A stretch of DNA of 64,000 bases from the NCBI RefSeq assembly GCF_014644495.1, contig NZ_BMKU01000007.1, forward strand, positions 62,001 through 126,000, read 5' to 3'. Both the position numbers and the translations under genes were made by a program. The DNA comes from Pseudarthrobacter polychromogenes (lineage in GTDB: Bacteria; Actinomycetota; Actinomycetes; Actinomycetales; Micrococcaceae). Below the pieces are notes generated by a model. It saw only the letters and a program-made list of their open reading frames with translations. It did no database searches and had not been told where the DNA came from. Shown here piece by piece: positions 1-64,000 of the stretch. Every line of letters starts with the position of its first letter. Positions within the stretch are counted from its first letter, which is position 1.

Positions 1-1
1 C

Positions 2-307
2 GAACCATTCGGCCTGGTCATGATTGAGGCACTGGCCACCGGCACGCCGGTCATCGGCACCCCAGCAGGCTCAGCGCCCGAAATCATCGATCACGGGCGG
101 ACCGGATTCCTGGGGTCCACCGACCAGCTGGCCGGCCTTGTCCATAAGGCAGCGGGCCTGGACCGCGCGCTGTGCCGGCGGACGGTGGAGCAACGGTTCA
201 GTGAAGAACGCATGGTGAACGATTACTTGCGGCTGTTCGGGGATCTCCTTGGGGGCAAGATGCCCGCAGGGGTTCCGCATGCCGCCGGCTTGCACCAGAA
301 TCTTTAA
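2..307 (+). CDS. Glycosyltransferase family 4, C-terminal end (partial)
   Basis: The gene is cut by the left edge; codons are in phase from base 2 and the frame is open from there to TAA at 305-307. The first visible residues, EPFGLVMIEALATGTPVI, are the donor-binding E-x7-E region of GT-B glycosyltransferases (GT4/GT1 clan), which holds the nucleotide-sugar. About 80 residues of the C-terminal helices follow. The acceptor cannot be told from this fragment. A glycogen-debranching-type enzyme starts 59 bp downstream on the same strand, so a role in polysaccharide metabolism is possible but is only inferred from context. Confidence 0.8.
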   Translation, partial: EPFGLVMIEALATGTPVIGTPAGSAPEIIDHGRTGFLGSTDQLAGLVHKAAGLDRALCRRTVEQRFSEERMVNDYLRLFGDLLGGKMPAGVPHAAGLHQNL

Positions 308-348
308 GGGGCGGGCAGTCTTCGGATCCCCGGCAGGAGCCCGCCCCT
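307..348 (+). terminator. GC-rich hairpin between glycosyltransferase and debranching enzyme
   Basis: Perfect 10-bp arms AGGGGCGGGC (307-316) and GCCCGCCCCT (339-348) are separated by a 22-nt loop. The hairpin starts at the stop codon of the upstream gene and there is no T-run after it. It could be a weak terminator or an mRNA-stabilising 3' structure. Confidence 0.4.
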
Positions 349-366
349 AATCGAAGGAGCCCCTTC

Positions 367-2520
367 ATGACTGCATGGAACGCCGACACCGAAGCCGCTG
401 CCTCAGAGTCAGGTTCGGTCACGGTGGTGGAGGGGTCCTCATTCTGCATTTCTTCCGGAACGGGGGACATCAGCGCTGACAGCGGTACCTACGGAGCCTT
501 TTTCCAGGACACGCGCATTGTTTCCCACTGGATCCTGAGAATCAATGGCTCCCTCCGCGAGCCTCTGGGCGCGCAGCGGCCCAAACCCTTCGAAGCTGTG
601 TTCGTTGGCAGGGCAAAAGGGTCCCGACGCCAGTTTGATGGCCCCCTGGTGGTGCGGCAGCACCGCCACGTCGGCCCTGGCCTGCAGGATGACATCACGC
701 TGGAAAACTACTCGGCGGAGCCTGTGGAGTGCGAGGTTGAGCTTTTTGTGGACGCAGACCAGTCCGACCTTTTTGATGTCAAGGTCGGGCGGAGCTCCCG
801 GCACCCGGACTCTGTCCGCACGGTCCGCGACGGCCAGCTTGTGATCGAAAGCGCCCGCAACGGGCAGCGGCGCGGCACCGCTGTCCGCGCCCGCGGTGCC
901 GACGTAACTACAGACGGGCTCCGCTTCCACGTGACCGTCCCGCCCCGCGGCAAGTGGGCCACCAGCGTCATCGTGGTTCCCCTGATCAACGGCGAGGCTC
1001 CGGCCGGAGCCTTCTCCGAGGCCGGGCCCCCACACCACCGGGAAGGCGTCCGCCGGCACCGCAACTGGGAGCAGAAGGTCCCGGTGATCACCGTGGCGGA
1101 CGCCAACCTGCAGAACGTCCTGAACCGCAGCCAGAGCGACCTGGGTTCACTCCGCATTTTTGATCCGCACCACCCCGAGCGTGCAGCTGTGGCGGCCGGC
1201 GCACCCTGGTTCATGGCTCTGTTCGGGCGTGACTCCATCCTGGCCTCCTACATGAGCCTCATGGTTGATCCCACGTTGGCGGCAGGGACGCTGCAGACTT
1301 TGGCCGGTCTCCAGGGGACGAAGGTGGACCAGGATTCAGAGGAGGAACCGGGGCGCATCCCGCACGAAGTCCGGCTGGGCGTCACCGCAGGCCTGGCATT
1401 GGGAGGTACAGCCTATTACGGAACCGCGGATGCAACCCCGCTGTTCGCGGCCCTCGTCGGGGAACTCAGCAGATGGGGCCTGTCACGGGACATCGTTGAA
1501 CCATTGCTTCCCCATGTGGACCGTGCACTGGACTGGATCGAGCATTACGGCGACCGCGACGGTGACGGGTTCGTGGAGTACATCCGGCCCAATGACCACG
1601 GGCTCGTCAACCAGGGTTGGAAAGACTCCTGGGACGGCATCAACTTCGCTGATGGCACCATGGCAGAGGCGCCCATTGCCCTCTGCGAAGTCCAGGCCTA
1701 CGTCTACGGCGCCTACGTGGGCCGGTCCCTGCTGGCCCGCTGGAGCGGCGACCGCGCCCTGGAACAGCACTGGGAGGCGCGCGCCGCCGAGTTGAAGGCT
1801 GCTTTCAACGAGAAGTTCTGGCTGCCGGACAAGGGCTATTTCGCCGTGGCATTGGATAAGGACAAGCGGCCCGTGGACGCCTGTACTTCAAACATGGGCC
1901 ACTGCCTGTGGATGGGCATCGTGGATGAGGATAAGGCGGCATCCGTCGTGGAGCACCTGATGTCGCCGCAGATGTTTACCGGCTGGGGGATCCGCACCCT
2001 GGGTTCCGACATGGGCGCCTACAACCCCGTCAGTTACCACAACGGTTCAGTGTGGCCCCATGATTCCGCCCTGGTTGCCACCGGGCTGATGCGCTACGGG
2101 TTCGTGGAGGAGGCCCGGCAGCTGGCCACCGGTCTCTTCGACGCCGCCGAACACTTCGATGGCAGGCTGCCCGAACTCTTCTGCGGCTTTGACCGCGGCG
2201 AGTTCGAAGCTCCTGTGCCGTACCCAACCGCATGCTCGCCGCAGGCCTGGGCTGCTGCTGCGCCGGTGCAGCTGATCCGCGCGCTCCTCCGGTTCGACCC
2301 CGTGTTCACCCGCGGAGTGGTGCACCTCGCGCCCATCCTGCCGGAGGCCCTGGGCGACTTCCAGGCCGCGAACGTCCTGCTGGACACCTCCCGGATCACC
2401 ATCAGGGCCCACGGAACGGGCGGCAGCATTGATGGGCTGCCGCCCGGCCTTAAACTCCTCGCCGAGCCACGTCCGCCCCTGGCCTACCCGCCCCAGGTCT
2501 ATCCGGCCCAGGGCGCCTGA
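367..2520 (+). CDS. Amylo-alpha-1,6-glucosidase-like glycogen debranching protein
   Basis: A 717-aa cytosolic protein without a signal peptide. The first ~300 residues match the bacterial glycogen-debranching N-terminal domain (GDE_N type, beta-sandwich). The rest is an (alpha/alpha)6 barrel of the GH63/GH133 kind. Visible landmarks are PWFMALFGRDSI (about residues 278-289), QGWKDSWDGI with the likely acidic catalytic residues, and YHNGSVWPHD near residue 560. The expected reaction is hydrolysis of alpha-glucosidic branch linkages, but related proteins act on other oligosaccharides. The start has AAGGAG eight bases upstream. It follows a glycosyltransferase on the same strand. Confidence 0.85.
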   Translation: MTAWNADTEAAASESGSVTVVEGSSFCISSGTGDISADSGTYGAFFQDTRIVSHWILRINGSLREPLGAQRPKPFEAVFVGRAKGSRRQFDGPLVVRQHRHVGPGLQDDITLENYSAEPVECEVELFVDADQSDLFDVKVGRSSRHPDSVRTVRDGQLVIESARNGQRRGTAVRARGADVTTDGLRFHVTVPPRGKWATSVIVVPLINGEAPAGAFSEAGPPHHREGVRRHRNWEQKVPVITVADANLQNVLNRSQSDLGSLRIFDPHHPERAAVAAGAPWFMALFGRDSILASYMSLMVDPTLAAGTLQTLAGLQGTKVDQDSEEEPGRIPHEVRLGVTAGLALGGTAYYGTADATPLFAALVGELSRWGLSRDIVEPLLPHVDRALDWIEHYGDRDGDGFVEYIRPNDHGLVNQGWKDSWDGINFADGTMAEAPIALCEVQAYVYGAYVGRSLLARWSGDRALEQHWEARAAELKAAFNEKFWLPDKGYFAVALDKDKRPVDACTSNMGHCLWMGIVDEDKAASVVEHLMSPQMFTGWGIRTLGSDMGAYNPVSYHNGSVWPHDSALVATGLMRYGFVEEARQLATGLFDAAEHFDGRLPELFCGFDRGEFEAPVPYPTACSPQAWAAAAPVQLIRALLRFDPVFTRGVVHLAPILPEALGDFQAANVLLDTSRITIRAHGTGGSIDGLPPGLKLLAEPRPPLAYPPQVYPAQGA

Positions 2521-2539
2521 CAGGAGCAGCGCGGACCAG

Positions 2540-3070
2540 TCAGGGAACCTCCCGCTCAAGCACGAAGTCGTGTTCAACCGCGCTGCCCAGCCGGAATGAC
2601 TTGGTTCCCACCTTGCGGAACCCGGACTTCCCATAAAACCGGATGGCCCGGGCGTTCTGGCTGTTGACTCCCAGCCAGACGCCCCGGCCGCCGGCTTCCC
2701 CCGCCGCCTGGAGGCTGGCGTGCATCAGTTCGGCGGCGGCCCCGAGCCCGTGGTGTTCCGGGTGGACGTAGCACTTGCTCAGCTCCACGGACGGAACGAT
2801 TCCCAGCGCCGCAACGACGTCCGGGTCTTCGGGCGGCCGGTTCACCAGCAGGCTGTAGCCACGCAGCCCGCCGCCGTCGATCACCAGGATGGTGGTGTCC
2901 GGATCGGCCAGGTAGTCCTGAAAGTGGCGTTCACTGAGCGTGTTCGCAAGGTGCGCTGCGATGTCATCAGGTGACGCCGACGGCGGGCACGCCAGCGGAA
3001 AGGTGACAGCCGCCAGCGCGGCCAGCGCGCCGGCGTCGTCCGCTGCCGCCTTTCGGATGGAAGAGGTCAT
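2540..3070 (-). CDS. GNAT family N-acetyltransferase
   Basis: A 176-aa single-domain protein. The acetyl-CoA-binding signature is visible in the middle: a beta strand ending in CYVHPEHHGLGAAAELM supplies the R/Q-x-x-G-x-G/A-like loop. It is followed by the WLGVNSQNARAIRFYGKSGF segment typical of motif B. The substrate cannot be predicted. It lies just downstream of the isomerase/oxidoreductase operon on the same strand but is separated from it by a strong palindrome, so it is probably transcribed on its own. It converges on the debranching gene. Confidence 0.85.
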   Translation of the reverse strand: MTSSIRKAAADDAGALAALAAVTFPLACPPSASPDDIAAHLANTLSERHFQDYLADPDTTILVIDGGGLRGYSLLVNRPPEDPDVVAALGIVPSVELSKCYVHPEHHGLGAAAELMHASLQAAGEAGGRGVWLGVNSQNARAIRFYGKSGFRKVGTKSFRLGSAVEHDFVLEREVP

Positions 3071-3096
3071 GCAGGGATTTTACGTCCCTGCCGTCG

Positions 3097-3159
3097 GAGT
3101 TTTTGTCCAGATATGCAGGTTTCAAGGCCTCACAACCCTGCATATCTGGACAAAAACTC
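3097..3159. repeat. 63-bp perfect palindrome (23-bp arms), probable terminator
   Basis: Arms of 23 bp at 3097-3119 and 3137-3159 are perfect reverse complements with a 17-nt loop. The core of the arm is TTTTTGTCCAGATATGCAGG. It sits between the stop of the sugar isomerase gene (3166) and the start of the GNAT gene (3070), so on the minus strand it can end the upstream operon. The arm is unusually long and AT-rich compared with other hairpins here, which also fits a dispersed REP-like element. Confidence 0.7.
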
Positions 3160-3165
3160 TTGGGG

Positions 3166-4161
3166 TTACTGTTTGAAAGCGGCGTCGAAGGAAGTGTTCG
3201 ACGGCGGGAAGTCGAACTTCTTGAGGGCAGCGAGGGCTTCGGGGGCGCCGTGCAGGCGGTCCATGCCGGCGTCTTCCCATTCGACCGAGATGGGGCCGTC
3301 GTAGCCGATCGCGGACAGCGCGCGGAAGGACGCTTCCCAGGGGACGTCGCCGCGTCCGGCGGAGACGAAGTCCCAGCCGCGGCGGGGGTCGCCCCAGGGG
3401 AGGTGGGAACCCATGACGGTGTTCCGGCCTGTCTGGCGGACCTTGGTGTCCTTGCAGTCCACGTGGTAGATCCGGTCCTTGAAGTCCCAGATGAAGGAGA
3501 CGGGATCGATGCCCTGCCACATCATGTGCGACGGGTCCCAGTTCAAGCCGAACGCTTCGCGGTGGCCAATAGCTTCGAGGGTGCGGACGGTGGTCCAGTA
3601 GTCGTAGGCGATTTCGGAGGGGTGGACCTCGTGGGCGAACCGGACGCCGCATTCGTCGAAGACGTCCAGGATGGGGTTCCAGCGGTCGGCAAAATCCTGG
3701 TAGCCGGCGTCGATGACCTTTTCGGGGACGGGCGGGAACATGGCGACGTACTGCCAGATGGAAGAGCCTGTGAAGCCGACGACGGTGTCCACGCCGAGTG
3801 CCTTGGCGAGCCGGGCGGTGTGCTGCATTTCCTCGGCGGCACGCTGGCGGACGCCTTCGGGGTCGCCGTCGCCCCAGACCTTGGCCCCCACGATGGCCTG
3901 GTGGCGGAAGTCGATGGGGTCATCGCAGACGGCCTGGCCTTTGAGGTGGTTGGAGATGGCCCAGACTTTGAGGTTGTACTTCTCCAGCAGGGCGAGCTTG
4001 GACTCGACGTAGCCGGGCTCGTCCCAGCGCCAGGCGTCCAGGTGGTCTCCGGAGACGGCGATTTCCAGGCCGTCGTAGCCCCAGCCGGAGGCGAGCCTGG
4101 CGACTTCCTCGAGCGGCAGGTCGGCCCACTGGCCGGTGAACAGGGTAAACGGGCGGGGCAT
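3166..4161 (-). CDS. Sugar phosphate isomerase/epimerase family protein (xylose isomerase-like TIM barrel)
   Basis: A 331-aa TIM-barrel protein of the AP-endonuclease-2/xylose-isomerase-like superfamily. Expected metal-binding residues are visible in order: E in HEVHPSE, D in NWDPSH, H in IYHVDCKD and E in SVEWEDAG. The ATG at 4161 is chosen because AAGGAG precedes it and the family N-terminus (LFTGQWADLPLEEVARLA) begins there. A longer open frame to 4377 overlaps the upstream gene. It is the last gene of a four-gene operon and starts one base after the stop of the oxidoreductase. Members isomerise, epimerise or dehydrate sugars and keto-sugars; the substrate is not known. Confidence 0.85.
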   Translation of the reverse strand: MPRPFTLFTGQWADLPLEEVARLASGWGYDGLEIAVSGDHLDAWRWDEPGYVESKLALLEKYNLKVWAISNHLKGQAVCDDPIDFRHQAIVGAKVWGDGDPEGVRQRAAEEMQHTARLAKALGVDTVVGFTGSSIWQYVAMFPPVPEKVIDAGYQDFADRWNPILDVFDECGVRFAHEVHPSEIAYDYWTTVRTLEAIGHREAFGLNWDPSHMMWQGIDPVSFIWDFKDRIYHVDCKDTKVRQTGRNTVMGSHLPWGDPRRGWDFVSAGRGDVPWEASFRALSAIGYDGPISVEWEDAGMDRLHGAPEALAALKKFDFPPSNTSFDAAFKQ

Positions 4162-4162
4162 G

Positions 4163-5341
4163 TCAGGCTCCTTCGGTGGCGGGGGAGAGCTGGACCAGGG
4201 TGCTGTTGGAGGCGGCTGATTGCTCCACGGCGTCCAGGATGCGCTGGACTTCCAGTCCGTCCTCGAACGACGGCGACGGCGCGGTTCCGGAGCTGACGGC
4301 CAGCAGGAAGTCGCGGACCTCGTGCGTGAACGTGTGCTCCCAGCCGATGATGTGGCCCTGCGGCCACCACGCGTCAAGGTAGGGGTGTTCGGGTTCGCTG
4401 ACCAGGATCCTGCGGAAGCCTTGCTCCCGGGCGGGTGCGGTTGCGTCGAGGAACTGGAGTTCGTTGAGGTTTTCCAGGTCGAAGCGCAGGGCCCCCTTGT
4501 CGCCGAAAACCTCGAGCTGCAGGGAGTTCTTCCGGCCGGTGGCCACCCGGGATGCCTCCACTGAGGCGATTGCCCCGGAGGCGAGGGACAGCGTTGCCCA
4601 GGCGGCGTCGTCGACCGTTACGTCCTCGAGCCCGCCTGCGGGACCGCCCGTGCCGGGGCGGCGGTTCACGAAGGTGTGGGTCCGGCCCGAGACTTCCGTG
4701 ACCTGGTCTCCGAGCAGGAACAGGACCTGGTCGATCGCATGGGAGGCGATGTCGCCGAGGGCCCCGGACCCGGCGGTTTCCTTGCGGAGGCGCCAGGTCA
4801 TGGGTGCCTGGTCATCCGCGAGCCAATCCTGCAGGTAGGCGGCGCGGACGTGCCTGACCGTTCCTATCCTGCCCTCGCCGATGAGCTCCCTGGCCAGGGC
4901 GAGGGCCGGAACCCTGCGGTAGTTGAACCCCACCATCGACTGCACGCCCCGGGCCCTGGCGGCGCCGGCGGCAGCGGTCATGGCCTCAGCCTCCGCCATT
5001 GTGTTGGCCAGCGGCTTTTCCAGCAGTACGTGCTTGCCGGCAGCCAGGGCGGCGATGGCAATTTCGGCGTGCATCCAGCCGGGTGCGCAGACGTCGATGA
5101 TGTGGATGTCGTCCCGGTCCAGGACAGTCCGCCAGTCCGTGGCGGTTTCTGCCCACCCGTATTTGGCGGCGGCCTCCGCAACGGCTTCGGCGTCCCGTCC
5201 CACCAGGACTTTCTGCTCGAACGCGGGGACGTCGAAGTAGCTGGCGACGTTCCGCCACGCGTTGGAGTGTGCCTTGCCCATAAAGGCGTAGCCGATCATG
5301 GCCACGCCCAGCGGCGCGGTAGTGCCTGCGCCCGGGCTCAT
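4163..5341 (-). CDS. Gfo/Idh/MocA family oxidoreductase (operon gene 3)
   Basis: A 392-aa NAD(P)-dependent sugar dehydrogenase of the Gfo/Idh/MocA family. The Rossmann start is AMIGYAFMGKAHS, with Ala in place of the second Gly of the fingerprint. LLEKPLANT carries the conserved EKP lysine, and DIASHAIDQ supplies the H-x-x-D catalytic motif of family dehydrogenases. The C-terminal domain includes YLDAWWPQGHIIGWEHTF. It overlaps the upstream dehydrogenase by 4 bp (ATGA), so translation is likely coupled. With the two isomerase-like genes it probably oxidises or reduces a sugar at C3. It is compared with LgdA-type levoglucosan dehydrogenase in the findings. Confidence 0.88.
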   Translation of the reverse strand: MSPGAGTTAPLGVAMIGYAFMGKAHSNAWRNVASYFDVPAFEQKVLVGRDAEAVAEAAAKYGWAETATDWRTVLDRDDIHIIDVCAPGWMHAEIAIAALAAGKHVLLEKPLANTMAEAEAMTAAAGAARARGVQSMVGFNYRRVPALALARELIGEGRIGTVRHVRAAYLQDWLADDQAPMTWRLRKETAGSGALGDIASHAIDQVLFLLGDQVTEVSGRTHTFVNRRPGTGGPAGGLEDVTVDDAAWATLSLASGAIASVEASRVATGRKNSLQLEVFGDKGALRFDLENLNELQFLDATAPAREQGFRRILVSEPEHPYLDAWWPQGHIIGWEHTFTHEVRDFLLAVSSGTAPSPSFEDGLEVQRILDAVEQSAASNSTLVQLSPATEGA

Positions 5342-6468
5342 GCGGAGTCTCCGAGGGTCAGGGTTTCCGGTGCCCAGTCTTCGGGGAGGGGTGCCGACGC
5401 CGGCGCGGAGCTTGCCACGTCCACGAACGTTCCCGAATCCATGGACTCCGAGATGGAGACCATCGCATCCAGCACGTGGTAGGCCAGGTCGCCGGTGGCA
5501 CGGTGCGCGACACCGGCGCGGAGCGAGCGCGCCATGTCCAGGACGCCCATGCCGCGGCCGTTCGCGGGCCCCGTGGCCGGGACGGTGGTCCAGTCCTCGT
5601 CGCCTGCCCGCCAGAGCTTGACGTCGCCGTCGAAGTTGTTGGGATCCGGCAGGGAAAGGGTGGCCTCGGTTCCGGTGATCTCCACGAAGCCCATCCGGGT
5701 ACGCGGGGACTCGAAGGAGAAGACGCTGTGGGAGGATGCTCCGCTCTCGAACTGGGCCATCGCTGAGACGTGGGTGGGGACCTCCACCGTGAATTCCTCG
5801 CCGGCCTTGGGGCCGGAACCGATCACGCGGACTTCTTTGGATTTAGAGCCGACGGCGGCCACCTTGCGGATGGAGCCGAAGGCCTGCACCAGGGTGGTGA
5901 GGTAGTACGGGCCCATGTCGAACAGCGGGCCCGCCCCGTACTGGAACAGGAAGGCCGGGTTGGGGTGCCAGGACTCCGGTCCGGGCGTCTGGAACGTGGT
6001 CATGGCCGTCAGCGGGGTGCCGATGTCGCCGCGCTGGATCAGGCGCAGCGCGGTCTGGAGGCCGGCGCCAAGGAAGGTGTCGGGGGCGCAGCCCAGGCGG
6101 ATGCCTGCGGAGTCGGCCGTCTTGAGGAGCCCCAGCCCGGATTCCCGGTCCAGGGAGAACGGCTTTTCCGTCCAGACGTGCTTGCCGGCGTTGACGGCTG
6201 CGGTGGCCACCTCCACGTGGGCTGCCGGGATGGTCAGGTTGACGATGATTTCGACGTCGGGATGGTGCAGTGCCTTCTCCACCCCGCCCCACTCGGCGAT
6301 TCCGTATTCCTTGGCCCGGGCCTCGGCGGCCTCCTCGAAGAGGTCCGCGATGACGTGGACCTTGAGGTCAGGGAACGTGGTGAGGTTGTCCAGGTACTGC
6401 TTGCTGATGTTGCCCGCGCCGATGACGCCGACGCCAACCGGGCCCTTGGCCATGGAGGGGATGCTCAT
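5338..6468 (-). CDS. Gfo/Idh/MocA family oxidoreductase (operon gene 2)
   Basis: A 376-aa second member of the family, clearly divergent from its neighbour. The nucleotide fold begins VGVGVIGAGNISKQYL and the EKP motif is in VWTEKPFSLD. The substrate domain has FDMGPYYLTTLVQAFG in place of the H-x-x-D box, so the catalytic residue differs from the first enzyme and the chemistry may run in the reductive direction. It overlaps both neighbours by 4 bp, which makes the operon tightly coupled. Two such enzymes with two isomerase-like proteins suggest an oxidation, elimination/hydration, reduction sequence on a sugar. Confidence 0.88.
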   Translation of the reverse strand: MSIPSMAKGPVGVGVIGAGNISKQYLDNLTTFPDLKVHVIADLFEEAAEARAKEYGIAEWGGVEKALHHPDVEIIVNLTIPAAHVEVATAAVNAGKHVWTEKPFSLDRESGLGLLKTADSAGIRLGCAPDTFLGAGLQTALRLIQRGDIGTPLTAMTTFQTPGPESWHPNPAFLFQYGAGPLFDMGPYYLTTLVQAFGSIRKVAAVGSKSKEVRVIGSGPKAGEEFTVEVPTHVSAMAQFESGASSHSVFSFESPRTRMGFVEITGTEATLSLPDPNNFDGDVKLWRAGDEDWTTVPATGPANGRGMGVLDMARSLRAGVAHRATGDLAYHVLDAMVSISESMDSGTFVDVASSAPASAPLPEDWAPETLTLGDSA

Positions 6469-7241
6469 GCCTGGGCTCCTTCGGTGTTGGCGGCGGCGTT
6501 CTTTGCGGTGCTCCCGGCGGCCTTGAGGAACGCAAGGCTCTCCGCGATGCCCTCGAAGATGTCCCCGGCGTAGTCGTCGAATTCCACCACGCCCACCTCC
6601 AGGGAGGTGGCGGCGGCGATCACGTCCAGGACCGGAACCCGGCCCTTGCCTGCAGGCTGCTGCGCCTTGGTATCTGTGGTGAGGGGCCCGTCCTTGATGT
6701 GGATCAGCTTCACCCGGTCGCCGAGCTTGGCGAGGATGTCCACGGGGTCCTGCCCGCCGACAGCCACCCAGTAGGTGTCCACTTCAAGGACCAGTTCCGG
6801 ATCGAGCAGGCCGGCGAAGTACTCCAGGGCGGTCCGGCCCTCGATGGTGGACTCCAGCTCCCATTGGTGGTTGTGGTAGCCAACCCGGATGCCGTATTCG
6901 GCACCCTTCTTGGCGGCTTCATTCAATGCCGCTGCCGTGGCCTGGATGTCCTCTGCCGTCTGCCAGCGGTCGGCGGGGATGAACGGATCGATCACCGTGG
7001 TGATGCCCAGGCTTTTGGCCGCCGCGAAGATCTGGTCCTGGTCCTGGCTGAGCAGCGGTGCGTGGCCGGACGGTGCCGTCAGTCCGTTCTCTTTCAGGGC
7101 AGCGCCCAGTTCCTTTGCGGTGGCCACGAAGTTGTAGGGCTCCACCTGGGTAAAGCCGATGTCCGCGACCCTGCGGATGGTTCCTTCGAGGTCCTCCTGG
7201 ATGGCGTCACGCAGGGTGTAGAGCTGAATTGAGTAGGACAA
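6465..7241 (-). CDS. Sugar phosphate isomerase/epimerase family protein (operon gene 1)
   Basis: A 258-aa TIM-barrel protein and the first gene of the operon. Metal-site residues typical of the family are seen in GYHNHQWELE, VLEVDTYW, LIHIKDG and GVVEFDDY. The N-terminus SIQLYTLRDAIQEDLEGTIRRVADIGF is a clean family start. It ends with a 4-bp overlap into the next gene. The gap of about 136 bp to the divergent ROK regulator holds two inverted repeats that could be operators. The substrate is unknown; keto-sugar, inosose or 2-keto-myo-inositol type chemistry is possible. Confidence 0.85.
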   Translation of the reverse strand: MSYSIQLYTLRDAIQEDLEGTIRRVADIGFTQVEPYNFVATAKELGAALKENGLTAPSGHAPLLSQDQDQIFAAAKSLGITTVIDPFIPADRWQTAEDIQATAAALNEAAKKGAEYGIRVGYHNHQWELESTIEGRTALEYFAGLLDPELVLEVDTYWVAVGGQDPVDILAKLGDRVKLIHIKDGPLTTDTKAQQPAGKGRVPVLDVIAAATSLEVGVVEFDDYAGDIFEGIAESLAFLKAAGSTAKNAAANTEGAQA

Positions 7242-7282
7242 GGTGTCTCCCGGTTGCTTGGCCGCGATGGCAAGTGCTGTGA

Positions 7283-7298
7283 TGCAGGTCTACCTGCA
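7283..7298. promoter_or_regulatory. Inverted repeat between ROK gene and sugar operon (candidate operator 1)
   Basis: TGCAGGT-CT-ACCTGCA forms 7-bp perfect arms around a 2-bp centre. It lies 42 bp upstream of the first operon gene, near where its promoter should be, and next to a divergent ROK regulator. Confidence 0.5.
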
Positions 7299-7309
7299 AA
7301 GCTAGGATC

Positions 7310-7335
7310 ACTTTTGCCGAACGTCAAGCAAAAGT
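7310..7335. promoter_or_regulatory. Inverted repeat between ROK gene and sugar operon (candidate operator 2)
   Basis: ACTTTTGC (7310-7317) and GCAAAAGT (7328-7335) are perfect 8-bp arms with a 10-bp spacer, so the centres are about 32 bp from the first repeat. ROK repressors such as NagC and XylR bind AT-rich palindromes of this general shape. The site overlaps the TTGCTG hexamer (7335-7340) that could be the -35 of the ROK gene. Confidence 0.5.
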
Positions 7336-7377
7336 TGCTGCCGTGACATAAATAAGTAGATCTGCTATCCATGTCCT

Positions 7378-8595
7378 ATGAACAAGACCACCGCCCGGCA
7401 GGCTCCCGCTGAGCCCCAGGCGTTGCCCGGCCGCGCCGGCGACATCTTCCAGCTGCTGCGGGACGGCAGGGCCCGCACCCGCGCCGAGCTGGCCGGCACC
7501 ACAGGCCTGGCCAGGTCAACCGTTGCCGCCCGGATTGACGCCCTGATCTCTTCCGGACTCGTTGGCCCGGCCGGTGAGGCAACCTCCAGCGGCGGGAGGC
7601 CGCCGTCGCGCTTTGCCTTTAACCCGGCCGCCCGGGTGGTGCTGGCGGTGGACGTCGGAGCAACGCACGTAGCGCTCGCCGTGACGGACCTGGGCGGCTC
7701 TGTGCTTGCTGAACGGCGGGTGGACCAGCAGGTGGCGGACGGGCCGGAGAAAGTCCTGGGGCTGGTGGTCCGCGAGGCAGTGAAACTGCTGACGGCGGCA
7801 TCGCGGGGCGTGGCGGATCTTGCGGGTGTGGGGATCGGGCTGCCCGGACCCGTGGAGCATGACACGGGGCGCCCCGTAAAGCCGCCCATCATGCCCGGCT
7901 GGGACGGGTTCGATGTGGTCCGGTTTGTCCAGCGCTCGCTGCCGGTCCCCGTGCTGGTGGACAATGACGTCAACATCATGGCACTGGGCGAGCGAACCGC
8001 CCATTGGCCCGACCATGACAACTTCATCTTCGTGAAAGTGGCCACGGGCATCGGCGCGGGCATCATCAGCAGCGGCGAGCTGCAGCGCGGAGCCAACGGC
8101 ACAGCCGGCGACCTGGGCCATGTCCGCGTCCCCCGCGGAGACGACGTCCTGTGCCGCTGCGGAAACCACGGCTGCCTTGAAGCCCTCGCCTCAGGACCGG
8201 CGATCGCCGCAGCCCTGCGCGGTGAAGGGCTGGAGGCGGCCAAGGGGGCGGACGTGGTCAGCCTGGTGGCCCAGGGAAACCAGCAGGCAATCCAGGCCCT
8301 GCGCCAGGCAGGCCGGGACGTGGGCGATGTGCTTGCCACCGTGGTGAACCTCCTGAACCCCTCCGTCATCGTGATCGGAGGAAGCATAGGAGACTCGGGT
8401 GAGCACCTCGTGGCCGGCGTCCGGGAGGTTGTCTACCGGCGCTCGCTGCCCCTTGCCACGTCGCAGCTCCGGATCGGGCTGTCCCATGCGGGCGACAAGG
8501 CCGCCATCCTCGGCGCCAGCCAGCTGGTGACCCAGCATGTCCTTTCCCCGGCGGTTATCGAGGCAACTCTGGCCGGAAACGCCATGGCCGGCTGA
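7378..8595 (+). CDS. ROK family transcriptional regulator
   Basis: A 405-aa repressor-type ROK protein. A winged helix-turn-helix fills residues 18-65 (RAELAGTTGLARSTVAARID). An actin-like sugar-kinase fold follows, with phosphate-binding AVDVGATHVAL at about 90, GDLGHVRV at about 245, and the zinc knuckle CRCGNHGCLE at 259-268. It is divergent from the sugar isomerase/oxidoreductase operon and probably represses it until a sugar ligand binds. No Shine-Dalgarno sequence is seen before the ATG. A TTGCTG/TAGATC promoter would place the transcript start within about 10 bases of it, so the mRNA may be nearly leaderless. Confidence 0.9.
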   Translation: MNKTTARQAPAEPQALPGRAGDIFQLLRDGRARTRAELAGTTGLARSTVAARIDALISSGLVGPAGEATSSGGRPPSRFAFNPAARVVLAVDVGATHVALAVTDLGGSVLAERRVDQQVADGPEKVLGLVVREAVKLLTAASRGVADLAGVGIGLPGPVEHDTGRPVKPPIMPGWDGFDVVRFVQRSLPVPVLVDNDVNIMALGERTAHWPDHDNFIFVKVATGIGAGIISSGELQRGANGTAGDLGHVRVPRGDDVLCRCGNHGCLEALASGPAIAAALRGEGLEAAKGADVVSLVAQGNQQAIQALRQAGRDVGDVLATVVNLLNPSVIVIGGSIGDSGEHLVAGVREVVYRRSLPLATSQLRIGLSHAGDKAAILGASQLVTQHVLSPAVIEATLAGNAMAG

Positions 8596-8602
8596 GACCC
8601 GG

Positions 8603-9562
8603 CTACGGTGTGATGGTCCGGACGGGCGCGCCGGCCAGCCAGGCGGTGATGTCCTCAAATGCCCCGCCGTAGAACTGGCGGTAGCTTTCCCGCGTGACGT
8701 AACCGAGGTGCGGCGAGAGCACCGTATTGGGCGCGGTGAGGAGCGGATGCCCTGCCTGCAGCGGTTCCTGGTCGAACACGTCCAGCGCCGCCCCCCGGAT
8801 CCAGCCCTCGCTGAGGGCCTTCAGCAGTGCGTCCTGGCTGACCAGCGGGCCCCGGGCGGTGTTGACCAGGATGCTTTCGGGTCCCAGCAGGCGCAGCTCC
8901 GGTTCGCCCACGATGTTTTCCGAGCGTGCGGAGAGCCTCAGGTGGAGTGTGGCGACGTCGGACTGGCGGAACAGCTCTTCCTTGGACACCAGCCGCGCAC
9001 CGGCCTCCTCCGCCGCCCCGGCCGTCAGGTTCTGGCTCCACGCCAGCACCTCCATCCCGAAGGCCTGCCCGTAGGCTGCAATGCGGCGCCCGATCTTGCC
9101 AAGCCCCACAACGCCGAGCGTTTTTCCTGCCAGCTCGAACCCCACCGAGGTCTGCCAGTTACCCGCCCGCAGGGAGTTTTCCTCGGCCGTCAGGTTCCGG
9201 GCGATGGCCAGCAGGAGTGCCCACGTCAGCTCGGGAGCGGCGGTGGGAGAACCCGGAGTGCCGCAGACAGTGATGCCCTGCTCGGCAGCGGCGGCAACAT
9301 CAATGGAGGCATTCGCCATCCCGGTGGTCACCAGGAGCTGGAGGCCGGGAAGTTTTTCGAGCACTTCGCGCGGAAAAGCGGTCCGCTCGCGCATGGCCAC
9401 CACCATGGTGGCATCCGCCAGCGCTGCCACCAAGGACTCGGGTGAGGCGAAAGGTTCACGGTAGGTAACAACACTTACCCCTTCCGCTTCCAGGGCTGCC
9501 CAGTCGGCAAAACCATGGGCCACATTCTGGTAGTCATCAAGGATGGCGAGGCGGTGCTGCAT
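8603..9562 (-). CDS. D-2-hydroxyacid dehydrogenase family protein
   Basis: A 319-aa NAD(P)-dependent dehydrogenase. The nucleotide site is LGVVGLGKIGRRIAAYG. The catalytic Arg is in VNTARGPLV, the Glu in DVFDQEPL and the His in LSPHLGYVT, all in the expected order. The reaction is reversible oxidation of a D-2-hydroxy acid; the exact acid is not predictable. The ATG at 9562 is preferred because GAAGGA precedes it and the conserved N-terminus MQHRLAILDDYQNVA starts there, although the frame stays open to 9775. It converges on the ROK gene with only 7 bp between the stops. Confidence 0.88.
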   Translation of the reverse strand: MQHRLAILDDYQNVAHGFADWAALEAEGVSVVTYREPFASPESLVAALADATMVVAMRERTAFPREVLEKLPGLQLLVTTGMANASIDVAAAAEQGITVCGTPGSPTAAPELTWALLLAIARNLTAEENSLRAGNWQTSVGFELAGKTLGVVGLGKIGRRIAAYGQAFGMEVLAWSQNLTAGAAEEAGARLVSKEELFRQSDVATLHLRLSARSENIVGEPELRLLGPESILVNTARGPLVSQDALLKALSEGWIRGAALDVFDQEPLQAGHPLLTAPNTVLSPHLGYVTRESYRQFYGGAFEDITAWLAGAPVRTITP

Positions 9563-9673
9563 GGCGTTGTCCTTCGTCCCGGATCTCTCTGGCGTGAAGT
9601 TCATCGTAAGCCCGCGGGTCCTGCGGGGACGCCTGGAACCGCTGAACCGCCGGCCGTGATAGCAATGGGAGTG

Positions 9674-9709
9674 ATGAAACCACCCCCAGACCGGTCCCTG
9701 GCCCTGTGA
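9674..9709 (+). CDS. Possible 11-codon leader peptide MKPPPDRSLAL
   Basis: An ATG at 9674, preceded by GGGAG, opens a short frame encoding MKPPPDRSLAL and stops at TGA 9707-9709. That stop overlaps the GTG start of the MFS gene as GTGA. The geometry is that of translational coupling, and the PPP triplet is a known ribosome-pausing sequence that needs EF-P. No homologue is known for such a short peptide, so this is a structural observation only. Confidence 0.3.
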   Translation: MKPPPDRSLAL

Positions 9710-10899
9710 GCGGCCGGATCCTCGCCCGGATTCCCTACAGCTGGATCCTGCTGGCCTGCATAGGCCTGTTGGCACTTAACCTTCGGGGCCCGTTCATAGC
9801 CGTTGCCCCGGTGGTGGACCTGATGCAGGCCGAGCTCAACTTCTCGCCGGTGATGTTGGGGCTGCTGACCAGCATCCCGGTCCTCTGCTTCTCCCTGGCC
9901 GCGCCCCTGGCATCCTTGGCAGCCAGGAAGTTCGGCGCCGAGTTCGCAGTGACGCTGACCATCCTTGGGGTGCTGGCCGGCGTCCTGGTCCGTTCCTCGG
10001 GAGGCCCGGTCCTGGTGATGGCCGGCACGGTTGTGATCGGCCTGGCCATTACAGTGGGCAACATCGCGGTGCCCCTGATTATCCGCCGCGACTTTGCGCC
10101 GGCCCGGCAGGGGACCGCGATGGGCATCTACACGGCAGCCCTCAACATCGGCTCGTTCCTGACATCGGTGATCACGGCGCCACTGGCCAGCGTGGCGGGG
10201 TGGAGGTTCGCACTGGGATCCGTGGCGGTCCTGGCGGTGGCAGCGGTGGCGTTCTGGACCCTGGCGGTGGGTCCGCGAAGCGCATTCCTGGTCTCGCCCG
10301 AAAGCACAGCGAACAGCAGCCTGGCGCCGGTCCGGGGCTCGCGCTGGATCACTGCGGGGCTGACAGCGGGCTTCGCCGGGCAGGCGTTCTCCTACTACGG
10401 GGTGACAGCCTGGCTGCCCAGTTACCTCAACGACGAGCTGGGAATGTCCGCAACCGAGGCCGGCGCTGCTTCCTCCATCTTCCAGATCCTCGCCATCCTG
10501 GGCGGTCTTGGAGTGCCGTTTGCCGCCAAATACATGAGCATGGCGTCCCTGGCGGTCACCTTGGGTGTCCTGTGGATTACCGTGCCCGCCGGGCTGCTGC
10601 TGGCTCCCGGGGCCTGGTGGCTGTGGTCCACCGCCGGCGGTATCGCCCAGGGCGGCGGCATCACCGTCATCTTCATCGCCATCATCCGGCTGGCCAGGGA
10701 CCAGGCGTCGGCTGGACGCATGTCCGCCGTGGTGCAGGGCGCCGGCTACGCAATCGGAGCTTCCGCCCCGCCGCTGGTGGGCTACATCCACGACGTCTCG
10801 GGCTCCTGGACCCCGGCACTGCTGGTGATCCTGGCGTCCGTGCTGACGTTTTTTGCCAGCACTGCCCTCTCCGTGCGGCAGGTGCCAAAGGGCCGCTGA
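9706..10899 (+). CDS. MFS transporter, CynX/NimT (cyanate transporter-like) family
   Basis: A 397-aa integral membrane protein with about 12 hydrophobic segments. The opening ILLACIGLLALNLRGPFIAVAPVV and the A-loop-like LASLAARKFGAEFAV place it in the CynX/NimT branch of the major facilitator superfamily. Characterised members move cyanate or 2-nitroimidazole-type compounds, but most are of unknown specificity, and no cyanase gene is nearby. The GTG start at 9706 is used; the upstream ATG at 9674 is in another frame. It converges on aceB, with a composite palindromic repeat between them. Confidence 0.88.
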   Translation: MSGRILARIPYSWILLACIGLLALNLRGPFIAVAPVVDLMQAELNFSPVMLGLLTSIPVLCFSLAAPLASLAARKFGAEFAVTLTILGVLAGVLVRSSGGPVLVMAGTVVIGLAITVGNIAVPLIIRRDFAPARQGTAMGIYTAALNIGSFLTSVITAPLASVAGWRFALGSVAVLAVAAVAFWTLAVGPRSAFLVSPESTANSSLAPVRGSRWITAGLTAGFAGQAFSYYGVTAWLPSYLNDELGMSATEAGAASSIFQILAILGGLGVPFAAKYMSMASLAVTLGVLWITVPAGLLLAPGAWWLWSTAGGIAQGGGITVIFIAIIRLARDQASAGRMSAVVQGAGYAIGASAPPLVGYIHDVSGSWTPALLVILASVLTFFASTALSVRQVPKGR

Positions 10900-10937
10900 G
10901 CCAGGCGCCGCCGTCGTACGTCCTTCCCCTACTTGGG

Positions 10938-11040
10938 GACGCTCTCTCACTTAACGCAGCTTAACGAGAAACGCTCTCTCACTTTCCGGGGGAAAGTGAG
11001 AGAGCGATCGGAAATTCCCTGCGTTAAGTGAGAGAGCGTC
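10938..11040. repeat. Composite four-arm palindromic repeat, copy A
   Basis: The outer arms at 10938-10959 and 11019-11040 are 22-bp perfect reverse complements (core GCTCTCTCACTTAACGCAG). Nested inside is a 16-bp perfect hairpin, 10972-10987 with 10991-11006 and a GGG loop, built on the same CGCTCTCTCAC core. The right flank reads CCGGGG, as in copies B and C. It lies between convergent genes (MFS transporter and aceB). Copies B, C and D are at 16706, 18299 and 42719. Confidence 0.9.
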
Positions 11041-11131
11041 CGGGGTGGGGATGTTCCGTCGCCGGGCGGCCCTCCGGATTTCGGAGGTGCCTGTTGCGAA
11101 GGGCGTGCCGGCCCGGCGAACGGAATTCTGG

Positions 11132-12784
11132 TTATGCGGCGGCGAGTTCCTCGACCGTGGCCTTCTCGCGGGCTTCGGTCAGGTACCGCGCATAGGCGGG
11201 GAGGGTGAGGAAGGACGGGAAGTCCTGGGCCATGGTGACCTCCTCGAAGATGTCGCGGGCGTCTTCGAAACGGTCACCGTCGAAGCGTTCCAGCCGCGCG
11301 AATTCCTCGTCCAGGAGTTCCTCGATCCAGTGGTGGGTGACGATTTCTCCCCGGTCCGTGATGGCGCTGGAGAACATCCACTGCCAGAGCTGCGAGCGGG
11401 AGATTTCCGCGGTGGCGGCGTCCTCCATGAGGTTGTGGATGGCCACCGCGCCGTTGCCGCGGAGCCAGGATTCGATGTAGCGGATGCCCACTTCGATGTT
11501 GTTGCGGATGCCCTGCTCGGTGATGGTGCCGGTGGTGGCAGCAACGTTGATGAGGGCGCGGTCGTCCGGGACCACGTCCTCGCGGGTGCGGTCCAGCTGG
11601 TTGGGCTTGCTGCCCAGGATGCTGTCGAACACCTCGCGGCAGACCGGCACCAGGTCCGGGTGGGCCACCCACGAGCCGTCGAAGCCGTCGTTGGCCTCAC
11701 GGGTCTTGTCCGCACGGACCTTCTCCAGGGCGTTGGCGTTGGCGGCCTCGTCCTTGCGGTTGGGGACAGCTGCGGCCATGCCGCCAATGGCCATGGCGCC
11801 GCGCTTGTGGCAGGCACGGACCAGCTGTTCGGTGTAGGCACGCATGAAGGGCTGCGTCATGGTCACCTGGCTGCGGTCCGGCAGGACGAAACGGGGGCCG
11901 CGGGTGCGGAAGTTCTTGATCAGCGAGAAGATGTAGTCCCAGCGGCCGGCGTTAAGTCCGGCGGCGTGGTCCCGCAGTTCGTAGAGGATCTCCTCCATTT
12001 CGAAGGCCGCGGTGATGGTTTCGATCAGCACGGTGGCGCGGATAGTGCCCTGCGGGATGCCGAGCAGGTCCTGGGCCAGGATGAAGATGTCGTTCCACAG
12101 GCGGGCTTCGAGGTGGTTCTCAATTTTCGGCAGGTAGAAGTACGGGCCCTTGCCCTGGGCCAGGAGGCGGCGGGCGTTGTGGAAGAAGAACAGGCCGAAG
12201 TCCACGATGCCGCCGGCGATGGGTTCGCCGTCGATCAGCATGTGCTTTTCGGGCAGGTGCCAGCCGCGGGGGCGGACCACGATGGTGGGCAGGTCACCGG
12301 CGGGGCGGAGCTTGTACTCCTTGCCCTCGGGGGAGGTGAAGTCGATGCGCCGCTCCAGGGCGTCGGTGAGGTTCAGCTGGCCCTTGATGACATTCCGCCA
12401 GGTAGGGGTGGAGGAGTCCTCCATGTCAGCGAGCCACACTTTGGCCCCGGAGTTCAGGGCATTGATGGTCATCTTCTTGTCCACCGGTCCGGTGATTTCC
12501 ACGCGGCGGTCCTCCAGCCCCGGGGCCGGGGGAGCGACGCGCCAGGACGGGTCGTTGCGGATTTCCTCGGTTTCGCGGAGGAACCGCGGGTCCTGCCCGG
12601 CAGCGATCTCCGCCCGCCGCGTCCGGCGTGCCTGCAGCAGTTCCTGCCGCCGGGCCGCCGTCGACCGGTGCAGCTTTGCTATGAAAGCCAAGGCATCCGG
12701 GGTAAGCACCTCGTCCTGCCGGCAAATCGGCTGCGCGGTCATGGTGATTCCATTGATGGTGAAACTGTCAGTGAAGCTGTTCAT
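11132..12784 (-). CDS. aceB: Malate synthase A
   Basis: A 550-aa enzyme of the glyoxylate shunt that condenses glyoxylate with acetyl-CoA to malate. Conserved stretches of the AceB form are visible: [40 protein letters not shown] (with the active-site Arg), the [10 protein letters not shown] metal-site region and GRWDYIFS. The length is near the usual ~530-550. The start ATG at 12784 gives [15 protein letters not shown]; a second ATG at 12742 is possible. It lies 92 bp downstream of aceA on the same strand with a large hairpin in the gap, so the two are probably co-expressed under the RamB-like regulator. Confidence 0.96.
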
Positions 12785-12813
12785 TTCGGTCTCCTGGTGC
12801 AGGGCCCAACTGG

Positions 12814-12861
12814 GTAGCAGTAAGTGCCGTTTTGAGCCTTCAAAACGACACCTACTGCTAC
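12814..12861. repeat. 48-bp hairpin in the aceA-aceB gap
   Basis: Arms of 22 bp at 12814-12835 and 12840-12861 pair with two mismatches around a GCCT loop. The arm core is GTAGCAGTAAGTG...CGTTTTGA. It lies wholly between the aceA stop and the aceB start. It could attenuate transcription into aceB, protect the aceA 3' end, or be a dispersed palindrome; no T-run follows it. Confidence 0.7.
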
Positions 12862-12876
12862 TTACTTGGGAAAGAT

Positions 12877-14193
12877 TTAGTGGAACTGGCCCTCTTCGGT
12901 CGATCCGACCAGTGCGAGGGTGGATGCGTTCGGGTTGAGCGCAGTGGCGATGTCGTCGAAGTAGCCGGTGCCGACTTCGCGCTGGTGCTTGGTTGCGGTG
13001 TAGCCGCGGGATTCGGAGGCGAATTCCTTCTCCTGCAGTTCGACGTAGGCGCTCATGCCTTCCCGGGCGTAGCCGTGGGCGAGATCGAACATCGAGTAGT
13101 TCAGGGCGTGGAAGCCGGCCAGGGTGATGAACTGGAACGTGAAGCCCATGGCGCCAAGTTCACGCTGGAACTTCGCGATGGTGGCGTCGTCCAGGTGCTT
13201 GCGCCAGTTGAACGACGGCGAGCAGTTGTAGGAGAGCATCTGGTCCGGGAACTCGGCCTTTACCGCTTCGGCGAACTTGCGGGCCAGCTCGAGGTCCGGG
13301 GTGCCCGTTTCCATCCAGATGAGGTCGGAGTACGGGGCGTAGGCCTTGGCGCGGGCGATGCAGGGTTCGATGCCGTTGCGGACCTTGTAGAAGCCTTCTG
13401 CGGTGCGCTCGCCAGTGATGAACTCCTGGTCCCGCTCGTCGACGTCGGAGGTGATCAGGGTGGCTGCCTCTGCGTCGGTACGGGCGATGACCACGGACGG
13501 GGTGCCGGCGACGTCGGCGGCCAGGCGGGCGGCGTTCAGAGTGCGGACGTGCTGTTGGGTTGGGATAAGCACCTTGCCGCCGAGGTGGCCGCACTTCTTC
13601 TCCGAGGCGAGCTGGTCCTCCCAGTGAACGCCTGAGGCGCCGGCCTGGATCATGGACTTCATCAGTTCGTACGCGTTGAGCGGTCCGCCGAAGCCTGCCT
13701 CGGCATCGGCGATGATCGGGACCATCCAGTCCTCGACCGTCTGGACGCCTTCGGAGAACTCGATCTGGTCTGCCCGGAGGAGGGCGTTGTTGATGCGGCG
13801 GACCACCGTCGGGACCGAGTTGGCCGGGTAGAGCGACTGGTCCGGGTACGTGTGGCCGGAGTTGTTCGCGTCGGCTGCGACCTGCCAGCCGGAGAGGTAG
13901 ATGGCGCGGAGGCCGGCTTTCACCTGCTGCACGGCCTGGTTGCCAGTGAGGGCACCAAGGGCGTTGGTGTAGCCGCCCGTCTTGTGCTCTTCGGTCAGCT
14001 GCTTCCACAGCTTCTCCGCGCCACGGCGGGCCAGGGTGTGTTCTTCGGAGACGCGGCCGCGGAGGCGGACGACGTCGGAAGCCTTGTAGTCCCGGGTCAC
14101 ACCTTCCCAGCGCGGGTTGGCGGCCCACTCGAGCTCCAGGGCGGCGGCCTGCTCTGCGGGCGTCTGCTGGGTGGGCTCAAATGCTGCAGTCAT
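12877..14193 (-). CDS. aceA: Isocitrate lyase
   Basis: A 438-aa enzyme that splits isocitrate into succinate and glyoxylate, the first step of the glyoxylate shunt needed for growth on acetate and fatty acids. The catalytic loop KKCGH is at residues 199-203 with the active-site Cys at 201, and WEDQ precedes it. [11 protein letters not shown] and NCSPSFNW are also family signatures. The start at 14193 has AAGGAG upstream and begins [15 protein letters not shown]; the frame runs on to 14613 but that part lies in the divergent promoter region and regulator gene. It is followed by aceB. Confidence 0.97.
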
Positions 14194-14227
14194 CGTTGAT
14201 CTCCTTGATTGAGCTCCGGAATCGGTA

Positions 14228-14257
14228 GGCGGGAACTGCGCCTTTGCAGTTCCCGCC
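14228..14257 (-). promoter_or_regulatory. Perfect 12-bp hairpin in the aceA leader
   Basis: GGCGGGAACTGC and GCAGTTCCCGCC enclose a 6-nt loop, 35 bp upstream of the aceA start codon. If the aceA promoter lies above it, this is a 5'-UTR stem-loop. The loop and arm contain TTTGCAG, which partly resembles the TTTGCAA half of RamB sites described in corynebacteria. Confidence 0.5.
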
Positions 14258-14336
14258 GGCTTCCCGGTGCGGTGTTTCTTTCCGTAATCACTACTTTTCA
14301 GCACTTTCAAGCACCTTTCTAGGGAAAAAGTATGGA

Positions 14337-14352
14337 AAGAAATGCATTTCTT
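14337..14352. promoter_or_regulatory. 16-bp perfect palindrome at the start of the RamB-like gene
   Basis: AAGAAATGCATTTCTT is fully symmetric and overlaps the first ATG (14342) of the regulator gene. It is a candidate autoregulatory operator. If so, the true start may be the second in-frame ATG at 14369. Confidence 0.45.
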
Positions 14353-15856
14353 CACGTATCCTTCAGAAATGACGCCTGGAAGCTGGAACAGAGAAGTCTC
14401 GCCGCAAACACCCTCCGCCGCGCCCGCTGGACTGGACGTCATCAGCCTGGGCCGGCGGGTCAGGCATCTGCGCAAGCAGGCTGGACTGACCCTCGATGAC
14501 CTCAGCGCCGCCGTCGGTACGGCGCCCAGCCAGCTGAGCCTGATCGAGAACGGAAAGCGGGAACCCAAGCTGGGGCTGCTCCAGCACCTGGCCTCCGCGC
14601 TCAACGTCAGCATGGACCAACTTCTTGGTGCCGAACCGCCCAGCCGCCGCGCCGCCCTGGAGATCGAGCTGGAACGCTACCAGCGCAGCCCGCTGTACGA
14701 GACGCTGAACCTGCCCAAAATCCGCATCAGTTCGCGGCTTCCGCTGGATGTGCTGGAGGCCCAGGTGGGCCTGCTGCACGAGCTGGAACGCAAGATGAAC
14801 GAGCAGGTGGCCACCCCTGAGGAAGCCCGCCGGGCGAATGGTGAACTGCGGGCCATGATGCGCGAGCGCGGCAACTATTTCCCTGAGTACGAGGCCGAGG
14901 CGCAGAAGGTCCTCAAGGCCGTGGGCTACACCACCGGTCCGCTCAGCCAGCACGTCATCGCGGACATCGCCGAGAACCTTGGATTCACGCTCCACCACGT
15001 GGGTGACCTGCCGCATTCAACGCGGTCCGTAACCGACCTGAAGAACCGCAGAATTTACCTCACCCAGAACCAGCGGACGGACCATGACCCCCGGTCGGTG
15101 CTGCTGCAGGCGCTGGGCCACTACGTCCTGGGCCATGAAACCCCCAAGAATTACGGCGACTTCCTGGCCCAGCGCGTAGCAACGAACTATTTTGCCGCCG
15201 CGCTCCTGCTCCCCGAGCAGGCCACCATGGAATTCCTGCACCAGGCCAAGGCCGCCAAGGAGATCGCGGTGGAAGACATCCGCGATGCTTTTGCCGTGTC
15301 CTACGAAACGGCCGCCCACCGGTTTACCAACCTCGCCACCCAGCACCTGGGCATCACCACGCACTTCCAGAAGACCCACCAGAGCGGGATCATCTACAAG
15401 GCCTACGAGAACGACGGCGTGGCGTTCCCCCAGGACCACACCGGCGCCATCGAGGGCCAGCCGTCGTGCAAGGCGTGGACGTCCCGTGCAGTGTTCGACG
15501 TGCCGGACAAATTCAGTGCTTACAGCCAGTACACCGACACGCCCTCGGGGACTTACTGGTGCACCGCCCGCACCGAACGCTCCGCCACCGGAGAGTTTTC
15601 GCTGAGCATCGGGGTTCCGTACCAGCACGTGAAATGGTTCCGGGGGCGGGAGACGACGGCAAGGGCCAAGTCCACCTGCCCGGATCCAAACTGCTGCAAG
15701 CGACCGCCGGCCGAGCTTGCGTCCCACTGGGCCGGCAATGCGTGGCCTTCCGCGCGGGCCCACTCGCACCTGCTGGCTGCAATGCCACCCGGGGCCTTCC
15801 CCGGCGTGGACGAGACCGAGGTGTACAGCTTCCTTCAGGCGCACTCGGGGAGCTAG
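14342..15856 (+). CDS. ramB: RamB-like XRE/ImmA-IrrE transcriptional regulator of acetate metabolism
   Basis: A protein of up to 504 aa. An XRE helix-turn-helix is at about residues 36-92 ([30 protein letters not shown]). An IrrE/ImmA-like peptidase-fold segment follows at about 215-330 ([16 protein letters not shown]). The C-terminal domain has Cys pairs (CPDPNCCKR) of the short-chain fatty acyl regulator (ScfR) type. RamB of Corynebacterium represses aceA, aceB and acetate-activation genes, and the divergent position next to aceA fits that role. The ATG at 14342 has GGAAAG upstream; the ATG at 14369 is an alternative. The stop overlaps the opposing gene by 4 bp. Confidence 0.85.
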
Positions 15857-16359
15857 CCAGCGGGGGCAGCCGTGACGACGTTAGCCGTCTCCGCGCCGCC
15901 GGGTGCCGAGCGCATGTCCAGGCAGATGATGTCCGTCAGGATGCCGTTTACTGCCCGGTACGATTCAGGCTTGCCGGACCACCGGCCGGAATCGTGGAGA
16001 AAGCGCAGGAACGTCGTCAGCGAATAGGTGGCCACGATGCCTTCATAGACGGTATGGATGATGAGGGACGCCAATCTTGCTGCGACCTCGGCCGGGTCGA
16101 GGGCAGTGATGGAACGCTTTTCACCAAACTCAGGGTAGAAGCGGAAGAAGAGCTTCAGGCTCGCCAGCACCTCTTCCACGTCTGTGCTGAAGGGGCGCTG
16201 GACGTACCAGCACATGAAGGCCGGGGCCAGGGTTTCCAACTCCCGGACGTTGCCCGATGAAGGGGTGGCCACTTGCGGTGCGGAGGCTTTGAAAGGGTCT
16301 CCTGGTTGGTTCCGCACATGGTTCGTTCGTCCCGCCCGTCGGCGCTGGTTCCTGCCCAC
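15853..16359 (-). CDS. Hypothetical protein, tail-to-tail with ramB
   Basis: About 168 aa from the GTG at 16359, which has GAGG six bases upstream; the frame stays open to a TTG at 16398. The basic N-terminal 30 residues look disordered. The rest is predominantly helical and hydrophobic (PAEVAARLASLIIHTVYEGIVATYSLTTFLRFLHD). It resembles the ligand domain of small regulators in composition, but no helix-turn-helix or known motif is seen. Its stop overlaps the ramB stop by 4 bp. The function is unknown, and the gene may be a remnant. Confidence 0.5.
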   Translation of the reverse strand: MGRNQRRRAGRTNHVRNQPGDPFKASAPQVATPSSGNVRELETLAPAFMCWYVQRPFSTDVEEVLASLKLFFRFYPEFGEKRSITALDPAEVAARLASLIIHTVYEGIVATYSLTTFLRFLHDSGRWSGKPESYRAVNGILTDIICLDMRSAPGGAETANVVTAAPAG

Positions 16360-16539
16360 AGTGATCCTCGCTTCCTTCCTGCTCTCCTGGTCCTCCAAAC
16401 AGTAGGGAGGAAACCCTCAGCCCTGCGACAGCCTGAAGCGCGTATGTGGATAAGAAGGCGAAACCTGACCCAATGCCTGCCCGCTTGTGGTGGGCATGGG
16501 GCGTTGGCGGATACGCGGCGGGAAGTGATGGGGCTTGGG

Positions 16540-16662
16540 TCAGCCCTGCAGCGCCCGGTACGCGTCCGCTGCCGCCGGGTGCAGGGGGACTCCGACGGTA
16601 TTCATGAGGCTTTCCGCGCTGAGGAACTGCGCGCCCGAACCTGCGGCAGGACAGTTGACGTA
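16540..16662 (-). pseudogene. Fragment resembling the C-terminus of a TAXI-family TRAP solute receptor
   Basis: Read on the minus strand and ending at TGA 16540-16542, the frame gives ...GAQFLSAESLMNTV then GVPLHPAAADAYRALQG. The G-V-P-L-H-P-A-A-x-x-Y block resembles the C-terminal consensus of TAXI-type TRAP substrate-binding proteins. Only about 40 codons are recognisable. Upstream lie a hairpin and repeat copy B, so the 5' portion is missing. The identification rests on a short motif and is tentative. Confidence 0.35.
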
Positions 16663-16689
16663 CGACGGCGGGTGCCCACCCGCCGTCGT
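16662..16689. terminator. 12-bp perfect hairpin
   Basis: ACGACGGCGGGT and ACCCGCCGTCGT pair around a GCCC loop. It lies between the TAXI-like fragment and repeat copy B. It may be a terminator or the left border structure of the repeat. Confidence 0.45.
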
Positions 16690-16705
16690 CCGCCCACCAC
16701 GCCAG

Positions 16706-16840
16706 GACGCTCTATCAGTTCCTGCAGGAAATACCTGAACGCTCTATCACTCTCTTCAGGAAAGTGAGAGAGCGCCGCAGGTTTTCCTGCGCTAAGTGGG
16801 AGAGCGTGCCGGGTTTTCTTGCGCTAAGTGGGAGAGCGTC
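16706..16840. repeat. Composite palindromic repeat, copy B (expanded)
   Basis: Two left-type arms (GACGCTCTATCAG at 16706 and AACGCTCTATCACT at 16739) are followed by right-type arms. These are AGTGAGAGAGCG at about 16763-16774, then two 32-bp tandem units that share the 19-mer GCGCTAAGTGGGAGAGCGT at 16789-16807 and 16821-16839. The right flank is CCCGGGG. Unlike the other copies it lies between divergent genes, upstream of the serpin. Confidence 0.85.
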
Positions 16841-16960
16841 CCGGGGTGAGACCAAATCGAGCGCAAAGCGTGACCCTGCCGGCATCGTCCCGCGCCGTCG
16901 TCGCTGTTTCACTGGGAGGAGGCGGATTCCCGCCCGCGGCATGCCGGGGAGGCAACAGAG

Positions 16961-18256
16961 ATGTTTCGTTTTCAGCGGATGATCGCGTGGGGTGCCTTGA
17001 TGGGACTGGCAGGGTGCGCGGCGCCGGGCCCGTCCCCGGCCCCGGAGCTCCTCACGGCTGACGGCGTCGAGCGGGTCTATGTGGACCGGGAGGAGTACGC
17101 CGCTGAATTGCGCTCCTTCCGGGCTTCGGCGCTCTTCCTCGGCGGAGCATTGCTGGCCGACGGCGGCGACGGCGCAAACGGGAACGTGGTGTCCTCGCCC
17201 GGGAGCCTCCTAATTGCCCTCGCCATGCTCCGTGCAGGTGCCACCGGTAAGACCGCGGCCGAGATGGACAGCATCCTGCAATTTCCTCCCGAGACGCGCG
17301 ATGAGGCCATGAACGCGGTCCTCCGCTCGCTCGAAAGGTTCGACGGTGACCCCGGTGCGGTGGATGAGGAGAACCCGCCGCAGAAGCCGGTCATGCACTC
17401 GGCCAACGGCCTGTTTGTAGATACGGACGTGCCTACCGGGCAGCCCTTCCTGGATACCCTGGCCCGGCACTATGGGACAGGCGTTTATCCCGTGGATTTC
17501 AGTGATGAGGGTGCAACGAAGCCCGCCATTGATGCCTGGGTGAACAGGAACACCGGCGGCAGGATCAAGGAAGCCCCGGCGGAGTACGACCCCAACAACA
17601 CTTTCAGCCTGCTCAACTCGTTGTACTTCGCCTCTGCCTGGAGCGCACCGTTCGATCCGAACGCCACCTCTGACCTGCCCTTCACAACAGCGGTGGGCGA
17701 GGAAATCATCGTGCCAGCCATGCACAACGAACTCACGATGAAATATGCGGAAGGTGCCGGCTGGCAGGGTGTGGATCTTCCCTATGCCGACGGTTTCGTC
17801 ATGCGGCTGGTCCTGCCCGCAGGGAAAACCGCTCCCGACGGCACGGCCGCCCCTGTGGCGTTCGACGCGGAGAAACTTGCGGAAGTCGCGGACACGTTTG
17901 ATACCGCCCGGCCCGCGTCAGTCCAGATCCAGCTGCCCCGCTGGGACCACAAGTCCAGTTTTGATCTCCGCCAGGTCTTCGATGCGCTGGGCCTGGAGAA
18001 CATGCTCGGTACCACGGAGGACTTCAACAACATCCAGCCGCAGATGATGATTACCCAAGCCGCCCAGGCTGCCAACATCACGGTGGCCGAAAAGGGCACC
18101 ATTGCCGCCGCTGTAACCCAGATCAACGGAGAGGCCACCAGCGCTCCACCGGAGCCCGAGCGGACCATCGCGTTCGACCGGCCGTTCCACTACCAGATCG
18201 TTCATGGCGAAACCGGGCTGCCGCTGTTCATGGGAACTGTAACCGACCCCAGGTGA
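16961..18256 (+). CDS. Serpin family protease inhibitor, predicted lipoprotein
   Basis: A 431-aa secreted lipoprotein. The signal peptide ends in a lipobox LAGC with Cys at 19, so the protein should be anchored to the outer face of the membrane. The rest is a complete serpin fold: SSPGSLLIALAMLRAGATGKTAAEM (helix B/D region), NSLYFASAWSAPF (strand 3A), and a C-terminal FDRPFHYQIVH...PLFMGTV. The reactive loop hinge EKGTIAAAVT (377-386) matches the small-residue consensus of inhibitory serpins. Counting from P15 Gly379 puts P1-P1' near Thr393-Ser394, which suggests an elastase- or subtilisin-like target. It probably protects the cell from secreted proteases. It converges on pdxK. Confidence 0.92.
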   Translation: MFRFQRMIAWGALMGLAGCAAPGPSPAPELLTADGVERVYVDREEYAAELRSFRASALFLGGALLADGGDGANGNVVSSPGSLLIALAMLRAGATGKTAAEMDSILQFPPETRDEAMNAVLRSLERFDGDPGAVDEENPPQKPVMHSANGLFVDTDVPTGQPFLDTLARHYGTGVYPVDFSDEGATKPAIDAWVNRNTGGRIKEAPAEYDPNNTFSLLNSLYFASAWSAPFDPNATSDLPFTTAVGEEIIVPAMHNELTMKYAEGAGWQGVDLPYADGFVMRLVLPAGKTAPDGTAAPVAFDAEKLAEVADTFDTARPASVQIQLPRWDHKSSFDLRQVFDALGLENMLGTTEDFNNIQPQMMITQAAQAANITVAEKGTIAAAVTQINGEATSAPPEPERTIAFDRPFHYQIVHGETGLPLFMGTVTDPR

Positions 18257-18298
18257 ACGAACGTCTAGGGCTGCCCCGCGCCGTCGTCCCTCCCAGAC

Positions 18299-18391
18299 GA
18301 CGCTCCATCAGCTAATGCAGGAAAATACGGAACCCTCTCGCGCACAGTGCAAGAGGGTTTCGGGAAAACGCGCATCTAGTGAGAGAGCGTC
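18299..18391. repeat. Composite palindromic repeat, copy C (degenerate)
   Basis: The left arm GACGCTCCATCAGCTAATGC starts at 18299. An inner hairpin AACCCTCT/AGAGGGTT follows, and the right arm GTGAGAGAGCGTC ends at 18391, followed by CCGGGG. The order is the same as in copy A, with substitutions in the inner hairpin. It lies between the convergent serpin and pdxK stops. Confidence 0.8.
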
Positions 18392-18408
18392 CGGGGCTGG
18401 GTGGCGGG

Positions 18409-19281
18409 TTAGCGGGCGCCGCCCTGCCACAGTGCATCAAACGGGGCGCCGGAGGCCACGCGATTGCGGATCCCCGCGGTGACAAAGTCCTTGGCTGTGC
18501 GGGCTGCGTCGAGCGGCGATGCCCCCTTGGCGAGTTCCGCTGTCACTGCGGCAGCCAGCGAGCAGCCGGCGCCGGAGACAGCCACCTCGCCCACCTTGGG
18601 TGCGCTCAGGACTTCCAGGGTTTCGCCGTCGTAGAACACGTCGACGGCGTCCGGGCCTTCCAGCCGCACCCCGCCCTTGGCGAGTACGGCCGCGCCGCTG
18701 ATTTCGTGGATGCGGATGGCGGCGGCCTTGAGGGACTCGACATCGGTGATTTCCAGGCCAGACAGCGATTCGGCCTCAAAATGGTTGGGTGTGACAAACG
18801 TGGCCAGCGGCAGGATCTGCGCCTTGAGGGCCTGGTCCGTGTCCAGCGCGTGCCCCGGCTCCTGGCCCTTGCAGATCAGGACCGGATCCAGGACCACGTT
18901 GCCAAAACTGTTGGCTTCCAGTGCACCAGCCACGGTGGCGATGGTGGCGGGGCTGCCCAGCATCCCGATCTTGACGGTGTCCAGCACCGGCCGGCCGGGC
19001 AGTGGTTGACCATCTGATGCCAGCCCGTAAGCGGCCGTGGTCGCCTCCAGCTGGTCCGCGATGACCTGCTGGTCCACCGGGACAAACCGGTGGTTCCAAT
19101 CGTCGTTCGGGTCGAACGAGACGATGCACGTCAGGTTGGCGATGCCAAAGACCCCCAGCTCCTGGAACGTCTTCAGGTCGGCCTGGGCACCGGCGCCGCC
19201 GGTGGCCTCTGAACCGGCGATCGTCAGGACAACGGCGGGAGCGGCAGCGGGGGACTGGACATCAGCGGAAACGGAAGTCAT
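18409..19281 (-). CDS. pdxK: Pyridoxine/pyridoxal kinase, ThiD-like PdxK type
   Basis: A 290-aa ribokinase-fold kinase. LTIAGSEATGGAGAQADLKTF at the N-terminus is the ThiD/PdxK substrate site. VVLDPVLICKG, VTPNHFEAESLSGL and the C-terminal anion-hole GEVAVSGAGCSLAAAV follow. DPV-x-x-CKG and the YDG element resemble the Bacillus PdxK branch more than true ThiD, so B6 vitamer phosphorylation is the better guess; HMP kinase is the alternative. The start at 19281 (MTSVSADVQ) is chosen by the family N-terminus; the frame extends to 19413. No other B6 or thiamine gene is nearby. Confidence 0.82.
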   Translation of the reverse strand: MTSVSADVQSPAAAPAVVLTIAGSEATGGAGAQADLKTFQELGVFGIANLTCIVSFDPNDDWNHRFVPVDQQVIADQLEATTAAYGLASDGQPLPGRPVLDTVKIGMLGSPATIATVAGALEANSFGNVVLDPVLICKGQEPGHALDTDQALKAQILPLATFVTPNHFEAESLSGLEITDVESLKAAAIRIHEISGAAVLAKGGVRLEGPDAVDVFYDGETLEVLSAPKVGEVAVSGAGCSLAAAVTAELAKGASPLDAARTAKDFVTAGIRNRVASGAPFDALWQGGAR

Positions 19282-19351
19282 GGCACCATCCTGCCATCCG
19301 GCGTCGAACGCCCGCTTTGTGGGGCCGTACAGCATCTGGACGTGCGGCTGG

Positions 19352-19765
19352 TCAGGGTTCCAAGACCGCCGCTGCTGGCGACGGCCCAGCGTCGTGGCCC
19401 TGTTCCGTTTCATCGTGCGCCTTGACGATTGGTACCACGGCCGAGCGGCCCAGCGCGGCGCAAAATCCGGCCCATAGCGCTAAGCCCCACATCGAATACC
19501 ACCGGGTGCCAACGAGGAAGAGAAGTGTCACCATGCCGGTGACGATGCCGGCCCCGCCTATAGCGAGGATATGAATCCACTGGTTGCGGACAGACCGCAG
19601 AAGCATCCCCACCAGAAGAGCCAGCGGCATGCCGAATAGCAGGGCCGCTCCAATTGAGAATACGTACCCCGGGGGACCGAATGGCAGGCCAAAGACAAAG
19701 ACAGTAAGGGCGGCGCCGAGGAGGAAGGCGGCGGGGCCAAAAGTCACCCGGCGCGGCCGGCTCAC
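19352..19765 (-). CDS. Small integral membrane protein downstream of TIGR01777 gene
   Basis: A 137-aa protein from the GTG at 19765, which overlaps the TGA of the upstream gene as GTGA, so translation is coupled. Four hydrophobic segments are visible at roughly residues 8-25, 32-52, 60-80 and 87-106. A charged tail follows (VKAHDETEQGHDAG). No family is recognised. It is the last gene of a likely three-gene operon TetR - SDR - membrane protein. A longer open frame to 20056 overlaps the SDR gene and has a non-coding-like N-terminus. Confidence 0.7.
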   Translation of the reverse strand: MSRPRRVTFGPAAFLLGAALTVFVFGLPFGPPGYVFSIGAALLFGMPLALLVGMLLRSVRNQWIHILAIGGAGIVTGMVTLLFLVGTRWYSMWGLALWAGFCAALGRSAVVPIVKAHDETEQGHDAGPSPAAAVLEP

Positions 19766-20676
19766 CTGGCTTTGGCGATCTGCTGGAGCGCGCGGCCCAG
19801 TTCTGGCTGGCTGTAGACGAAACCCGCGTCCAGCAGCTTCTCCGGCTGGACCCAGCGGCTCTTCAGGACCAGCTCCGTCTCTGTCCGGATCAGTACGGCA
19901 CCCAGCCGCAGAAGCCAGGCGGGAGTGGGGATGCCGAACCGGGCCCCGTACGCGCGGCGGACCATGCGCATCAGTTCGCGGTTTGTCACCACATCCGGTG
20001 AAGCCACGTTCACCGGCCCGGTGATGTCCTTCCGCGCATGCACGAAGCGCACGCACCGGTAGAGGTCCTCCACATGGATCCAGCTGAATTTCTGCGTGCC
20101 TGGTCCCATCCGGCCGCCCAGACCCAGCCGGGCCAGGATTACGAAGGGCCGCAGTGCTCCTCCTCCGCGGCCGAGGACGATGGCGATCCGCAGCGGAATC
20201 TTGCGTGTCCCCGGCGTCACGGCGGCGTCGAGTTCCGCTTCCCAGGCGCGGGCAACGTCCACGGAGAATCCCGTTCCGGGTTCGCCGTCACGTTCCGACT
20301 GCGGGCGGTCGACGGCGTTGCGGTAGATGGTGCCGGTGCTCGCATTGAGCCAGGTCGACGGCGGCTGCCGGCAAAGTGCGATGGCGCGGCCAAGTGCCGC
20401 CGTGGTCGCAACGCGGGACTGCAGTATGGCTGCCTTGTTCCGGTCGTTGTAGCGGCAGGAGACGGAGCGTCCGGCGAGGTTCACGAGAAACTCCGCACCG
20501 TCCAGCACCTGGGCCAGGCGGCCGTCGTCGTCATCCCACGTGGCCGCTGGCGAACCCTTGGCGCCTTCACGGCCAATGGTGCGCACGGTCCAGCCATCCT
20601 TCTCGAAGCGGGCCCGGATATATCTGCCGATGAATCCGGAAGCTCCAGCCAGTACCACCGTTCTGGTGCCGCTCAT
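19762..20676 (-). CDS. TIGR01777 family (YfcH-like) NAD-dependent epimerase/SDR protein
   Basis: A 304-aa extended-SDR protein. It starts with the Rossmann signature VVLAGASGFIGRYI. The family motif FLVNLAGRSVSCRYNDRNKAAILQSRV is present, as are STGTIYRN and FSWIHVEDLYR. The C-terminal DUF1731-type segment (GFVYSQPELGRALQQI) is also present. Members have the SDR fold, but the reaction is not established. It starts 27 bp after the TetR gene and is coupled to the membrane protein downstream. Confidence 0.9.
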   Translation of the reverse strand: MSGTRTVVLAGASGFIGRYIRARFEKDGWTVRTIGREGAKGSPAATWDDDDGRLAQVLDGAEFLVNLAGRSVSCRYNDRNKAAILQSRVATTAALGRAIALCRQPPSTWLNASTGTIYRNAVDRPQSERDGEPGTGFSVDVARAWEAELDAAVTPGTRKIPLRIAIVLGRGGGALRPFVILARLGLGGRMGPGTQKFSWIHVEDLYRCVRFVHARKDITGPVNVASPDVVTNRELMRMVRRAYGARFGIPTPAWLLRLGAVLIRTETELVLKSRWVQPEKLLDAGFVYSQPELGRALQQIAKAR

Positions 20677-20703
20677 TTTCCCCCCAATGTGTTTTGTTTC
20701 GGA

Positions 20704-21360
20704 TTAGCCGCGGATGCTGCGGCTCAGGCTCAGGAAGTCGTCGAGGATCCTGCCTACGCCCGGCATCCGTGCCAGTGAGAGTCCCCGTGTGATCAGCGGG
20801 ACGGCGCCGTCCACCAGCCGCCTGGTTCGCTGCTGCCCCTCGGAGGTGTCGTAGACCCAGAAGAGGGTGACGGCCATATAACAAAGCCACAGCAGTTCCG
20901 GAAGATCGGGCCTGAGCTTTTTAGGTGCCAGAGGCTTCGCTGCCTCAACTGCCGTGCGGAAGATGGTCAGCGACGCCTCGCGGGCCGCCGATGAACCGGC
21001 GGCGAAGGGATTGACCGGGGACGTCGGGCGGATGGCCGTAGCTATGAAGTCGCCGCCAAACCGGTGGTAGGGGGCCATGGCGTCCAGGCCTGTGTGGAGG
21101 GTGGCCTTGAGCCGGCCGGTGAGGTCGGCAGCATCCTTGAGCGCTTCGGCAGCCCTGGCCGCATGCTCCGCCTGTACCTGCAGATACAGCTCCTGGACCA
21201 GGTCGTCTTTTGATGCGAAGTAGTAGTAGGCATTGCCCACCGAGATGCCGGCCTCGGCTGCGATGGCCCGCATGGTGGTCTTGGCGAAGCCGATCTCCCG
21301 GAACATCCGCAGGGCGACGTCGGCCACCAATTGGCGCGTCTGCTCGCTTTTTACGGTCAT
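20704..21360 (-). CDS. TetR/AcrR family transcriptional regulator
   Basis: A 218-aa regulator. The N-terminal helix-turn-helix is complete (VADVALRMFREIGFAKTTMRAIAAEAGISVGNAYYYFASKDDLV, residues 12-55). The C-terminal ligand domain is helical. It is the first gene of an operon with the TIGR01777 protein and a membrane protein. Two palindromic sites 30 bp apart lie directly upstream, so autorepression of the operon is likely. The ligand is unknown. Confidence 0.9.
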   Translation of the reverse strand: MTVKSEQTRQLVADVALRMFREIGFAKTTMRAIAAEAGISVGNAYYYFASKDDLVQELYLQVQAEHAARAAEALKDAADLTGRLKATLHTGLDAMAPYHRFGGDFIATAIRPTSPVNPFAAGSSAAREASLTIFRTAVEAAKPLAPKKLRPDLPELLWLCYMAVTLFWVYDTSEGQQRTRRLVDGAVPLITRGLSLARMPGVGRILDDFLSLSRSIRG

Positions 21361-21374
21361 GGGCTTCCCTAAAA

Positions 21375-21417
21375 TTGAACGTGTTCAAGAAAAGTACCAC
21401 AGATTTGAACACGTTCA
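21375..21417. promoter_or_regulatory. Paired TetR operator sites
   Basis: TTGAACGTGTTCAA (21375-21388) and TGAACACGTTCA (21406-21417) are palindromes of the form TGAAC-N2-GTTCA. Their centres are exactly 30 bp apart, about three helical turns, so two TetR dimers could bind the same face. They lie 15-57 bp upstream of the TetR start and in the leader region of yhhQ. Confidence 0.75.
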
Positions 21418-21543
21418 GATTAGGCCCGTAGAGCCGCTGCACAGCTGCCGCTCCCGCAGTGGGAGAATTGGGGGACAGTGCTAATACAGCCGGTGTTCCC
21501 GCCCTTCGGGTACCGAGCGAACCACTACGAACGGACCTCTGCA

Positions 21544-22287
21544 ATGACCTCAGCTTCAGGCCACCACGCCCTGCCCCCGACCCCTTCAGTTCCGGACCGC
21601 GCACGGTTCGCTTCGATTGGCTCCCCGTTCTTCGGCATCATGCTGGCGATCATGGCGGTGGTGCTGATCCTGTCCAACATCGGGGCGTCCAAGGGGGTGG
21701 CGATCGGGCCGATCATCACGGACGGCGGCTTCTTCCTTTTCCCGCTGGCGTACATCCTGGGGGACGTCATCAGCGAGGTCTACGGTTTCAAGGTGGCGCG
21801 CAAAGCCATCCTCACCACCTTTGCGCTGTCCGTCTTCGCATCGCTTTGCTACTGGGCGATCATTGCCCTTCCCGGCTTCGATGACGAGTTCGGAACGTCC
21901 AAGCAGGCCGCCCTGGAGGGCGCGCTCGGCCCGGTTCCGCAGATTGTGCTGGCATCGCTGCTGGCCTTCCTGGCTGGGCAGACCATCAACTCCTGGATCA
22001 TGGTGCGGATGAAGGCGCGCTCCGGCGAGAAGTCCCTGTGGGCCCGCATCATGGGTTCCTCGGTGGCCGGCGAGTTCGTGGACACGCTGATCTTCTGCAG
22101 CATCGCCGCCTCGGTCATCGGGATCACCGACGCCGCGACGTTTGTGAACTACGTGGTGGTGGGCTTCGTGTACAAGACCCTGGTGGAGTTCATCCTGGTC
22201 CCGGTGACGTCGCTGGTGATCCGTTCGGTGAAGAAGCGCGAACCGAGCTACGGGGCCCCGACGGCAGCGGTGACGAACGCAGCGTAG
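21544..22287 (+). CDS. yhhQ: Queuosine precursor transporter (YhhQ/VUT family, DUF165)
   Basis: A 247-aa membrane protein with six or so hydrophobic helices. The sequences LILSNIGASKGV, DGGFFLFPLAYILGDVISEVYGFKVARKAI and AGEFVDTLIFCSIA are the signature of the YhhQ/VUT family, which imports queuine or preQ-type bases. The ATG at 21544 is preferred over the frame start at 21478, because the residues before it do not belong to the family. It converges on tgt, which uses the imported base, so together they form a queuosine salvage pair. No preQ1 riboswitch was recognised in the short leader. Confidence 0.9.
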   Translation: MTSASGHHALPPTPSVPDRARFASIGSPFFGIMLAIMAVVLILSNIGASKGVAIGPIITDGGFFLFPLAYILGDVISEVYGFKVARKAILTTFALSVFASLCYWAIIALPGFDDEFGTSKQAALEGALGPVPQIVLASLLAFLAGQTINSWIMVRMKARSGEKSLWARIMGSSVAGEFVDTLIFCSIAASVIGITDAATFVNYVVVGFVYKTLVEFILVPVTSLVIRSVKKREPSYGAPTAAVTNAA

Positions 22288-22396
22288 CCGCCGCCCGGCG
22301 TCGTACCTTCCACCTGCAGCGGGATCGCCGGAAAGCTGCAGGCCCGCCGGAACGCACCGGCGAACTCGCCCTGTTCCGGCGATTTCGGCGACGGCG

Positions 22397-22420
22397 GCCC
22401 GGCGCCTGCGTGCGCCGGGC
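22397..22420. terminator. Bidirectional terminator hairpin between yhhQ and tgt
   Basis: GCCCGGCGC and GCGCCGGGC (9-bp perfect arms) enclose CTGCGT, just 3 bp from the tgt stop. A second weaker pair CGCCGGAAC/GTTCCGGCG lies at 22345-22381. Confidence 0.55.
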
Positions 22421-22423
22421 AGG

Positions 22424-23872
<1,449 letters not shown>

Positions 23873-23876
23873 TCAC

Positions 23877-23892
23877 CCGGTCAGCTGACCGG
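23877..23892. repeat. 16-bp palindrome over the SRPBCC stop codon
   Basis: CCGGTCAGCTGACCGG is perfectly symmetric and includes the TGA of the minus-strand SRPBCC gene. There is no loop, so it is more likely a protein site or chance than a terminator. Confidence 0.3.
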
Positions 23893-24609
23893 TTCGGATG
23901 CCGGGTAGTTCTCAGCCCGCCAGGAATCCCAGGAGGAGCGTACCGATTCGAGCCTTGCGGCGCCCAGGTCGTAGGTGGAGGCGATGACCAGCGAGCCTTC
24001 GCCGTCCTCGCGTACGTCCTTGATCGCGGGATGGTCGGCCACCACCAGGAGTCCCTCCCCATGCTCGGCATAGCTGTGGACAGTGAGGCCCACCTGATGG
24101 CTGGTCCGGTACCAGACCCTGCCGCTGATCTCCTCGCCGGTCCCCAGCCGCACCTGGTAGTTTTCGCCCGGCGCCGGGAGATCGGAAAGCCCAAGCTTTT
24201 CGATCGCGGAGCCCTGTCCCTCCGTGAGGTGCAGGAACAGGGTGTGGCGCTTGCCGTGCGGATGGCGTTCCAAGGCAAAACGGAGCTGCTGCAGGAACGT
24301 GAGCCAGCCCTGGGTGATGTCCTCGTCCCAGGCAGCCCATTCGGAATCGTGGTCCAGCGCCCCGCGGGTCACGCTGACCTGCGTTCCGTTGGGCACGGGT
24401 TTCAGCTCAAAGACGTCCCCGCCATGGACAGTCAGGCTGGTGTGGTCCGGTGACTCCTCAACATCGCCGGAGAAGTAGATCTCCTTGATCTCGGAGTCCA
24501 GGTCCTCTGCCTGCCAGCCATGCCATTGGGCTACTTTGGACGGTTCACGCAGCATGGTCCAGACCTGCGGCGCGTCGGCGTTGATCACTACGCTGAGATT
24601 GTTCGTCAT
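23881..24609 (-). CDS. SRPBCC (AHSA1/START-like) domain protein
   Basis: A 242-aa protein from the ATG at 24609. The N-terminal ~140 residues follow the AHSA1-type helix-grip pattern: VVINADAPQVWTMLREPSKVAQWHGW, FELKPVPNGTQVSVTRG and GWLTFLQQLRFALERHP. The C-terminal ~100 residues form a second SRPBCC-like half. Such domains bind hydrophobic ligands in a cavity; the ligand is unknown. It stands alone between tgt and a hypothetical gene on the same strand. Confidence 0.75.
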   Translation of the reverse strand: MTNNLSVVINADAPQVWTMLREPSKVAQWHGWQAEDLDSEIKEIYFSGDVEESPDHTSLTVHGGDVFELKPVPNGTQVSVTRGALDHDSEWAAWDEDITQGWLTFLQQLRFALERHPHGKRHTLFLHLTEGQGSAIEKLGLSDLPAPGENYQVRLGTGEEISGRVWYRTSHQVGLTVHSYAEHGEGLLVVADHPAIKDVREDGEGSLVIASTYDLGAARLESVRSSWDSWRAENYPASEPVS

Positions 24610-24691
24610 AGCCCCGAATGTACAACTCCGGCCGGGCGCCGGGTAGGGGCAAATTACCCAACCGGGCGCCGTGCCCAAAAGTCAGGCACCC

Positions 24692-25723
24692 TCAGGCGCG
24701 GACGGCCTCAAGCTCATTGCTGATACGCCGCTCCAATTCGACCATCCCGATGGTTTCGGAGCCGCCGTGGGCACGCAGGAACAGCAGGGACTCGAGCCGC
24801 AGCAGTCTCCATTCGCGTTCGGCGTCATGGTTCGAGTTGTCGATGGAGCGGAAAATTTCCTTGTCGTACAGGTTGGGCTCATTCAGCGATCGCTGCCGTA
24901 CTTTGGCGGCCATCCTGGCCTTGAACGGGTCCGTCTCCTGGTTTTCCGGGGTCCGGATCAGCTTCTCGTACACCTCGGCCCGTTCCGACTGGCCGTTCTG
25001 GCGGCAGATGTAGCTGGAGAGCGCCAGGGATGCTTCCACGGATGACCACCGGCCGGGGTTCCCGTCGAAGGGGAGGACGTTGAGGAGGTCGGCCACCGCC
25101 AGCGAGCCATCGGCGTCCTTGAGCGTGATGAACAGCTCGTGGGCAAGGTCGCTCAGGTCCTTCAGGCAGCTGCCGGACTTGAAGTTGACGCCCTTCGCCA
25201 GCCGGTCGGACAGTAACAGGACACCCATCGCATCGGGATGCGCCTCCGCCGCAGCCTCCACAACGGACTCCGGGGTACCCTGCGGTGCTGGAATCAGTGC
25301 CAGGTCCTCTTCGCTGGGTCCGCTGAGTGCCGGCGGGACTGGAGGAAGGGGAGGTACGACGACGGCGGGAGCCGCCGCAGCCGTCGCCGCCTCTTCGCGG
25401 AGCTGCCTGGGCTGCTCCTGCCCTGCGTCCTGCGCTGCCTTCTGCCCTGAGTCCTGCCCAGGGCGGGCTGTCCGTGGAAGCTGGGTGACGGCGTCGGCGT
25501 TTCCGTCCACCACCGTCACAGTGGTGCCCACTGCGATGCGCAGGGTTCCGCCGCCGGTAAGGCTGGCGAGCACGAGTGCGGGGGCTCCGAAGTCGTCCCG
25601 CTCCAGCTCGACCTGGTGGACTTCCGCCGTCCGCCCGCCGTCGGGCAGGACAATGTGGGTGCCGGTGGTCAGAGATCCAGCCTGCTGTTCAAGATGGTGC
25701 CTGGCGGCTGGTGTTTCGGTCAT
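24692..25723 (-). CDS. Hypothetical protein with Pro/Ala-rich linker
   Basis: A 343-aa protein of no recognised family. Residues 1-75 look like a small beta-rich domain (GTHIVLPDGGRTAEVHQVELERDD). Residues ~85-140 are a Gln/Ala/Pro linker (VVVPPLPPVPPALSG). Residues ~150-343 are helical and contain SGSCLKDLSDLAHELFITLKDADG and RWSSVEASLALSSYICRQNG. No signal peptide or membrane segment is present. Codon usage is normal, so it is very likely a real gene. Confidence 0.7.
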   Translation of the reverse strand: MTETPAARHHLEQQAGSLTTGTHIVLPDGGRTAEVHQVELERDDFGAPALVLASLTGGGTLRIAVGTTVTVVDGNADAVTQLPRTARPGQDSGQKAAQDAGQEQPRQLREEAATAAAAPAVVVPPLPPVPPALSGPSEEDLALIPAPQGTPESVVEAAAEAHPDAMGVLLLSDRLAKGVNFKSGSCLKDLSDLAHELFITLKDADGSLAVADLLNVLPFDGNPGRWSSVEASLALSSYICRQNGQSERAEVYEKLIRTPENQETDPFKARMAAKVRQRSLNEPNLYDKEIFRSIDNSNHDAEREWRLLRLESLLFLRAHGGSETIGMVELERRISNELEAVRA

Positions 25724-25811
25724 GGGAGTCCTTAAGTTCTCTTGCGGTCCGCCCTACAGTCTACAAAGGCGGGCACCTAAAATCGGGGACCCCCAGGTTC
25801 CGGCGTATGTG

Positions 25812-26351
25812 TCAGAAGCCAACGCCGGCGAAGGCCAGCGCCTGGCGGATAAGGCTGCCGCGGCCGCCGACGAACTCCATCTGGACGCCGGGGCTGAGGA
25901 CTTCCTCGGGGGTCATCCAGGTCAGTTCCAGGGCGTCCTGGCGGGGCTCGCATTCGCCCGTCACCGGGATGACGTAGGCCAGGGCCACGGCGTGTTGCCG
26001 CTCGTCCGTGAATCCGGTCTGGGACGGCGCAGGAAAGTATTCCGCCACGGTGAAGGGCACCGGGCTGATGGGAAGCTGCGGGAACGCCAGCGGTCCCAGG
26101 TCCTTTTCCATATGCCGCAGCAGGGCAGCGCGGATGGTCTCGCGGTAGATGACGCGGCCCGAGACCAGGGACCGGACCATGGTCCCGTCCTCGTCGGCCT
26201 GGAGCAGGGTCCCCACCTCATTGACGAAGCCCAGCGGGTCCAGCCTGACCGGCACAGCCTCCACATAGACCATGGGCAGCCGCCCGCGTGCCTCAAAGAG
26301 GTCTTCTTCGGAGAGCCAGCCGGGATTCGGGTCAGGGGTGCGCACGTTCAT
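25812..26351 (-). CDS. NUDIX-like family protein (DUF4916 type)
   Basis: A 179-aa protein. The start NPGWLSEEDLFEARGRLPMVYVEAVPVR and the segment SGRVIYRETIRAALLRHMEKDLGPLAFPQLP resemble the actinobacterial NUDIX-hydrolase-like DUF4916 family. The canonical G-x5-E-x7-REUxEE NUDIX box is degenerate here: RETIRAALLRHMEKDLG replaces it and lacks the usual EE. The substrate, if it is a hydrolase, is unknown, and the degenerate box makes catalysis uncertain. Confidence 0.7.
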   Translation of the reverse strand: MNVRTPDPNPGWLSEEDLFEARGRLPMVYVEAVPVRLDPLGFVNEVGTLLQADEDGTMVRSLVSGRVIYRETIRAALLRHMEKDLGPLAFPQLPISPVPFTVAEYFPAPSQTGFTDERQHAVALAYVIPVTGECEPRQDALELTWMTPEEVLSPGVQMEFVGGRGSLIRQALAFAGVGF

Positions 26352-26445
26352 GGTTAAGTTCTACCCCATGGGACGCTGCGTGACGGGTGGAACTCAGCTG
26401 CCGGCGGAATGCGTCGGTTCATCCGGCCGCTCTGTGTCCGACCTG

Positions 26446-27177
26446 TCATTCGTGACGCTGGGAGATCCAGAGAGTCGCCGGCACGTGCCCGGCTGCCCCG
26501 GCCCCGGCATCGGGGCTGGCAACGTGGAGGGTGTGCGCGAAGGCTTCCTCCGTGATGCTGGCCTCGATGCCTGCTGAGGCGAGGCGTTCCCGCAAAGGCT
26601 CCAGCCCGCCGTCGTACTCAAAACCCAGGCCGGAACGCGGCGCTCCCGAGGCCGGACGGACCATCAGGACCCCGCCGTTCTTTGCGGTGAAGTCGGCGGT
26701 GTCGTCCTGGTCCGGGACCGGGCGGGGCCGCGCGCCCACCTGCTGCAGGGTGCGGGAGGCAGATGCGGGGTCCTCCGTGAACCAGACCCCGACGACGGCC
26801 AGGGCAGGATCGGCGTCGGCGCACTGGGCGCCGTGGGCGGCTTTGTCCGCAAGGAAGCTGAAACCGTCGGGCGCCGTGATCCGGCAGGCGTCGCCATGGT
26901 CCGCGGCGACGAGGTCTGCGGGTGTGGTTCCGTCTTCCTCGGCAGCCAGGTTGGTGCGCCGGGCGAACTCTGCGAGGTCTCCCACCTCCACTGCCAGCGC
27001 GGTGCTGCCGTCCTCCGCGGCCCCCTCGGGGACGGCGTGGAGGGCCAGGCGTCCCGATCCGGCGTCGAAAACCTGCCAGCCGGCGTCGTTCTCGGTCCGG
27101 ACCATGCCCAGGGCGGTGAGGAGCCTGTCCCAGGAATCCAGTCTGGACGTGAAGTGAAGGGGGCGCACACGGAGCAT
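26446..27177 (-). CDS. VOC (glyoxalase/bleomycin resistance-like) family protein
   Basis: A 243-aa protein with two vicinal-oxygen-chelate modules. The first begins VRPLHFTSRLDSWDRLLTALGMVRTEND and the second begins LAVVGVWFTEDPASASRTLQQVGARPRP. The metal-ligand pattern is incomplete, so a binding or resistance role is as likely as an enzymatic one. It is transcribed away from the YdeI-like gene. Confidence 0.75.
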   Translation of the reverse strand: MLRVRPLHFTSRLDSWDRLLTALGMVRTENDAGWQVFDAGSGRLALHAVPEGAAEDGSTALAVEVGDLAEFARRTNLAAEEDGTTPADLVAADHGDACRITAPDGFSFLADKAAHGAQCADADPALAVVGVWFTEDPASASRTLQQVGARPRPVPDQDDTADFTAKNGGVLMVRPASGAPRSGLGFEYDGGLEPLRERLASAGIEASITEEAFAHTLHVASPDAGAGAAGHVPATLWISQRHE

Positions 27178-27289
27178 CTTGGATTCCTTTTTCCTCGGTA
27201 GCCAGGGACCTTAGGCCCATGATGCCACGGCACCGGCGCTTGTGGAGAGGGGCTGCCGTGGCGCCGTGATGCGGGGGCAGAATAGGGGC

Positions 27290-27892
27290 ATGGCCGTTGA
27301 ACTTGAGGAGCTGCTGCTGCCGGACGCGGCGGCGTGGCGCAGCTGGCTGGAGGCAAACCACAGCACCAGCCCGGGGGTGTGGCTGGTCCTGCATAAGAAG
27401 GGCGGAACCGTCACGGAACTGGATTACGCCGCGGCGCTGGATGAGGCCCTGTGCTTTGGCTGGATCGATGGCCAGGCGCGCCGCCGAGATGAGCAGACGT
27501 CGCTCCAGCGGATGACGCCCCGCCGGCCCCGGAGCCCGTGGTCTGCCCGGAACGTCGGCCATGTGGCGCGGCTGGACGCGGCAGGCCGGATGACCGATGC
27601 CGGCTGGGCAGCTGTGAACGCGGCGAAGGCCGACGGCCGCTGGGACAATGCGTACGGCGGCCAGGCGGTGGCTGAAGTTCCAGCTGACCTGGCGGCGGCC
27701 ATCGCCGCGGTTCCCGCCGCCCAGGCGATGTTCGATGTCCTCACGGGGACAAACCGGTTTGCAATGATTTACCGGGTCAACTCCGCTGTCCGGCCTGCCA
27801 CCCGCGAGAAGAGGATCGCCGAATTCGTGGAGATGCTGGCGCGCGGAGAATCGCTGTATCCGCAAAAGAAACGGCCCGGCGGCGTGAACTGA
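27290..27892 (+). CDS. YdeI/OmpD-associated family protein
   Basis: A 200-aa protein from the ATG at 27290. LPDAAAWRSWLEANHSTSPGVWLVLHKKG, LDYAAALDEALCFGWIDGQ and RSPWSARNVGHVARL are diagnostic of the YdeI family, sometimes called bacteriocin-protection proteins. The C-terminal REKRIAEFVEMLARGE helix is the OmdA segment. The molecular function is unknown. An in-frame ATG at 27269 could also serve as the start. Confidence 0.85.
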   Translation: MAVELEELLLPDAAAWRSWLEANHSTSPGVWLVLHKKGGTVTELDYAAALDEALCFGWIDGQARRRDEQTSLQRMTPRRPRSPWSARNVGHVARLDAAGRMTDAGWAAVNAAKADGRWDNAYGGQAVAEVPADLAAAIAAVPAAQAMFDVLTGTNRFAMIYRVNSAVRPATREKRIAEFVEMLARGESLYPQKKRPGGVN

Positions 27893-27927
27893 CCGCGCGG
27901 GCAATGGATCCGGGAATCCGTGCCCGG

Positions 27928-27956
27928 TTGGGTTCCCGCCGGCATGCCTGTAAAAT
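27928..27956 (+). promoter_or_regulatory. Promoter of the GH32 gene
   Basis: TTGGGT (27928-27933) and TAAAAT (27951-27956) are 17 bp apart. The expected start near 27963 gives a ~70-nt leader that contains the next hairpin. Confidence 0.5.
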
Positions 27957-27975
27957 TGACGGTTCACTTGCGCTG

Positions 27976-28003
27976 GTGCCGTTCCCCTGCTGGGGAGCGG
28001 CAC
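27976..28003 (+). promoter_or_regulatory. 12-bp stem-loop in the GH32 leader
   Basis: GTGCCGTTCCCC and GGGGAGCGGCAC (one G-U pair) close a TGCT tetraloop, 28 bp before the start codon. There is no T-run, so it is not a classic terminator. It may stabilise or regulate the leader. Confidence 0.5.
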
Positions 28004-28031
28004 TTGTGCGTTCAGCGACGGATCGAAAACC

Positions 28032-29990
28032 ATGCCCCGAAAAATCCTCGGACCCGTACTCCCTGCCCTTAAACGCCGGCCCCTGATCTGGGTGGCTGCC
28101 GCCCTGGCTGCTGCCCTGGTCCTGGTGGTCTCCCTGGTGCTCGCCGGCAACGCCCGGACGGGCCCGGCCGCCGTTGCCGGCCGTGTTCTGGACGGTGTTG
28201 CGTCGGCGCAGGCAACGGCCAGGGACTCCACCGGCAGCTACGCGACGCTGTGGCTGGAAGGCGGCGACACCACTCTGGTGGACCATGGGCGCGCGCTCGA
28301 TACGCAAGGTGCGGAGGATGTGCGGAGCATTGAATGCGGTGCGGGCTGGCTGGCCGGAGCGCGCGTGGACGGCAAGGTTTTCCTGCGAAGCAGCGCGGCC
28401 CCGGACACGGTTGGGGATGCTGCTGCGGTGCGCCTTCCTGACTGCATCAGCTCCGAGGCGCGCGATGCGCTGCTGGCTGACCTCGGCGTGGAAAGGACGT
28501 GGCCGGAGCCGGCTGCGGACCGCTTCGAGGCGCCGGCTGGCGAGTACCGCCCGGCCTACCACCTCACCCCGGACCAGCGCTGGATGAACGATCCCCAGAA
28601 GCCTTTCTTCCTGGACGGCCAGTGGCACTACTACTACCTGTACAACGCCGATTACCCGGAGGGGAACGGCACCGAGTGGTTCCACGCCACCAGCACCGAC
28701 CTGGTCAACTGGAAAAACGAGGGGGTGGCCATCGAGAAGTTCCGCAACGGGCTCGGCGATATCGAGACCGGCACAGCAGTGGTGGATACGGAGGGCACCG
28801 CAGGATTCGGCAAGGGAGCCGTGATCGCGGTCCTCACCCAGCAGCATGAGGGCGTCCAGCGGCAGTCACTGTTCTACTCCACGGACAACGGCTACAGCTT
28901 CCAGGACTACGGGCAGAATCCGGTGATGGACAACCCGGGCGAAGAACACTGGCGTGATCCCCGCATTGTCCGCGATGACGCCAACAACCAGTGGCTGATG
29001 CTGCTGGCCGAAGGCCACAAAATCGGCTTCTACACGTCCCCGGACCTCAAAGCCTGGACCTATGTTTCGGCTTTTGAGCGCGACGGACTGGGCATCCTTG
29101 AGTGCCCGGACTTCTTCCAGCTGGACGTCGACGGCGACCCGTCCAAACGGACGTGGGTGCTGGCCGCCAGTGCCAACGGTTCCGGGGAAGGCCGCACCAC
29201 GGGGCTGGCGTACTGGACGGGAAGCTGGGACGGGAAGACCTTCGCGCCGGACTCCGGAGACCACCAGTGGCTCGACGGCGGGACGGACTTCTACGCCGCC
29301 GTCACCTGGGATGACCCGCGCCTGACGGACGGCCAGCGGAAGGCTTCGCGGCACGCCATCGGCTGGATGAACAACTGGGCGTACGCCCGGGAACTGCCCA
29401 CCGGGGAATGGTTCGGGGCAGCTTCCGTGGTGCGTGACATCCGGCTGGTGTCCGACGGCGGGCGTCCGGCTTTGGCCTCGGCGCCCACCCCTGCGCTGGA
29501 GGCCTTGGAAGGCAATCCGGAACAGATCCCCGCGGGCACCGTCCGGGAAGGCGCGGGGGAGGAGTTGCCGGTTCCGGACAGCGGTGCGTTCAAGGTGGAC
29601 CTGGAACTGGAAAAGCCTGCATCCGGCAGTGGTGAAGCGCGCGTCCTCCTGCAAAGCGGCGGCAAGGCCTACGCCACGGTGGGCTACGACTTTGGGACCG
29701 GGCAGGCCTTTGTGGTCCGGGACGGGGATTCGGTGGCGCAGGCTGCCGGCGGCCCGGCGGAGGGCTACCGGACGGTGAGCTCGGCCAGTGGCAACACCGG
29801 CGCGGACACGGTTCAGCTGACCGCCTACATTGACCGGTCCTCCGTGGAAGTGTTCGTGGATGGCGGCCGCGAGACGCTGACGTCGCTGGTTTTCCCGCCG
29901 GCGGGGGCCAGAGACGCCCGGCTTGCGGCCTCGGGTGCTGCCGTCGGCATCAGGGGCGGCGCAGTCACGCCGCTGGCCGCCATCCGCTGA
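28032..29990 (+). CDS. GH32 levanase/inulinase-type fructosidase, membrane-anchored
   Basis: A 652-aa extracellular fructan hydrolase. A hydrophobic helix at 18-38 without a clear cleavage site suggests an N-terminal membrane anchor. Residues 40-170 are an extra N-terminal domain. The catalytic five-blade propeller begins at 175: WMNDPQ with nucleophile Asp187, RDP at 308-310 (transition-state stabiliser), and ECPD with acid/base Glu357. A GH32C beta-sandwich follows from about 500 (RSSVEVFVDGG). It should release fructose from levan, inulin or sucrose. No fructose transporter or kinase gene lies next to it. The ribosome-binding site is weak. Confidence 0.9.
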   Translation: MPRKILGPVLPALKRRPLIWVAAALAAALVLVVSLVLAGNARTGPAAVAGRVLDGVASAQATARDSTGSYATLWLEGGDTTLVDHGRALDTQGAEDVRSIECGAGWLAGARVDGKVFLRSSAAPDTVGDAAAVRLPDCISSEARDALLADLGVERTWPEPAADRFEAPAGEYRPAYHLTPDQRWMNDPQKPFFLDGQWHYYYLYNADYPEGNGTEWFHATSTDLVNWKNEGVAIEKFRNGLGDIETGTAVVDTEGTAGFGKGAVIAVLTQQHEGVQRQSLFYSTDNGYSFQDYGQNPVMDNPGEEHWRDPRIVRDDANNQWLMLLAEGHKIGFYTSPDLKAWTYVSAFERDGLGILECPDFFQLDVDGDPSKRTWVLAASANGSGEGRTTGLAYWTGSWDGKTFAPDSGDHQWLDGGTDFYAAVTWDDPRLTDGQRKASRHAIGWMNNWAYARELPTGEWFGAASVVRDIRLVSDGGRPALASAPTPALEALEGNPEQIPAGTVREGAGEELPVPDSGAFKVDLELEKPASGSGEARVLLQSGGKAYATVGYDFGTGQAFVVRDGDSVAQAAGGPAEGYRTVSSASGNTGADTVQLTAYIDRSSVEVFVDGGRETLTSLVFPPAGARDARLAASGAAVGIRGGAVTPLAAIR

Positions 29991-30040
29991 GCCGGCCGTC
30001 CCGTGGGGAACGTGGGCCTGTGCCTGTGCGCGGGCCCGCC

Positions 30041-30091
30041 GTTCAGGAACTGAGCGTGTTCAGGGATCGAGCGTGTTCAGGAATCGAGCGG
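30041..30091. repeat. 17-bp tandem repeat, three copies, at the end of the iron ATPase gene
   Basis: Units GTTCAGGAACTGAGCGT, GTTCAGGGATCGAGCGT and GTTCAGGAATCGAGCGG are adjacent at 30041, 30058 and 30075. The third contains the stop codon of the minus-strand ATPase gene (30077-30079). The first two are non-coding copies of that 3' end. Confidence 0.8.
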
Positions 30092-31234
30092 GAACGCCAC
30101 ACCTTCGCCCACCACACGCAGGCACAGCTCCATGCCCGGGCGGGCGATGGAGGCGTTCCAGTGCCGGATGGTGATGATCTCGCCGCCGCCGGGATAGCGG
30201 TGGTCCGGACTGGAGGCCAGCTGCGGCGGGACCGAGAGCTTCAGCCGGACAGTGGTTTCCGGGCCAAAGTAGTCCGTGTCCACCACCACCCCGCGGATGG
30301 CTGCGTCCTCGGCGATCCGGATCTGCTCCGGCCTCAGCATCAGCTGCACGCGGCCCTGCGCCGGCGGCCTGCGGACGGGGATGGCACCCAGGGAACAGGT
30401 GGCCAGCGAGCCCTCAAGCCAGGCATCGAGGATGACGGCGTCTCCGAGGAACTCCGCCGTGGCACGGTCTGCGGGGCGGGTGTACACCACGAACGGGTTG
30501 CCGATCTGGGCGAGCTTGCCGCCGCGCATTACGGCCACCTGGTCCGCGAAGGACAGTGCCTCGGCTTGGTCGTGGGTGACCAGGATGGTGGTGACCCCCG
30601 CCTCGTTCAGGACCTTGGCCACGGCACGGCGGGTGGCCACCCTGAGTCCGGCATCGAGTGCTGAGAAAGGCTCGTCAAGGAGCATCAGTTCCGGTTCACG
30701 CGCCAGGGCCCGTGCCAGGGCAACCCGCTGCTGCTGGCCGCCGGACAGCTGGTGCGGGCGGCGCTTGGCCATGGCCGGGTCCAGGGACACCATCTCCAGT
30801 AACTCGCTGATCCGTCCGGCCACCGCCCGCCGGCCGCCCGGCAGGCGGTCCTGGTCCAGCCCGAACGCGATGTTCTTCCCCACGCTCAGGTGCGGGAACA
30901 GGGCGCCGTCCTGTGCCACGTACCCAATGTGCCGTTTGTGCGCCGGCACCCACACGCCGTCGCCCGCCACCTTGGCGCCGTTGAGCGCGATGCTGCCCGT
31001 GTCCGGGTGCTCAAACCCGGCAATCAGCCGCAGCAGGGTGGTCTTGCCCGATCCGGAGGGTCCCACAATGGCTGTGGTTCCGCCCCTGGCCACGGAAAGG
31101 TTGACGCCCTTCAGGACGGCCTGGTTGCCGAAGTTCTTGGTGACGTCGGTGATCTCCAGGTGGCTGTTCGTGGTGGGTGCCACGGACGGGGCCACCCGCG
31201 GCTCCGGCAACCTGGAAGGGGCTTGTTCTGTCAC
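30077..31234 (-). CDS. fbpC: Ferric iron ABC transporter, ATP-binding protein
   Basis: A 385-aa ATPase of the FbpC/PotA type. Walker A is GPSGSGKTTLLRL, the signature is LSGGQQQRVALARAL, Walker B is LMLLDEPFSALD and the H-loop is VTHDQAEAL. The C-terminal ~120 residues form a TOBE-like regulatory domain. It powers the permease encoded just upstream. The GTG start overlaps the permease TGA by 4 bp. Iron is inferred from the receptor, the operon and the DtxR/IdeR-type box. Confidence 0.88.
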   Translation of the reverse strand: MTEQAPSRLPEPRVAPSVAPTTNSHLEITDVTKNFGNQAVLKGVNLSVARGGTTAIVGPSGSGKTTLLRLIAGFEHPDTGSIALNGAKVAGDGVWVPAHKRHIGYVAQDGALFPHLSVGKNIAFGLDQDRLPGGRRAVAGRISELLEMVSLDPAMAKRRPHQLSGGQQQRVALARALAREPELMLLDEPFSALDAGLRVATRRAVAKVLNEAGVTTILVTHDQAEALSFADQVAVMRGGKLAQIGNPFVVYTRPADRATAEFLGDAVILDAWLEGSLATCSLGAIPVRRPPAQGRVQLMLRPEQIRIAEDAAIRGVVVDTDYFGPETTVRLKLSVPPQLASSPDHRYPGGGEIITIRHWNASIARPGMELCLRVVGEGVAFPLDS

Positions 31235-32820
31235 TGTCCGGCTACTTTCTTGGACTGCTGGAAGAGAAGGTACGTCATGGGCGCGGAGAGCAGGATCATC
31301 AACAGCGCATACGGCGCGGCGCCGGCGTAGTCGATTTCGCTGCTCTTGCTCCAGAATTCGGTGGCAAGGGTGCGCGTTCCGTTGGGGGACAGCAGCAGGG
31401 TGGCGGTGAGTTCGTTGGCGATGGCCAGGAACACCAGCGCTGCGCCGCCCGCCGCTGCCGGCGCCGTAAGCCGCAGGGTGACCCTGATGAAGGACACCAG
31501 CGGCGGCTTGCCCAGCGCCTGCGCCGCCTCGTCCAGTTCCTTGGGCGCCTGTGCAAGGCCGGCCCGGAGGTTGACCAGGGCGCGGGGCAGGAACAGCAGC
31601 ACGTACGCCGCCACCAGCACCCCTGCGGTCTGGTAGATCCCGGGGACCACCCGGATGCTTACCGTGACGAAAGCCAGGCCCACCACGATTCCGGGCAGTG
31701 AGCTGGTGATGTAGTTGGAGAGCTCCAGCGACTTGCTGAACCAGCCGGGATGGCGGACAGCAAGATAGGCCATGGGGAACGCCACCACAATGGTGGCAAG
31801 GGCGCCTACCAGGCCGTAGCCGAGCGTTGTGAGCAGCGCCGGAAGGAACTCGTCCGCAGCCCAGGCGGCCGTTCCGCCGGAAGCCACCCAGCGCAGCACA
31901 AAGAACAGGGGCAGGCCGAAAGCCAGTGCCGTGAGCGCCAGCAGGAACGCCTGGGCTGGAAGCTGGTACACGTGCAGCGGCAGGCGCAGCGCCTTGGCCT
32001 GCGCTCCGGGGCCAATGCGTGCATACCGTGCAGTACCGCGGCTCCGGACCTCGGCCAGCAGCAGGAGGAGGCAGAAAAACACCAGCACGCTGGCCAGCAT
32101 GTTCCCTGCCGCCCCGTTGAAGGTCGACTGGTACTGGACCATGATCGCCGTGGTGAACGTATCGAAACGGATCATGGCGAACGCCCCGTACTCGGCCAGC
32201 AGGTGCAGGGCCACCAGGAGCGCGCCGCCGGTCATGGCGATGCGGAGCTGGGGGAGGACCACCCGGAAGAACGTGCGCCAGGCTCCGAGGCCCAGCGCGG
32301 CCGCGGACTGCTCAATGGCCGGGTCCAGCCGGCTGAGGGCAGCGGCGGCCGGGATGTAGACCAGCGGGAAGTAGGACAGGGTGGCAATCAGGACTCCGGA
32401 GCCCAGGCCACCAAGGGAAGGAATGGCGGAAACCCAGGCGTAACTGTTGACGAACGCCGGGATGGCCAGCGGCGCAGCCAGCAGCACGGCCCACACCCGC
32501 GCGCCCCGCAGGGTTGTGCGTTCCACGAGCCAGGCGCCGGCAACCCCCAGGACCAGGCACAGCGGGACGGTGAAGACCATCAGCAGGACGGTGTTCAGCA
32601 GCAGTTCGGCCACGCGCGGCCGGAAGATGAGTTCGACGGCGGTGTCCCAGCCCGTTGCCACGGTCATGTAGACCACGTAGCCCAGCGGGACGACCGAAAA
32701 CAGGGCAATCAGCACCGCCAGGGCGGACACCGCAGAAACGCCGAAAGGCGGGCGGGGGCTGTTGCCCCGGCCCGCCGTCGTCGTGCTCCCCCGTGGGGGA
32801 GCCGATAGATCAGGAGTCAC
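31231..32820 (-). CDS. fbpB: Ferric iron ABC transporter permease (fused two-domain)
   Basis: A 529-aa membrane protein with about 12 transmembrane helices, a tandem duplication of the usual six-helix permease, as in FbpB/SfuB. EAA-type loops are visible as AAALGLGAWRTFFRVVLPQL in the first half and AQALGKPPLVSFIRVTLRL in the second. It starts with GTG four bases after the receptor gene stop and overlaps the ATPase gene by 4 bp. Confidence 0.88.
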   Translation of the reverse strand: MTPDLSAPPRGSTTTAGRGNSPRPPFGVSAVSALAVLIALFSVVPLGYVVYMTVATGWDTAVELIFRPRVAELLLNTVLLMVFTVPLCLVLGVAGAWLVERTTLRGARVWAVLLAAPLAIPAFVNSYAWVSAIPSLGGLGSGVLIATLSYFPLVYIPAAAALSRLDPAIEQSAAALGLGAWRTFFRVVLPQLRIAMTGGALLVALHLLAEYGAFAMIRFDTFTTAIMVQYQSTFNGAAGNMLASVLVFFCLLLLLAEVRSRGTARYARIGPGAQAKALRLPLHVYQLPAQAFLLALTALAFGLPLFFVLRWVASGGTAAWAADEFLPALLTTLGYGLVGALATIVVAFPMAYLAVRHPGWFSKSLELSNYITSSLPGIVVGLAFVTVSIRVVPGIYQTAGVLVAAYVLLFLPRALVNLRAGLAQAPKELDEAAQALGKPPLVSFIRVTLRLTAPAAAGGAALVFLAIANELTATLLLSPNGTRTLATEFWSKSSEIDYAGAAPYALLMILLSAPMTYLLFQQSKKVAGQ

Positions 32821-32824
32821 GAAA

Positions 32825-33883
32825 TCAGAGGAGTCCTGCCGAGGTCATCAGTTCGGTGACCTTCTCCGAGTTCAGCTTGGCAGGATCCACGGTGGGAGCC
32901 TGCAGCTCTGCGATGGGAACGAGCTTCTCGTTCGCGGGAACGTCGGAGGCGATGGCGTACTCGAAGGAGGTGCCGTCCTTCAGGATTTCCTGGCCCTTCT
33001 TCCCGGTGACGTACTTCAGGAACTCCTGGGCAGCTTCCTGGTTCTTGGAGGTCTTCAGCACACCGCCGCCGGATACGGACACGAACGCGCCCGGATCCTG
33101 GTTCTTGAAGTAGTACGGGGTGACGTTGTTGGAGTTCTCGCCGGTCTTGGCCTGGTCGCCGTAGTAGTAGTAGTGGTAGATCAGCGCGGCATCAACCTCG
33201 CCGGCGTTGACGGCCTTCATGGCTGTGCTGTTGCCCTTGTAGGCCGTGAAGTTTTCCTTCATGCCCTTGAGCCATTCCTCCGTGGCGGCCTCGCCCTTGA
33301 GCTCCAGGAGTGCCGAGACGATGGCCTGGAAGTCGGCGCCGGACGGGGAGGCAGCCCACTTGCCCTTCCACTCCGGGTTCGCCAGGTCCAGCATGGACGT
33401 GGGCAGCTGGTCTTCGGTCAGCTTGTTCTTGTCGTACACCAGGACGGTGGAGCGGGCAGCGATGCCGGTCCACTTGCCGGTGGACGGGCGGAACTCTTCA
33501 GGCACCTGCGCGATGGTGGCTTCGTCCACGTCCGCAAACAGGTCGGCGTTCTCCACCTGGGTCATGGCCGGGGAGTTCTCCGTCAGGAACACGTCAGCCG
33601 GGGATGCTGCGCCTTCCTGGATGATCTGGTTGGAGAGCTCGGTGTCCGAGCCCTGGCGCATGGTCACCTTGATGCCGGTCTCGGCGGTGAAGCCATCGAT
33701 CCATTCCTTGGTCAGGCTCTCGTGCTGTGCGTTGTACACGGTGATTTCGCCGTTGCCCGCACCAGCGGAGGCGTCGGACGAGCCAGTGGCTGCGGGGGTG
33801 GTGCTGCCGCCGCAGGCGGTCAGTCCAAGTGCTGCGGTGGCGGCGAGTGCGATGCCGGCCAGGGCGCTGTTGCGGATCTTCAT
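32825..33883 (-). CDS. fbpA: Ferric iron ABC transporter substrate-binding lipoprotein
   Basis: A 352-aa lipoprotein. The signal peptide ends with lipobox LTAC and the lipidated Cys is residue 24. The mature protein matches FbpA/AfuA iron receptors: ITVYNAQHESLTKEWIDGF, RQGSDTELSNQI and IYHYYYYGDQ (235-244). The adjacent tyrosines in that last motif correspond to the di-tyrosine that binds Fe3+. The start at 33883 is fixed by the signal peptide; upstream in-frame sequence to 33988 covers the iron box. It is the first gene of the operon. Confidence 0.92.
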   Translation of the reverse strand: MKIRNSALAGIALAATAALGLTACGGSTTPAATGSSDASAGAGNGEITVYNAQHESLTKEWIDGFTAETGIKVTMRQGSDTELSNQIIQEGAASPADVFLTENSPAMTQVENADLFADVDEATIAQVPEEFRPSTGKWTGIAARSTVLVYDKNKLTEDQLPTSMLDLANPEWKGKWAASPSGADFQAIVSALLELKGEAATEEWLKGMKENFTAYKGNSTAMKAVNAGEVDAALIYHYYYYGDQAKTGENSNNVTPYYFKNQDPGAFVSVSGGGVLKTSKNQEAAQEFLKYVTGKKGQEILKDGTSFEYAIASDVPANEKLVPIAELQAPTVDPAKLNSEKVTELMTSAGLL

Positions 33884-33962
33884 GGGGGGACTGCTTTCTG
33901 GGGAAACGTCGGGCGGACGGGGTCCTGTTGGGCGTCGGGGAAGGATGCCCACGCTTGGAACT

Positions 33963-33981
33963 GTAGGGTAGGCAAACCTAA
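33963..33981. promoter_or_regulatory. DtxR/IdeR-type iron box
   Basis: GTAGGGTAGGCAAACCTAA matches 16 of 19 positions of the consensus TTAGGTTAGGCTAACCTAA. It lies 80-98 bp upstream of the receptor start. On the minus strand the sequence TACCCT within it could be the -10 hexamer. Repression by iron-loaded DtxR/IdeR is expected. Confidence 0.8.
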
Positions 33982-34044
33982 GCAACAAACCAGAAACCGC
34001 TTTAAGTGACGAGGGTCACAACAATTACAAAACTATTGCGTGCC

Positions 34045-35352
34045 CTAATTGCTGCTGGCGTTGCCGGCGTTGCCGGGCAGGGTTGCCGCTGCCTCCAGGA
34101 CCATCCACGCCTGCAGCTGGGTGGACAGTTCGACGGCGGCCCCCGGCGGGTATGTTTCGCCCCCCGGTTGCGCGGCGTGCTGGGAGAAAATGACGGCGCC
34201 GTGGCCCCTGTCCGCAGCCTCGCCGGCCTGCACGGTGCGCTTTCCGGACCACAAGGCCTCAGCCGTTCCTGCCACCAGCCGGGCGGCGGTGGTGCGGGTC
34301 TGCGCGGGAAGCCGGCCGTCGGCAGCGGCGAGGGCAAGGTAGCGGCACAGGATGCCGGTGAACAGGCCGCCGTCGCCCGATCCCTCGCAGCGCAGCACCC
34401 GGCCCCCGCTGCTGGTCATGGGGCTGCTGGCCACGGCGCCGGTGGATGGCGCGCTGCCGGCTGTACGCACCGGTGAAGGAGCCTGTGGCTTTCCGGTGGA
34501 GGATGGGACTGTGAGCAGCCGGTCCACGGCGTCCACCACCATTGCTGCCCGGGCAAGGTCTGCCTCTCCGCCCATTTCCAGGAGGGCGCCCAGTACGGGG
34601 CCCTGGTTGTAGGTGTAGACCGTGCGTTCCACCAACACTTCCCCGGCCGGGCCAAGCCGTGCGCCGTCCAGGTACAGGCCCTGGTCCGGGTCGAAAAGGG
34701 TGGCATCCAGCCAGTCCAGCAGCGCCCGGGCTTTCTGCGGGTGGTCGGTCCGGGCAAAGTGGAGCGCTATGGGCGCCGAGGCCGGGGTGTTCTTGAAATC
34801 CCGTTTCTTGCTCCAGAAGGCGCCGCCGTTCAGGTCATCCGTGCAGGCGGCCTCGAACTGGAGGGTAAGGGACCTGCGGACGCGGGCGTTGCGCCGGCGG
34901 CCGCGCCTGCGTGCCTCCCCGGCGAGGGTGTCGAGGCGGTGGGTGGCCAGTGCGAGCCAGGCCATGTCGTCGTAATAGCTGTTGACGAAGGTGAAGGCGT
35001 TGCGCAGGCGGATTCCCGTAACCAGCCGGGAAGCCAGGCGACCGGCGCTGGGGTGTCCGGGGCCGTTGAACCTGGCGGCCGGCGTGGCGCCGTTGGCCAG
35101 TTCCCGCCGACCCGCATCAACCAGGCAGTCAACATAATGTGCCTGCCACCAGTAATGCCAGGGGCCTGCCAGCGCTCCCATGGGGTCCTTGTGCCATGCG
35201 GGGGAAGGCCATTTCACGGCCCCCAGGTGGGTGCCCGGCAGGAAGAACAGCCTCCGCCCGAAGAGCGCGGTTACGGACTGTGCAGCCTGGTTGGCCCTGG
35301 CGTCCCAGCGGAACGGGTCCTGGCGGGCGGGGGCGGGGTCCAGGCGGGTCAT
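34045..35352 (-). CDS. Glycoside hydrolase family 76-like protein
   Basis: A 435-aa predicted (alpha/alpha)6-barrel glycosidase. The GH76 hallmark of two adjacent catalytic aspartates is seen in NSYYDDMAWLALA (Asp128-Asp129). GGAFWSKKRDFKNTPASAPIAL and VYTYNQGPVLGALLEM follow as in alpha-1,6-mannanases. No signal peptide is present, which is unusual for a mannanase and suggests an intracellular substrate. The ATG at 35352 is chosen; a GTG lies 9 bp upstream. Confidence 0.83.
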   Translation of the reverse strand: MTRLDPAPARQDPFRWDARANQAAQSVTALFGRRLFFLPGTHLGAVKWPSPAWHKDPMGALAGPWHYWWQAHYVDCLVDAGRRELANGATPAARFNGPGHPSAGRLASRLVTGIRLRNAFTFVNSYYDDMAWLALATHRLDTLAGEARRRGRRRNARVRRSLTLQFEAACTDDLNGGAFWSKKRDFKNTPASAPIALHFARTDHPQKARALLDWLDATLFDPDQGLYLDGARLGPAGEVLVERTVYTYNQGPVLGALLEMGGEADLARAAMVVDAVDRLLTVPSSTGKPQAPSPVRTAGSAPSTGAVASSPMTSSGGRVLRCEGSGDGGLFTGILCRYLALAAADGRLPAQTRTTAARLVAGTAEALWSGKRTVQAGEAADRGHGAVIFSQHAAQPGGETYPPGAAVELSTQLQAWMVLEAAATLPGNAGNASSN

Positions 35353-35420
35353 GCTTTCCACCCTAACGCGCGGCCCCGGCCCGGTCCCGGCCGGCCGCTG
35401 GTGCGGGTTACCGGTATTTC

Positions 35421-35438
35421 AGTTAACATTCACTAACT
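35421..35438. promoter_or_regulatory. Candidate operator upstream of the SDR/acyl-CoA dehydrogenase pair
   Basis: AGTTA-N8-TAACT (spacer ACATTCAC) is an AT-rich inverted repeat in an otherwise GC-rich gap, 49-66 bp before the SDR start. Similar TTAGTTA/TAACTAA sites are used by TetR repressors of acyl-CoA catabolism in actinobacteria. No such regulator gene is adjacent. Confidence 0.45.
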
Positions 35439-35486
35439 AACACCTGGCGGCCTTAAGCCGCCGCGGGCCCGCATCAAGGAGGATGT

Positions 35487-36281
35487 ATGGACGTCAAAGG
35501 CGCTGTTGCACTGGTGACCGGGGGAGCCTCCGGCTTGGGGGCGGCTACTGCACGGCGGCTGTTCCGCGACGGCGCTTCCGTGGTGCTGGTCGACCTCCCG
35601 TCCTCCGGCGGCGCGGCCCTGGCAGAAGAGCTCAATGCGTCCCGGACTCAAGGGCGGACCGCCGTCTTTTCCCCCGCAGACGTGACGAACGAAGCCGAGG
35701 TGCAGGCCGCCGTCGGCACCGCCGCCAGACTGGGGCCGCTGCGCATTGTGGTGAACTGCGCCGGGATCGCCACTCCCGGAAAGGTCCTTGGCCGGGACGG
35801 CGTGCTTCCCCTTGAAGCATTCAGCCGCGTCATCCAGGTGAACCTGATCGGCACCTTCAACGTCCTGCGGCTGGCGGCGGCCGCGATGGTTGAGACGGAG
35901 CCGGCCGTCACGGAACTGGGCGGCCCGGAACGCGGCGTGATCGTCAACACCGCCTCCGTTGCCGCCTTCGAGGGGCAGATCGGCCAGCCCGCCTATGCTG
36001 CTTCCAAAGGTGCCGTGGCGGCCATGACCCTGCCCATCGCACGCGAACTGGCGCGCTCGCTTGTGCGGGTGGTCACCATCGCCCCCGGCATCTTCGAAAC
36101 GCCCATGATGGCCGGGCTGCCCCAGGACGCCCAGGATTCCCTGGGCGCACAGGTGCCGCATCCCTCCCGGCTCGGCAAACCCGGCGAATACGCGGCCCTC
36201 GTGGCGCACATCGTGGAGAACGCCATGCTGAACGGAGAGACCATCCGCCTGGACGGGGCCATCCGGATGGGACCGAAATGA
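35487..36281 (+). CDS. SDR family 3-hydroxyacyl-CoA dehydrogenase (HSD17B10-like)
   Basis: A 264-aa short-chain dehydrogenase. The cofactor site is [27 protein letters not shown] follows, with catalytic Ser in [10 protein letters not shown] and Tyr/Lys in [19 protein letters not shown] and [12 protein letters not shown] match the type-2 3-hydroxyacyl-CoA dehydrogenases that act on short or branched acyl-CoAs. A good ribosome site (AAGGAGG) precedes it. It overlaps the acyl-CoA dehydrogenase gene by 4 bp, so both likely work in one oxidation pathway. Confidence 0.88.
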
Positions 36282-37513
36282 TGGGGGCTGACAAGGCGGG
36301 CTCCGAAACAGTGCGGGACAGCATGCCGGACCTGCCCTCAGCGGACTTTTTTGATTTTGAGTCCCTGCTGGACCGGAAGGAACGGGACAAACTGGCCGAA
36401 CTGCGGGAATTCCTGGCCGCGGAGATCGCACCCCATGCGGGCGACTGGTGGAACAAGGCCGAGTTCCCGGCGCAGATCCTGCCCAAACTGGCTGCCCTGG
36501 AACTGAGCACTCCCGCCGAGCGCGGCTACAGCCATCTGTTCGCCGGCCTGGTCATTGCCGAGATGACGCGGGTGGACACGTCGATCGCCACGTTCTTTAT
36601 GGTCCACCACGACCTGTTCGTCCAGTCGCTCTATGACTTCGGCAGTGAGGACCAGAAACAGCGGCTGCTGGCCGACGCCGCCAGCCTGCGCATCACCGGT
36701 GCGTTTGCCCTCACCGAACCCAACCACGGTTCGGACGTTGCCGGCGGGATGGAGACGCGGGCGCGGCGGATCTCGTCGGCCACCGGAGAGCCGGACGACG
36801 GCGGCGATACCTGGGTGCTGAACGGCGCGAAGCGCTGGATCGGCAACGGGACGTTCTGCGACTACATGCTGGTGTGGGCCCGCGACGAGGCTGACGGGTC
36901 CGTGCGCGGGTTCATTGTGGACGCCACCCTGCCGGGCGTCAGCCGGACCCGGATCGAAAACAAGATCGCGTTGCGGACGGTGCAGAATGCGGACATTGTC
37001 CTGGCGGATGTGCACGTGGCCGAGGCCGACCGGTTCGCGAATATCAGCAGTTTCGCCGACACCAGGGAGCTGCTGCGGGGTTCACGGATCATGGTGGCGT
37101 GGCAGGCCGTAGGCCAGCAGCTTGCCGCCTTTGACGTCGCCCGGCGGTACGCCGTGGAGCGGCATCAGTTCGGCAGGCCGCTGGCCCAGTTCCAGCTCAT
37201 CCAGCAGCAGCTGGTGACCATGCTGGGCAACGCCGTGGCGGGTATGGGGATGATGGCCGGGCTTGCCCGGCTGCAGGACGCAGGCGCCGCGGACATGCCG
37301 CAGGTGGCACTCGCGAAGTCGTACGTGAGCGCACGGATGCGGGAGACGGTGGCTCTGGGCCGGTCCATCCTGGGCGGCAACGGCATTGTCACCGACTACC
37401 GGATGGCGAAGATCTTCTCCGACGCCGAAGCGATCTACACGTACGAAGGGTCCTTCGAAATCAACACCCTGATCGCAGGCCGCGCCGTCACCGGAATGTC
37501 AGCCATCGCCTGA
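36278..37513 (+). CDS. Acyl-CoA dehydrogenase, glutaryl-CoA dehydrogenase-like
   Basis: A 411-aa flavoprotein. [16 protein letters not shown] is the FAD/substrate signature, and [24 protein letters not shown] is the second family signature. The catalytic Glu is in [20 protein letters not shown] (Glu390). That location and the [10 protein letters not shown] tail are shared with glutaryl-CoA dehydrogenases and peroxisomal ACX4. The substrate is unproven; decarboxylation need not occur. It is coupled to the SDR gene by an ATGA overlap. Confidence 0.88.
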
Positions 37514-37526
37514 CTCAGCCAATCAT

Positions 37527-38348
37527 TCAATCGGAGGCGGGCAGCTTCTCGCCCGCCTCCACGCGCACATCCAGCGAATTGTTCTTCACGGGCATGGGGC
37601 ACGTGCCGTAGGGGGTGAACGCGCTGGGATAGTTGATGGCGCGGTTGAAGTCCAGGACCACCGAATGGTCCGGCCGCGGGCGGGGCACGGCGAGCTTCCG
37701 CCAGTCATCCGTGGTGTCCCCGTTGGTCTCGTCATGGAACGTGACGGTCAGTGCTCCGAGTTTCTCCCCTTCCGCCTGCAGCCGGAACTCGTGGCCGCTG
37801 CCGGGGACCCGGAACACCACCTCACCCACGCTCCGGTGGACGCCGTCCACCAGGGGGTTGGCGGTGGCGATGGGAACGTCCACGGGTTCGGGATACGGCT
37901 CGAACCGGCCCGCCACCTCCCACTCCGGTTTGTATCCGTAAGTGGGGACGCCGGTGAATTCGGTGAGCACCGGCGAGGCCGCGTCCCGGGTCCGGATGGC
38001 GTAGCGCCCGGCCCGCCTGGCCAGTTCCACCACCACCTGGTCCCCGCCGGGGCCGCCGAACTGCACCCACATCAGGGACTCCTCATCGGCAAGGGCCGCC
38101 GTGATGGTAGCGGGCACAGCGTCCCCTGACTCCACCAGGGACAGCCCGTCCGCGGGCACTGCGGTGAGTGACGCCGTCGTACCATCCGTTGACCAGAGGC
38201 CGGGTGCCAGTTCGACGGCGGCGGGAGAGTCCTCCAGCCACTGGAACGAGGTGAGGGTGAGCCAGCCGTGGGGGGCAGCGAGGGCCTTGTTGCGGTTGTC
38301 GCGGAAGCGCTGCCAGCGTTCCACCTTGGCGGCCGGGAGGGTGCCCAT
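37527..38348 (-). CDS. DUF1684 domain-containing protein
   Basis: A 273-aa cytosolic protein. HGWLTLTSFQWLEDS near the N-terminus, WEVAGRFEPYPEP in the middle, and DFNRAINYPSAFTPYGTCPMP near the C-terminus are the hallmark blocks of DUF1684. The function of the family is not established. Its 3' end doubles as a hairpin for the converging gene. Confidence 0.9.
   Translation of the reverse strand: MGTLPAAKVERWQRFRDNRNKALAAPHGWLTLTSFQWLEDSPAAVELAPGLWSTDGTTASLTAVPADGLSLVESGDAVPATITAALADEESLMWVQFGGPGGDQVVVELARRAGRYAIRTRDAASPVLTEFTGVPTYGYKPEWEVAGRFEPYPEPVDVPIATANPLVDGVHRSVGEVVFRVPGSGHEFRLQAEGEKLGALTVTFHDETNGDTTDDWRKLAVPRPRPDHSVVLDFNRAINYPSAFTPYGTCPMPVKNNSLDVRVEAGEKLPASD
37533..37560. terminator. 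Hairpin shared by two convergent genes
   Basis: GGAGGCGGGC and GCCCGCCTCC (10-bp perfect arms) enclose an 8-nt loop. The hairpin lies inside the last codons of the minus-strand DUF1684 gene and 20 bp past the acyl-CoA dehydrogenase stop, so it probably ends transcription from the plus strand. Confidence 0.6.
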
Positions 38349-38414
38349 GGTTCCTTTCGAGCGTTTCGGTTTGCCCCGGCTACAACCGCTCCGCGCCGTT
38401 GTTCATTCCGGCGC

Positions 38415-38442
38415 TTGCCTTGTCCGGGCCGGGGAGTACTCT
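38415..38442 (+). promoter_or_regulatory. Putative promoter of the F420-reductase-like gene
   Basis: TTGCCT (38415-38420) and TACTCT (38437-38442) are 16 bp apart, giving a leader of about 80 nt. It is the best match in the 180-bp divergent gap. Confidence 0.35.
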
Positions 38443-38528
38443 CGGAACCAGCAGGCAGGTTGCTTCACAGCCTTCGCGCCTGCATTTCACACGACTTTCA
38501 AGCTGTCTGCTTTCCACAGGAGGAGGCC

Positions 38529-39218
38529 ATGAAGATTGCGGTGCTTGGCACAGGCATGGTGGGGCGGACCCTCGCGGGTGCGTTCACCGCGCTGGGGCAT
38601 GACGCGGACATCGGAACCCGGGATCCAGGCGCCACGTTCGCCAGGACCGGGCCGGACATGATGGGTGCGCCTGCGTTCAGCGAATGGCATGCCGCGAATT
38701 GTCACATCCCGCTGACAACGTTCGCCGAGGCTGCGGGGGCCGCCGAGTTGGTGGTTAATGCCACGAACGGCGCTGGAGCGCTGGAGGCACTAAGCTCGGC
38801 CGGGGCAGCACGGCTTGCCGGCAAAGTGCTGATGGACGTTTCCAACCCCCTGGATTTCTCCCGGGGCATGCCGCCGGTACTGAACCCCGTGAACACGGAC
38901 AGCCTCGCCGAGCGGATCCAGCGGGCCTTCCCCGGCGCGCGGGTTGTAAAGACCCTCAACACGATGAATGCCGGACTGATGGTGGATCCGCGCCGGCTCG
39001 CCGGCGGCGACCATTCCGTCTTCCTGTCAGGGGATGATCCGGACGCAAAGACCGTGGTCAGGGGTTTGCTGGAGGAGTTGGGCCACCGCGATGTGATCGA
39101 CCTGGGCGACATCACCACCGCCCGCGGCGCCGAGATGCTGCTTCCGCTCTGGCTGCGCCTCTACTCCGCCCTGGGCACACCCAATTTCAATATCAAGGTG
39201 GTCCGCGCGGTTGAATAG
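38529..39218 (+). CDS. NAD(P)-binding oxidoreductase, NADPH:F420 reductase-like
   Basis: A 229-aa Rossmann protein. It opens with KIAVLGTGMVGRTLAGAFTALGHDADIGTRD, the dinucleotide fold and NADP-type basic residue seen in F420-dependent NADP reductases. KVLMDVSNPLDFSRG and VVKTLNTMNAGLMVDP continue the family pattern. AGGAGG precedes the ATG. Whether it uses F420 cannot be judged from sequence alone. It is 5 bp before the next gene on the same strand. Confidence 0.82.
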   Translation: MKIAVLGTGMVGRTLAGAFTALGHDADIGTRDPGATFARTGPDMMGAPAFSEWHAANCHIPLTTFAEAAGAAELVVNATNGAGALEALSSAGAARLAGKVLMDVSNPLDFSRGMPPVLNPVNTDSLAERIQRAFPGARVVKTLNTMNAGLMVDPRRLAGGDHSVFLSGDDPDAKTVVRGLLEELGHRDVIDLGDITTARGAEMLLPLWLRLYSALGTPNFNIKVVRAVE

Positions 39219-39223
39219 GTGCC

Positions 39224-39769
39224 GTGGACATACTTGCTGGAGTAAGCACTGAGTGGCTGAGGGCCCTGACCTGGATCGCCGCCGCCGCAGCCGGCCTGGC
39301 GGTCCTCCTGTGGCGCCCGAGGCGGCCCCACCTTGCAGGTTTGGCCGCAGTACTGGTGTTCATGGCCGCCAGCGCGGGCGCCGGAATCTACGTGCTGAAC
39401 CACTTGGGGGACGGCCGCTGGGGCGGTGACCGGCAGTCCCGGATGAGCCCGCCCCCGCTTTCCGATGCACCCATGGTGGGGCAGTTCCTGGAACCGCTGG
39501 AAGGGATGCTGGGCGGCGTGGCCGACGGCGTCAACGAGTTCGTTGACTTCCGCTCCGCCCTGCCGGTGGCACTGGAGTTCTTTGCTGCCGCGGGCTGGGC
39601 CCTGGCGCTTTCAGTGCCGCTGGCCCTGGTGGGCATGGCAGCCGGTGCCAGGGCTGCCCGGCGCCGCACCGCGGAATTGACTGCGTACCGGGCTGAAGTT
39701 GAACAACTCCGAAAGGAGCTGGACCACGTCAAACGGCATGTAGGTTACCCCGTACGCGACATTATCTGA
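39224..39769 (+). CDS. Hypothetical membrane protein with coiled-coil tail
   Basis: A 181-aa protein starting at a GTG, 5 bp after the oxidoreductase. Hydrophobic helices are at about 14-30, 38-60 and 113-140, followed by a charged heptad-like tail (RRTAELTAYRAEVEQLRKELDHVKRHV). No family is recognised. The layout suggests a small membrane anchor with a cytoplasmic coiled coil. Confidence 0.7.
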   Translation: MDILAGVSTEWLRALTWIAAAAAGLAVLLWRPRRPHLAGLAAVLVFMAASAGAGIYVLNHLGDGRWGGDRQSRMSPPPLSDAPMVGQFLEPLEGMLGGVADGVNEFVDFRSALPVALEFFAAAGWALALSVPLALVGMAAGARAARRRTAELTAYRAEVEQLRKELDHVKRHVGYPVRDII

Positions 39770-39881
39770 GACGGATTCACCCACGGCGCCGCACTGCGGG
39801 TAGCATCTTTAGCTAGTTACGTGGCTCACAGTATCCAGCGCAGTGTACGAGCCAAGTCCGAACCCTCGAAAGATAGTTTCC

Positions 39882-42713
<2,832 letters not shown>

Positions 42714-42718
42714 TACCC

Positions 42719-42810
42719 GACGCTCTCTCACCTAATGCAGGTTTTTCCCCAACGCTCTATCACCGGTGAGAGAGCGTTGGTGGTTTTCCTGCAGAAAGTG
42801 AGAGAGCGTT
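42719..42810. repeat. Composite palindromic repeat, copy D
   Basis: The left arm GACGCTCTCTCACCTAATGC starts at 42719. The inner hairpin is AACGCTCTATCACC/GGTGAGAGAGCGTT (42751-42778, one mismatch, no loop). The right arm CCTGCAGAAAGTGAGAGAGC ends near 42810. The order is the same as in copy A. It lies between ppc and a small gene on the same strand. Confidence 0.88.
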
Positions 42811-42856
42811 GCAGGCCCTTGGGGGACAGGGGAGCAGCCGGGATAGGCTGGAGGGC

Positions 42857-43162
42857 ATGCCTTCCTTCCAGACCCGACTGAAAATCACCGGGCTGCGGCC
42901 GGGCAACCCGCCCGAGGCCGTGATGGACACCGCGGTGGAAGCCCTGGGGACCCGGCACCATGTGGAGGCCCACCAGCTGCAGCTTGCCGGGGGAGTGCCG
43001 CAGCTGAACCTGCGCTTTCTCGTTGACGCCACCGAGTACAGCGGCGAGAACCGGCAGGCGCGGGATTCGGCAGCCATGATGCGTGACGCCGTCGAACGCG
43101 TGGCCCTGACCGGATCCCTGACCGTGCTGCGCCGCAGCCGCGGCCGCTGGACGCCGGTGTAG
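42857..43162 (+). CDS. Small hypothetical protein
   Basis: A 101-aa protein with GGAGGG before the ATG. The pattern is alternating beta and helix (FQTRLKITGLRPGNPPEAVMDTAVEAL, then QLNLRFLVDATEYSGENRQARDSAAMM), similar to a small ferredoxin-like fold. No family or motif is recognised. It is separated from ppc by repeat copy D and converges on the DedA gene. Confidence 0.65.
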   Translation: MPSFQTRLKITGLRPGNPPEAVMDTAVEALGTRHHVEAHQLQLAGGVPQLNLRFLVDATEYSGENRQARDSAAMMRDAVERVALTGSLTVLRRSRGRWTPV

Positions 43163-43183
43163 CGGGTGGTATAAGGCGGAGGC

Positions 43184-43810
43184 TCAGGCTTCGGGAGCCA
43201 GCGGGCCGGGTTCCTCCACCGGGGACGGATTGCCGCGCCGGCGCGTGGCAATAACGCCGACGGCGGCCCCCACCACCAGGCCGAGCACCACCCCGATGAG
43301 GGAGCTGGCCCAGAACGGCAGCCCGGTGGCCGAGCCGGTGAAGTAGCCCAGGCCCACCAGCCAGCAGGCCCAGAGCACCGCCCCGATCCCTGCGCACAGG
43401 CTGAAACCCCGGACGGCGACATTGGCGATGCCGGCTGCGGCGGAGGTGGCAAGGCGGCCGCCCGGGATGAACCTGGCGCCGATGATGGTCCCGTACGTGG
43501 AGGACCGGCCGGCCCTGGCAATGGCGTCATGGATCCCGCGGTGGACCTTGCGGCCCCAGGCCCAGCGGTCCAGTACGTGGCTCAACCGCCGCCGTAAGAG
43601 CTGGAAAACCACCATGTCGCCGACCCAGGACGCCACGGCGGCAAGGAACCCCACCAGGAACACGTTGGTCCGGCCGTCCGCGGACAGGGCGCCGCCGGTG
43701 ATCACCACCATCTCGGAGGGGATCAGGGGAAAAATGGCGTCGCCGAGGACCACGGGGATGATCCAGAAATAGATCGCCGACCCCCAGCTCTCAGCGTTGC
43801 CGAAGTCCAT
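43184..43810 (-). CDS. DedA family membrane protein
   Basis: A 208-aa membrane protein. FPLIPSEMVVITGGALSADG and GRKVHRGIHDAIARAGRSSTYGTIIGARFIPGGRLATSAAAG are the DedA/SNARE-associated signature, with the conserved Glu and the R-x3-G-x-R element. Family members act as lipid flippases and affect envelope stability. The ATG at 43810 is used; a GTG lies 6 bp upstream. Confidence 0.9.
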   Translation of the reverse strand: MDFGNAESWGSAIYFWIIPVVLGDAIFPLIPSEMVVITGGALSADGRTNVFLVGFLAAVASWVGDMVVFQLLRRRLSHVLDRWAWGRKVHRGIHDAIARAGRSSTYGTIIGARFIPGGRLATSAAAGIANVAVRGFSLCAGIGAVLWACWLVGLGYFTGSATGLPFWASSLIGVVLGLVVGAAVGVIATRRRGNPSPVEEPGPLAPEA

Positions 43811-43850
43811 GGCCACAACGTACCGCAGATTCGGCCGGCCGGCCCTGCCC

Positions 43851-44483
43851 TTACGGTTCGGAGTTCGGTGACCGGCTGAGGTGCTGCCCCGCCAGGAAGT
43901 ACCAGTAGGGCCAGGCGACCCAGGCGGCTGCTCCCGCCGCGACCCCTGCCCCGCCGATGCCGTAGCGGACCCAGAGGGGAAGCTGCTCAGCCCAGGTCAG
44001 GCCAGCCACCGGCAGCGCCACCAGCAGTGTGCCTCCGATGGCCTGTCCAAGCCGGGCGAGGTTCCGCGGGTAGGCGCCGGAGGCCAGGAGCGCCCGGTGT
44101 GCCAGCAGGAACCACCCGGCCTGGACCGTCATGGCCGCAACCGAGACAACTGTGGAACTCTTGAAGTCGAGCTGTTTGAAAACAAGCAGGAACGAGCTTG
44201 CTGATCCGGCGGCGCAGGAAGCGGTAACCACCCATTTGCCGGCCTCCGAGGCACCCGTCCGCGGCAGCCGGCGGTGCACCTGCAGGATCACGGGGATGGC
44301 CGCCAGGTTGAACAGGGCACCTGTTGCGTCATTGATGGTGCCGAAGACGTAGGGGCCGTTGCGGGGTACTTCCACTGCATACATGGCGCCGAGGGTGGCT
44401 ACCCCCACTGCGCCCAGGCCCGCGGCGGCATAGGCGGCCCTGGCTGCGGTGCGGTCGCCCGGGATCCAGGCCAATGCGTCCAT
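43851..44483 (-). CDS. Hypothetical membrane protein, six helices
   Basis: A 210-aa protein with about six hydrophobic segments. Examples are AYAAAGLGAVGVATLGAMYAV, ATGALFNLAAIPVIL, VVSVAAMTVQAGWFLLAH and GIGGAGVAAGAAAWVAWPYWYFLAG. No known family is identified. It shares strand and spacing with the DedA gene (40 bp) and may be co-transcribed. Confidence 0.7.
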   Translation of the reverse strand: MDALAWIPGDRTAARAAYAAAGLGAVGVATLGAMYAVEVPRNGPYVFGTINDATGALFNLAAIPVILQVHRRLPRTGASEAGKWVVTASCAAGSASSFLLVFKQLDFKSSTVVSVAAMTVQAGWFLLAHRALLASGAYPRNLARLGQAIGGTLLVALPVAGLTWAEQLPLWVRYGIGGAGVAAGAAAWVAWPYWYFLAGQHLSRSPNSEP

Positions 44484-44559
44484 GATGGTTCCTTGCCTTG
44501 CCCCAGGTACCCCTCAGGATAGTCCTGTCCGGACCGGCCATCCAGGGGGCGACGGCGGA

Positions 44560-45543
44560 TCAGGCCTGGCCCGGACCTGCCTCGCTGAGTTCCAGCCCGC
44601 TGCGGTACTCCACGGGCTCGCAGCTCATGGGATCCACGAACCGGATGCCGCGGGCCAGGAGCTGGAGGGGCCGGGTGTAGTCGTCCGGAGCCTTGTCCAG
44701 CAGGTCCGGGTAGAAGGCGTCGTTGACGATGCCCAGCCCCAGCGACGCCATGTGCACCCGCAGCTGGTGCGTCTTTCCGGTGTGCGGCTCGAGCCGGTAC
44801 CGGGCCAGCCGCCGGGGACTGTCCGGTGTCGCGGCAGAGGTGCCGGCCGCACCCGACGCAGCGCCGCCGTCGAACGTTTCCAGCCGCTCGATCCGCGTTT
44901 CCGCGTTAGGTTCGCCGTCGATGACCTCGGCGAGCAGGTAGCTGCGCGACTTGGTCATCCGGTTGCGGACCACCACCGGGAAGCCGACGGCGGGATAACC
45001 CTCCGCGGGGTCTGCGGCGGACACACACTCGTATTCCTTCTGGACCTGCCGCTTCTCGAAGAGCACCTGGTACCTGCCGCGGGTCCGGGGATTGGTGGAG
45101 AACAGCAGGACCCCGGCCGTCATGCGGTCCAGCCGGTGCATGGGGATCAGGTCCGGCAGCTCCAGCTGGTTGCGCAGCCGGACCAGCGCCGACTCCTGGA
45201 TGTAGGTGCCGCCGGGGGTGGTGGGCAGGAAGTGCGGCTTGTCCACCACCAGCAGGTGTTCGTCCTGGTGGAGGATGGTGATCTCCACCGGAATCCGCGT
45301 CTCCGGCGGGAGGCTGCGGTAGTACCAGATGAACGTGTGGTCCTGCAGGGGAGTGGTGCGGTCCAGCGGCACCCCGCCCTCGCCAACGATCTCGCCGGCG
45401 TCGAACCTGTCCTCGATGCCCTGCGGGTCGATGTGCCCCCAGCGGTGCATCATGTAGTCCATTGCCGTGTCCCAGGGGCCCTCTCCGGGGAGGCGCAGCC
45501 GGGTGGCGTTGACGCCGTCGCGCACGGGAAGAGGGGATTGCAT
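44560..45543 (-). CDS. RluA-family pseudouridine synthase
   Basis: A 327-aa RNA-modifying enzyme. The catalytic Asp is in MHRLDRMTAGVLLFS, preceded by LLVVDKPHFLPTTPGG. The C-terminal EPHTGKTHQLRVHMASLGLGIVND is the RluA motif. There is no S4 domain. The target uridine, in rRNA or tRNA, cannot be inferred. The ATG at 45543 follows a GTG in the same frame. Confidence 0.92.
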   Translation of the reverse strand: MQSPLPVRDGVNATRLRLPGEGPWDTAMDYMMHRWGHIDPQGIEDRFDAGEIVGEGGVPLDRTTPLQDHTFIWYYRSLPPETRIPVEITILHQDEHLLVVDKPHFLPTTPGGTYIQESALVRLRNQLELPDLIPMHRLDRMTAGVLLFSTNPRTRGRYQVLFEKRQVQKEYECVSAADPAEGYPAVGFPVVVRNRMTKSRSYLLAEVIDGEPNAETRIERLETFDGGAASGAAGTSAATPDSPRRLARYRLEPHTGKTHQLRVHMASLGLGIVNDAFYPDLLDKAPDDYTRPLQLLARGIRFVDPMSCEPVEYRSGLELSEAGPGQA

Positions 45544-45621
45544 CACCGGACCATTCTACCGGCGGGTCCTGCCGCCCCTGCGGCGCCTCCAGCGAACCGG
45601 TCACCGAACACAAAAAAGTTC

Positions 45622-45650
45622 TTGACAATAAAATTTGTCGGTAGCGATAC
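45622..45650 (+). promoter_or_regulatory. Promoter and ArsR operator, leaderless transcript likely
   Basis: A consensus -35 TTGACA (45622-45627) is followed 17 bp later by CGATAC (45645-45650). That would start transcription at about 45657, next to the ATG at 45658. The inverted repeat GACAA-N6-TTGTC (45624-45639) overlaps the -35 and suits autorepression by the ArsR-type protein. Confidence 0.6.
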
Positions 45651-45657
45651 TTGAAGC

Positions 45658-46287
45658 ATGTTGGAGATAGCCGTCATCGAGGATCCCGCCGCGGCCGAGG
45701 CGTCGCTGGACCCGATCCGTACCCGGATCCTTCGCGAACTGGTGCAGCCGGCCTCGGCAACCCAGCTCGCGGTGCGGGTGGGCCTGCCGCGGCAGAAGGT
45801 CAACTACCACCTCAAGGCCCTGGAAAAGCACGGCCTGGTGGAGCTGGTGGAGGAGCGGCGCAAAGGCAACATGACCGAACGCATCCTCCAGGCCACAGCG
45901 TCGTCCTACCTGATCTCACCCCAGGCGCTGGCCTCGGTGTCCCCGGATCCGGGCCGCTTCTCAGGCCATTTTTCGGCGTTCTGGCTGCTGGCGCTTGCGG
46001 GCCGCATGGTCCAGGAGATGGGAAAGCTGATCGCCGGCGCGGCCGCTGCCCGCCAGAAGCTGGCCACCTTCGCGGTGGACGGTGAAGTCACGTTCCGGAC
46101 TGCGGCCGACCGCGCAGCGTTCGCCGAAGAGCTCGGCGTGGCGGTCACCCGGCTGGTGGACAAATACCACGCCGGCGACGCACCCCGCGGGCGCCGGCAC
46201 CGGCTGGTGGTGGCGCTGCACCCCGTTCTCAAACCGGCCAAAGAACCTACAGAAACCCCTTCAGGCAAGGAGCAGGGCAATGACTGA
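45658..46287 (+). CDS. ArsR-type winged-helix regulator
   Basis: A 209-aa regulator. The DNA-binding domain is residues ~12-65 (SLDPIRTRILRELVQPASATQLAVRVGLPRQKVNYHLKALEKHGLVELVEER). No metal-binding Cys cluster is seen. The C-terminal half is helical. It overlaps the SRPBCC gene by 8 bp. ArsR and SRPBCC/AHSA1 gene pairs are common in actinobacteria, with the regulator controlling the partner. Confidence 0.88.
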   Translation: MLEIAVIEDPAAAEASLDPIRTRILRELVQPASATQLAVRVGLPRQKVNYHLKALEKHGLVELVEERRKGNMTERILQATASSYLISPQALASVSPDPGRFSGHFSAFWLLALAGRMVQEMGKLIAGAAAARQKLATFAVDGEVTFRTAADRAAFAEELGVAVTRLVDKYHAGDAPRGRRHRLVVALHPVLKPAKEPTETPSGKEQGND

Positions 46288-46972
46288 CAACCGCAACTTC
46301 GACATCGTCTACGACACCGAACTTCCGGGCACGCCGGAGCGGGTCTGGGAGGCTGTGACCACCGGAACGCCCGCGTGGATGTTCCCTACGGACGGGTGGC
46401 CGGACGTCAAGACCGTCCAGGAGTATCCCACCCACCTGGTCTCCCGGATTGAGGGCCCGGACGGCTGGTTCAACCAGCTCGAGCATGTGCTGGAACCGCT
46501 CGACGGCGGCCGCGCCCGCCTGCACTATGTCCACAGCGGCATCTTCGCGGACAACTGGGATGAGCAGTACGACGGCGCCAGCCGCCACACGGAGTTCTAC
46601 CTCCACACCCTGGGCCAGTACCTGAAGCACTTCGACGGGCAGCCCGTGGTGTTCACGGACATCCAGGCGCCGGCAGCGTCCCAGGCTCCGGACGGCTTTG
46701 TGCGGCTTCGCAACGCGCTGGGGGTGGACTCCGCCGGGCAGGGTTCGCGGGTGGATTTAAAGCTCGACGGCGTGGGCCGGCTTTCGGGGGAAGTGGACTT
46801 CTCCAACGAGTACTTCCTGGGCCTGCGCACATCCGACGCCATGTACCGGTTCTTCGGCCGCAACGCCTGGGGCGCTCCGGTGGGGATGACCGTGCACGAT
46901 TTCAGCGGCACCGGGGACCCGGATGCCACGGCCAAGGCCTGGGGCGGCTTCCTGGAAAAGGCCTACGCGTAG
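46280..46972 (+). CDS. SRPBCC domain protein paired with ArsR regulator
   Basis: A 230-aa AHSA1-like protein. IVYDTELPGTPERVWEAVTTGTPAWMFP is the typical opening of the helix-grip fold and HTEFYLHTLGQYLKHFDGQP is the closing helix. A ~90-aa C-terminal extension repeats SRPBCC-like strands. AAGGAGCAGGGCA precedes the ATG. Coupled translation with the ArsR gene suggests shared control by the same ligand. Confidence 0.85.
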   Translation: MTDNRNFDIVYDTELPGTPERVWEAVTTGTPAWMFPTDGWPDVKTVQEYPTHLVSRIEGPDGWFNQLEHVLEPLDGGRARLHYVHSGIFADNWDEQYDGASRHTEFYLHTLGQYLKHFDGQPVVFTDIQAPAASQAPDGFVRLRNALGVDSAGQGSRVDLKLDGVGRLSGEVDFSNEYFLGLRTSDAMYRFFGRNAWGAPVGMTVHDFSGTGDPDATAKAWGGFLEKAYA

Positions 46973-46990
46973 GAGTCCGGGGCGTGGTGG

Positions 46991-47015
46991 CCGGCAGGGC
47001 ATGTTCTCCCGCCGG
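46991..47015. terminator. Hairpin between convergent SRPBCC and MocR genes
   Basis: CCGGC-A-GGG pairs with CCC-GCCGG (one bulged A) around an 8-nt loop. It fills the short gap between the two stops. Confidence 0.45.
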
Positions 47016-48551
47016 TCATGCGATGGCCACGGCTGGTGCGCTCTTCAGGGTCCGGCGGAGCTGCGGGGCGGCCTCGAGCCGGTCCTGCGCTGAACGCAGG
47101 GCCAGGACCGCGGCCTCGAGCTTGTCCGGCGGCAGGGTGAAGGGCACCCGGAGGTAGCGCTCGAAGGCGCCGCCTATCCCGAAGCGCGGGCCTGCCGCCA
47201 GCCGGATCCCGAAGTCGGGGGCGATGACGGTCAGCGCAGTGCTGATGGGAGCGGGCAGCCGGCACCATGCGGACAGACCGCCGGAAGGATAGGTCGCCTC
47301 CCACTCCGGCAGGTGGCCGGCAAGGAGTTCCAGGAGGGCAGCGCGGCTGTCCCGGAGGGCGGCAATCCGTGCCGGCAGCGGCTCGTCCAGGGCTCGGACC
47401 AGGTGCGCTGCGGCCAGCTGTTCCATGAGGGGGCCGCCGAGATCAAGTGAGGTCCGGGCCGCGGCAAACCGTTGGACCAGGTCCTCCGAGGCCCTGATCC
47501 AACCGGTGCGCAGCCCGCCCCAATGGGACTTGCTGAGCGAACCGATGGTCACCACTGCCGGACTGAACGCCGCGACGGGAGCGGTCTCCACGCCATCGAG
47601 GTTAAGCTCGCGCAGCGTCTCGTCCACCACCAGAACCGTTCCCGCGGCAGCAGCTGCCCGGACCAGGTGGCGGCGCTGGAGGTCGGGCATCAGCTGGCCT
47701 GTCGGATTGTGGAAATCGGGCACCACGTAGGCCAGCCGGGGCCGCTGCTGCTGCAGGACGGCCTGCAGGGCGGCCATGTCCCACGCCTGCGCAGCCCCGG
47801 CCAGGGCGCCGTGCGCACGGGCGCCGCGGGTGCCTGTCCCGGGACCGGCGGAGAATGCCACCGGGACCGGCCTGCAGCCGGCAGCCCGGATCGCGTCGAG
47901 GGCGTTGGGGTAGCTGGGATGCTCCACCAGTACGCGGTCCTGCCTGCCGGCCAGGGAGCGGAGGATGATGTTCAGGGCGTGCTGCGCCCCCGATGTCACC
48001 ATGATCTGGCCGGCGGTAGTGGGCGCCCCGGCCGCCGTGTAGCGCGCCGCAACTGCCTCCCGGAGCGGGAGCAGGCCCAAGGCGTCGTAGCCGAAGCCGG
48101 GGAGCAGAGCAGGCAGCTCGGTGAGGGCGGCGGCGAACGCACGGTGCACCACCTCGCCGCTGGCAGGAAGCGAGGCGTACGCGAGGTCGATCAGTCCTTC
48201 CGGAGCGGCGAGCCCGGGGGCGGTCAGCGCCGGATCGTTCCGCGCCGGTCCCGTGAAGAGCGTGGTGCCAGCCGGGGTGAGGCGCGGGATCCGCGTCCGG
48301 CTCCTGCTGCCCTGGCCGCCGGTCAGGAAGCCCTGCTCGCGGAGCAGCCCATAGGCGGCAGTCACCATGGTCCGGCTGACGCCCAGGGCTTCGGACAGGG
48401 CGCGCTCGCTGGGCAGCGCAGTGTCCAGGGCCACCCGGCCGTCGAGCACCAGCAGGCGTACGACGTCGGCCAGCTCGCGGTAGCCGGGCGTTGCGCCGGC
48501 GTTCCATTCGCCCAGGAGACGGGAAAGACCGGAGGCGGTGAGGGATGACAT
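47016..48551 (-). CDS. MocR family regulator (GntR winged helix fused to PLP aminotransferase domain)
   Basis: A 511-aa regulator. The GntR-type winged helix covers residues 20-85 (SERALSEALGVSRTMVTAAYGLLREQGF). A fold-type-I aminotransferase domain follows. The PLP lysine is Lys341 in IGSLSKSHWGGLRTGW, and DFHNPTGQ is also conserved. It is divergent from a YczE-type membrane protein, the arrangement known as YczR/YczE in other bacteria. It probably controls that gene through the repeats in the 61-bp gap. Confidence 0.92.
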   Translation of the reverse strand: MSSLTASGLSRLLGEWNAGATPGYRELADVVRLLVLDGRVALDTALPSERALSEALGVSRTMVTAAYGLLREQGFLTGGQGSRSRTRIPRLTPAGTTLFTGPARNDPALTAPGLAAPEGLIDLAYASLPASGEVVHRAFAAALTELPALLPGFGYDALGLLPLREAVAARYTAAGAPTTAGQIMVTSGAQHALNIILRSLAGRQDRVLVEHPSYPNALDAIRAAGCRPVPVAFSAGPGTGTRGARAHGALAGAAQAWDMAALQAVLQQQRPRLAYVVPDFHNPTGQLMPDLQRRHLVRAAAAAGTVLVVDETLRELNLDGVETAPVAAFSPAVVTIGSLSKSHWGGLRTGWIRASEDLVQRFAAARTSLDLGGPLMEQLAAAHLVRALDEPLPARIAALRDSRAALLELLAGHLPEWEATYPSGGLSAWCRLPAPISTALTVIAPDFGIRLAAGPRFGIGGAFERYLRVPFTLPPDKLEAAVLALRSAQDRLEAAPQLRRTLKSAPAVAIA

Positions 48552-48552
48552 C

Positions 48553-48596
48553 AGGCCAGTATCTCAAACTGGCTATGTAATTCAAGGCCAGTTTTC
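48553..48596. promoter_or_regulatory. MocR operator repeats
   Basis: AGGCCAGTATCT (48553) and AGGCCAGTTTTC (48585) are direct repeats 32 bp apart. An inverted half-site ACTGGC lies between them (48568-48573). Direct repeats with an added inverted half are typical MocR-family targets. The array fills the gap between the two divergent starts. Confidence 0.65.
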
Positions 48597-48612
48597 TGCC
48601 AGAGTCGTCTTC

Positions 48613-49269
48613 ATGTTGACCCGCAGACTCCTCCAGCTCTTTACCGGCCTCGCCATGTACGGCGTCTCGCTGGCCATGTTCATCCGTGCAGGACTGGGCC
48701 TGGACCCCTGGGACGTCTTCCACCAGGGCGTGGCCGGCAGGACAGGGCTCAGCATCGGCGTGGTGGTCATCATCGTGAGTTTCCTGGTGCTTCTGCTCTG
48801 GATTCCGCTGCGCCAGTGGCCCGGCTTCGGCACATTGTGCAACGCCATCCTGGTTGGCGTGTTCGCGGACATTGGCCTAGCCCTGATTCCGGCCGTGACC
48901 CATCTGGGCGGGCAGATCTGCATGCTCGGCGGCGCGGTGCTGCTGAACGGCATCGCTTCAGCCTGCTACATCGGTGCCCGGTTTGGGCCCGGCGCCCGCG
49001 ACGGGCTGATGACGGGCCTGGCCAGGCGCACCGGCTGGTCCGTCAGGTGGTCCCGCACGCTGATCGAGGTAGTGGTCCTGGCTGTCGGGTGGTTCCTGGG
49101 CGGCTCGGTGGGCGTGGGCACCGTTGTCTACGCCCTCGCCATCGGACCCCTGGTCCAGCTGCTGCTCCCGCTGTTCATGGTGCCGGCGTCACGCCGCGCA
49201 GACATCGCTTCACCGGGAGGCAGCAGCCCCGGAACTCCTGCGCCGGCATCCCTGGCCGGCAACAGCTGA
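48613..49269 (+). CDS. YczE/YitT-type integral membrane protein
   Basis: A 218-aa membrane protein with five or more helices. RLLQLFTGLAMYGVSLAMFIRAGLGLDPWDVFHQG, GTLCNAILVGVFAD and GPGARDGLMTGLARRTGWSVRWSRTLIEV are the YczE family signature. The transport or signalling role of YczE is unknown. The start at 48613 (MLTRRLLQL) fits the family; the frame opens earlier, in the operator region. It is under the divergent MocR regulator. Confidence 0.88.
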   Translation: MLTRRLLQLFTGLAMYGVSLAMFIRAGLGLDPWDVFHQGVAGRTGLSIGVVVIIVSFLVLLLWIPLRQWPGFGTLCNAILVGVFADIGLALIPAVTHLGGQICMLGGAVLLNGIASACYIGARFGPGARDGLMTGLARRTGWSVRWSRTLIEVVVLAVGWFLGGSVGVGTVVYALAIGPLVQLLLPLFMVPASRRADIASPGGSSPGTPAPASLAGNS

Positions 49270-49285
49270 GGCACCAAACGGTGGC

Positions 49286-50122
49286 CTACCCCTGGGCCGG
49301 CAGCGGCTGGCACTGGGGGCAGAAGTAGATGTCCCGTTCCTCGTCGCCGTTCAGCTTGCCCAGCACGCCGCGGCGGATGGGCGTCCCGCACTTCAGGCAG
49401 GGCTGGTGTTCCCGGCGGTAGACCCAGTAGCCGGGCCGCCCCGCCATCCGGCCGACCGGCATGCCGCGGGCGTTGAGGATGGTGACGCGGCGGCCCGGGC
49501 CCAGGTTGACCTCCAGGAGCTGTTTGGCGTCCGTCATCATGGTCCGCACATCCTGGACCGCCGAGACCGGGGAGGCAGGGTGCACGCCGGACAGGAAGCA
49601 TGTTTCGCAGCGGTAGATGTTGCCGATCCCGGCCAGGTTGCGCTGGTCCAGCAGCGCCACGCCGATGGGGACGTCCGGGGCGGAACGGACCCGCCGCTCC
49701 GCCTCGTCCAGGTCCCAGTCCGGCCCCAGCAGGTCCGGTCCCAGGAAACCCACGATGGAGTCCTCGCTGGCGGTGGCAACGACCTCAACAATCCCCAAGG
49801 AAAATCCGACGGCGTCCGCTGCGGCGGTACGCAGCACGCACCGGGCTGTGTAGCCAGGTTTCCGCCACCTTCCGCCGGGCGGGTACACCTGCCAGGTTCC
49901 CTCCATTTTCAGGTGCGAATGGATGGTGAGCTTTTTGTCGTCGGGCCCCACCACGCGCATCAGCAGGTGCTTGCCGCGGGGCACCACCTCCGCAACGGTC
50001 CAGCCGGCAAGGTTGAGGGTGGCAAAGCGGGGCACGCGGAAATCGGAAGCAAGGAGCTTTTGTCCTTGCAGGGCCTGGTGCAGCTGGTTGGCTGCCCGCC
50101 AGACGGAATCGCCCTCAGGCAC
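49286..50122 (-). CDS. nei: Fpg/Nei family DNA glycosylase-AP lyase
   Basis: A 278-aa base-excision repair enzyme. After the GTG start comes PEGDSV, in which Pro is the Schiff-base nucleophile and Glu the acid; PEGD marks the Nei (endonuclease VIII) branch. GKHLLMRV carries the conserved Lys. GNIYRCE is the H2TH region, and the zinc finger is CLKC...CPQC near the C-terminus. It removes oxidised pyrimidines or related lesions. It overlaps the lhr stop by 8 bp, so repair glycosylase and helicase are co-translated. Confidence 0.93.
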   Translation of the reverse strand: MPEGDSVWRAANQLHQALQGQKLLASDFRVPRFATLNLAGWTVAEVVPRGKHLLMRVVGPDDKKLTIHSHLKMEGTWQVYPPGGRWRKPGYTARCVLRTAAADAVGFSLGIVEVVATASEDSIVGFLGPDLLGPDWDLDEAERRVRSAPDVPIGVALLDQRNLAGIGNIYRCETCFLSGVHPASPVSAVQDVRTMMTDAKQLLEVNLGPGRRVTILNARGMPVGRMAGRPGYWVYRREHQPCLKCGTPIRRGVLGKLNGDEERDIYFCPQCQPLPAQG

Positions 50123-53100
50123 GGATCCTCAGTCCTTTCGGGGTGGAATAGGCGCCGGCCGAGCTCAGCGCGGCAGCTATAGGGGTATCCAAAATGCCGT
50201 GCCCGTTTACCTTCTCCATGATCAGTTTGTCCACGGCTCCCCGGGTCACCACGCCCACCAGTGCCGCGCCGGCGGCCGAGAGGACGGCTTCATCGCCGCT
50301 GAAGGCCAGCAGTGTCTTGCCGCCCCGCTCCACGTAAAGGACCAGCGCCCCGTCCACCAGCACCACCAGGGCACCTGCCTTCCGCCCGGGACGGTGCCCA
50401 GTACCGGCGTCGTCCTGGAGGGCCGGCCAGGGGAGGGCCGCTCCGTACGGGTTGGCAGGGTCCGTTGCTGCAAGCGCGAGGGCAACGGGTTCGGGCCGGG
50501 CGAGCTGCGTGTCCTCCGAGTAGGAACGAAGCCGGTCAACAGTGGCCGGAACGGCGAACTGGGCCGCACCCAAATGCTCGATGAAGTAGCCGCGCCGGCA
50601 GCGTCCGGCTTCCTCCAGCCTCGCGAGGACCTTGTACATGAGGCCGAAGCCGCCCAGGATCTGTTCCGCCATCACGGACCCCCTGGTGACCACGCCGTAG
50701 CGGTCCAGCAGGAGTTCAGCCGTGGCACGGGCGTGGATGGTGGGGTCCAGTTCCGGTTGCGGCAGGGCAGACCAGCGGCCGGCGGCCATCGGGGGAGTTG
50801 ACGCACCTCCGGCCGACGCGCTGTACCTGCCGCCCGCCAGGCCTGGCGATCCCATGAGCCCGCTCCCGTGGGAACGGCCCAGCCTGCTGAGCCGGGGTGC
50901 CCTGGCGCGGGGTGCGCGGGCCACCTGCCGGTGCGCGGTGTGGCCACCGGCGATCAGCGCGCGGACCGGGGCGAACGTATCCCCGGTGATCCGGCCCGCC
51001 CATGCCAGGTCCCAGAGTGCCGTCACCACTTCCTGGTCGCTGAGGACGGCATCCATGCCCCCGGCGACGTCCGTCAGCTGCCTGAAGAAGTAGCCGCCGC
51101 CGTTGTTGCGAAGGTGCTCCAGGAGGCGCTGCTGCGCATCCCCGGGTTCGTATTCGATGGCAGGATTCAGCGTCAGTTCGGCGGAGTCGGCAAGGTGGAG
51201 GCTGATCCAGCCGTCGTTTCCCGGCAGGGCTCCGGCGCCTGACCACAGCACCTCCCCGGCGGCCATCAGTTCATCCAGCATGGCCGGCTGGTAGTTGGAG
51301 ACCCTGCCGGCAAGGACCAGCGGTTCCCAGGCCGACGCCGGAATGGGGACCCCGGAAAGCTGGTCGACGGCGGTGATGATGCCGTCCAGCCCCCGCAGCG
51401 ACGGCTGGCCGCGCCCTCCGCCGGGTGTCCTGACATGCTGCCAGGCGGGCAGGAAGCGCCCGTAGGCTGCCGCGTCCACCGGTTCCACTTCCGCGCGGAG
51501 GGCTGCCAGCGAACGACGGCGGAGCTTGCGCAGGACCTCGGCGTCGCACCATTCGCTGACCACCGTGTGCGGGGAAAGGCTGGGCGCGGGTGGTTCACTT
51601 GCCGGCGGGCTTTCCTCCGGTTCAGTGCCGTCTCCGGCGGCACCACCGGTGGTGTTTGGGGCGGTTTCCGGTGGCCCTGCATGCGGCCGGAACTCGCCCT
51701 CCACCGCACGCCCGTCTGCTGCCAGGCGTTTCAGGGCAGTGCTTACCACTGCCACGCCCAAGCCAAGCCGTGCTGCTGCCTCGGCCGCGGTAAAGGGTCC
51801 GTGCGTGCGGGCATACCGCGAAACCAGATCGCTGAGGGGATCCGCGACGGGTTCGATGAATGCGAGCGGGACCCCCATGGGCAGCGGAACGCCTATCGCA
51901 TCCCGCAGCCGCGCGGCATCCTCCACAGCCGCAAAGCGTTCCGCGCCGCCGATGTTCACCTTGATGGCACGGTTGGCGCGCTGAAGGGCCACCAGGTGGG
52001 CGGTGGCCTCCGCCGGTTGGGCGTGCCCGGCGTCCACCGGGCTTTCAACGTGACCGGTTTCCTCAGAGGCACTGGTGTCCGCAGTGCCCACCCCGGGGAC
52101 GCCGGGTGGCTGGCTCGCCCCGTCTGGTTCCAGCCTGGCGGCCACCTCCTCGGGCGCCAGGGGGCCAAGCAGCCGCAGCAGGTCCGCCACTCCTTCCATG
52201 CCCCGCACCCGCCGGTCCGGCGCCAGCCGCTGCAGCTCGCGCTCGGTGGCCCCGATGACCTTGGCGTCCAGCAGTTCGCGCAGCTCAACGCGCCCCAGCA
52301 GCTCGTTAAGGAGCGTGGAATCAAGGGCCAGTGCGGCGGCACGGCGCTCCGCGAGAGGAGAGTCGCCTTCGTACAGGAACTGCGCCACGTACCCGAACAG
52401 GAGGGACTTGGCGAACGGGGACGGCTGGGACGTGGTGGTCTGGACGATCCTCAGCTCGCGCCGCTCAACGGACGCCGCGATGTCCTTCAACGCCGGGAGG
52501 TCGTAGACGTCCTGCAGGCATTCACGGACGGTTTCCAGCACGATGGGAAAGGTTGGGTACTTCCGGGCGACGTCGAGCAGCTGGGCGGACCGCTGCCGCT
52601 GCTGCCACAGCGGCTGCCGCTTGCCCGGGGTCTGCCGGGGCAGCAGCAGCGCCCGTGCGGAACACTCCCGGAACCTCGATGCGAAGAGGGCACTGCCGCC
52701 CACCTCGGCCGTGACGATCTGCTCCAGTTCCTCGGGATCGAAGAGGAAAAGCTCCGCCCCCGGCGGTTCGTCCTCCATCATGGGCACGCGCAGCACAATC
52801 CCGTCGTCCGCAGCCATCGCTGAGCCGTCCAGGCCGTACCTCTGGTGCAGGCGCTGCCCGACGGCCAGGGCCCAGGGAGCATGCACCGGCATCCCGAACG
52901 GGCTGTGCAGGATGACGCGCCAGTCGCCCAGTTCGTCGTGGAACCGCTCCACCACCAGCGTGGTGTCACTGGGCACCACCTCGGTGGCCAGCTTCTGCTC
53001 GGTGAGGTACTGGATCAGGTTGTTCGCAGCGAACTCGTCAAGGCCGCTGGCTTTGCACCGCTCGGTGGCAGGGCCGGCGTCGGACGCCGAGAGTTCGCGG

Positions 53101-55184
53101 ACGAACGCGCCAAGGGCACGGCCCAGGTCCACGGGCCGGCCGAGCGAATCGCCCTTCCAGAAAGGCAGCTTGCCTGGCTGGCCGAAGGCGGGTGAGACCA
53201 GCACGCGGTCATGGGTGATGTCTTCGATCTTCCAGCTGGTGGCGCCCAGCGCAAAAACGTCCCCCACCCGGGATTCGTAGACCATCTCCTCGTCCAGCTC
53301 GCCGACCCGCCGGCCACCCTTGGGAGCGGGCGCCGGTTCGCCATCCGTGGCGGGGGAGGCTGATCCTTCCACCTCCGTGCCGATGATGTACACACCGAAA
53401 AGCCCGCGGTCGGGAATGGTCCCGCCGGAGGTCACCGCCAAGCGCTGCGCGCCCGGCCGGCCCTCGATGGTGCCAGCGTTGCGGTCCCAGATGATCCGTG
53501 GGCGGAGTTCGGCGAATTCGTCGGACGGGTAGCGTCCGGCCAGCAGGTCCAGAGTGGCTTCGAACGCTGAGCGGGGGAGTGACGCGAAGGGCGCCGAGCG
53601 CCGCACGGTGGCAAACCAGTCCTCGACGTCGATGCTGCCCAACGCGGTGGCGGCAACGGTCTGCTGGGCCAGGATGTCCAGCGGGTTGGCGGGGATGCTG
53701 AGGCGCTCGATCTTCCCGCCGAGCATCCGCTCCACCGTGATGGCGGTGTGCACGAGGTCCGCCCGGTGCTTCGGGAAGAGGACGCCCTGCGAGACTTCGC
53801 CCACCTGGTGCCCTGCCCGGCCCACCCGCTGCAGGCCGCTGGCCACGGACGGCGGCGATTCCACCTGCACCACCAGGTCCACGGCGCCCATGTCGATGCC
53901 GAGCTCCAGGGAGGACGTGGCCACCACGCACCGCAACCGGCCGGATTTCAGGTCGTCCTCGATGAGCGCCCGCTGGTCCTTCGAAACGGAGCCGTGGTGC
54001 GCGCGGGCCAGCACCGGATCTGCCCCCGCAGAGCTTCCAGCCTGCGCCATCATGTGCGCCGGGGTTGCGGTGGAGGCGGGAACGCCGGGCGCCGCTGCCT
54101 GCTGGGCCGGGTCATCCCAGCCGCCGCCGGCCGCCACCAGCTGCCGCTCCGCGTAAATCTCGTTGAGCCTGGCCGTAAGGCGCTCCGAGAGGCGGCGGGA
54201 GTTAGCGAACACGATGGTGGACTGGTTGGCCAGCACCAGGTCCACGATCTTCTCTTCCACGTGCGGCCAGATCGATGCCTGCGGCTGGAGTCCGGAGGCG
54301 GGGCCGGAGTCGAAAGCCCCCGCGGCGCCCTGGAGGTCGGACATGTCCTCCACCGGGACCGAGACGGTGAGGTCCCAGTTCTTCCTGGCAGGAGGGGCGA
54401 CAATCTCCACCGGTGCTGAACCCGCCAGGAACTGCGCCACGAGTTCCTTGGGTTCCACGGTGGCGGACAGTCCGATCCGCTGGGCCGGCTTGGGCAGGAG
54501 GGCATCCAGCCGCTCGAGGGAGACCGCCAGATGGGCGCCGCGTTTGGTCCCGGCCACGGCGTGGACTTCATCAATGATGATGGTGTCCACTTCGGTCAGC
54601 GTTTCCCGCGCCTTGGACGTGAGCATGAGGAACAGGGATTCCGGGGTGGTGATGAGGATATCCGGCGGGTTGCTCAGCAGTGCGCGGCGGTCAGCAGTGG
54701 TGGTGTCCCCGGAGCGGACGCCCACGGTGGTCAGCGGTGCCGGCAGCCCAAGGCGCTTGGCGGTCTGGGTGATGCCGATCAGCGGGGAACGGAGGTTCCG
54801 TTCCACGTCCACACCCAGGGCCTTCAGGGGTGAAATGTACAGGACCCGGGTCTTGCGCTTCGGTGCCCGGGAACGCTTGCCTTTCGCTGCGGCCGTGGAG
54901 TTTCCCGCAACTCCGGCAGCAACCGGTGCTTCCGGTGCTTCCGCGGAGGAAGCCACGAGCAGCCGGTCCAGCGCCCAGAGGAAGGCGGCGAGGGTTTTTC
55001 CGGAGCCGGTTGGCGCCACCACAAGGGCGTGTGAACCCGAGGAAATCGCATGCCAGGCGCCCTCCTGCGCGGGCGTTGGCTCTGAAAAAGCGCCGAGGAA
55101 CCAGTCCCGCGTGGGCCTGCTGAACTGGGCCATGGTGCTGGCGCCGGTGCCCTTTCCGCTGGTGGGGGCCTCTTCCTCGATCAT
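50115..55184 (-). CDS. lhr: Large ATP-dependent DNA helicase Lhr
   Basis: A 1689-aa superfamily-2 helicase. Walker A is APTGSGKT (57-64), the DEVH box is at 205-208, and the SATVEPKEL motif follows. Motifs V/VI are SSLELGIDMGAVD and QRVGRAGH. A winged-helix and Lhr-core region follows, then a long C-terminal domain of the bacterial Lhr-CTD type. Low-complexity Ala/Pro/Glu linkers (near 90-110 and 1150-1260) make it longer than the usual ~1500. Lhr unwinds 3'-tailed DNA and RNA:DNA in DNA repair. The ATG at 55184 has GGAGG just before it; MAQFSRPTRDW at 55133 is an alternative start. Confidence 0.95.
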   Translation of the reverse strand: MIEEEAPTSGKGTGASTMAQFSRPTRDWFLGAFSEPTPAQEGAWHAISSGSHALVVAPTGSGKTLAAFLWALDRLLVASSAEAPEAPVAAGVAGNSTAAAKGKRSRAPKRKTRVLYISPLKALGVDVERNLRSPLIGITQTAKRLGLPAPLTTVGVRSGDTTTADRRALLSNPPDILITTPESLFLMLTSKARETLTEVDTIIIDEVHAVAGTKRGAHLAVSLERLDALLPKPAQRIGLSATVEPKELVAQFLAGSAPVEIVAPPARKNWDLTVSVPVEDMSDLQGAAGAFDSGPASGLQPQASIWPHVEEKIVDLVLANQSTIVFANSRRLSERLTARLNEIYAERQLVAAGGGWDDPAQQAAAPGVPASTATPAHMMAQAGSSAGADPVLARAHHGSVSKDQRALIEDDLKSGRLRCVVATSSLELGIDMGAVDLVVQVESPPSVASGLQRVGRAGHQVGEVSQGVLFPKHRADLVHTAITVERMLGGKIERLSIPANPLDILAQQTVAATALGSIDVEDWFATVRRSAPFASLPRSAFEATLDLLAGRYPSDEFAELRPRIIWDRNAGTIEGRPGAQRLAVTSGGTIPDRGLFGVYIIGTEVEGSASPATDGEPAPAPKGGRRVGELDEEMVYESRVGDVFALGATSWKIEDITHDRVLVSPAFGQPGKLPFWKGDSLGRPVDLGRALGAFVRELSASDAGPATERCKASGLDEFAANNLIQYLTEQKLATEVVPSDTTLVVERFHDELGDWRVILHSPFGMPVHAPWALAVGQRLHQRYGLDGSAMAADDGIVLRVPMMEDEPPGAELFLFDPEELEQIVTAEVGGSALFASRFRECSARALLLPRQTPGKRQPLWQQRQRSAQLLDVARKYPTFPIVLETVRECLQDVYDLPALKDIAASVERRELRIVQTTTSQPSPFAKSLLFGYVAQFLYEGDSPLAERRAAALALDSTLLNELLGRVELRELLDAKVIGATERELQRLAPDRRVRGMEGVADLLRLLGPLAPEEVAARLEPDGASQPPGVPGVGTADTSASEETGHVESPVDAGHAQPAEATAHLVALQRANRAIKVNIGGAERFAAVEDAARLRDAIGVPLPMGVPLAFIEPVADPLSDLVSRYARTHGPFTAAEAAARLGLGVAVVSTALKRLAADGRAVEGEFRPHAGPPETAPNTTGGAAGDGTEPEESPPASEPPAPSLSPHTVVSEWCDAEVLRKLRRRSLAALRAEVEPVDAAAYGRFLPAWQHVRTPGGGRGQPSLRGLDGIITAVDQLSGVPIPASAWEPLVLAGRVSNYQPAMLDELMAAGEVLWSGAGALPGNDGWISLHLADSAELTLNPAIEYEPGDAQQRLLEHLRNNGGGYFFRQLTDVAGGMDAVLSDQEVVTALWDLAWAGRITGDTFAPVRALIAGGHTAHRQVARAPRARAPRLSRLGRSHGSGLMGSPGLAGGRYSASAGGASTPPMAAGRWSALPQPELDPTIHARATAELLLDRYGVVTRGSVMAEQILGGFGLMYKVLARLEEAGRCRRGYFIEHLGAAQFAVPATVDRLRSYSEDTQLARPEPVALALAATDPANPYGAALPWPALQDDAGTGHRPGRKAGALVVLVDGALVLYVERGGKTLLAFSGDEAVLSAAGAALVGVVTRGAVDKLIMEKVNGHGILDTPIAAALSSAGAYSTPKGLRIRA

Positions 55185-55236
55185 GCCTCCATCATGCCCC
55201 AAGGCACCGACACTGATGCCGGCCGCCTGCCCGGGT

Positions 55237-56757
55237 TCACGCCTTGCCCGCGGACGGAAGGTCCCTGGTGGCGGGCCCCTCCAGGAGTTTGCCGTCGCTG
55301 CTGAACCGGGAGCCGTGCAGCGGGCAGTCCCAGGTCAGCTCGCTGTCATTCCAGTGCAGGATTCCGCCCAGGTGCGTGCAGACGGCGGACAGCCTGCAGG
55401 TGGTGCCGTCCACGGTGGAGACGGCCACCGGTTTGGGTCCCTGGCTGTACACCTTGCCCTCGCCTTCGGCCGGAACCACCGGGGCGGGATCCGGCGCCTT
55501 CTTGTCCTTTCGCAGGCCGTCCGCGGCTAATTGCCCCCAGCCGGAGGCAAGCTTGCCCGCCACGCCGGCGTTAAGGGCGACGGCGGAGAGGGCGCCGGAG
55601 GGCGAGGTGACCCTGCGGTGGATGGTGTCCGCCCAGGGCACGTTCCCGCCCAGGATGTCGGCGGAGATGCCGACGGCGGCCGCCACTGCGTTGGTCATGC
55701 CCCACTTGCTGTAGCCGGTACCGAAGTGGATGTGGCCTTTGCCGCGTGGGAACCTGCCAAAGAAAGGCATGAGGTTGGTGGGCATGTAATCCTGCGCGGA
55801 CCACGTGTGGGTGGCAACGGCGCCGGGGTAGTGCCGGGCAGCCCAGTCCAGGAGGCTGCCAAGATGGTGTTTCTCGGACCTGGCCCGGCCCACGTGGTGC
55901 CCGTGCCCGCCCACCAAAAGCAGTCGGCGGCCGTCCGCGTCGTAGTCCCTCAGCGAGTGGGTGGGCTGTTCCACGGAGAGGTACATGCCCGGGGGCGGAG
56001 CCTGGTCCTCCTGCAGCTGGAGGGATGCCGCGTAGGAGCGGCTGGGCTTCAGTTTGGCGAAGTACAGCCCGCGGTCCAGCACGGGAATGCCGGTAGCGAG
56101 CACCACCTCGTTGGCGGTGACGGTGCCGTGGTCGGTGTGCACCGTGGCGGGTCCGCTGCCGGTGACGTCCTGCAGCCGCACGCCGCCCACCACGGATCCT
56201 CCCCGGCCCCGGATGTCCGACACCAGTGTCTCCAGCACCTTCACCGGGTGGATCTGTGCCTGGTCCGCCAGGCGGACGGCGCCGTGGACGGGAAACGGCA
56301 GGCCGGCGTCGCGCACGTATTCCAGCTCCAGCCCGGCGGTGGTGCCGGCGCTGACCTCTTCGCGGAGCTTTTCCGTCCCCTGCGCGGAGGCTGCGTAGGT
56401 GTAGGCATCCCTGCGCTGGTACGGGACGCTATGTTCGTCGAGGTACCGCAGGAGCCAGGCCTGGCCCTCGCGGTTGGCATCCACGTACGCCTGCACCTGC
56501 TTCTGTGAATACTGGCGGGCGAGCTGTGCCAGGAACGTCCCTTGCAGCAGGGTCACCTTGGCGGTGGTGTTTCCGGTGGTCACGGCGCCGGGGTACCTGG
56601 CGTCGAGGACAAGAACGTTCTTCCCGGAGCGTGCCAGCAGCAGTGCGGTGACCAGGCCGGTGAGCCCCGCGCCGGCCACCACGGTGTCGTAGGTGCCTCC
56701 CGGCTCGAACGGATCAGAGGTGAACGGTTCGCTGCGGTCCAGCCAAATCGACGTCAT
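55237..56757 (-). CDS. FAD-dependent oxidoreductase fused to a Rieske domain
   Basis: A 506-aa protein. The N-terminal ~390 residues are a DadA-type FAD oxidoreductase (YDTVVAGAGLTGLVTALLLARSGKNVLVLDA). The last ~90 residues are a Rieske [2Fe-2S] domain with CTHLGG and CPLHGSRFSSDG, in which both Cys/His ligand pairs are intact. The substrate is unknown; amines or imino compounds are usual for the flavin family. It stands alone between lhr and the DUF4383 gene. Confidence 0.92.
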   Translation of the reverse strand: MTSIWLDRSEPFTSDPFEPGGTYDTVVAGAGLTGLVTALLLARSGKNVLVLDARYPGAVTTGNTTAKVTLLQGTFLAQLARQYSQKQVQAYVDANREGQAWLLRYLDEHSVPYQRRDAYTYAASAQGTEKLREEVSAGTTAGLELEYVRDAGLPFPVHGAVRLADQAQIHPVKVLETLVSDIRGRGGSVVGGVRLQDVTGSGPATVHTDHGTVTANEVVLATGIPVLDRGLYFAKLKPSRSYAASLQLQEDQAPPPGMYLSVEQPTHSLRDYDADGRRLLLVGGHGHHVGRARSEKHHLGSLLDWAARHYPGAVATHTWSAQDYMPTNLMPFFGRFPRGKGHIHFGTGYSKWGMTNAVAAAVGISADILGGNVPWADTIHRRVTSPSGALSAVALNAGVAGKLASGWGQLAADGLRKDKKAPDPAPVVPAEGEGKVYSQGPKPVAVSTVDGTTCRLSAVCTHLGGILHWNDSELTWDCPLHGSRFSSDGKLLEGPATRDLPSAGKA

Positions 56758-56847
56758 GCCTGCTCAGCCTGCCTTTTTATCCAGGCCCCGGTGGGCCAGT
56801 TTGTGATGGGTCCGTTATGAACCCCCACCCATAGATGGCGTATTTGC

Positions 56848-56859
56848 TAAGTATACTTA
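56848..56859. promoter_or_regulatory. Palindrome TAAGTATACTTA upstream of the DUF4383 gene
   Basis: A perfect 12-bp palindrome in an AT-rich patch of a GC-rich gap, about 80 bp before the start codon. It contains TATACT, which could be a -10 hexamer on either strand, so it may be an operator overlapping a promoter. Confidence 0.45.
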
Positions 56860-56940
56860 CGATGTCGGGGTTTAAGTCTATGGTCAGGTGGCAGCCCGGC
56901 AGGCACGAAGTGAACATCACGACAAACAGCAGGAGACGTC

Positions 56941-57411
56941 ATGAGCATGAGTTCCGACGGCCGCGCAGTGGGCCGGACCACCATCCAAACGGCAGCCCTT
57001 GCAGTGGGAGCTGTCTTCCTCCTTGTGGGCGTCCTGGGCTTCATCCCCGGCATCACCACCAACTACGAGACCCTGGGCTTCGCCGGACATGAATCCGGGG
57101 CGCTGCTGCTGGGCATCTTCCAGGTATCCATCCTGCACAACATCGTCCACCTGCTGTTCGGTGTGGCCGGTATCGCCATGGCTCGCAGCGCCGCCCAGTC
57201 CCGGAACTACCTCATCGGAGGCGGCGCCGTCTACCTGGTCCTGTGGATCTATGGCCTCCTGATCGGCAAGGACACCGCGGCGAACTTCGTGCCGGTGAAC
57301 ACGGCGGATGACTGGCTGCACTTCGTCCTCGGCGTCGCCATGATCGGGCTGGGTGTTGCCCTGTCCCGCGGCACTGCCCGCGCCAGCCGGACCACCACGG
57401 CCACCAGGTAA
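56941..57411 (+). CDS. DUF4383 domain-containing membrane protein
   Basis: A 156-aa membrane protein with four helices. GAVFLLVGVLGFIPGITTNYETLGFAGHESGALLLGIFQVSILHNIVHLLFGVAG is the DUF4383 core. VNTADDWLHFVLGVAMIGLG is its C-terminal block. The function is not known. CAGGAGACGTC precedes the ATG. Confidence 0.92.
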   Translation: MSMSSDGRAVGRTTIQTAALAVGAVFLLVGVLGFIPGITTNYETLGFAGHESGALLLGIFQVSILHNIVHLLFGVAGIAMARSAAQSRNYLIGGGAVYLVLWIYGLLIGKDTAANFVPVNTADDWLHFVLGVAMIGLGVALSRGTARASRTTTATR

Positions 57412-57439
57412 CCACGCCCCGAACAAGTCCAAACAAAGA

Positions 57440-57484
57440 GAAACTGCAGGTGGCCCGGCATCTTGCCGGACCGCCTGCAGTTTC
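57440..57484. terminator. Long bidirectional terminator between DUF4383 and DUF4232 genes
   Basis: Arms of 21 bp (57440-57460 and 57464-57484, two mismatches) enclose TCT. The arm core is GAAACTGCAGGTGGCCCGGC. Both stops face it, and an A-rich run (AAACAAAGAG) and a T-rich run (TTTCTTTG) flank it. Confidence 0.85.
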
Positions 57485-57510
57485 TTTGTGGAGTCCCGCC
57501 GCGGAGGAAA

Positions 57511-58176
57511 TCAGGCCGGCTGGAACGGGCTGATCGCCAGCAGCGTGATCGCACTGTTGCTGCAGGCCCTGGTGGGCTGGGGCAGGAACAGGGATTCCGT
57601 GTCCTCGGGCGGGTAGATCCGGTAGCCGGCCGCATCCACTATGCCGCAGTCGGAGTAGTTGCCGGCCTGGGTGTAGCGCAGCACGGCCGAGCCGGCTTGT
57701 CCGGGGGCCAGGAGGACATCCGCCGCCGCGGTGGATTCGTCGCGGACCGCCGGCGCGCCGATGGGAGCACCGGCCGCATCAGCGGTCAGGGACACCCCGG
57801 GATAGCCGCGGAGGACGCACGGTTCGGAGCCGGTGTTGGTGAGGTTGAGCTTCATGTATACGCTGCCGGCCGCCCCGCCTCCTGACGCGTCGGTGGCCGC
57901 CGAGAGCCCTGCCGCCTTGCAAAGTGCGGGGTCGCCCGGGGCGGGAGCCGCGGAGGACGGGGGTGTGCCGGTGGACGACGGCGGCGCAGACGCCGTGGGC
58001 GCCGCGGACGACGCTTCGGGGCTGGCTGGGCTGCTGGCCGAGCCGGTGCCTGTGCCGGTGTTTGCTGCAGTCGGCTGCGACTGCGGCTGCGCCGGCCCGC
58101 AGGCACTGAGCATCAGTGCCGCCGCCGCGGCCGCCGTGGACATGACCAACCCCTGGAAAATTCGCTGAGACCTCAT
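57511..58176 (-). CDS. DUF4232 domain-containing lipoprotein
   Basis: A 221-aa secreted lipoprotein. The signal peptide has lipobox LSAC with Cys at 26. A Ser/Thr/Pro/Ala-rich linker of about 60 residues follows. The DUF4232 domain then starts at about 95, with AAGSVYMKLNLTNTGSEPCVLRGYPGVSL, APIGAPAVRDES and two Cys that can form a disulphide. The function is unknown. The start at 58176 is fixed by the signal peptide; upstream frame to 58269 overlaps a terminator. Confidence 0.88.
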   Translation of the reverse strand: MRSQRIFQGLVMSTAAAAAALMLSACGPAQPQSQPTAANTGTGTGSASSPASPEASSAAPTASAPPSSTGTPPSSAAPAPGDPALCKAAGLSAATDASGGGAAGSVYMKLNLTNTGSEPCVLRGYPGVSLTADAAGAPIGAPAVRDESTAAADVLLAPGQAGSAVLRYTQAGNYSDCGIVDAAGYRIYPPEDTESLFLPQPTRACSNSAITLLAISPFQPA

Positions 58177-58234
58177 GGCACCACCTTCGCCGCAGCAGGT
58201 GCCCGCGTCAACGCCGCAACGGGCCGCCCCGGCA

Positions 58235-58271
58235 TTTTGATGCCCGGATCGTGATGATCCGGGCATCAAAA
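58235..58271. terminator. Perfect 16-bp terminator hairpin after the YcnI gene
   Basis: TTTTGATGCCCGGATC and GATCCGGGCATCAAAA enclose GTGAT. It lies between the YcnI stop (58327) and the DUF4232 start (58176), both on the minus strand, so it should insulate the two genes. Confidence 0.8.
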
Positions 58272-58326
58272 GCGACGGCCCTGCCCGGCTGGGCCTCCTG
58301 AGGTGCGGCTTTGCGTTGGTGCGGTA

Positions 58327-59100
58327 CTACTTCGCAGCGGGTTCGGCCGCGCTGCGCGATGTCGTCTTGCGGGCCCGTGCCGTGCTGCGGACCAGCGCCG
58401 TACCGCCCAGTACCAGCCCGCCGACGCCCGCTGCCAGGCCTGCCCAGCTGCGCGCTTCTGCCCCGCCGTCATCTGCCCCGCCGCCGGTGACCGCCGAGGC
58501 CTGTTCGGTGGAGTGGGATGCGGCCGGGGCCGCGCCGTGGCCGTCAGTGCTTGCCGCTTCCGTGACGGTGACCGACGGTGCAGGTGCTTTCAGGGAATGG
58601 GGGTCCTGGCCGTCCGCCGGAATTTCGGACCAGTCAGTCTGGCCTGTTTCGCAGGTCTGCAGCGTGGGGAAGTACAGCGTTGTTCCGGCTGCATCAGGAA
58701 GTTTCGCCGAGAGGATCAGGGTGTCCCGGAGCTGGTGTTCCAGGGGCGCCTTGGCGGTGTAGACGATCTGGCTGGTCCGCTTGGTGATGGAGGTGCCGTC
58801 TGCGAGCTTCTTGGGTTCAGGGAGCTGCTCGGTCACCTTCTCCACGGTCCAGTTCGGGTTGACCGTGGGCTGGGCGTCGTTCAGCTCCGCGGGCAGCGTG
58901 ATGGCCACCCTGGTGGTGCCGGACTCGTCGCAGCCGTGGGGGACCGCGAACGTGAGCAGGGCATAGGAGTTGGCCGAGGTCTTGTCCGGCGTGACGCCGA
59001 CGTGGGCGGCCGCACCGCCCGCGGCTGCCAGCAGGAGTGCCGCGGCGCCTCCGGTTGCTGCTGCCGCTGCCAGGGAACGTCGAAGGATGGAGGTATGCAT
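58327..59100 (-). CDS. ycnI: YcnI family copper-associated protein (DUF1775)
   Basis: A 257-aa exported protein. A signal peptide ends at about AAA-HVGVTP, leaving an N-terminal His that is the copper ligand in YcnI. The DUF1775 domain continues with VPHGCDESGTTRVAITLP, NPNWTVE and YFPTLQTCETGQTDWSEIP. A C-terminal helix (WAGLAAGVGGLVLGGTALV) with a basic tail anchors it in the membrane. A membrane protein gene lies directly upstream. No CopC/CopD gene is seen in the window. Confidence 0.92.
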   Translation of the reverse strand: MHTSILRRSLAAAAATGGAAALLLAAAGGAAAHVGVTPDKTSANSYALLTFAVPHGCDESGTTRVAITLPAELNDAQPTVNPNWTVEKVTEQLPEPKKLADGTSITKRTSQIVYTAKAPLEHQLRDTLILSAKLPDAAGTTLYFPTLQTCETGQTDWSEIPADGQDPHSLKAPAPSVTVTEAASTDGHGAAPAASHSTEQASAVTGGGADDGGAEARSWAGLAAGVGGLVLGGTALVRSTARARKTTSRSAAEPAAK

Positions 59101-59178
59101 GGGTTGCCTTTCCGGCGCACGCCCGGAACCGGGGTGCTAAAAGATTTGTGGGCCCGGCGCCGCAGGACGCGGAGCGGG

Positions 59179-59823
59179 TTAGGAGGAAAGCACGACGGCG
59201 GAAGGCGGGCCGCGCCGGCTGTCCTGCCGGAGATTGCGCCAGGGACGCAACGGGGCGGCGGCAGGAGGAAAAGCAGCTAAAGGCGCGGTACCGTCGTCGC
59301 ACGCCACCGGCTGGGGGAGCGCAACAAGGGGCCGAAGCCAGGCGGCCAGCGCCCACAGTGCGGCCTCGCCTTTGGCGAGCAGCAGCGCGGACCCCAGCGT
59401 CGCCAGGACGTGCGCAGCGAGCATCAGGGGACCGGCTGTTGCCGCGGCTCCGGTGAGATGGTCCGCCGCCGGGGCGAGGAGGCCGGTTTCGGCGAAGTGG
59501 CTGCCATGGGGTGTGCCGGTGCCGGATCCCACGGCGGCGCCGGAGGAACTGAAGGCCGTGAAGACCTCATGGAGCGCCAGCTGCCCGCCGCCCAGGAGCG
59601 CCGCCAGGGCGGGGAATCCCAGGCGCAGGCGTGTTGCAGTGGTGCTGCCGAGCGCGGTCAGGGACAGCACGGCCAGCATGATGGCGGGCGCGGGGAGCTC
59701 CCCGCCGGCAGCGAGGTGCGCTCCGGCCGCAAGCGCCAGGATGACGGTTGCCACGGCAGTGGCCCGGAAGAGGTGGAAGGGCGTCCGGGGACGATGCGCC
59801 AGCACGGATGGTCCCCCTCCCAT
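59179..59823 (-). CDS. Hypothetical membrane protein upstream of ycnI
   Basis: A 214-aa protein from the ATG at 59823. Helices are visible at FRATAVATVILALAAGAHL, APAIMLAVLSLTALGS, FPALAALLGGGQLALHEVF and AGPLMLAAHVLATLGSALLLA. A loop with GTPHGSHFAE and several His residues would face outside and might touch metal. No family is recognised. It is 78 bp upstream of ycnI on the same strand, so a copper-linked role is only a contextual guess. Confidence 0.65.
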   Translation of the reverse strand: MGGGPSVLAHRPRTPFHLFRATAVATVILALAAGAHLAAGGELPAPAIMLAVLSLTALGSTTATRLRLGFPALAALLGGGQLALHEVFTAFSSSGAAVGSGTGTPHGSHFAETGLLAPAADHLTGAAATAGPLMLAAHVLATLGSALLLAKGEAALWALAAWLRPLVALPQPVACDDGTAPLAAFPPAAAPLRPWRNLRQDSRRGPPSAVVLSS

Positions 59824-60000
59824 GACGGAACGGGCCGCGGACGGCGGCGCCGTTTTAAACGATGGCCGTTCAGATTCTACCGGCGGGAAGGGCTGGTGCG
59901 CGCTCCGGCCGGGCCGGTGCAGGCCCGCCCGCCGGGTATGTACCGCCACTTCGGGCCCGCGTAGACTGCGAGCGTAACTGCCGATCTTGAGGAGAAGTTC

Positions 60001-60348
60001 ATGGACTACACCGGAAGCCAGTCAGAGAAGGCCGTTCCCGCCGGTGAACTGGACCGCGGGCATGTTGGCCACACGGTCAGCTTCCAGCCGAACGAGTTCA
60101 CTGTGGTGTTCGGGAAGATCGCTGGAATAGCCCGCACGGAGGCCATGGTGTACCTGTCCCTTGCCGGCGTCTCGGGCGGCACCCACCTGAAGGATGAATA
60201 CGATCTCCCGGTCAGCCACCCGGTATACCTGCAGGTGGATGTCATCTCCAACGCCGAGTCCACCATCAAGGACCTGTTCGGCAAGGTGCAGGAGAATCTC
60301 CGGGGCTCGGGCCACAAGGGCGGCGAGGAACGGACCGACAGGCTGTAG
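60001..60348 (+). CDS. Small hypothetical protein
   Basis: A 115-aa soluble protein with GAGGAG before the ATG. VSFQPNEFTVVFGKIAGIARTEAMVYLSLAGVSGG and HPVYLQVDVISNAESTIKDLFGKVQENL suggest an alpha/beta fold. No known family is recognised. It is followed by a good intrinsic terminator, so it is probably monocistronic. Confidence 0.65.
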   Translation: MDYTGSQSEKAVPAGELDRGHVGHTVSFQPNEFTVVFGKIAGIARTEAMVYLSLAGVSGGTHLKDEYDLPVSHPVYLQVDVISNAESTIKDLFGKVQENLRGSGHKGGEERTDRL

Positions 60349-60382
60349 CTGTTCAGCCGCCCGGCGAACGGCCGGCGACCGC

Positions 60383-60411
60383 AAGGCTGGGATCCGAGGG
60401 GTCCCGGCCTT
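60383..60411 (+). terminator. Intrinsic terminator of the 115-aa gene
   Basis: AAGGCTGGGATCC pairs with GGGTCCCGGCCTT (two G-U pairs) around a 3-nt loop. It is followed by TCTTTC, 35 bp past the stop. Confidence 0.7.
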
Positions 60412-60447
60412 CTTTCGTTGAATAGGGATTTGACCGCCCAGAAAAAA

Positions 60448-60484
60448 GTTGTTGAACAATACCTTGCGCCGATTGTTCAACAAC
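60448..60484. promoter_or_regulatory. Double FCD/GntR operator upstream of the NRAMP-like gene
   Basis: GTTGTTGAACAAT (60448-60460) and ATTGTTCAACAAC (60472-60484) are perfect inverse copies 24 bp apart. Each is itself a TTGTT-N-AACAA palindrome, the TTGT-N-ACAA style of FCD-type GntR regulators. TTGCGC (60464) and TAATGT (60488) between and after them form a plausible promoter with an 18-bp spacer, so binding would block it. The likely regulator is the FCD protein encoded at 62653-63351. Confidence 0.75.
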
Positions 60485-60544
60485 CTGTAATGTCAGTCGG
60501 GACGACCACTGTGACTCCAGTCACCCTTAATATTGGACGGACCC

Positions 60545-61762
60545 ATGGCAGAAACCAGCACAAAACTGAACCTGAGCTCCTCGGCTCGGCGCACGGCCCT
60601 CCTGGGAGCCATGTTCCTGATGGCCACCAGTGCCATCGGGCCCGGCTTCATCACCCAGACCACGGTCTTCACCGCCCAGATTGGCGCAGCCTTCGCTTTC
60701 GCCATCCTCGCGTCGATCCTCATCGACATCGCAGTCCAGATGAACGTCTGGCGCGTTATCGGCGTTTCGGGGCTGCGCGCGCAGGAGCTCGGCAACAAGG
60801 TGATTCCCGGCGTCGGGTGGTTCCTGGCCGGCCTGGTCTTCCTTGGCGGCGTCGTCTTCAACATCGGCAACATTGCCGGAACCGGACTCGGAGCCAATGC
60901 CATGCTCGGCGTTGATCCCAAGATCGGCGGCGCCGTTTCCGCGCTCGTCGCCATCCTGATCTTCCTGAGCAAGAAGGCAGGGATGGCGCTGGACCGGATC
61001 GTGGTGCTCCTGGGCGCCGTGATGATCCTGCTGATGATCTACGTGGCCATCGTTGCCGCCCCGCCCGTCGGCGAGGCCCTTAAGAACACCTTCCTGCCGG
61101 AGACGGTGGACTTCCTGATCATCACCACGCTCGTTGGTGGAACCGTGGGCGGCTATATCACCTACGCCGGCGCGCACCGGATGCTGGATTCCGGGGCCAC
61201 GGGCATTGAACATGTCAGGGAGATCACCCGCAGCTCGGTTCTGGGCATTATCGTCACGGGCATCATGCGCGTCCTGTTGTTCCTGGCCATCCTCGGGGTG
61301 GTGGCCGGCGGCACGGTGCTCACCAGCAACAACATGGCTGCGGAAGCCTTCGGTGCAGCTGCAGGCGAGATCGGCACCCGCATGTTCGGCATCGTGCTCT
61401 GGGCCGCCGCCGTCACATCGGTCATCGGAGCCGCCTTCACCTCTGTTTCCTTCATCACCTCGTCCCGGACTCCCGAACGTAAGCGCAACCTCATCACTGT
61501 CGTTTTCATCGCAGGCTGCGCCACGGCCTACCTGTTCCTTGGCCAGGCCCCGCAGCAGCTGCTGATCTTCGCCGGTGCCTTCAACGGGCTGATCCTCCCG
61601 GTGGGCTTCGGGATCCTCCTCTGGGTTGCCTGGCGGCGCCGCGACCTCATGCACGGTTACGCCTACCCCAAATGGCTTCTGATTGTCGGCGTCCTCACCT
61701 GGCTGCTCACGCTGTTCCTTGGCTGGAACTCCGTGCTGGGCCTGGCGAAGCTGTGGTCATGA
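60545..61762 (+). CDS. NRAMP-related transporter (YcsG-like)
   Basis: A 405-aa membrane protein with about 11 helices. The first helix reads [16 protein letters not shown] where true Nramp proteins have DPGN. The helix-6 region is [10 protein letters not shown] where MPH is usual, so the classical Asp, Asn and Met metal ligands are absent. The overall fold and the pairing with a DUF1445 gene match YcsG of the ycs/kip/pxp loci, where 5-oxoproline or a related solute is a better guess than a divalent metal. The ATG at 60545 is used; it overlaps the next gene by 4 bp. The double operator lies upstream. Confidence 0.82.
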
Positions 61763-62544
61763 CCAGCCGCGCGTCCATCCTCCCCGCAGAAGCCCGCGCC
61801 GCTTTCCGAGCCGGACTCGTGGAGCCGACCTCGGGCTGGTCCCGCGGCTACGCGCAGGCCAACGTCCTGTCGATTTCGCGGGAGCATGCCTTCGACCTGA
61901 TGCTGTTCGCCCAGCGCAACCCCAAGCCGTGCCCCATCCTGGGCATCCTCGAACCGGGCCACACCACCGGGCCGCTGCTGGCCGGCGGGGACATCCGCAC
62001 GGACGTCCCCAAGTACACCGTCTACAGGAACGGCGAAAAAGTGGACGAGCCCACGGATATCACCGGCTACTGGCAGGACGACCTTGTGACGTTCCTGATC
62101 GGCTGCTCCTTCACTTTCGAGGCAGCCCTGCAGGACGGGGGCATCCGGATCGCGCATATCGACCAGGGCGTGAACGTGCCCATGTACCGGACCAACCGGG
62201 CATGTGACCCGGCAGGGTCAATGTCCGGTCCGATGGTGGTTTCCATGCGCCCGGTACCGGCCTCGCAGGTTGCGGACGCCGTCCGCATCACCTCGCGGTA
62301 CCCTGCCGTGCACGGCGCCCCGGTCCACGTGGGCAACCCGGGGGAGCTGGGCATCGCCGATCTGGGCCGGCCCGATTTCGGCGACGCCGTGGAGATCCCG
62401 GCCGGCCACATCCCGGTGTTTTGGGCCTGCGGAGTGACGCCGCAGGCGGCCGTGATGCAGTCGCGGCCCCCGCTGGCCATCGGCCATGCGCCCGGCCACA
62501 TGCTGATCACGGACGCCCGGGACAGCGACTACCTGGTGCCGTAG
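61759..62544 (+). CDS. Putative hydro-lyase, DUF1445 (YcsI family)
   Basis: A 261-aa protein. [73 protein letters not shown] and [13 protein letters not shown] are the DUF1445 signature, with conserved Cys residues. The family is annotated as D-glutamate cyclase-like or hydro-lyase. That would supply 5-oxoproline-type substrates, though the assignment here rests on family only. It starts within the NRAMP-like stop codon (ATGA). Confidence 0.9.
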
Positions 62545-62597
62545 GCGCCGCTTATAACAACGTGTGCCGTAGGCGCCCAAGGACAACTTAGAGAACA

Positions 62598-62633
62598 AAA
62601 TGTGGGGCAGGAGGAGTCTCCTGCCCCACATTT
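62598..62633. terminator. Perfect 16-bp bidirectional terminator
   Basis: AAATGTGGGGCAGGAG and CTCCTGCCCCACATTT close a GAGT loop between the convergent DUF1445 and GntR genes. A-rich and T-rich flanks suit termination on both strands. Confidence 0.9.
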
Positions 62634-62652
62634 GTATGTTTCGGCTGCGTGC

Positions 62653-63351
62653 CTATCCGGCGCGCTGTCGCATACCGGACCGGCGGTCCTGCTCCGCGCC
62701 CAGGTGCACCAGCAGCTCCGCCTCGGCCTCGTCCAGGTAGGCGCGCAGTCCCTCTGCAGCCTCCTGGCGTTCGCCGGCGCGCAGGCGCTTCACCAGTGCC
62801 ACGTTGCGGTCCACGTAGTGGCTGTGGAAGTCCGGTGCCGAAGCCATGGAGTGGAACACCAGCCGCATTTCGGCCAGCACCCGGTCCATGAGCTCCTGCA
62901 GCGACGCGCTGCCGGTCAGGGCAACCACGGCCCCGTGCAGTGCCTGGTTGGCATCGGCCATGGCGGGCACGGATCCGCTGTCCCGGGCCTGCTGCGCCCG
63001 CTGCACAATGGTTTCCAGTCCCTCCAGCACCTGGGGCGTCAGCTCGCCCCACAGGACGGCAGCAGGCTCAATCATCCGCCGCACGCGGTAGATTTCGCGA
63101 ACTTCGTCGACGCCGGGTGAGGCCACAAAGACGCCGCGGTTTGGTATGCGCGTCACAATGGATTCGCTGACGAGCGTGGTGAACGCCTGGCGCAGGGTGT
63201 TGCGTGAAACGCCGAGTGCTGCGCACAGCGGCTCCTCGGACAGCTTGGAGCCCGGGGTCAGTTCACCCGCGGCGATGCGGGTGCGCAGCACCGACGCGAT
63301 CCAGGCCGTGGTGTGTGCGTGTTCGGCTGTACCGTCTGCCGGAGTGTTCAT
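62653..63351 (-). CDS. GntR family regulator with FCD domain
   Basis: A 232-aa regulator. The winged helix is residues 14-75 (IAAGELTPGSKLSEEPLCAALGVSRNTLRQAFTTLVSE). The helical FCD ligand domain follows with EVREIYRVRRMIEPAAV and ANQALHGAVVAL, carrying the Asp/His metal-ligand pattern. FCD members sense small carboxylates. It probably binds the TTGTTGAACAA sites upstream of the NRAMP-like gene. It is 32 bp downstream of the biotin carboxylase gene on the same strand, so it is likely the last gene of that operon. Confidence 0.92.
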   Translation of the reverse strand: MNTPADGTAEHAHTTAWIASVLRTRIAAGELTPGSKLSEEPLCAALGVSRNTLRQAFTTLVSESIVTRIPNRGVFVASPGVDEVREIYRVRRMIEPAAVLWGELTPQVLEGLETIVQRAQQARDSGSVPAMADANQALHGAVVALTGSASLQELMDRVLAEMRLVFHSMASAPDFHSHYVDRNVALVKRLRAGERQEAAEGLRAYLDEAEAELLVHLGAEQDRRSGMRQRAG

Positions 63352-63383
63352 TGCTTTCCCCCATTCCCGTTCGACTAACGATG

Positions 63384-64000
63384 CTAGCCGACAGTACCCA
63401 GCACCTCGCCGCGGGCCACGGCGGCGCCCGGTTCCTGGCCGCCGCGCCGGAAGGTTCCGGTGGCAGAGGCAACCACCACGGTTTCCATCTTCATGGCCTC
63501 CAAAACGGCAACAGGCTCCCCGGCACCAACCCCGGCGCCGTCACCGGCCACCCACTTGACCAGGTTCCCGCCCATGGGGGCGGTGACCTCGCCGTCCGCG
63601 TCGGCGCTCTCCGTGCCTGCAGAAGGTTCGACGGCGGCCCCTCCGCCGTGGAGCAGGGCGTGGAATACCTTTGCGGGCAGACCGAGCTGGACGGCCTTCC
63701 CGTCGATTTCGACAGTCAGGGTTTCGCGCCGGGCCAGGGGGCCCTGGGCGCCGGTCTGCAGGGAGGCGGCCAGACGGCCGGCGAACTCCGTTTCAATCCA
63801 GGTGGTGAACACGCCCAGCCGGTCCGGCGCGGTGAAGTCGGGATCCCGCACCACGGCGCGGTGGAACGGAAGAACGGTGGGGACGCCCTCGATCCGCAGC
63901 TCGTCCAGGGCGGCACGTGCGCGGCGCAGGGCCTGCTGGCGGTCCTCGCCGTGGACGATCAGCTTGGCCATCAGGGAGTCGTATTCGGCAGGAATGACGG
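63384..64000 (-). CDS. Biotin carboxylase/biotin carboxyl-carrier fusion, C-terminal end (partial)
   Basis: About 205 C-terminal residues are visible; the gene runs off the right edge. The first residues in the window (PAEYDSLMAKLIVHGEDRQ) are the end of a biotin carboxylase domain. The last 80 residues are a biotinyl domain with biotin-accepting Lys in VLEAMKMETV. Such fusions form acyl-CoA carboxylase alpha subunits, but with the GntR, DUF1445 and NRAMP-like genes the accessory biotin carboxylase of 5-oxoprolinase-type loci is also possible. Confidence 0.88.
   Translation of the reverse strand, partial: VIPAEYDSLMAKLIVHGEDRQQALRRARAALDELRIEGVPTVLPFHRAVVRDPDFTAPDRLGVFTTWIETEFAGRLAASLQTGAQGPLARRETLTVEIDGKAVQLGLPAKVFHALLHGGGAAVEPSAGTESADADGEVTAPMGGNLVKWVAGDGAGVGAGEPVAVLEAMKMETVVVASATGTFRRGGQEPGAAVARGEVLGTVG

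Follow-up and report, generated by a model that had tools for sequence, protein, structure and literature searches.

What does an NRAMP-related transporter carry when the canonical metal ligands of its fold are missing? The question is raised by an open reading frame near the right end of the 64,000-nt stretch of Pseudarthrobacter polychromogenes DNA analysed here (the window). It concerns a transporter family with two assignments that look incompatible: Mn2+ (Bacillus, Acinetobacter) and 5-oxoproline (Corynebacterium, Bacillus). From the letters alone, the initial annotation had proposed an importer of 5-oxoproline or a similar carboxylate. The elements of the locus are given below; coordinates past the right edge are in continued window numbering, i.e., L004 coordinates plus 60000.

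60446–60462, no strand assigned: predicted PxpR-type operator 1 (AAGTTGTTGAACAATAC), core 60449–60459, core start 96 bp before the transporter start
60470–60486, no strand assigned: predicted PxpR-type operator 2 (CGATTGTTCAACAACCT), core 60473–60483, core start 72 bp before the transporter start
60545–61762, + strand: pxpT/ycsG-type NRAMP-related transporter, ATG at 60545, stop codon 61760–61762, 405 aa; predicted 5-oxoproline importer
61759–62544, + strand: DUF1445 / D-glutamate cyclase family gene, PF07286, E 3.7e-67 (scanned from 61768)
62599–62632, no strand assigned: hairpin between two convergent operons, probable shared terminator
62653–63351, − strand: GntR/FCD regulator, PxpR-like, PF00392 and PF07729
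63384–64000, − strand: 3' part of a biotin carboxylase-BCCP gene, 579 aa as a whole, the rest running to 65123
65120–66802 (continued numbering): fused pxpBC, PF02682 and PF02626 in one 560-aa ORF
66799–67557 (continued numbering): pxpA, PF03746, E 3.9e-99
67611–67621 (continued numbering): third predicted operator core, before pxpA

An NRAMP fold and its helix breaks

The transporter ORF is matched by Pfam Nramp (E 2.7e-24); against the NCBIfam family Nramp_1 it reaches 21.3 bits, which is below the cut-off of 50. Positions were equated through a MAFFT alignment containing one canonical DPGN/MPH sequence (L027). In helix 1, G32-P33-G34-F35 stands where canonical NRAMPs have D-P-G-N, and in helix 6, G202-G203-Y204 stands where they have M-P-H. 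The initial annotation had read GPGF in helix 1 and the lack of MPH in helix 6, and the alignment bears out both, all seven residues being invariant among 126 aligned sequences. The canonical TM1/TM6 metal ligands are missing in 126 out of 126, a trait of all sampled sequences and not of one odd member. There are no acidic residues in TM1 (taken as residues 12–50), TM3 or TM10, and those of TM6 are only D189 and D215, one at each end. By alignment and sequence, the helix breaks carry neither an acidic nor a soft side chain.

A PDB sequence search with the transporter gave nothing useful, and YcsG and the Nramps were reached only by comparing folds. The AlphaFold2 model (mean pLDDT 86.3, pTM 0.85) has helix 1 broken at residues 30–32 and helix 6 at 200, the places of NRAMP unwinding. 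Its best structural match is YcsG/MntG of B. subtilis (PDB 9a52, an integrative model; Z 56.3, 48% identity over 394 residues). The fold is also common to canonical DraNramp (6c3i; Z 41.8, rmsd 2.7, 376 residues) and to the NRMT magnesium transporter EleNRMT (7qji; Z 40.4, rmsd 2.6, 372 residues, 20% identity). Canonical Nramp/MntH proteins (DraNramp, ScaDMT) are about 15% identical to the transporter, which lacks their DPGN and MPH. The NRMT motif is given as DxxG in TM1 and TxxA/T in TM6 (PMC8806188); the TM1 aspartate that NRMTs keep is absent from the transporter, which by the alignment has G32 there.

The distribution of the transporter in its genus is patchy, with a strong match (E below 1e-200) in 5 of 24 sampled genomes, counting this one, and a weak match in one more. 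A phylum-wide sample of 296 genomes yielded 14 with a match besides the own genome, all at 23–38% identity. In the 12 of these with a readable helix 1 the motif is GPGT (nine), GPGS (two) or DPGN (one), the other two being interrupted by an internal stop (L022) or fragmentary (L028). These 14 matches were assigned to other Nramp groups and not counted among the orthologs.

The pxp genes and their operator cores

The genes pxpA and pxpB/pxpC had been predicted to lie beyond the right edge of the window. On extending the sequence they were found 1.1–3.6 kb past it: PxpA (LamB/YcsF), PxpB (CT_C_D) and PxpC (CT_A_B) are all present in one operon, the latter two fused. They form one tight operon with the whole biotin carboxylase-BCCP gene and the GntR/FCD regulator, with 4-bp overlaps at the pxp genes; regulator and carboxylase are encoded on the minus strand and converge on the transporter gene. 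The Pfam matches also agree with the neighbours named from the window, that is, DUF1445, an FCD regulator and the end of a biotin carboxylase. The DUF1445 gene, whose current Pfam name is 'D-glutamate cyclase', can start at an ATG that overlaps the transporter stop by 4 bases (ATGA). The hairpin region (62585–62650) has an MFE of −33.9 kcal/mol and a z of −5.49. Judged by sequence, PxpABC is predicted to convert 5-oxoproline to glutamate at the expense of ATP. Of 122 unique transporter loci, 105 have pxpA and/or pxpB plus pxpC in the fetched stretch.

Operator 1 shares its core with the C. glutamicum PxpR site agattgttcaacaatct (PMC13274462), and over 204 residues the GntR/FCD regulator has 39% identity to the PxpR of that species. 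A PxpR-like protein and predicted sites before both the transporter and pxpA occur in one genome. That genome (4.35 Mb) holds five copies of the core, two before the transporter and one before pxpA, where 0.17–0.41 would be expected from window composition; a reversed control pattern occurs once. For the remaining two copies, one on another contig and one next to an ORF that by eye looks folD-like, no tie to the 5-oxoproline pathway was found, and they were taken as chance.

Paired cores about 24 bp apart recur in other loci. Among the 122 unique loci, 182 of 184 core copies fall within approximately 420 bp before the transporter or pxpA/pxpB. A core precedes the transporter in 93 of the 121 loci with enough upstream DNA, and the exact core is missing there in 28, including all six non-actinobacterial ones. 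Seven genomes have transporter and pxpA apart (12–47 kb distant or on different contigs). Both genes keep the core in five of these and neither does in the other two, G305 and G307, the latter without a copy anywhere in its genome. Coordinates in 11 genomes place 26 of 34 copies ahead of the transporter or pxpA and eight at neither gene (six in G388, two in G305). In Actinobacteria the transporter gene is, therefore, mostly tied to pxpA by a common predicted operator.

Substrate of the transporter

On sequence grounds, we consider it likely that the transporter is an importer of 5-oxoproline (pyroglutamate) of the PxpT/YcsG type which belongs to a PxpR regulon. This reading is supported by its orthology to C. 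glutamicum PxpT (cg1142) and by the common PxpR operator core. The two proteins are 62% identical over 405 aligned positions with the same TM1/TM6 core, and the C. glutamicum locus, located with the sequences printed in PMC13274462, likewise has pxpABC neighbours, a GntR/FCD regulator and the operator core. There, pxpT-A-B-C run in one direction, divergent from pxpR, with pxpB and pxpC split; here, two convergent operons, a fused pxpBC and a dedicated biotin carboxylase-BCCP are found. Neither a biotin carboxylase nor a DUF1445 gene was detected in the 11.5-kb C. glutamicum stretch. Deletion and complementation are reported to demonstrate that PxpT is required for growth on 5-oxoproline (PMC13274462). 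B. subtilis YcsG, too, belongs to a pxp operon (PMC10448178). This operon is reported to be under KipR, TnrA, MntR, AhrC and CcpA, and the portions of the literature consulted mention no biotin carboxylase in it. The transporter adds to the recently described PxpT kind, and the locus is a predicted gene set for pyroglutamate uptake and breakdown. No direct uptake assay for any member of the PxpT/YcsG type was found in the literature consulted.

For substrate, binding mode, coupling ion, repressor binding and the role of biotin we infer the following. By its predicted structure the transporter keeps the LeuT/NRAMP fold, and the metal site would have turned into a neutral one at the two helix breaks, where TM1 has G-P-G-F and TM6 has G-G-T-x-G-G-Y. 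Gly-x-Gly in TM1 of APC transporters has a carboxylate-binding role. Backbone amides and conserved hydroxyls and amides (e.g. Q38, T39, N106, N109, T195, T200, Y204, S292) may hold the small cyclic carboxylate; a coupling-ion site at T291-S292 in TM8 is speculation. In the cytoplasm, the ATP-dependent opening of 5-oxo-L-proline to glutamate would fall to PxpA and fused PxpBC, and the biotin carboxylase-BCCP probably works with PxpBC. Going by its family name, the DUF1445 protein may handle the D-isomer or the cyclase side. Until 5-oxoproline binds to it, the GntR/FCD protein would keep both operons repressed through the three palindromic operator copies.

That the real substrate is a close analogue, such as 5-oxo-D-proline, another lactam or another small carboxylate, appears unlikely. 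It would fit the overlap of the DUF1445/D-glutamate cyclase gene with the transporter gene and the DUF1445 match, in some cases partial, in 99 of 122 loci. A mammalian DUF1445-domain protein turns D-glutamate into 5-oxo-D-proline, an activity which is not assignable to DUF1445 alone because a second domain, DUF4392, is present (PMC5339696). Against an analogue, the KD of PxpR for 5-oxo-L-proline is 726 nM and this isomer supports growth of C. glutamicum (PMC13274462); no DUF1445 gene was detected in the stretch around the C. glutamicum pxpT.

An import of Mn2+ through a non-canonical site, supplying metal to the pathway enzymes, is quite improbable. It draws on published genetics of relatives: overexpression of ycsG raises Mn, and MntR binds the pxpA promoter (PMC10448178); mntG lets an efp mutant grow again when no Mn is added (PMC13055313); deletion of mumT lowers cell Mn and is complemented in trans (PMC5050338). 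In A. baumannii, locus L178 has a transporter, PxpA, DUF1445, fused PxpBC and a biotin carboxylase-BCCP in one row. From the order and kind of these genes, and not from the strain of the latter report, we infer that it is the mum operon (mumRTLUHC), published as one of manganese and urea metabolism (PMC5050338), which thus appears to have the same gene set as the locus studied here. The protein taken as MumT is 52% identical to our transporter, with the same helix-1/helix-6 core; L178 differs in having a LysR-like regulator (by eye), a single operon and no operator core before the transporter. In the own genome, furthermore, no canonical MntH was found, since the one further Nramp-family protein detected there is also without DPGN and MPH.

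With these data conflicts the loss of the canonical ligands in all 126 aligned sequences, which speaks against Mn2+ import. All SLC11 proteins are described as conserving the TM1 aspartate, and transport is severely impaired, even in EleNRMT, when this residue is mutated (PMC8806188). Regulation of the transporter goes with pxpA through the predicted PxpR-type site, and deleting pxpT in C. glutamicum left growth on glucose at the wild-type level but abolished it on 5-oxoproline, the two media reported (PMC13274462). The initial judgement that divalent metal transport is unlikely draws on sequence, and the manganese genetics of the probably orthologous YcsG/MntG and MumT speaks against it. Two ZnuA-type metal-binding proteins in the own genome provide other possible routes of metal uptake.

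Both sets of phenotypes, each published for members of the family, would be accounted for if 5-oxoproline entered along with a divalent cation or in complex with one, and the common core of the A. baumannii and C. glutamicum proteins would suit this. Metal-carboxylate symport occurs in other families, as in the metal-citrate symport of CitMHS, but the helix breaks lack any acidic or soft side chain and no test of cation co-import was found among the papers listed in the literature searches, and we hold this reading to be very doubtful. With this locus and its relatives, the choice between Mn2+ and 5-oxoproline becomes testable with one purified protein.

Biotin carboxylase and fused PxpBC

That fused PxpBC goes along with a dedicated biotin carboxylase poses a mechanistic question of its own about a widespread enzyme. 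Tentatively, the locus may stand for a biotin-dependent breakdown of 5-oxoproline, in which carboxylase-BCCP charges biotin, fused PxpBC carboxylates the lactam, PxpA opens the carboxylated ring and the NRAMP-fold protein imports the substrate; in that case, the 'manganese and urea' operon of A. baumannii would be the same system under a different name. Urea carboxylase is the model for PxpBC as a carboxyltransferase. Among 102 loci with both pxpB and pxpC, a biotin carboxylase match is present in 69, of which 64 have pxpB and pxpC fused, versus 3 of the 33 lacking such a match; these counts are not independent because the loci share ancestry. In five loci with a carboxylase the two genes were called 'split' (L058, L114, L126, L157 and L180), and the calls in L058 and L114 may be sequence errors. 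Alignments of 400 residues or more were obtained for 69 carboxylases, 66 of which have EAMKME, EAMKTE or ESMKTE; the exceptions are L095 (EVMKTE), L114 (undetermined bases) and L180 (carrier annotated as a separate gene). The best PDB match of our carboxylase is an AccA3 sequence, the carboxylase subunit in 9yx5. This entry, for which a limited literature search found no publication, also holds 'allophanate hydrolase' subunits 1 and 2, which are among the best PDB matches of PxpB and PxpC.

Against a role of biotin, no carboxylase was detected in two loci (L061 and L122) that retain fused PxpBC, PxpA, the transporter and operator cores, and PxpBC is assumed in the literature to act by phosphorylation (PMC13274462). 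C. glutamicum, likewise, grows on 5-oxoproline with no linked biotin carboxylase. As for a relation to urea carboxylase / urea amidolyase, an allophanate hydrolase (amidase) partner gave no Pfam match at E ≤ 0.001 in 10 of the 49 listed ORFs of L004 and in four ORFs of the window. The catalytic lysine of the urea amidolyase CT domain is K1605 of KlUA (PMC5770610). KlUA is matched weakly (E 0.059), from its residue 1609 and query position 147 onward; if continued without gaps, K1605 would fall on R143.

Gene order of the pxp locus across the right edge

The initial annotation had predicted that pxpA and pxpB/pxpC genes lie beyond the right edge of the window. In its own genome (G000) the window corresponds to G000:C7:62001-126000, and extending the sequence into the adjoining stretch (L004) indeed revealed PxpA and a fused PxpB-PxpC:

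Past the right edge (L004), minus strand: remainder of the biotin carboxylase-BCCP, whose full length is 579 aa
Past the right edge (L004), minus strand: PxpB-PxpC fusion (CT_C_D + CT_A_B), 560 aa
Past the right edge (L004), minus strand: PxpA, 252 aa

The locus begins with predicted operators, the transporter gene, the DUF1445 gene and a hairpin, followed in reverse orientation by the genes for the regulator, the carboxylase, PxpBC and PxpA, and another predicted operator. Overlaps of 4 bases join pxpA to pxpBC and pxpBC to the carboxylase gene, after which the regulator gene starts at a distance of 32 bases. Among named relatives, Arthrobacter sp. AK04 is the closest, with a 100% identical transporter and 92–99% identity in the remaining locus genes. 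A glutamine/glutamate neighbourhood (TPP enzyme, amino acid permease, glutaminase, PucR-type regulator) is found 5' of pxpA on the same strand (L004 7769-13723).

Transporter core and predicted substrate

The transporter ORF at 60545-61762 encodes 405 aa; it has a Pfam Nramp match (E 2.7e-24) and scores 21.3 bits with the NCBIfam metal-transporter model, below the cut-off of 50. We aligned 126 transporter sequences: the window protein, 40 from its own family, 80 from named actinobacterial loci and five plasmid-collection records from Proteobacteria and Lactiplantibacillus, some genomes being entered twice. Besides Q38, T39, H211 and R212, the residues G32-P33-G34-F35 and G202-G203-Y204 are invariant in 126 of 126, which substantiates the earlier remark that helices 1 and 6 lack the metal ligands. 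An AlphaFold2 model (71 sequences, pLDDT 86.3) places the two helix breaks at these conserved TM1/TM6 sites. Acidic residues are absent from TM1 (taken as residues 12–50), TM3 and TM10; TM6 has only D189 and D215, one at each end, and others are D61 in TM2, after TM1, and E267 and E275 in TM8. Among PDB structures, the closest fold is that of B. subtilis YcsG (integrative model 9a52; Z 56.3, rmsd 2.6, 394 residues, 48% identity); DraNramp (Z 41.8, rmsd 2.7, 376 residues, 15% identity) and EleNRMT (Z 40.4, rmsd 2.6, 372 residues, 20% identity) come next. A 2026 preprint sorts Nramp-related proteins into groups, with MntG in 'G-motif 3'; apart from that group and the NRMT-like one, they are termed entirely uncharacterized (PMC12873925). 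In the own genome, a single further Nramp-family protein was detected (G000:C5:83851-84915, L012), and it also lacks DPGN and MPH (TM1 ATGVGAADM, TM6 GGVGGTITLAAYG); hence, no canonical MntH was found there.

The most likely function predicted for the window transporter is 5-oxoproline import. In C. glutamicum, PxpT is required for growth on 5-oxoproline and plasmid-borne pxpT brings growth back (PMC13274462). This protein, whose locus we located via the sequences printed in that paper, shares 62% identity and the TM1/TM6 core with the window protein. Metal import, alone or together with this substrate, is possible but less likely. The authors of the C. glutamicum study left metal transport by PxpT possible (PMC13274462), and manganese phenotypes are published for relatives: overexpression of ycsG (also called mntG) increased manganese in B. 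subtilis (PMC10448178), its induction in the same species eased the manganese-linked growth defect of an efp mutant (PMC13055313), and deletion of mumT in A. baumannii lowered manganese and was complemented in trans (PMC5050338). However, the TM1 aspartate, which is used by canonical Nramps and is retained and required even in the magnesium transporter EleNRMT (PMC8806188), is glycine G32 here. The window transporter is a member of the already known PxpT/YcsG type of the pxp regulon; the surrounding gene set is less studied.

A 4.1-Mb A. baumannii record from the plasmid collection (L178, 7696-15202) holds, consecutively, a LysR-like ORF (assigned by eye) and the genes for a transporter, PxpA, DUF1445, a fused PxpBC and a carboxylase-BCCP, the same gene set as in the 5-oxoproline locus of the window. 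The transporter is 52% identical to the window protein and has the same helix core in the 126-sequence alignment. Judged by gene order and kind of genes, this stretch fits the mum operon, described as one of manganese and urea metabolism (PMC5050338). Ogura et al. remarked on the similarity in operon structure and retained the urea reading (PMC10448178); by titles and the beginnings of abstracts, none of the papers among the matches listed reads mum as a pxp operon.

Predicted PxpR-type operator cores

The GntR/FCD protein of the locus shares 39% identity with C. glutamicum PxpR, for which the site agattgttcaacaatct was published (PMC13274462); the operators considered here are predicted from sequence. 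The core TTGTTSAACAA occurs five times in the 4.35 Mb of the own genome, versus 0.17–0.41 expected from the window composition, and the reversed pattern, serving as control, once. Three of the five are at the pxp locus: two in front of the transporter gene, with core starts 96 and 72 bp away from it, and a third in front of pxpA. No pathway gene could be tied to the other two (G000:C2:121648 and G000:C5:32820).

We surveyed 122 unique loci (128 given, six duplicates removed; 2.35 Mb in total). Here, 182 of 184 cores are located no more than about 420 bp ahead of the transporter (129) or of pxpA/pxpB (53), and the bases around these cores also tend towards the AGA...TCT that flanks the published one. 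Of the 121 loci that have 350 bp or more of upstream DNA, 93 show a core before the transporter; all six non-actinobacterial loci are among the 28 without one. Seven genomes whose fetched transporter stretch had no pxpA were examined further. Five (G388, G311, G342, G435, G366) have the core at both genes, these being 12–47 kb apart or on different contigs, and two (G305, G307) at neither. Across 11 genomes, 26 of 34 cores lie before the transporter or pxpA, the others being six in G388 and two in G305. With nine cores altogether, G388 may have a wider regulon, or the six elsewhere may be chance occurrences.

Distribution and architectures of relatives

A sample of 295 genomes from the own family gave transporter matches, weak ones included, in 169. 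Strong matches are present in five of 24 sampled genomes of the genus (own included); therefore, the gene is patchy in the genus. Among the 122 loci, 105 have pxpA and/or pxpB+pxpC and 99 a DUF1445 match (partial in some), contig ends cutting some of the remaining ones. Two architectures recur: fused pxpBC with biotin carboxylase, as in the window locus, and a regulator divergent from transporter-pxpA-pxpB-pxpC-DUF1445 in which the carboxylase is absent. Plasmid loci of Rhizobium and Kluyvera show the gene set of the window locus, with a GntR regulator.

The boldest reading of the locus is a possible role of the biotin carboxylase in this pathway. Of 69 loci with a match to the carboxylase, 64 encode a fused PxpBC, versus 3 of 33 without such a match, and a biotinyl motif is retained in 66 of 69 carboxylases whose alignment covers 400 residues or more. 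The solved PDB entry 9yx5, in which the biotin carboxylase subunit AccA3 occurs together with PxpB and PxpC homologues, hints at a biotin-dependent complex. A necessary role of the carboxylase is argued against by two loci (L061, L122) in which it was undetected while fused pxpBC, pxpA, transporter and operator cores are retained, and by C. glutamicum, where none is linked to the pxp locus. L061 and L122 constitute a natural test of whether the biotin carboxylase is needed.

One locus (L115 8685-11215) carries two tandem transporter copies, which share 74% and 78% identity with the window protein. Two further pxpA genes were noticed (L006 9733-12264, L005 10317-11180), one of which lies with split pxpB/pxpC next to an ABC transporter and lacks a carboxylase match, whereas a scan of 10 ORFs surrounding the other found no CT domain; the substrates of their products may be other lactams.
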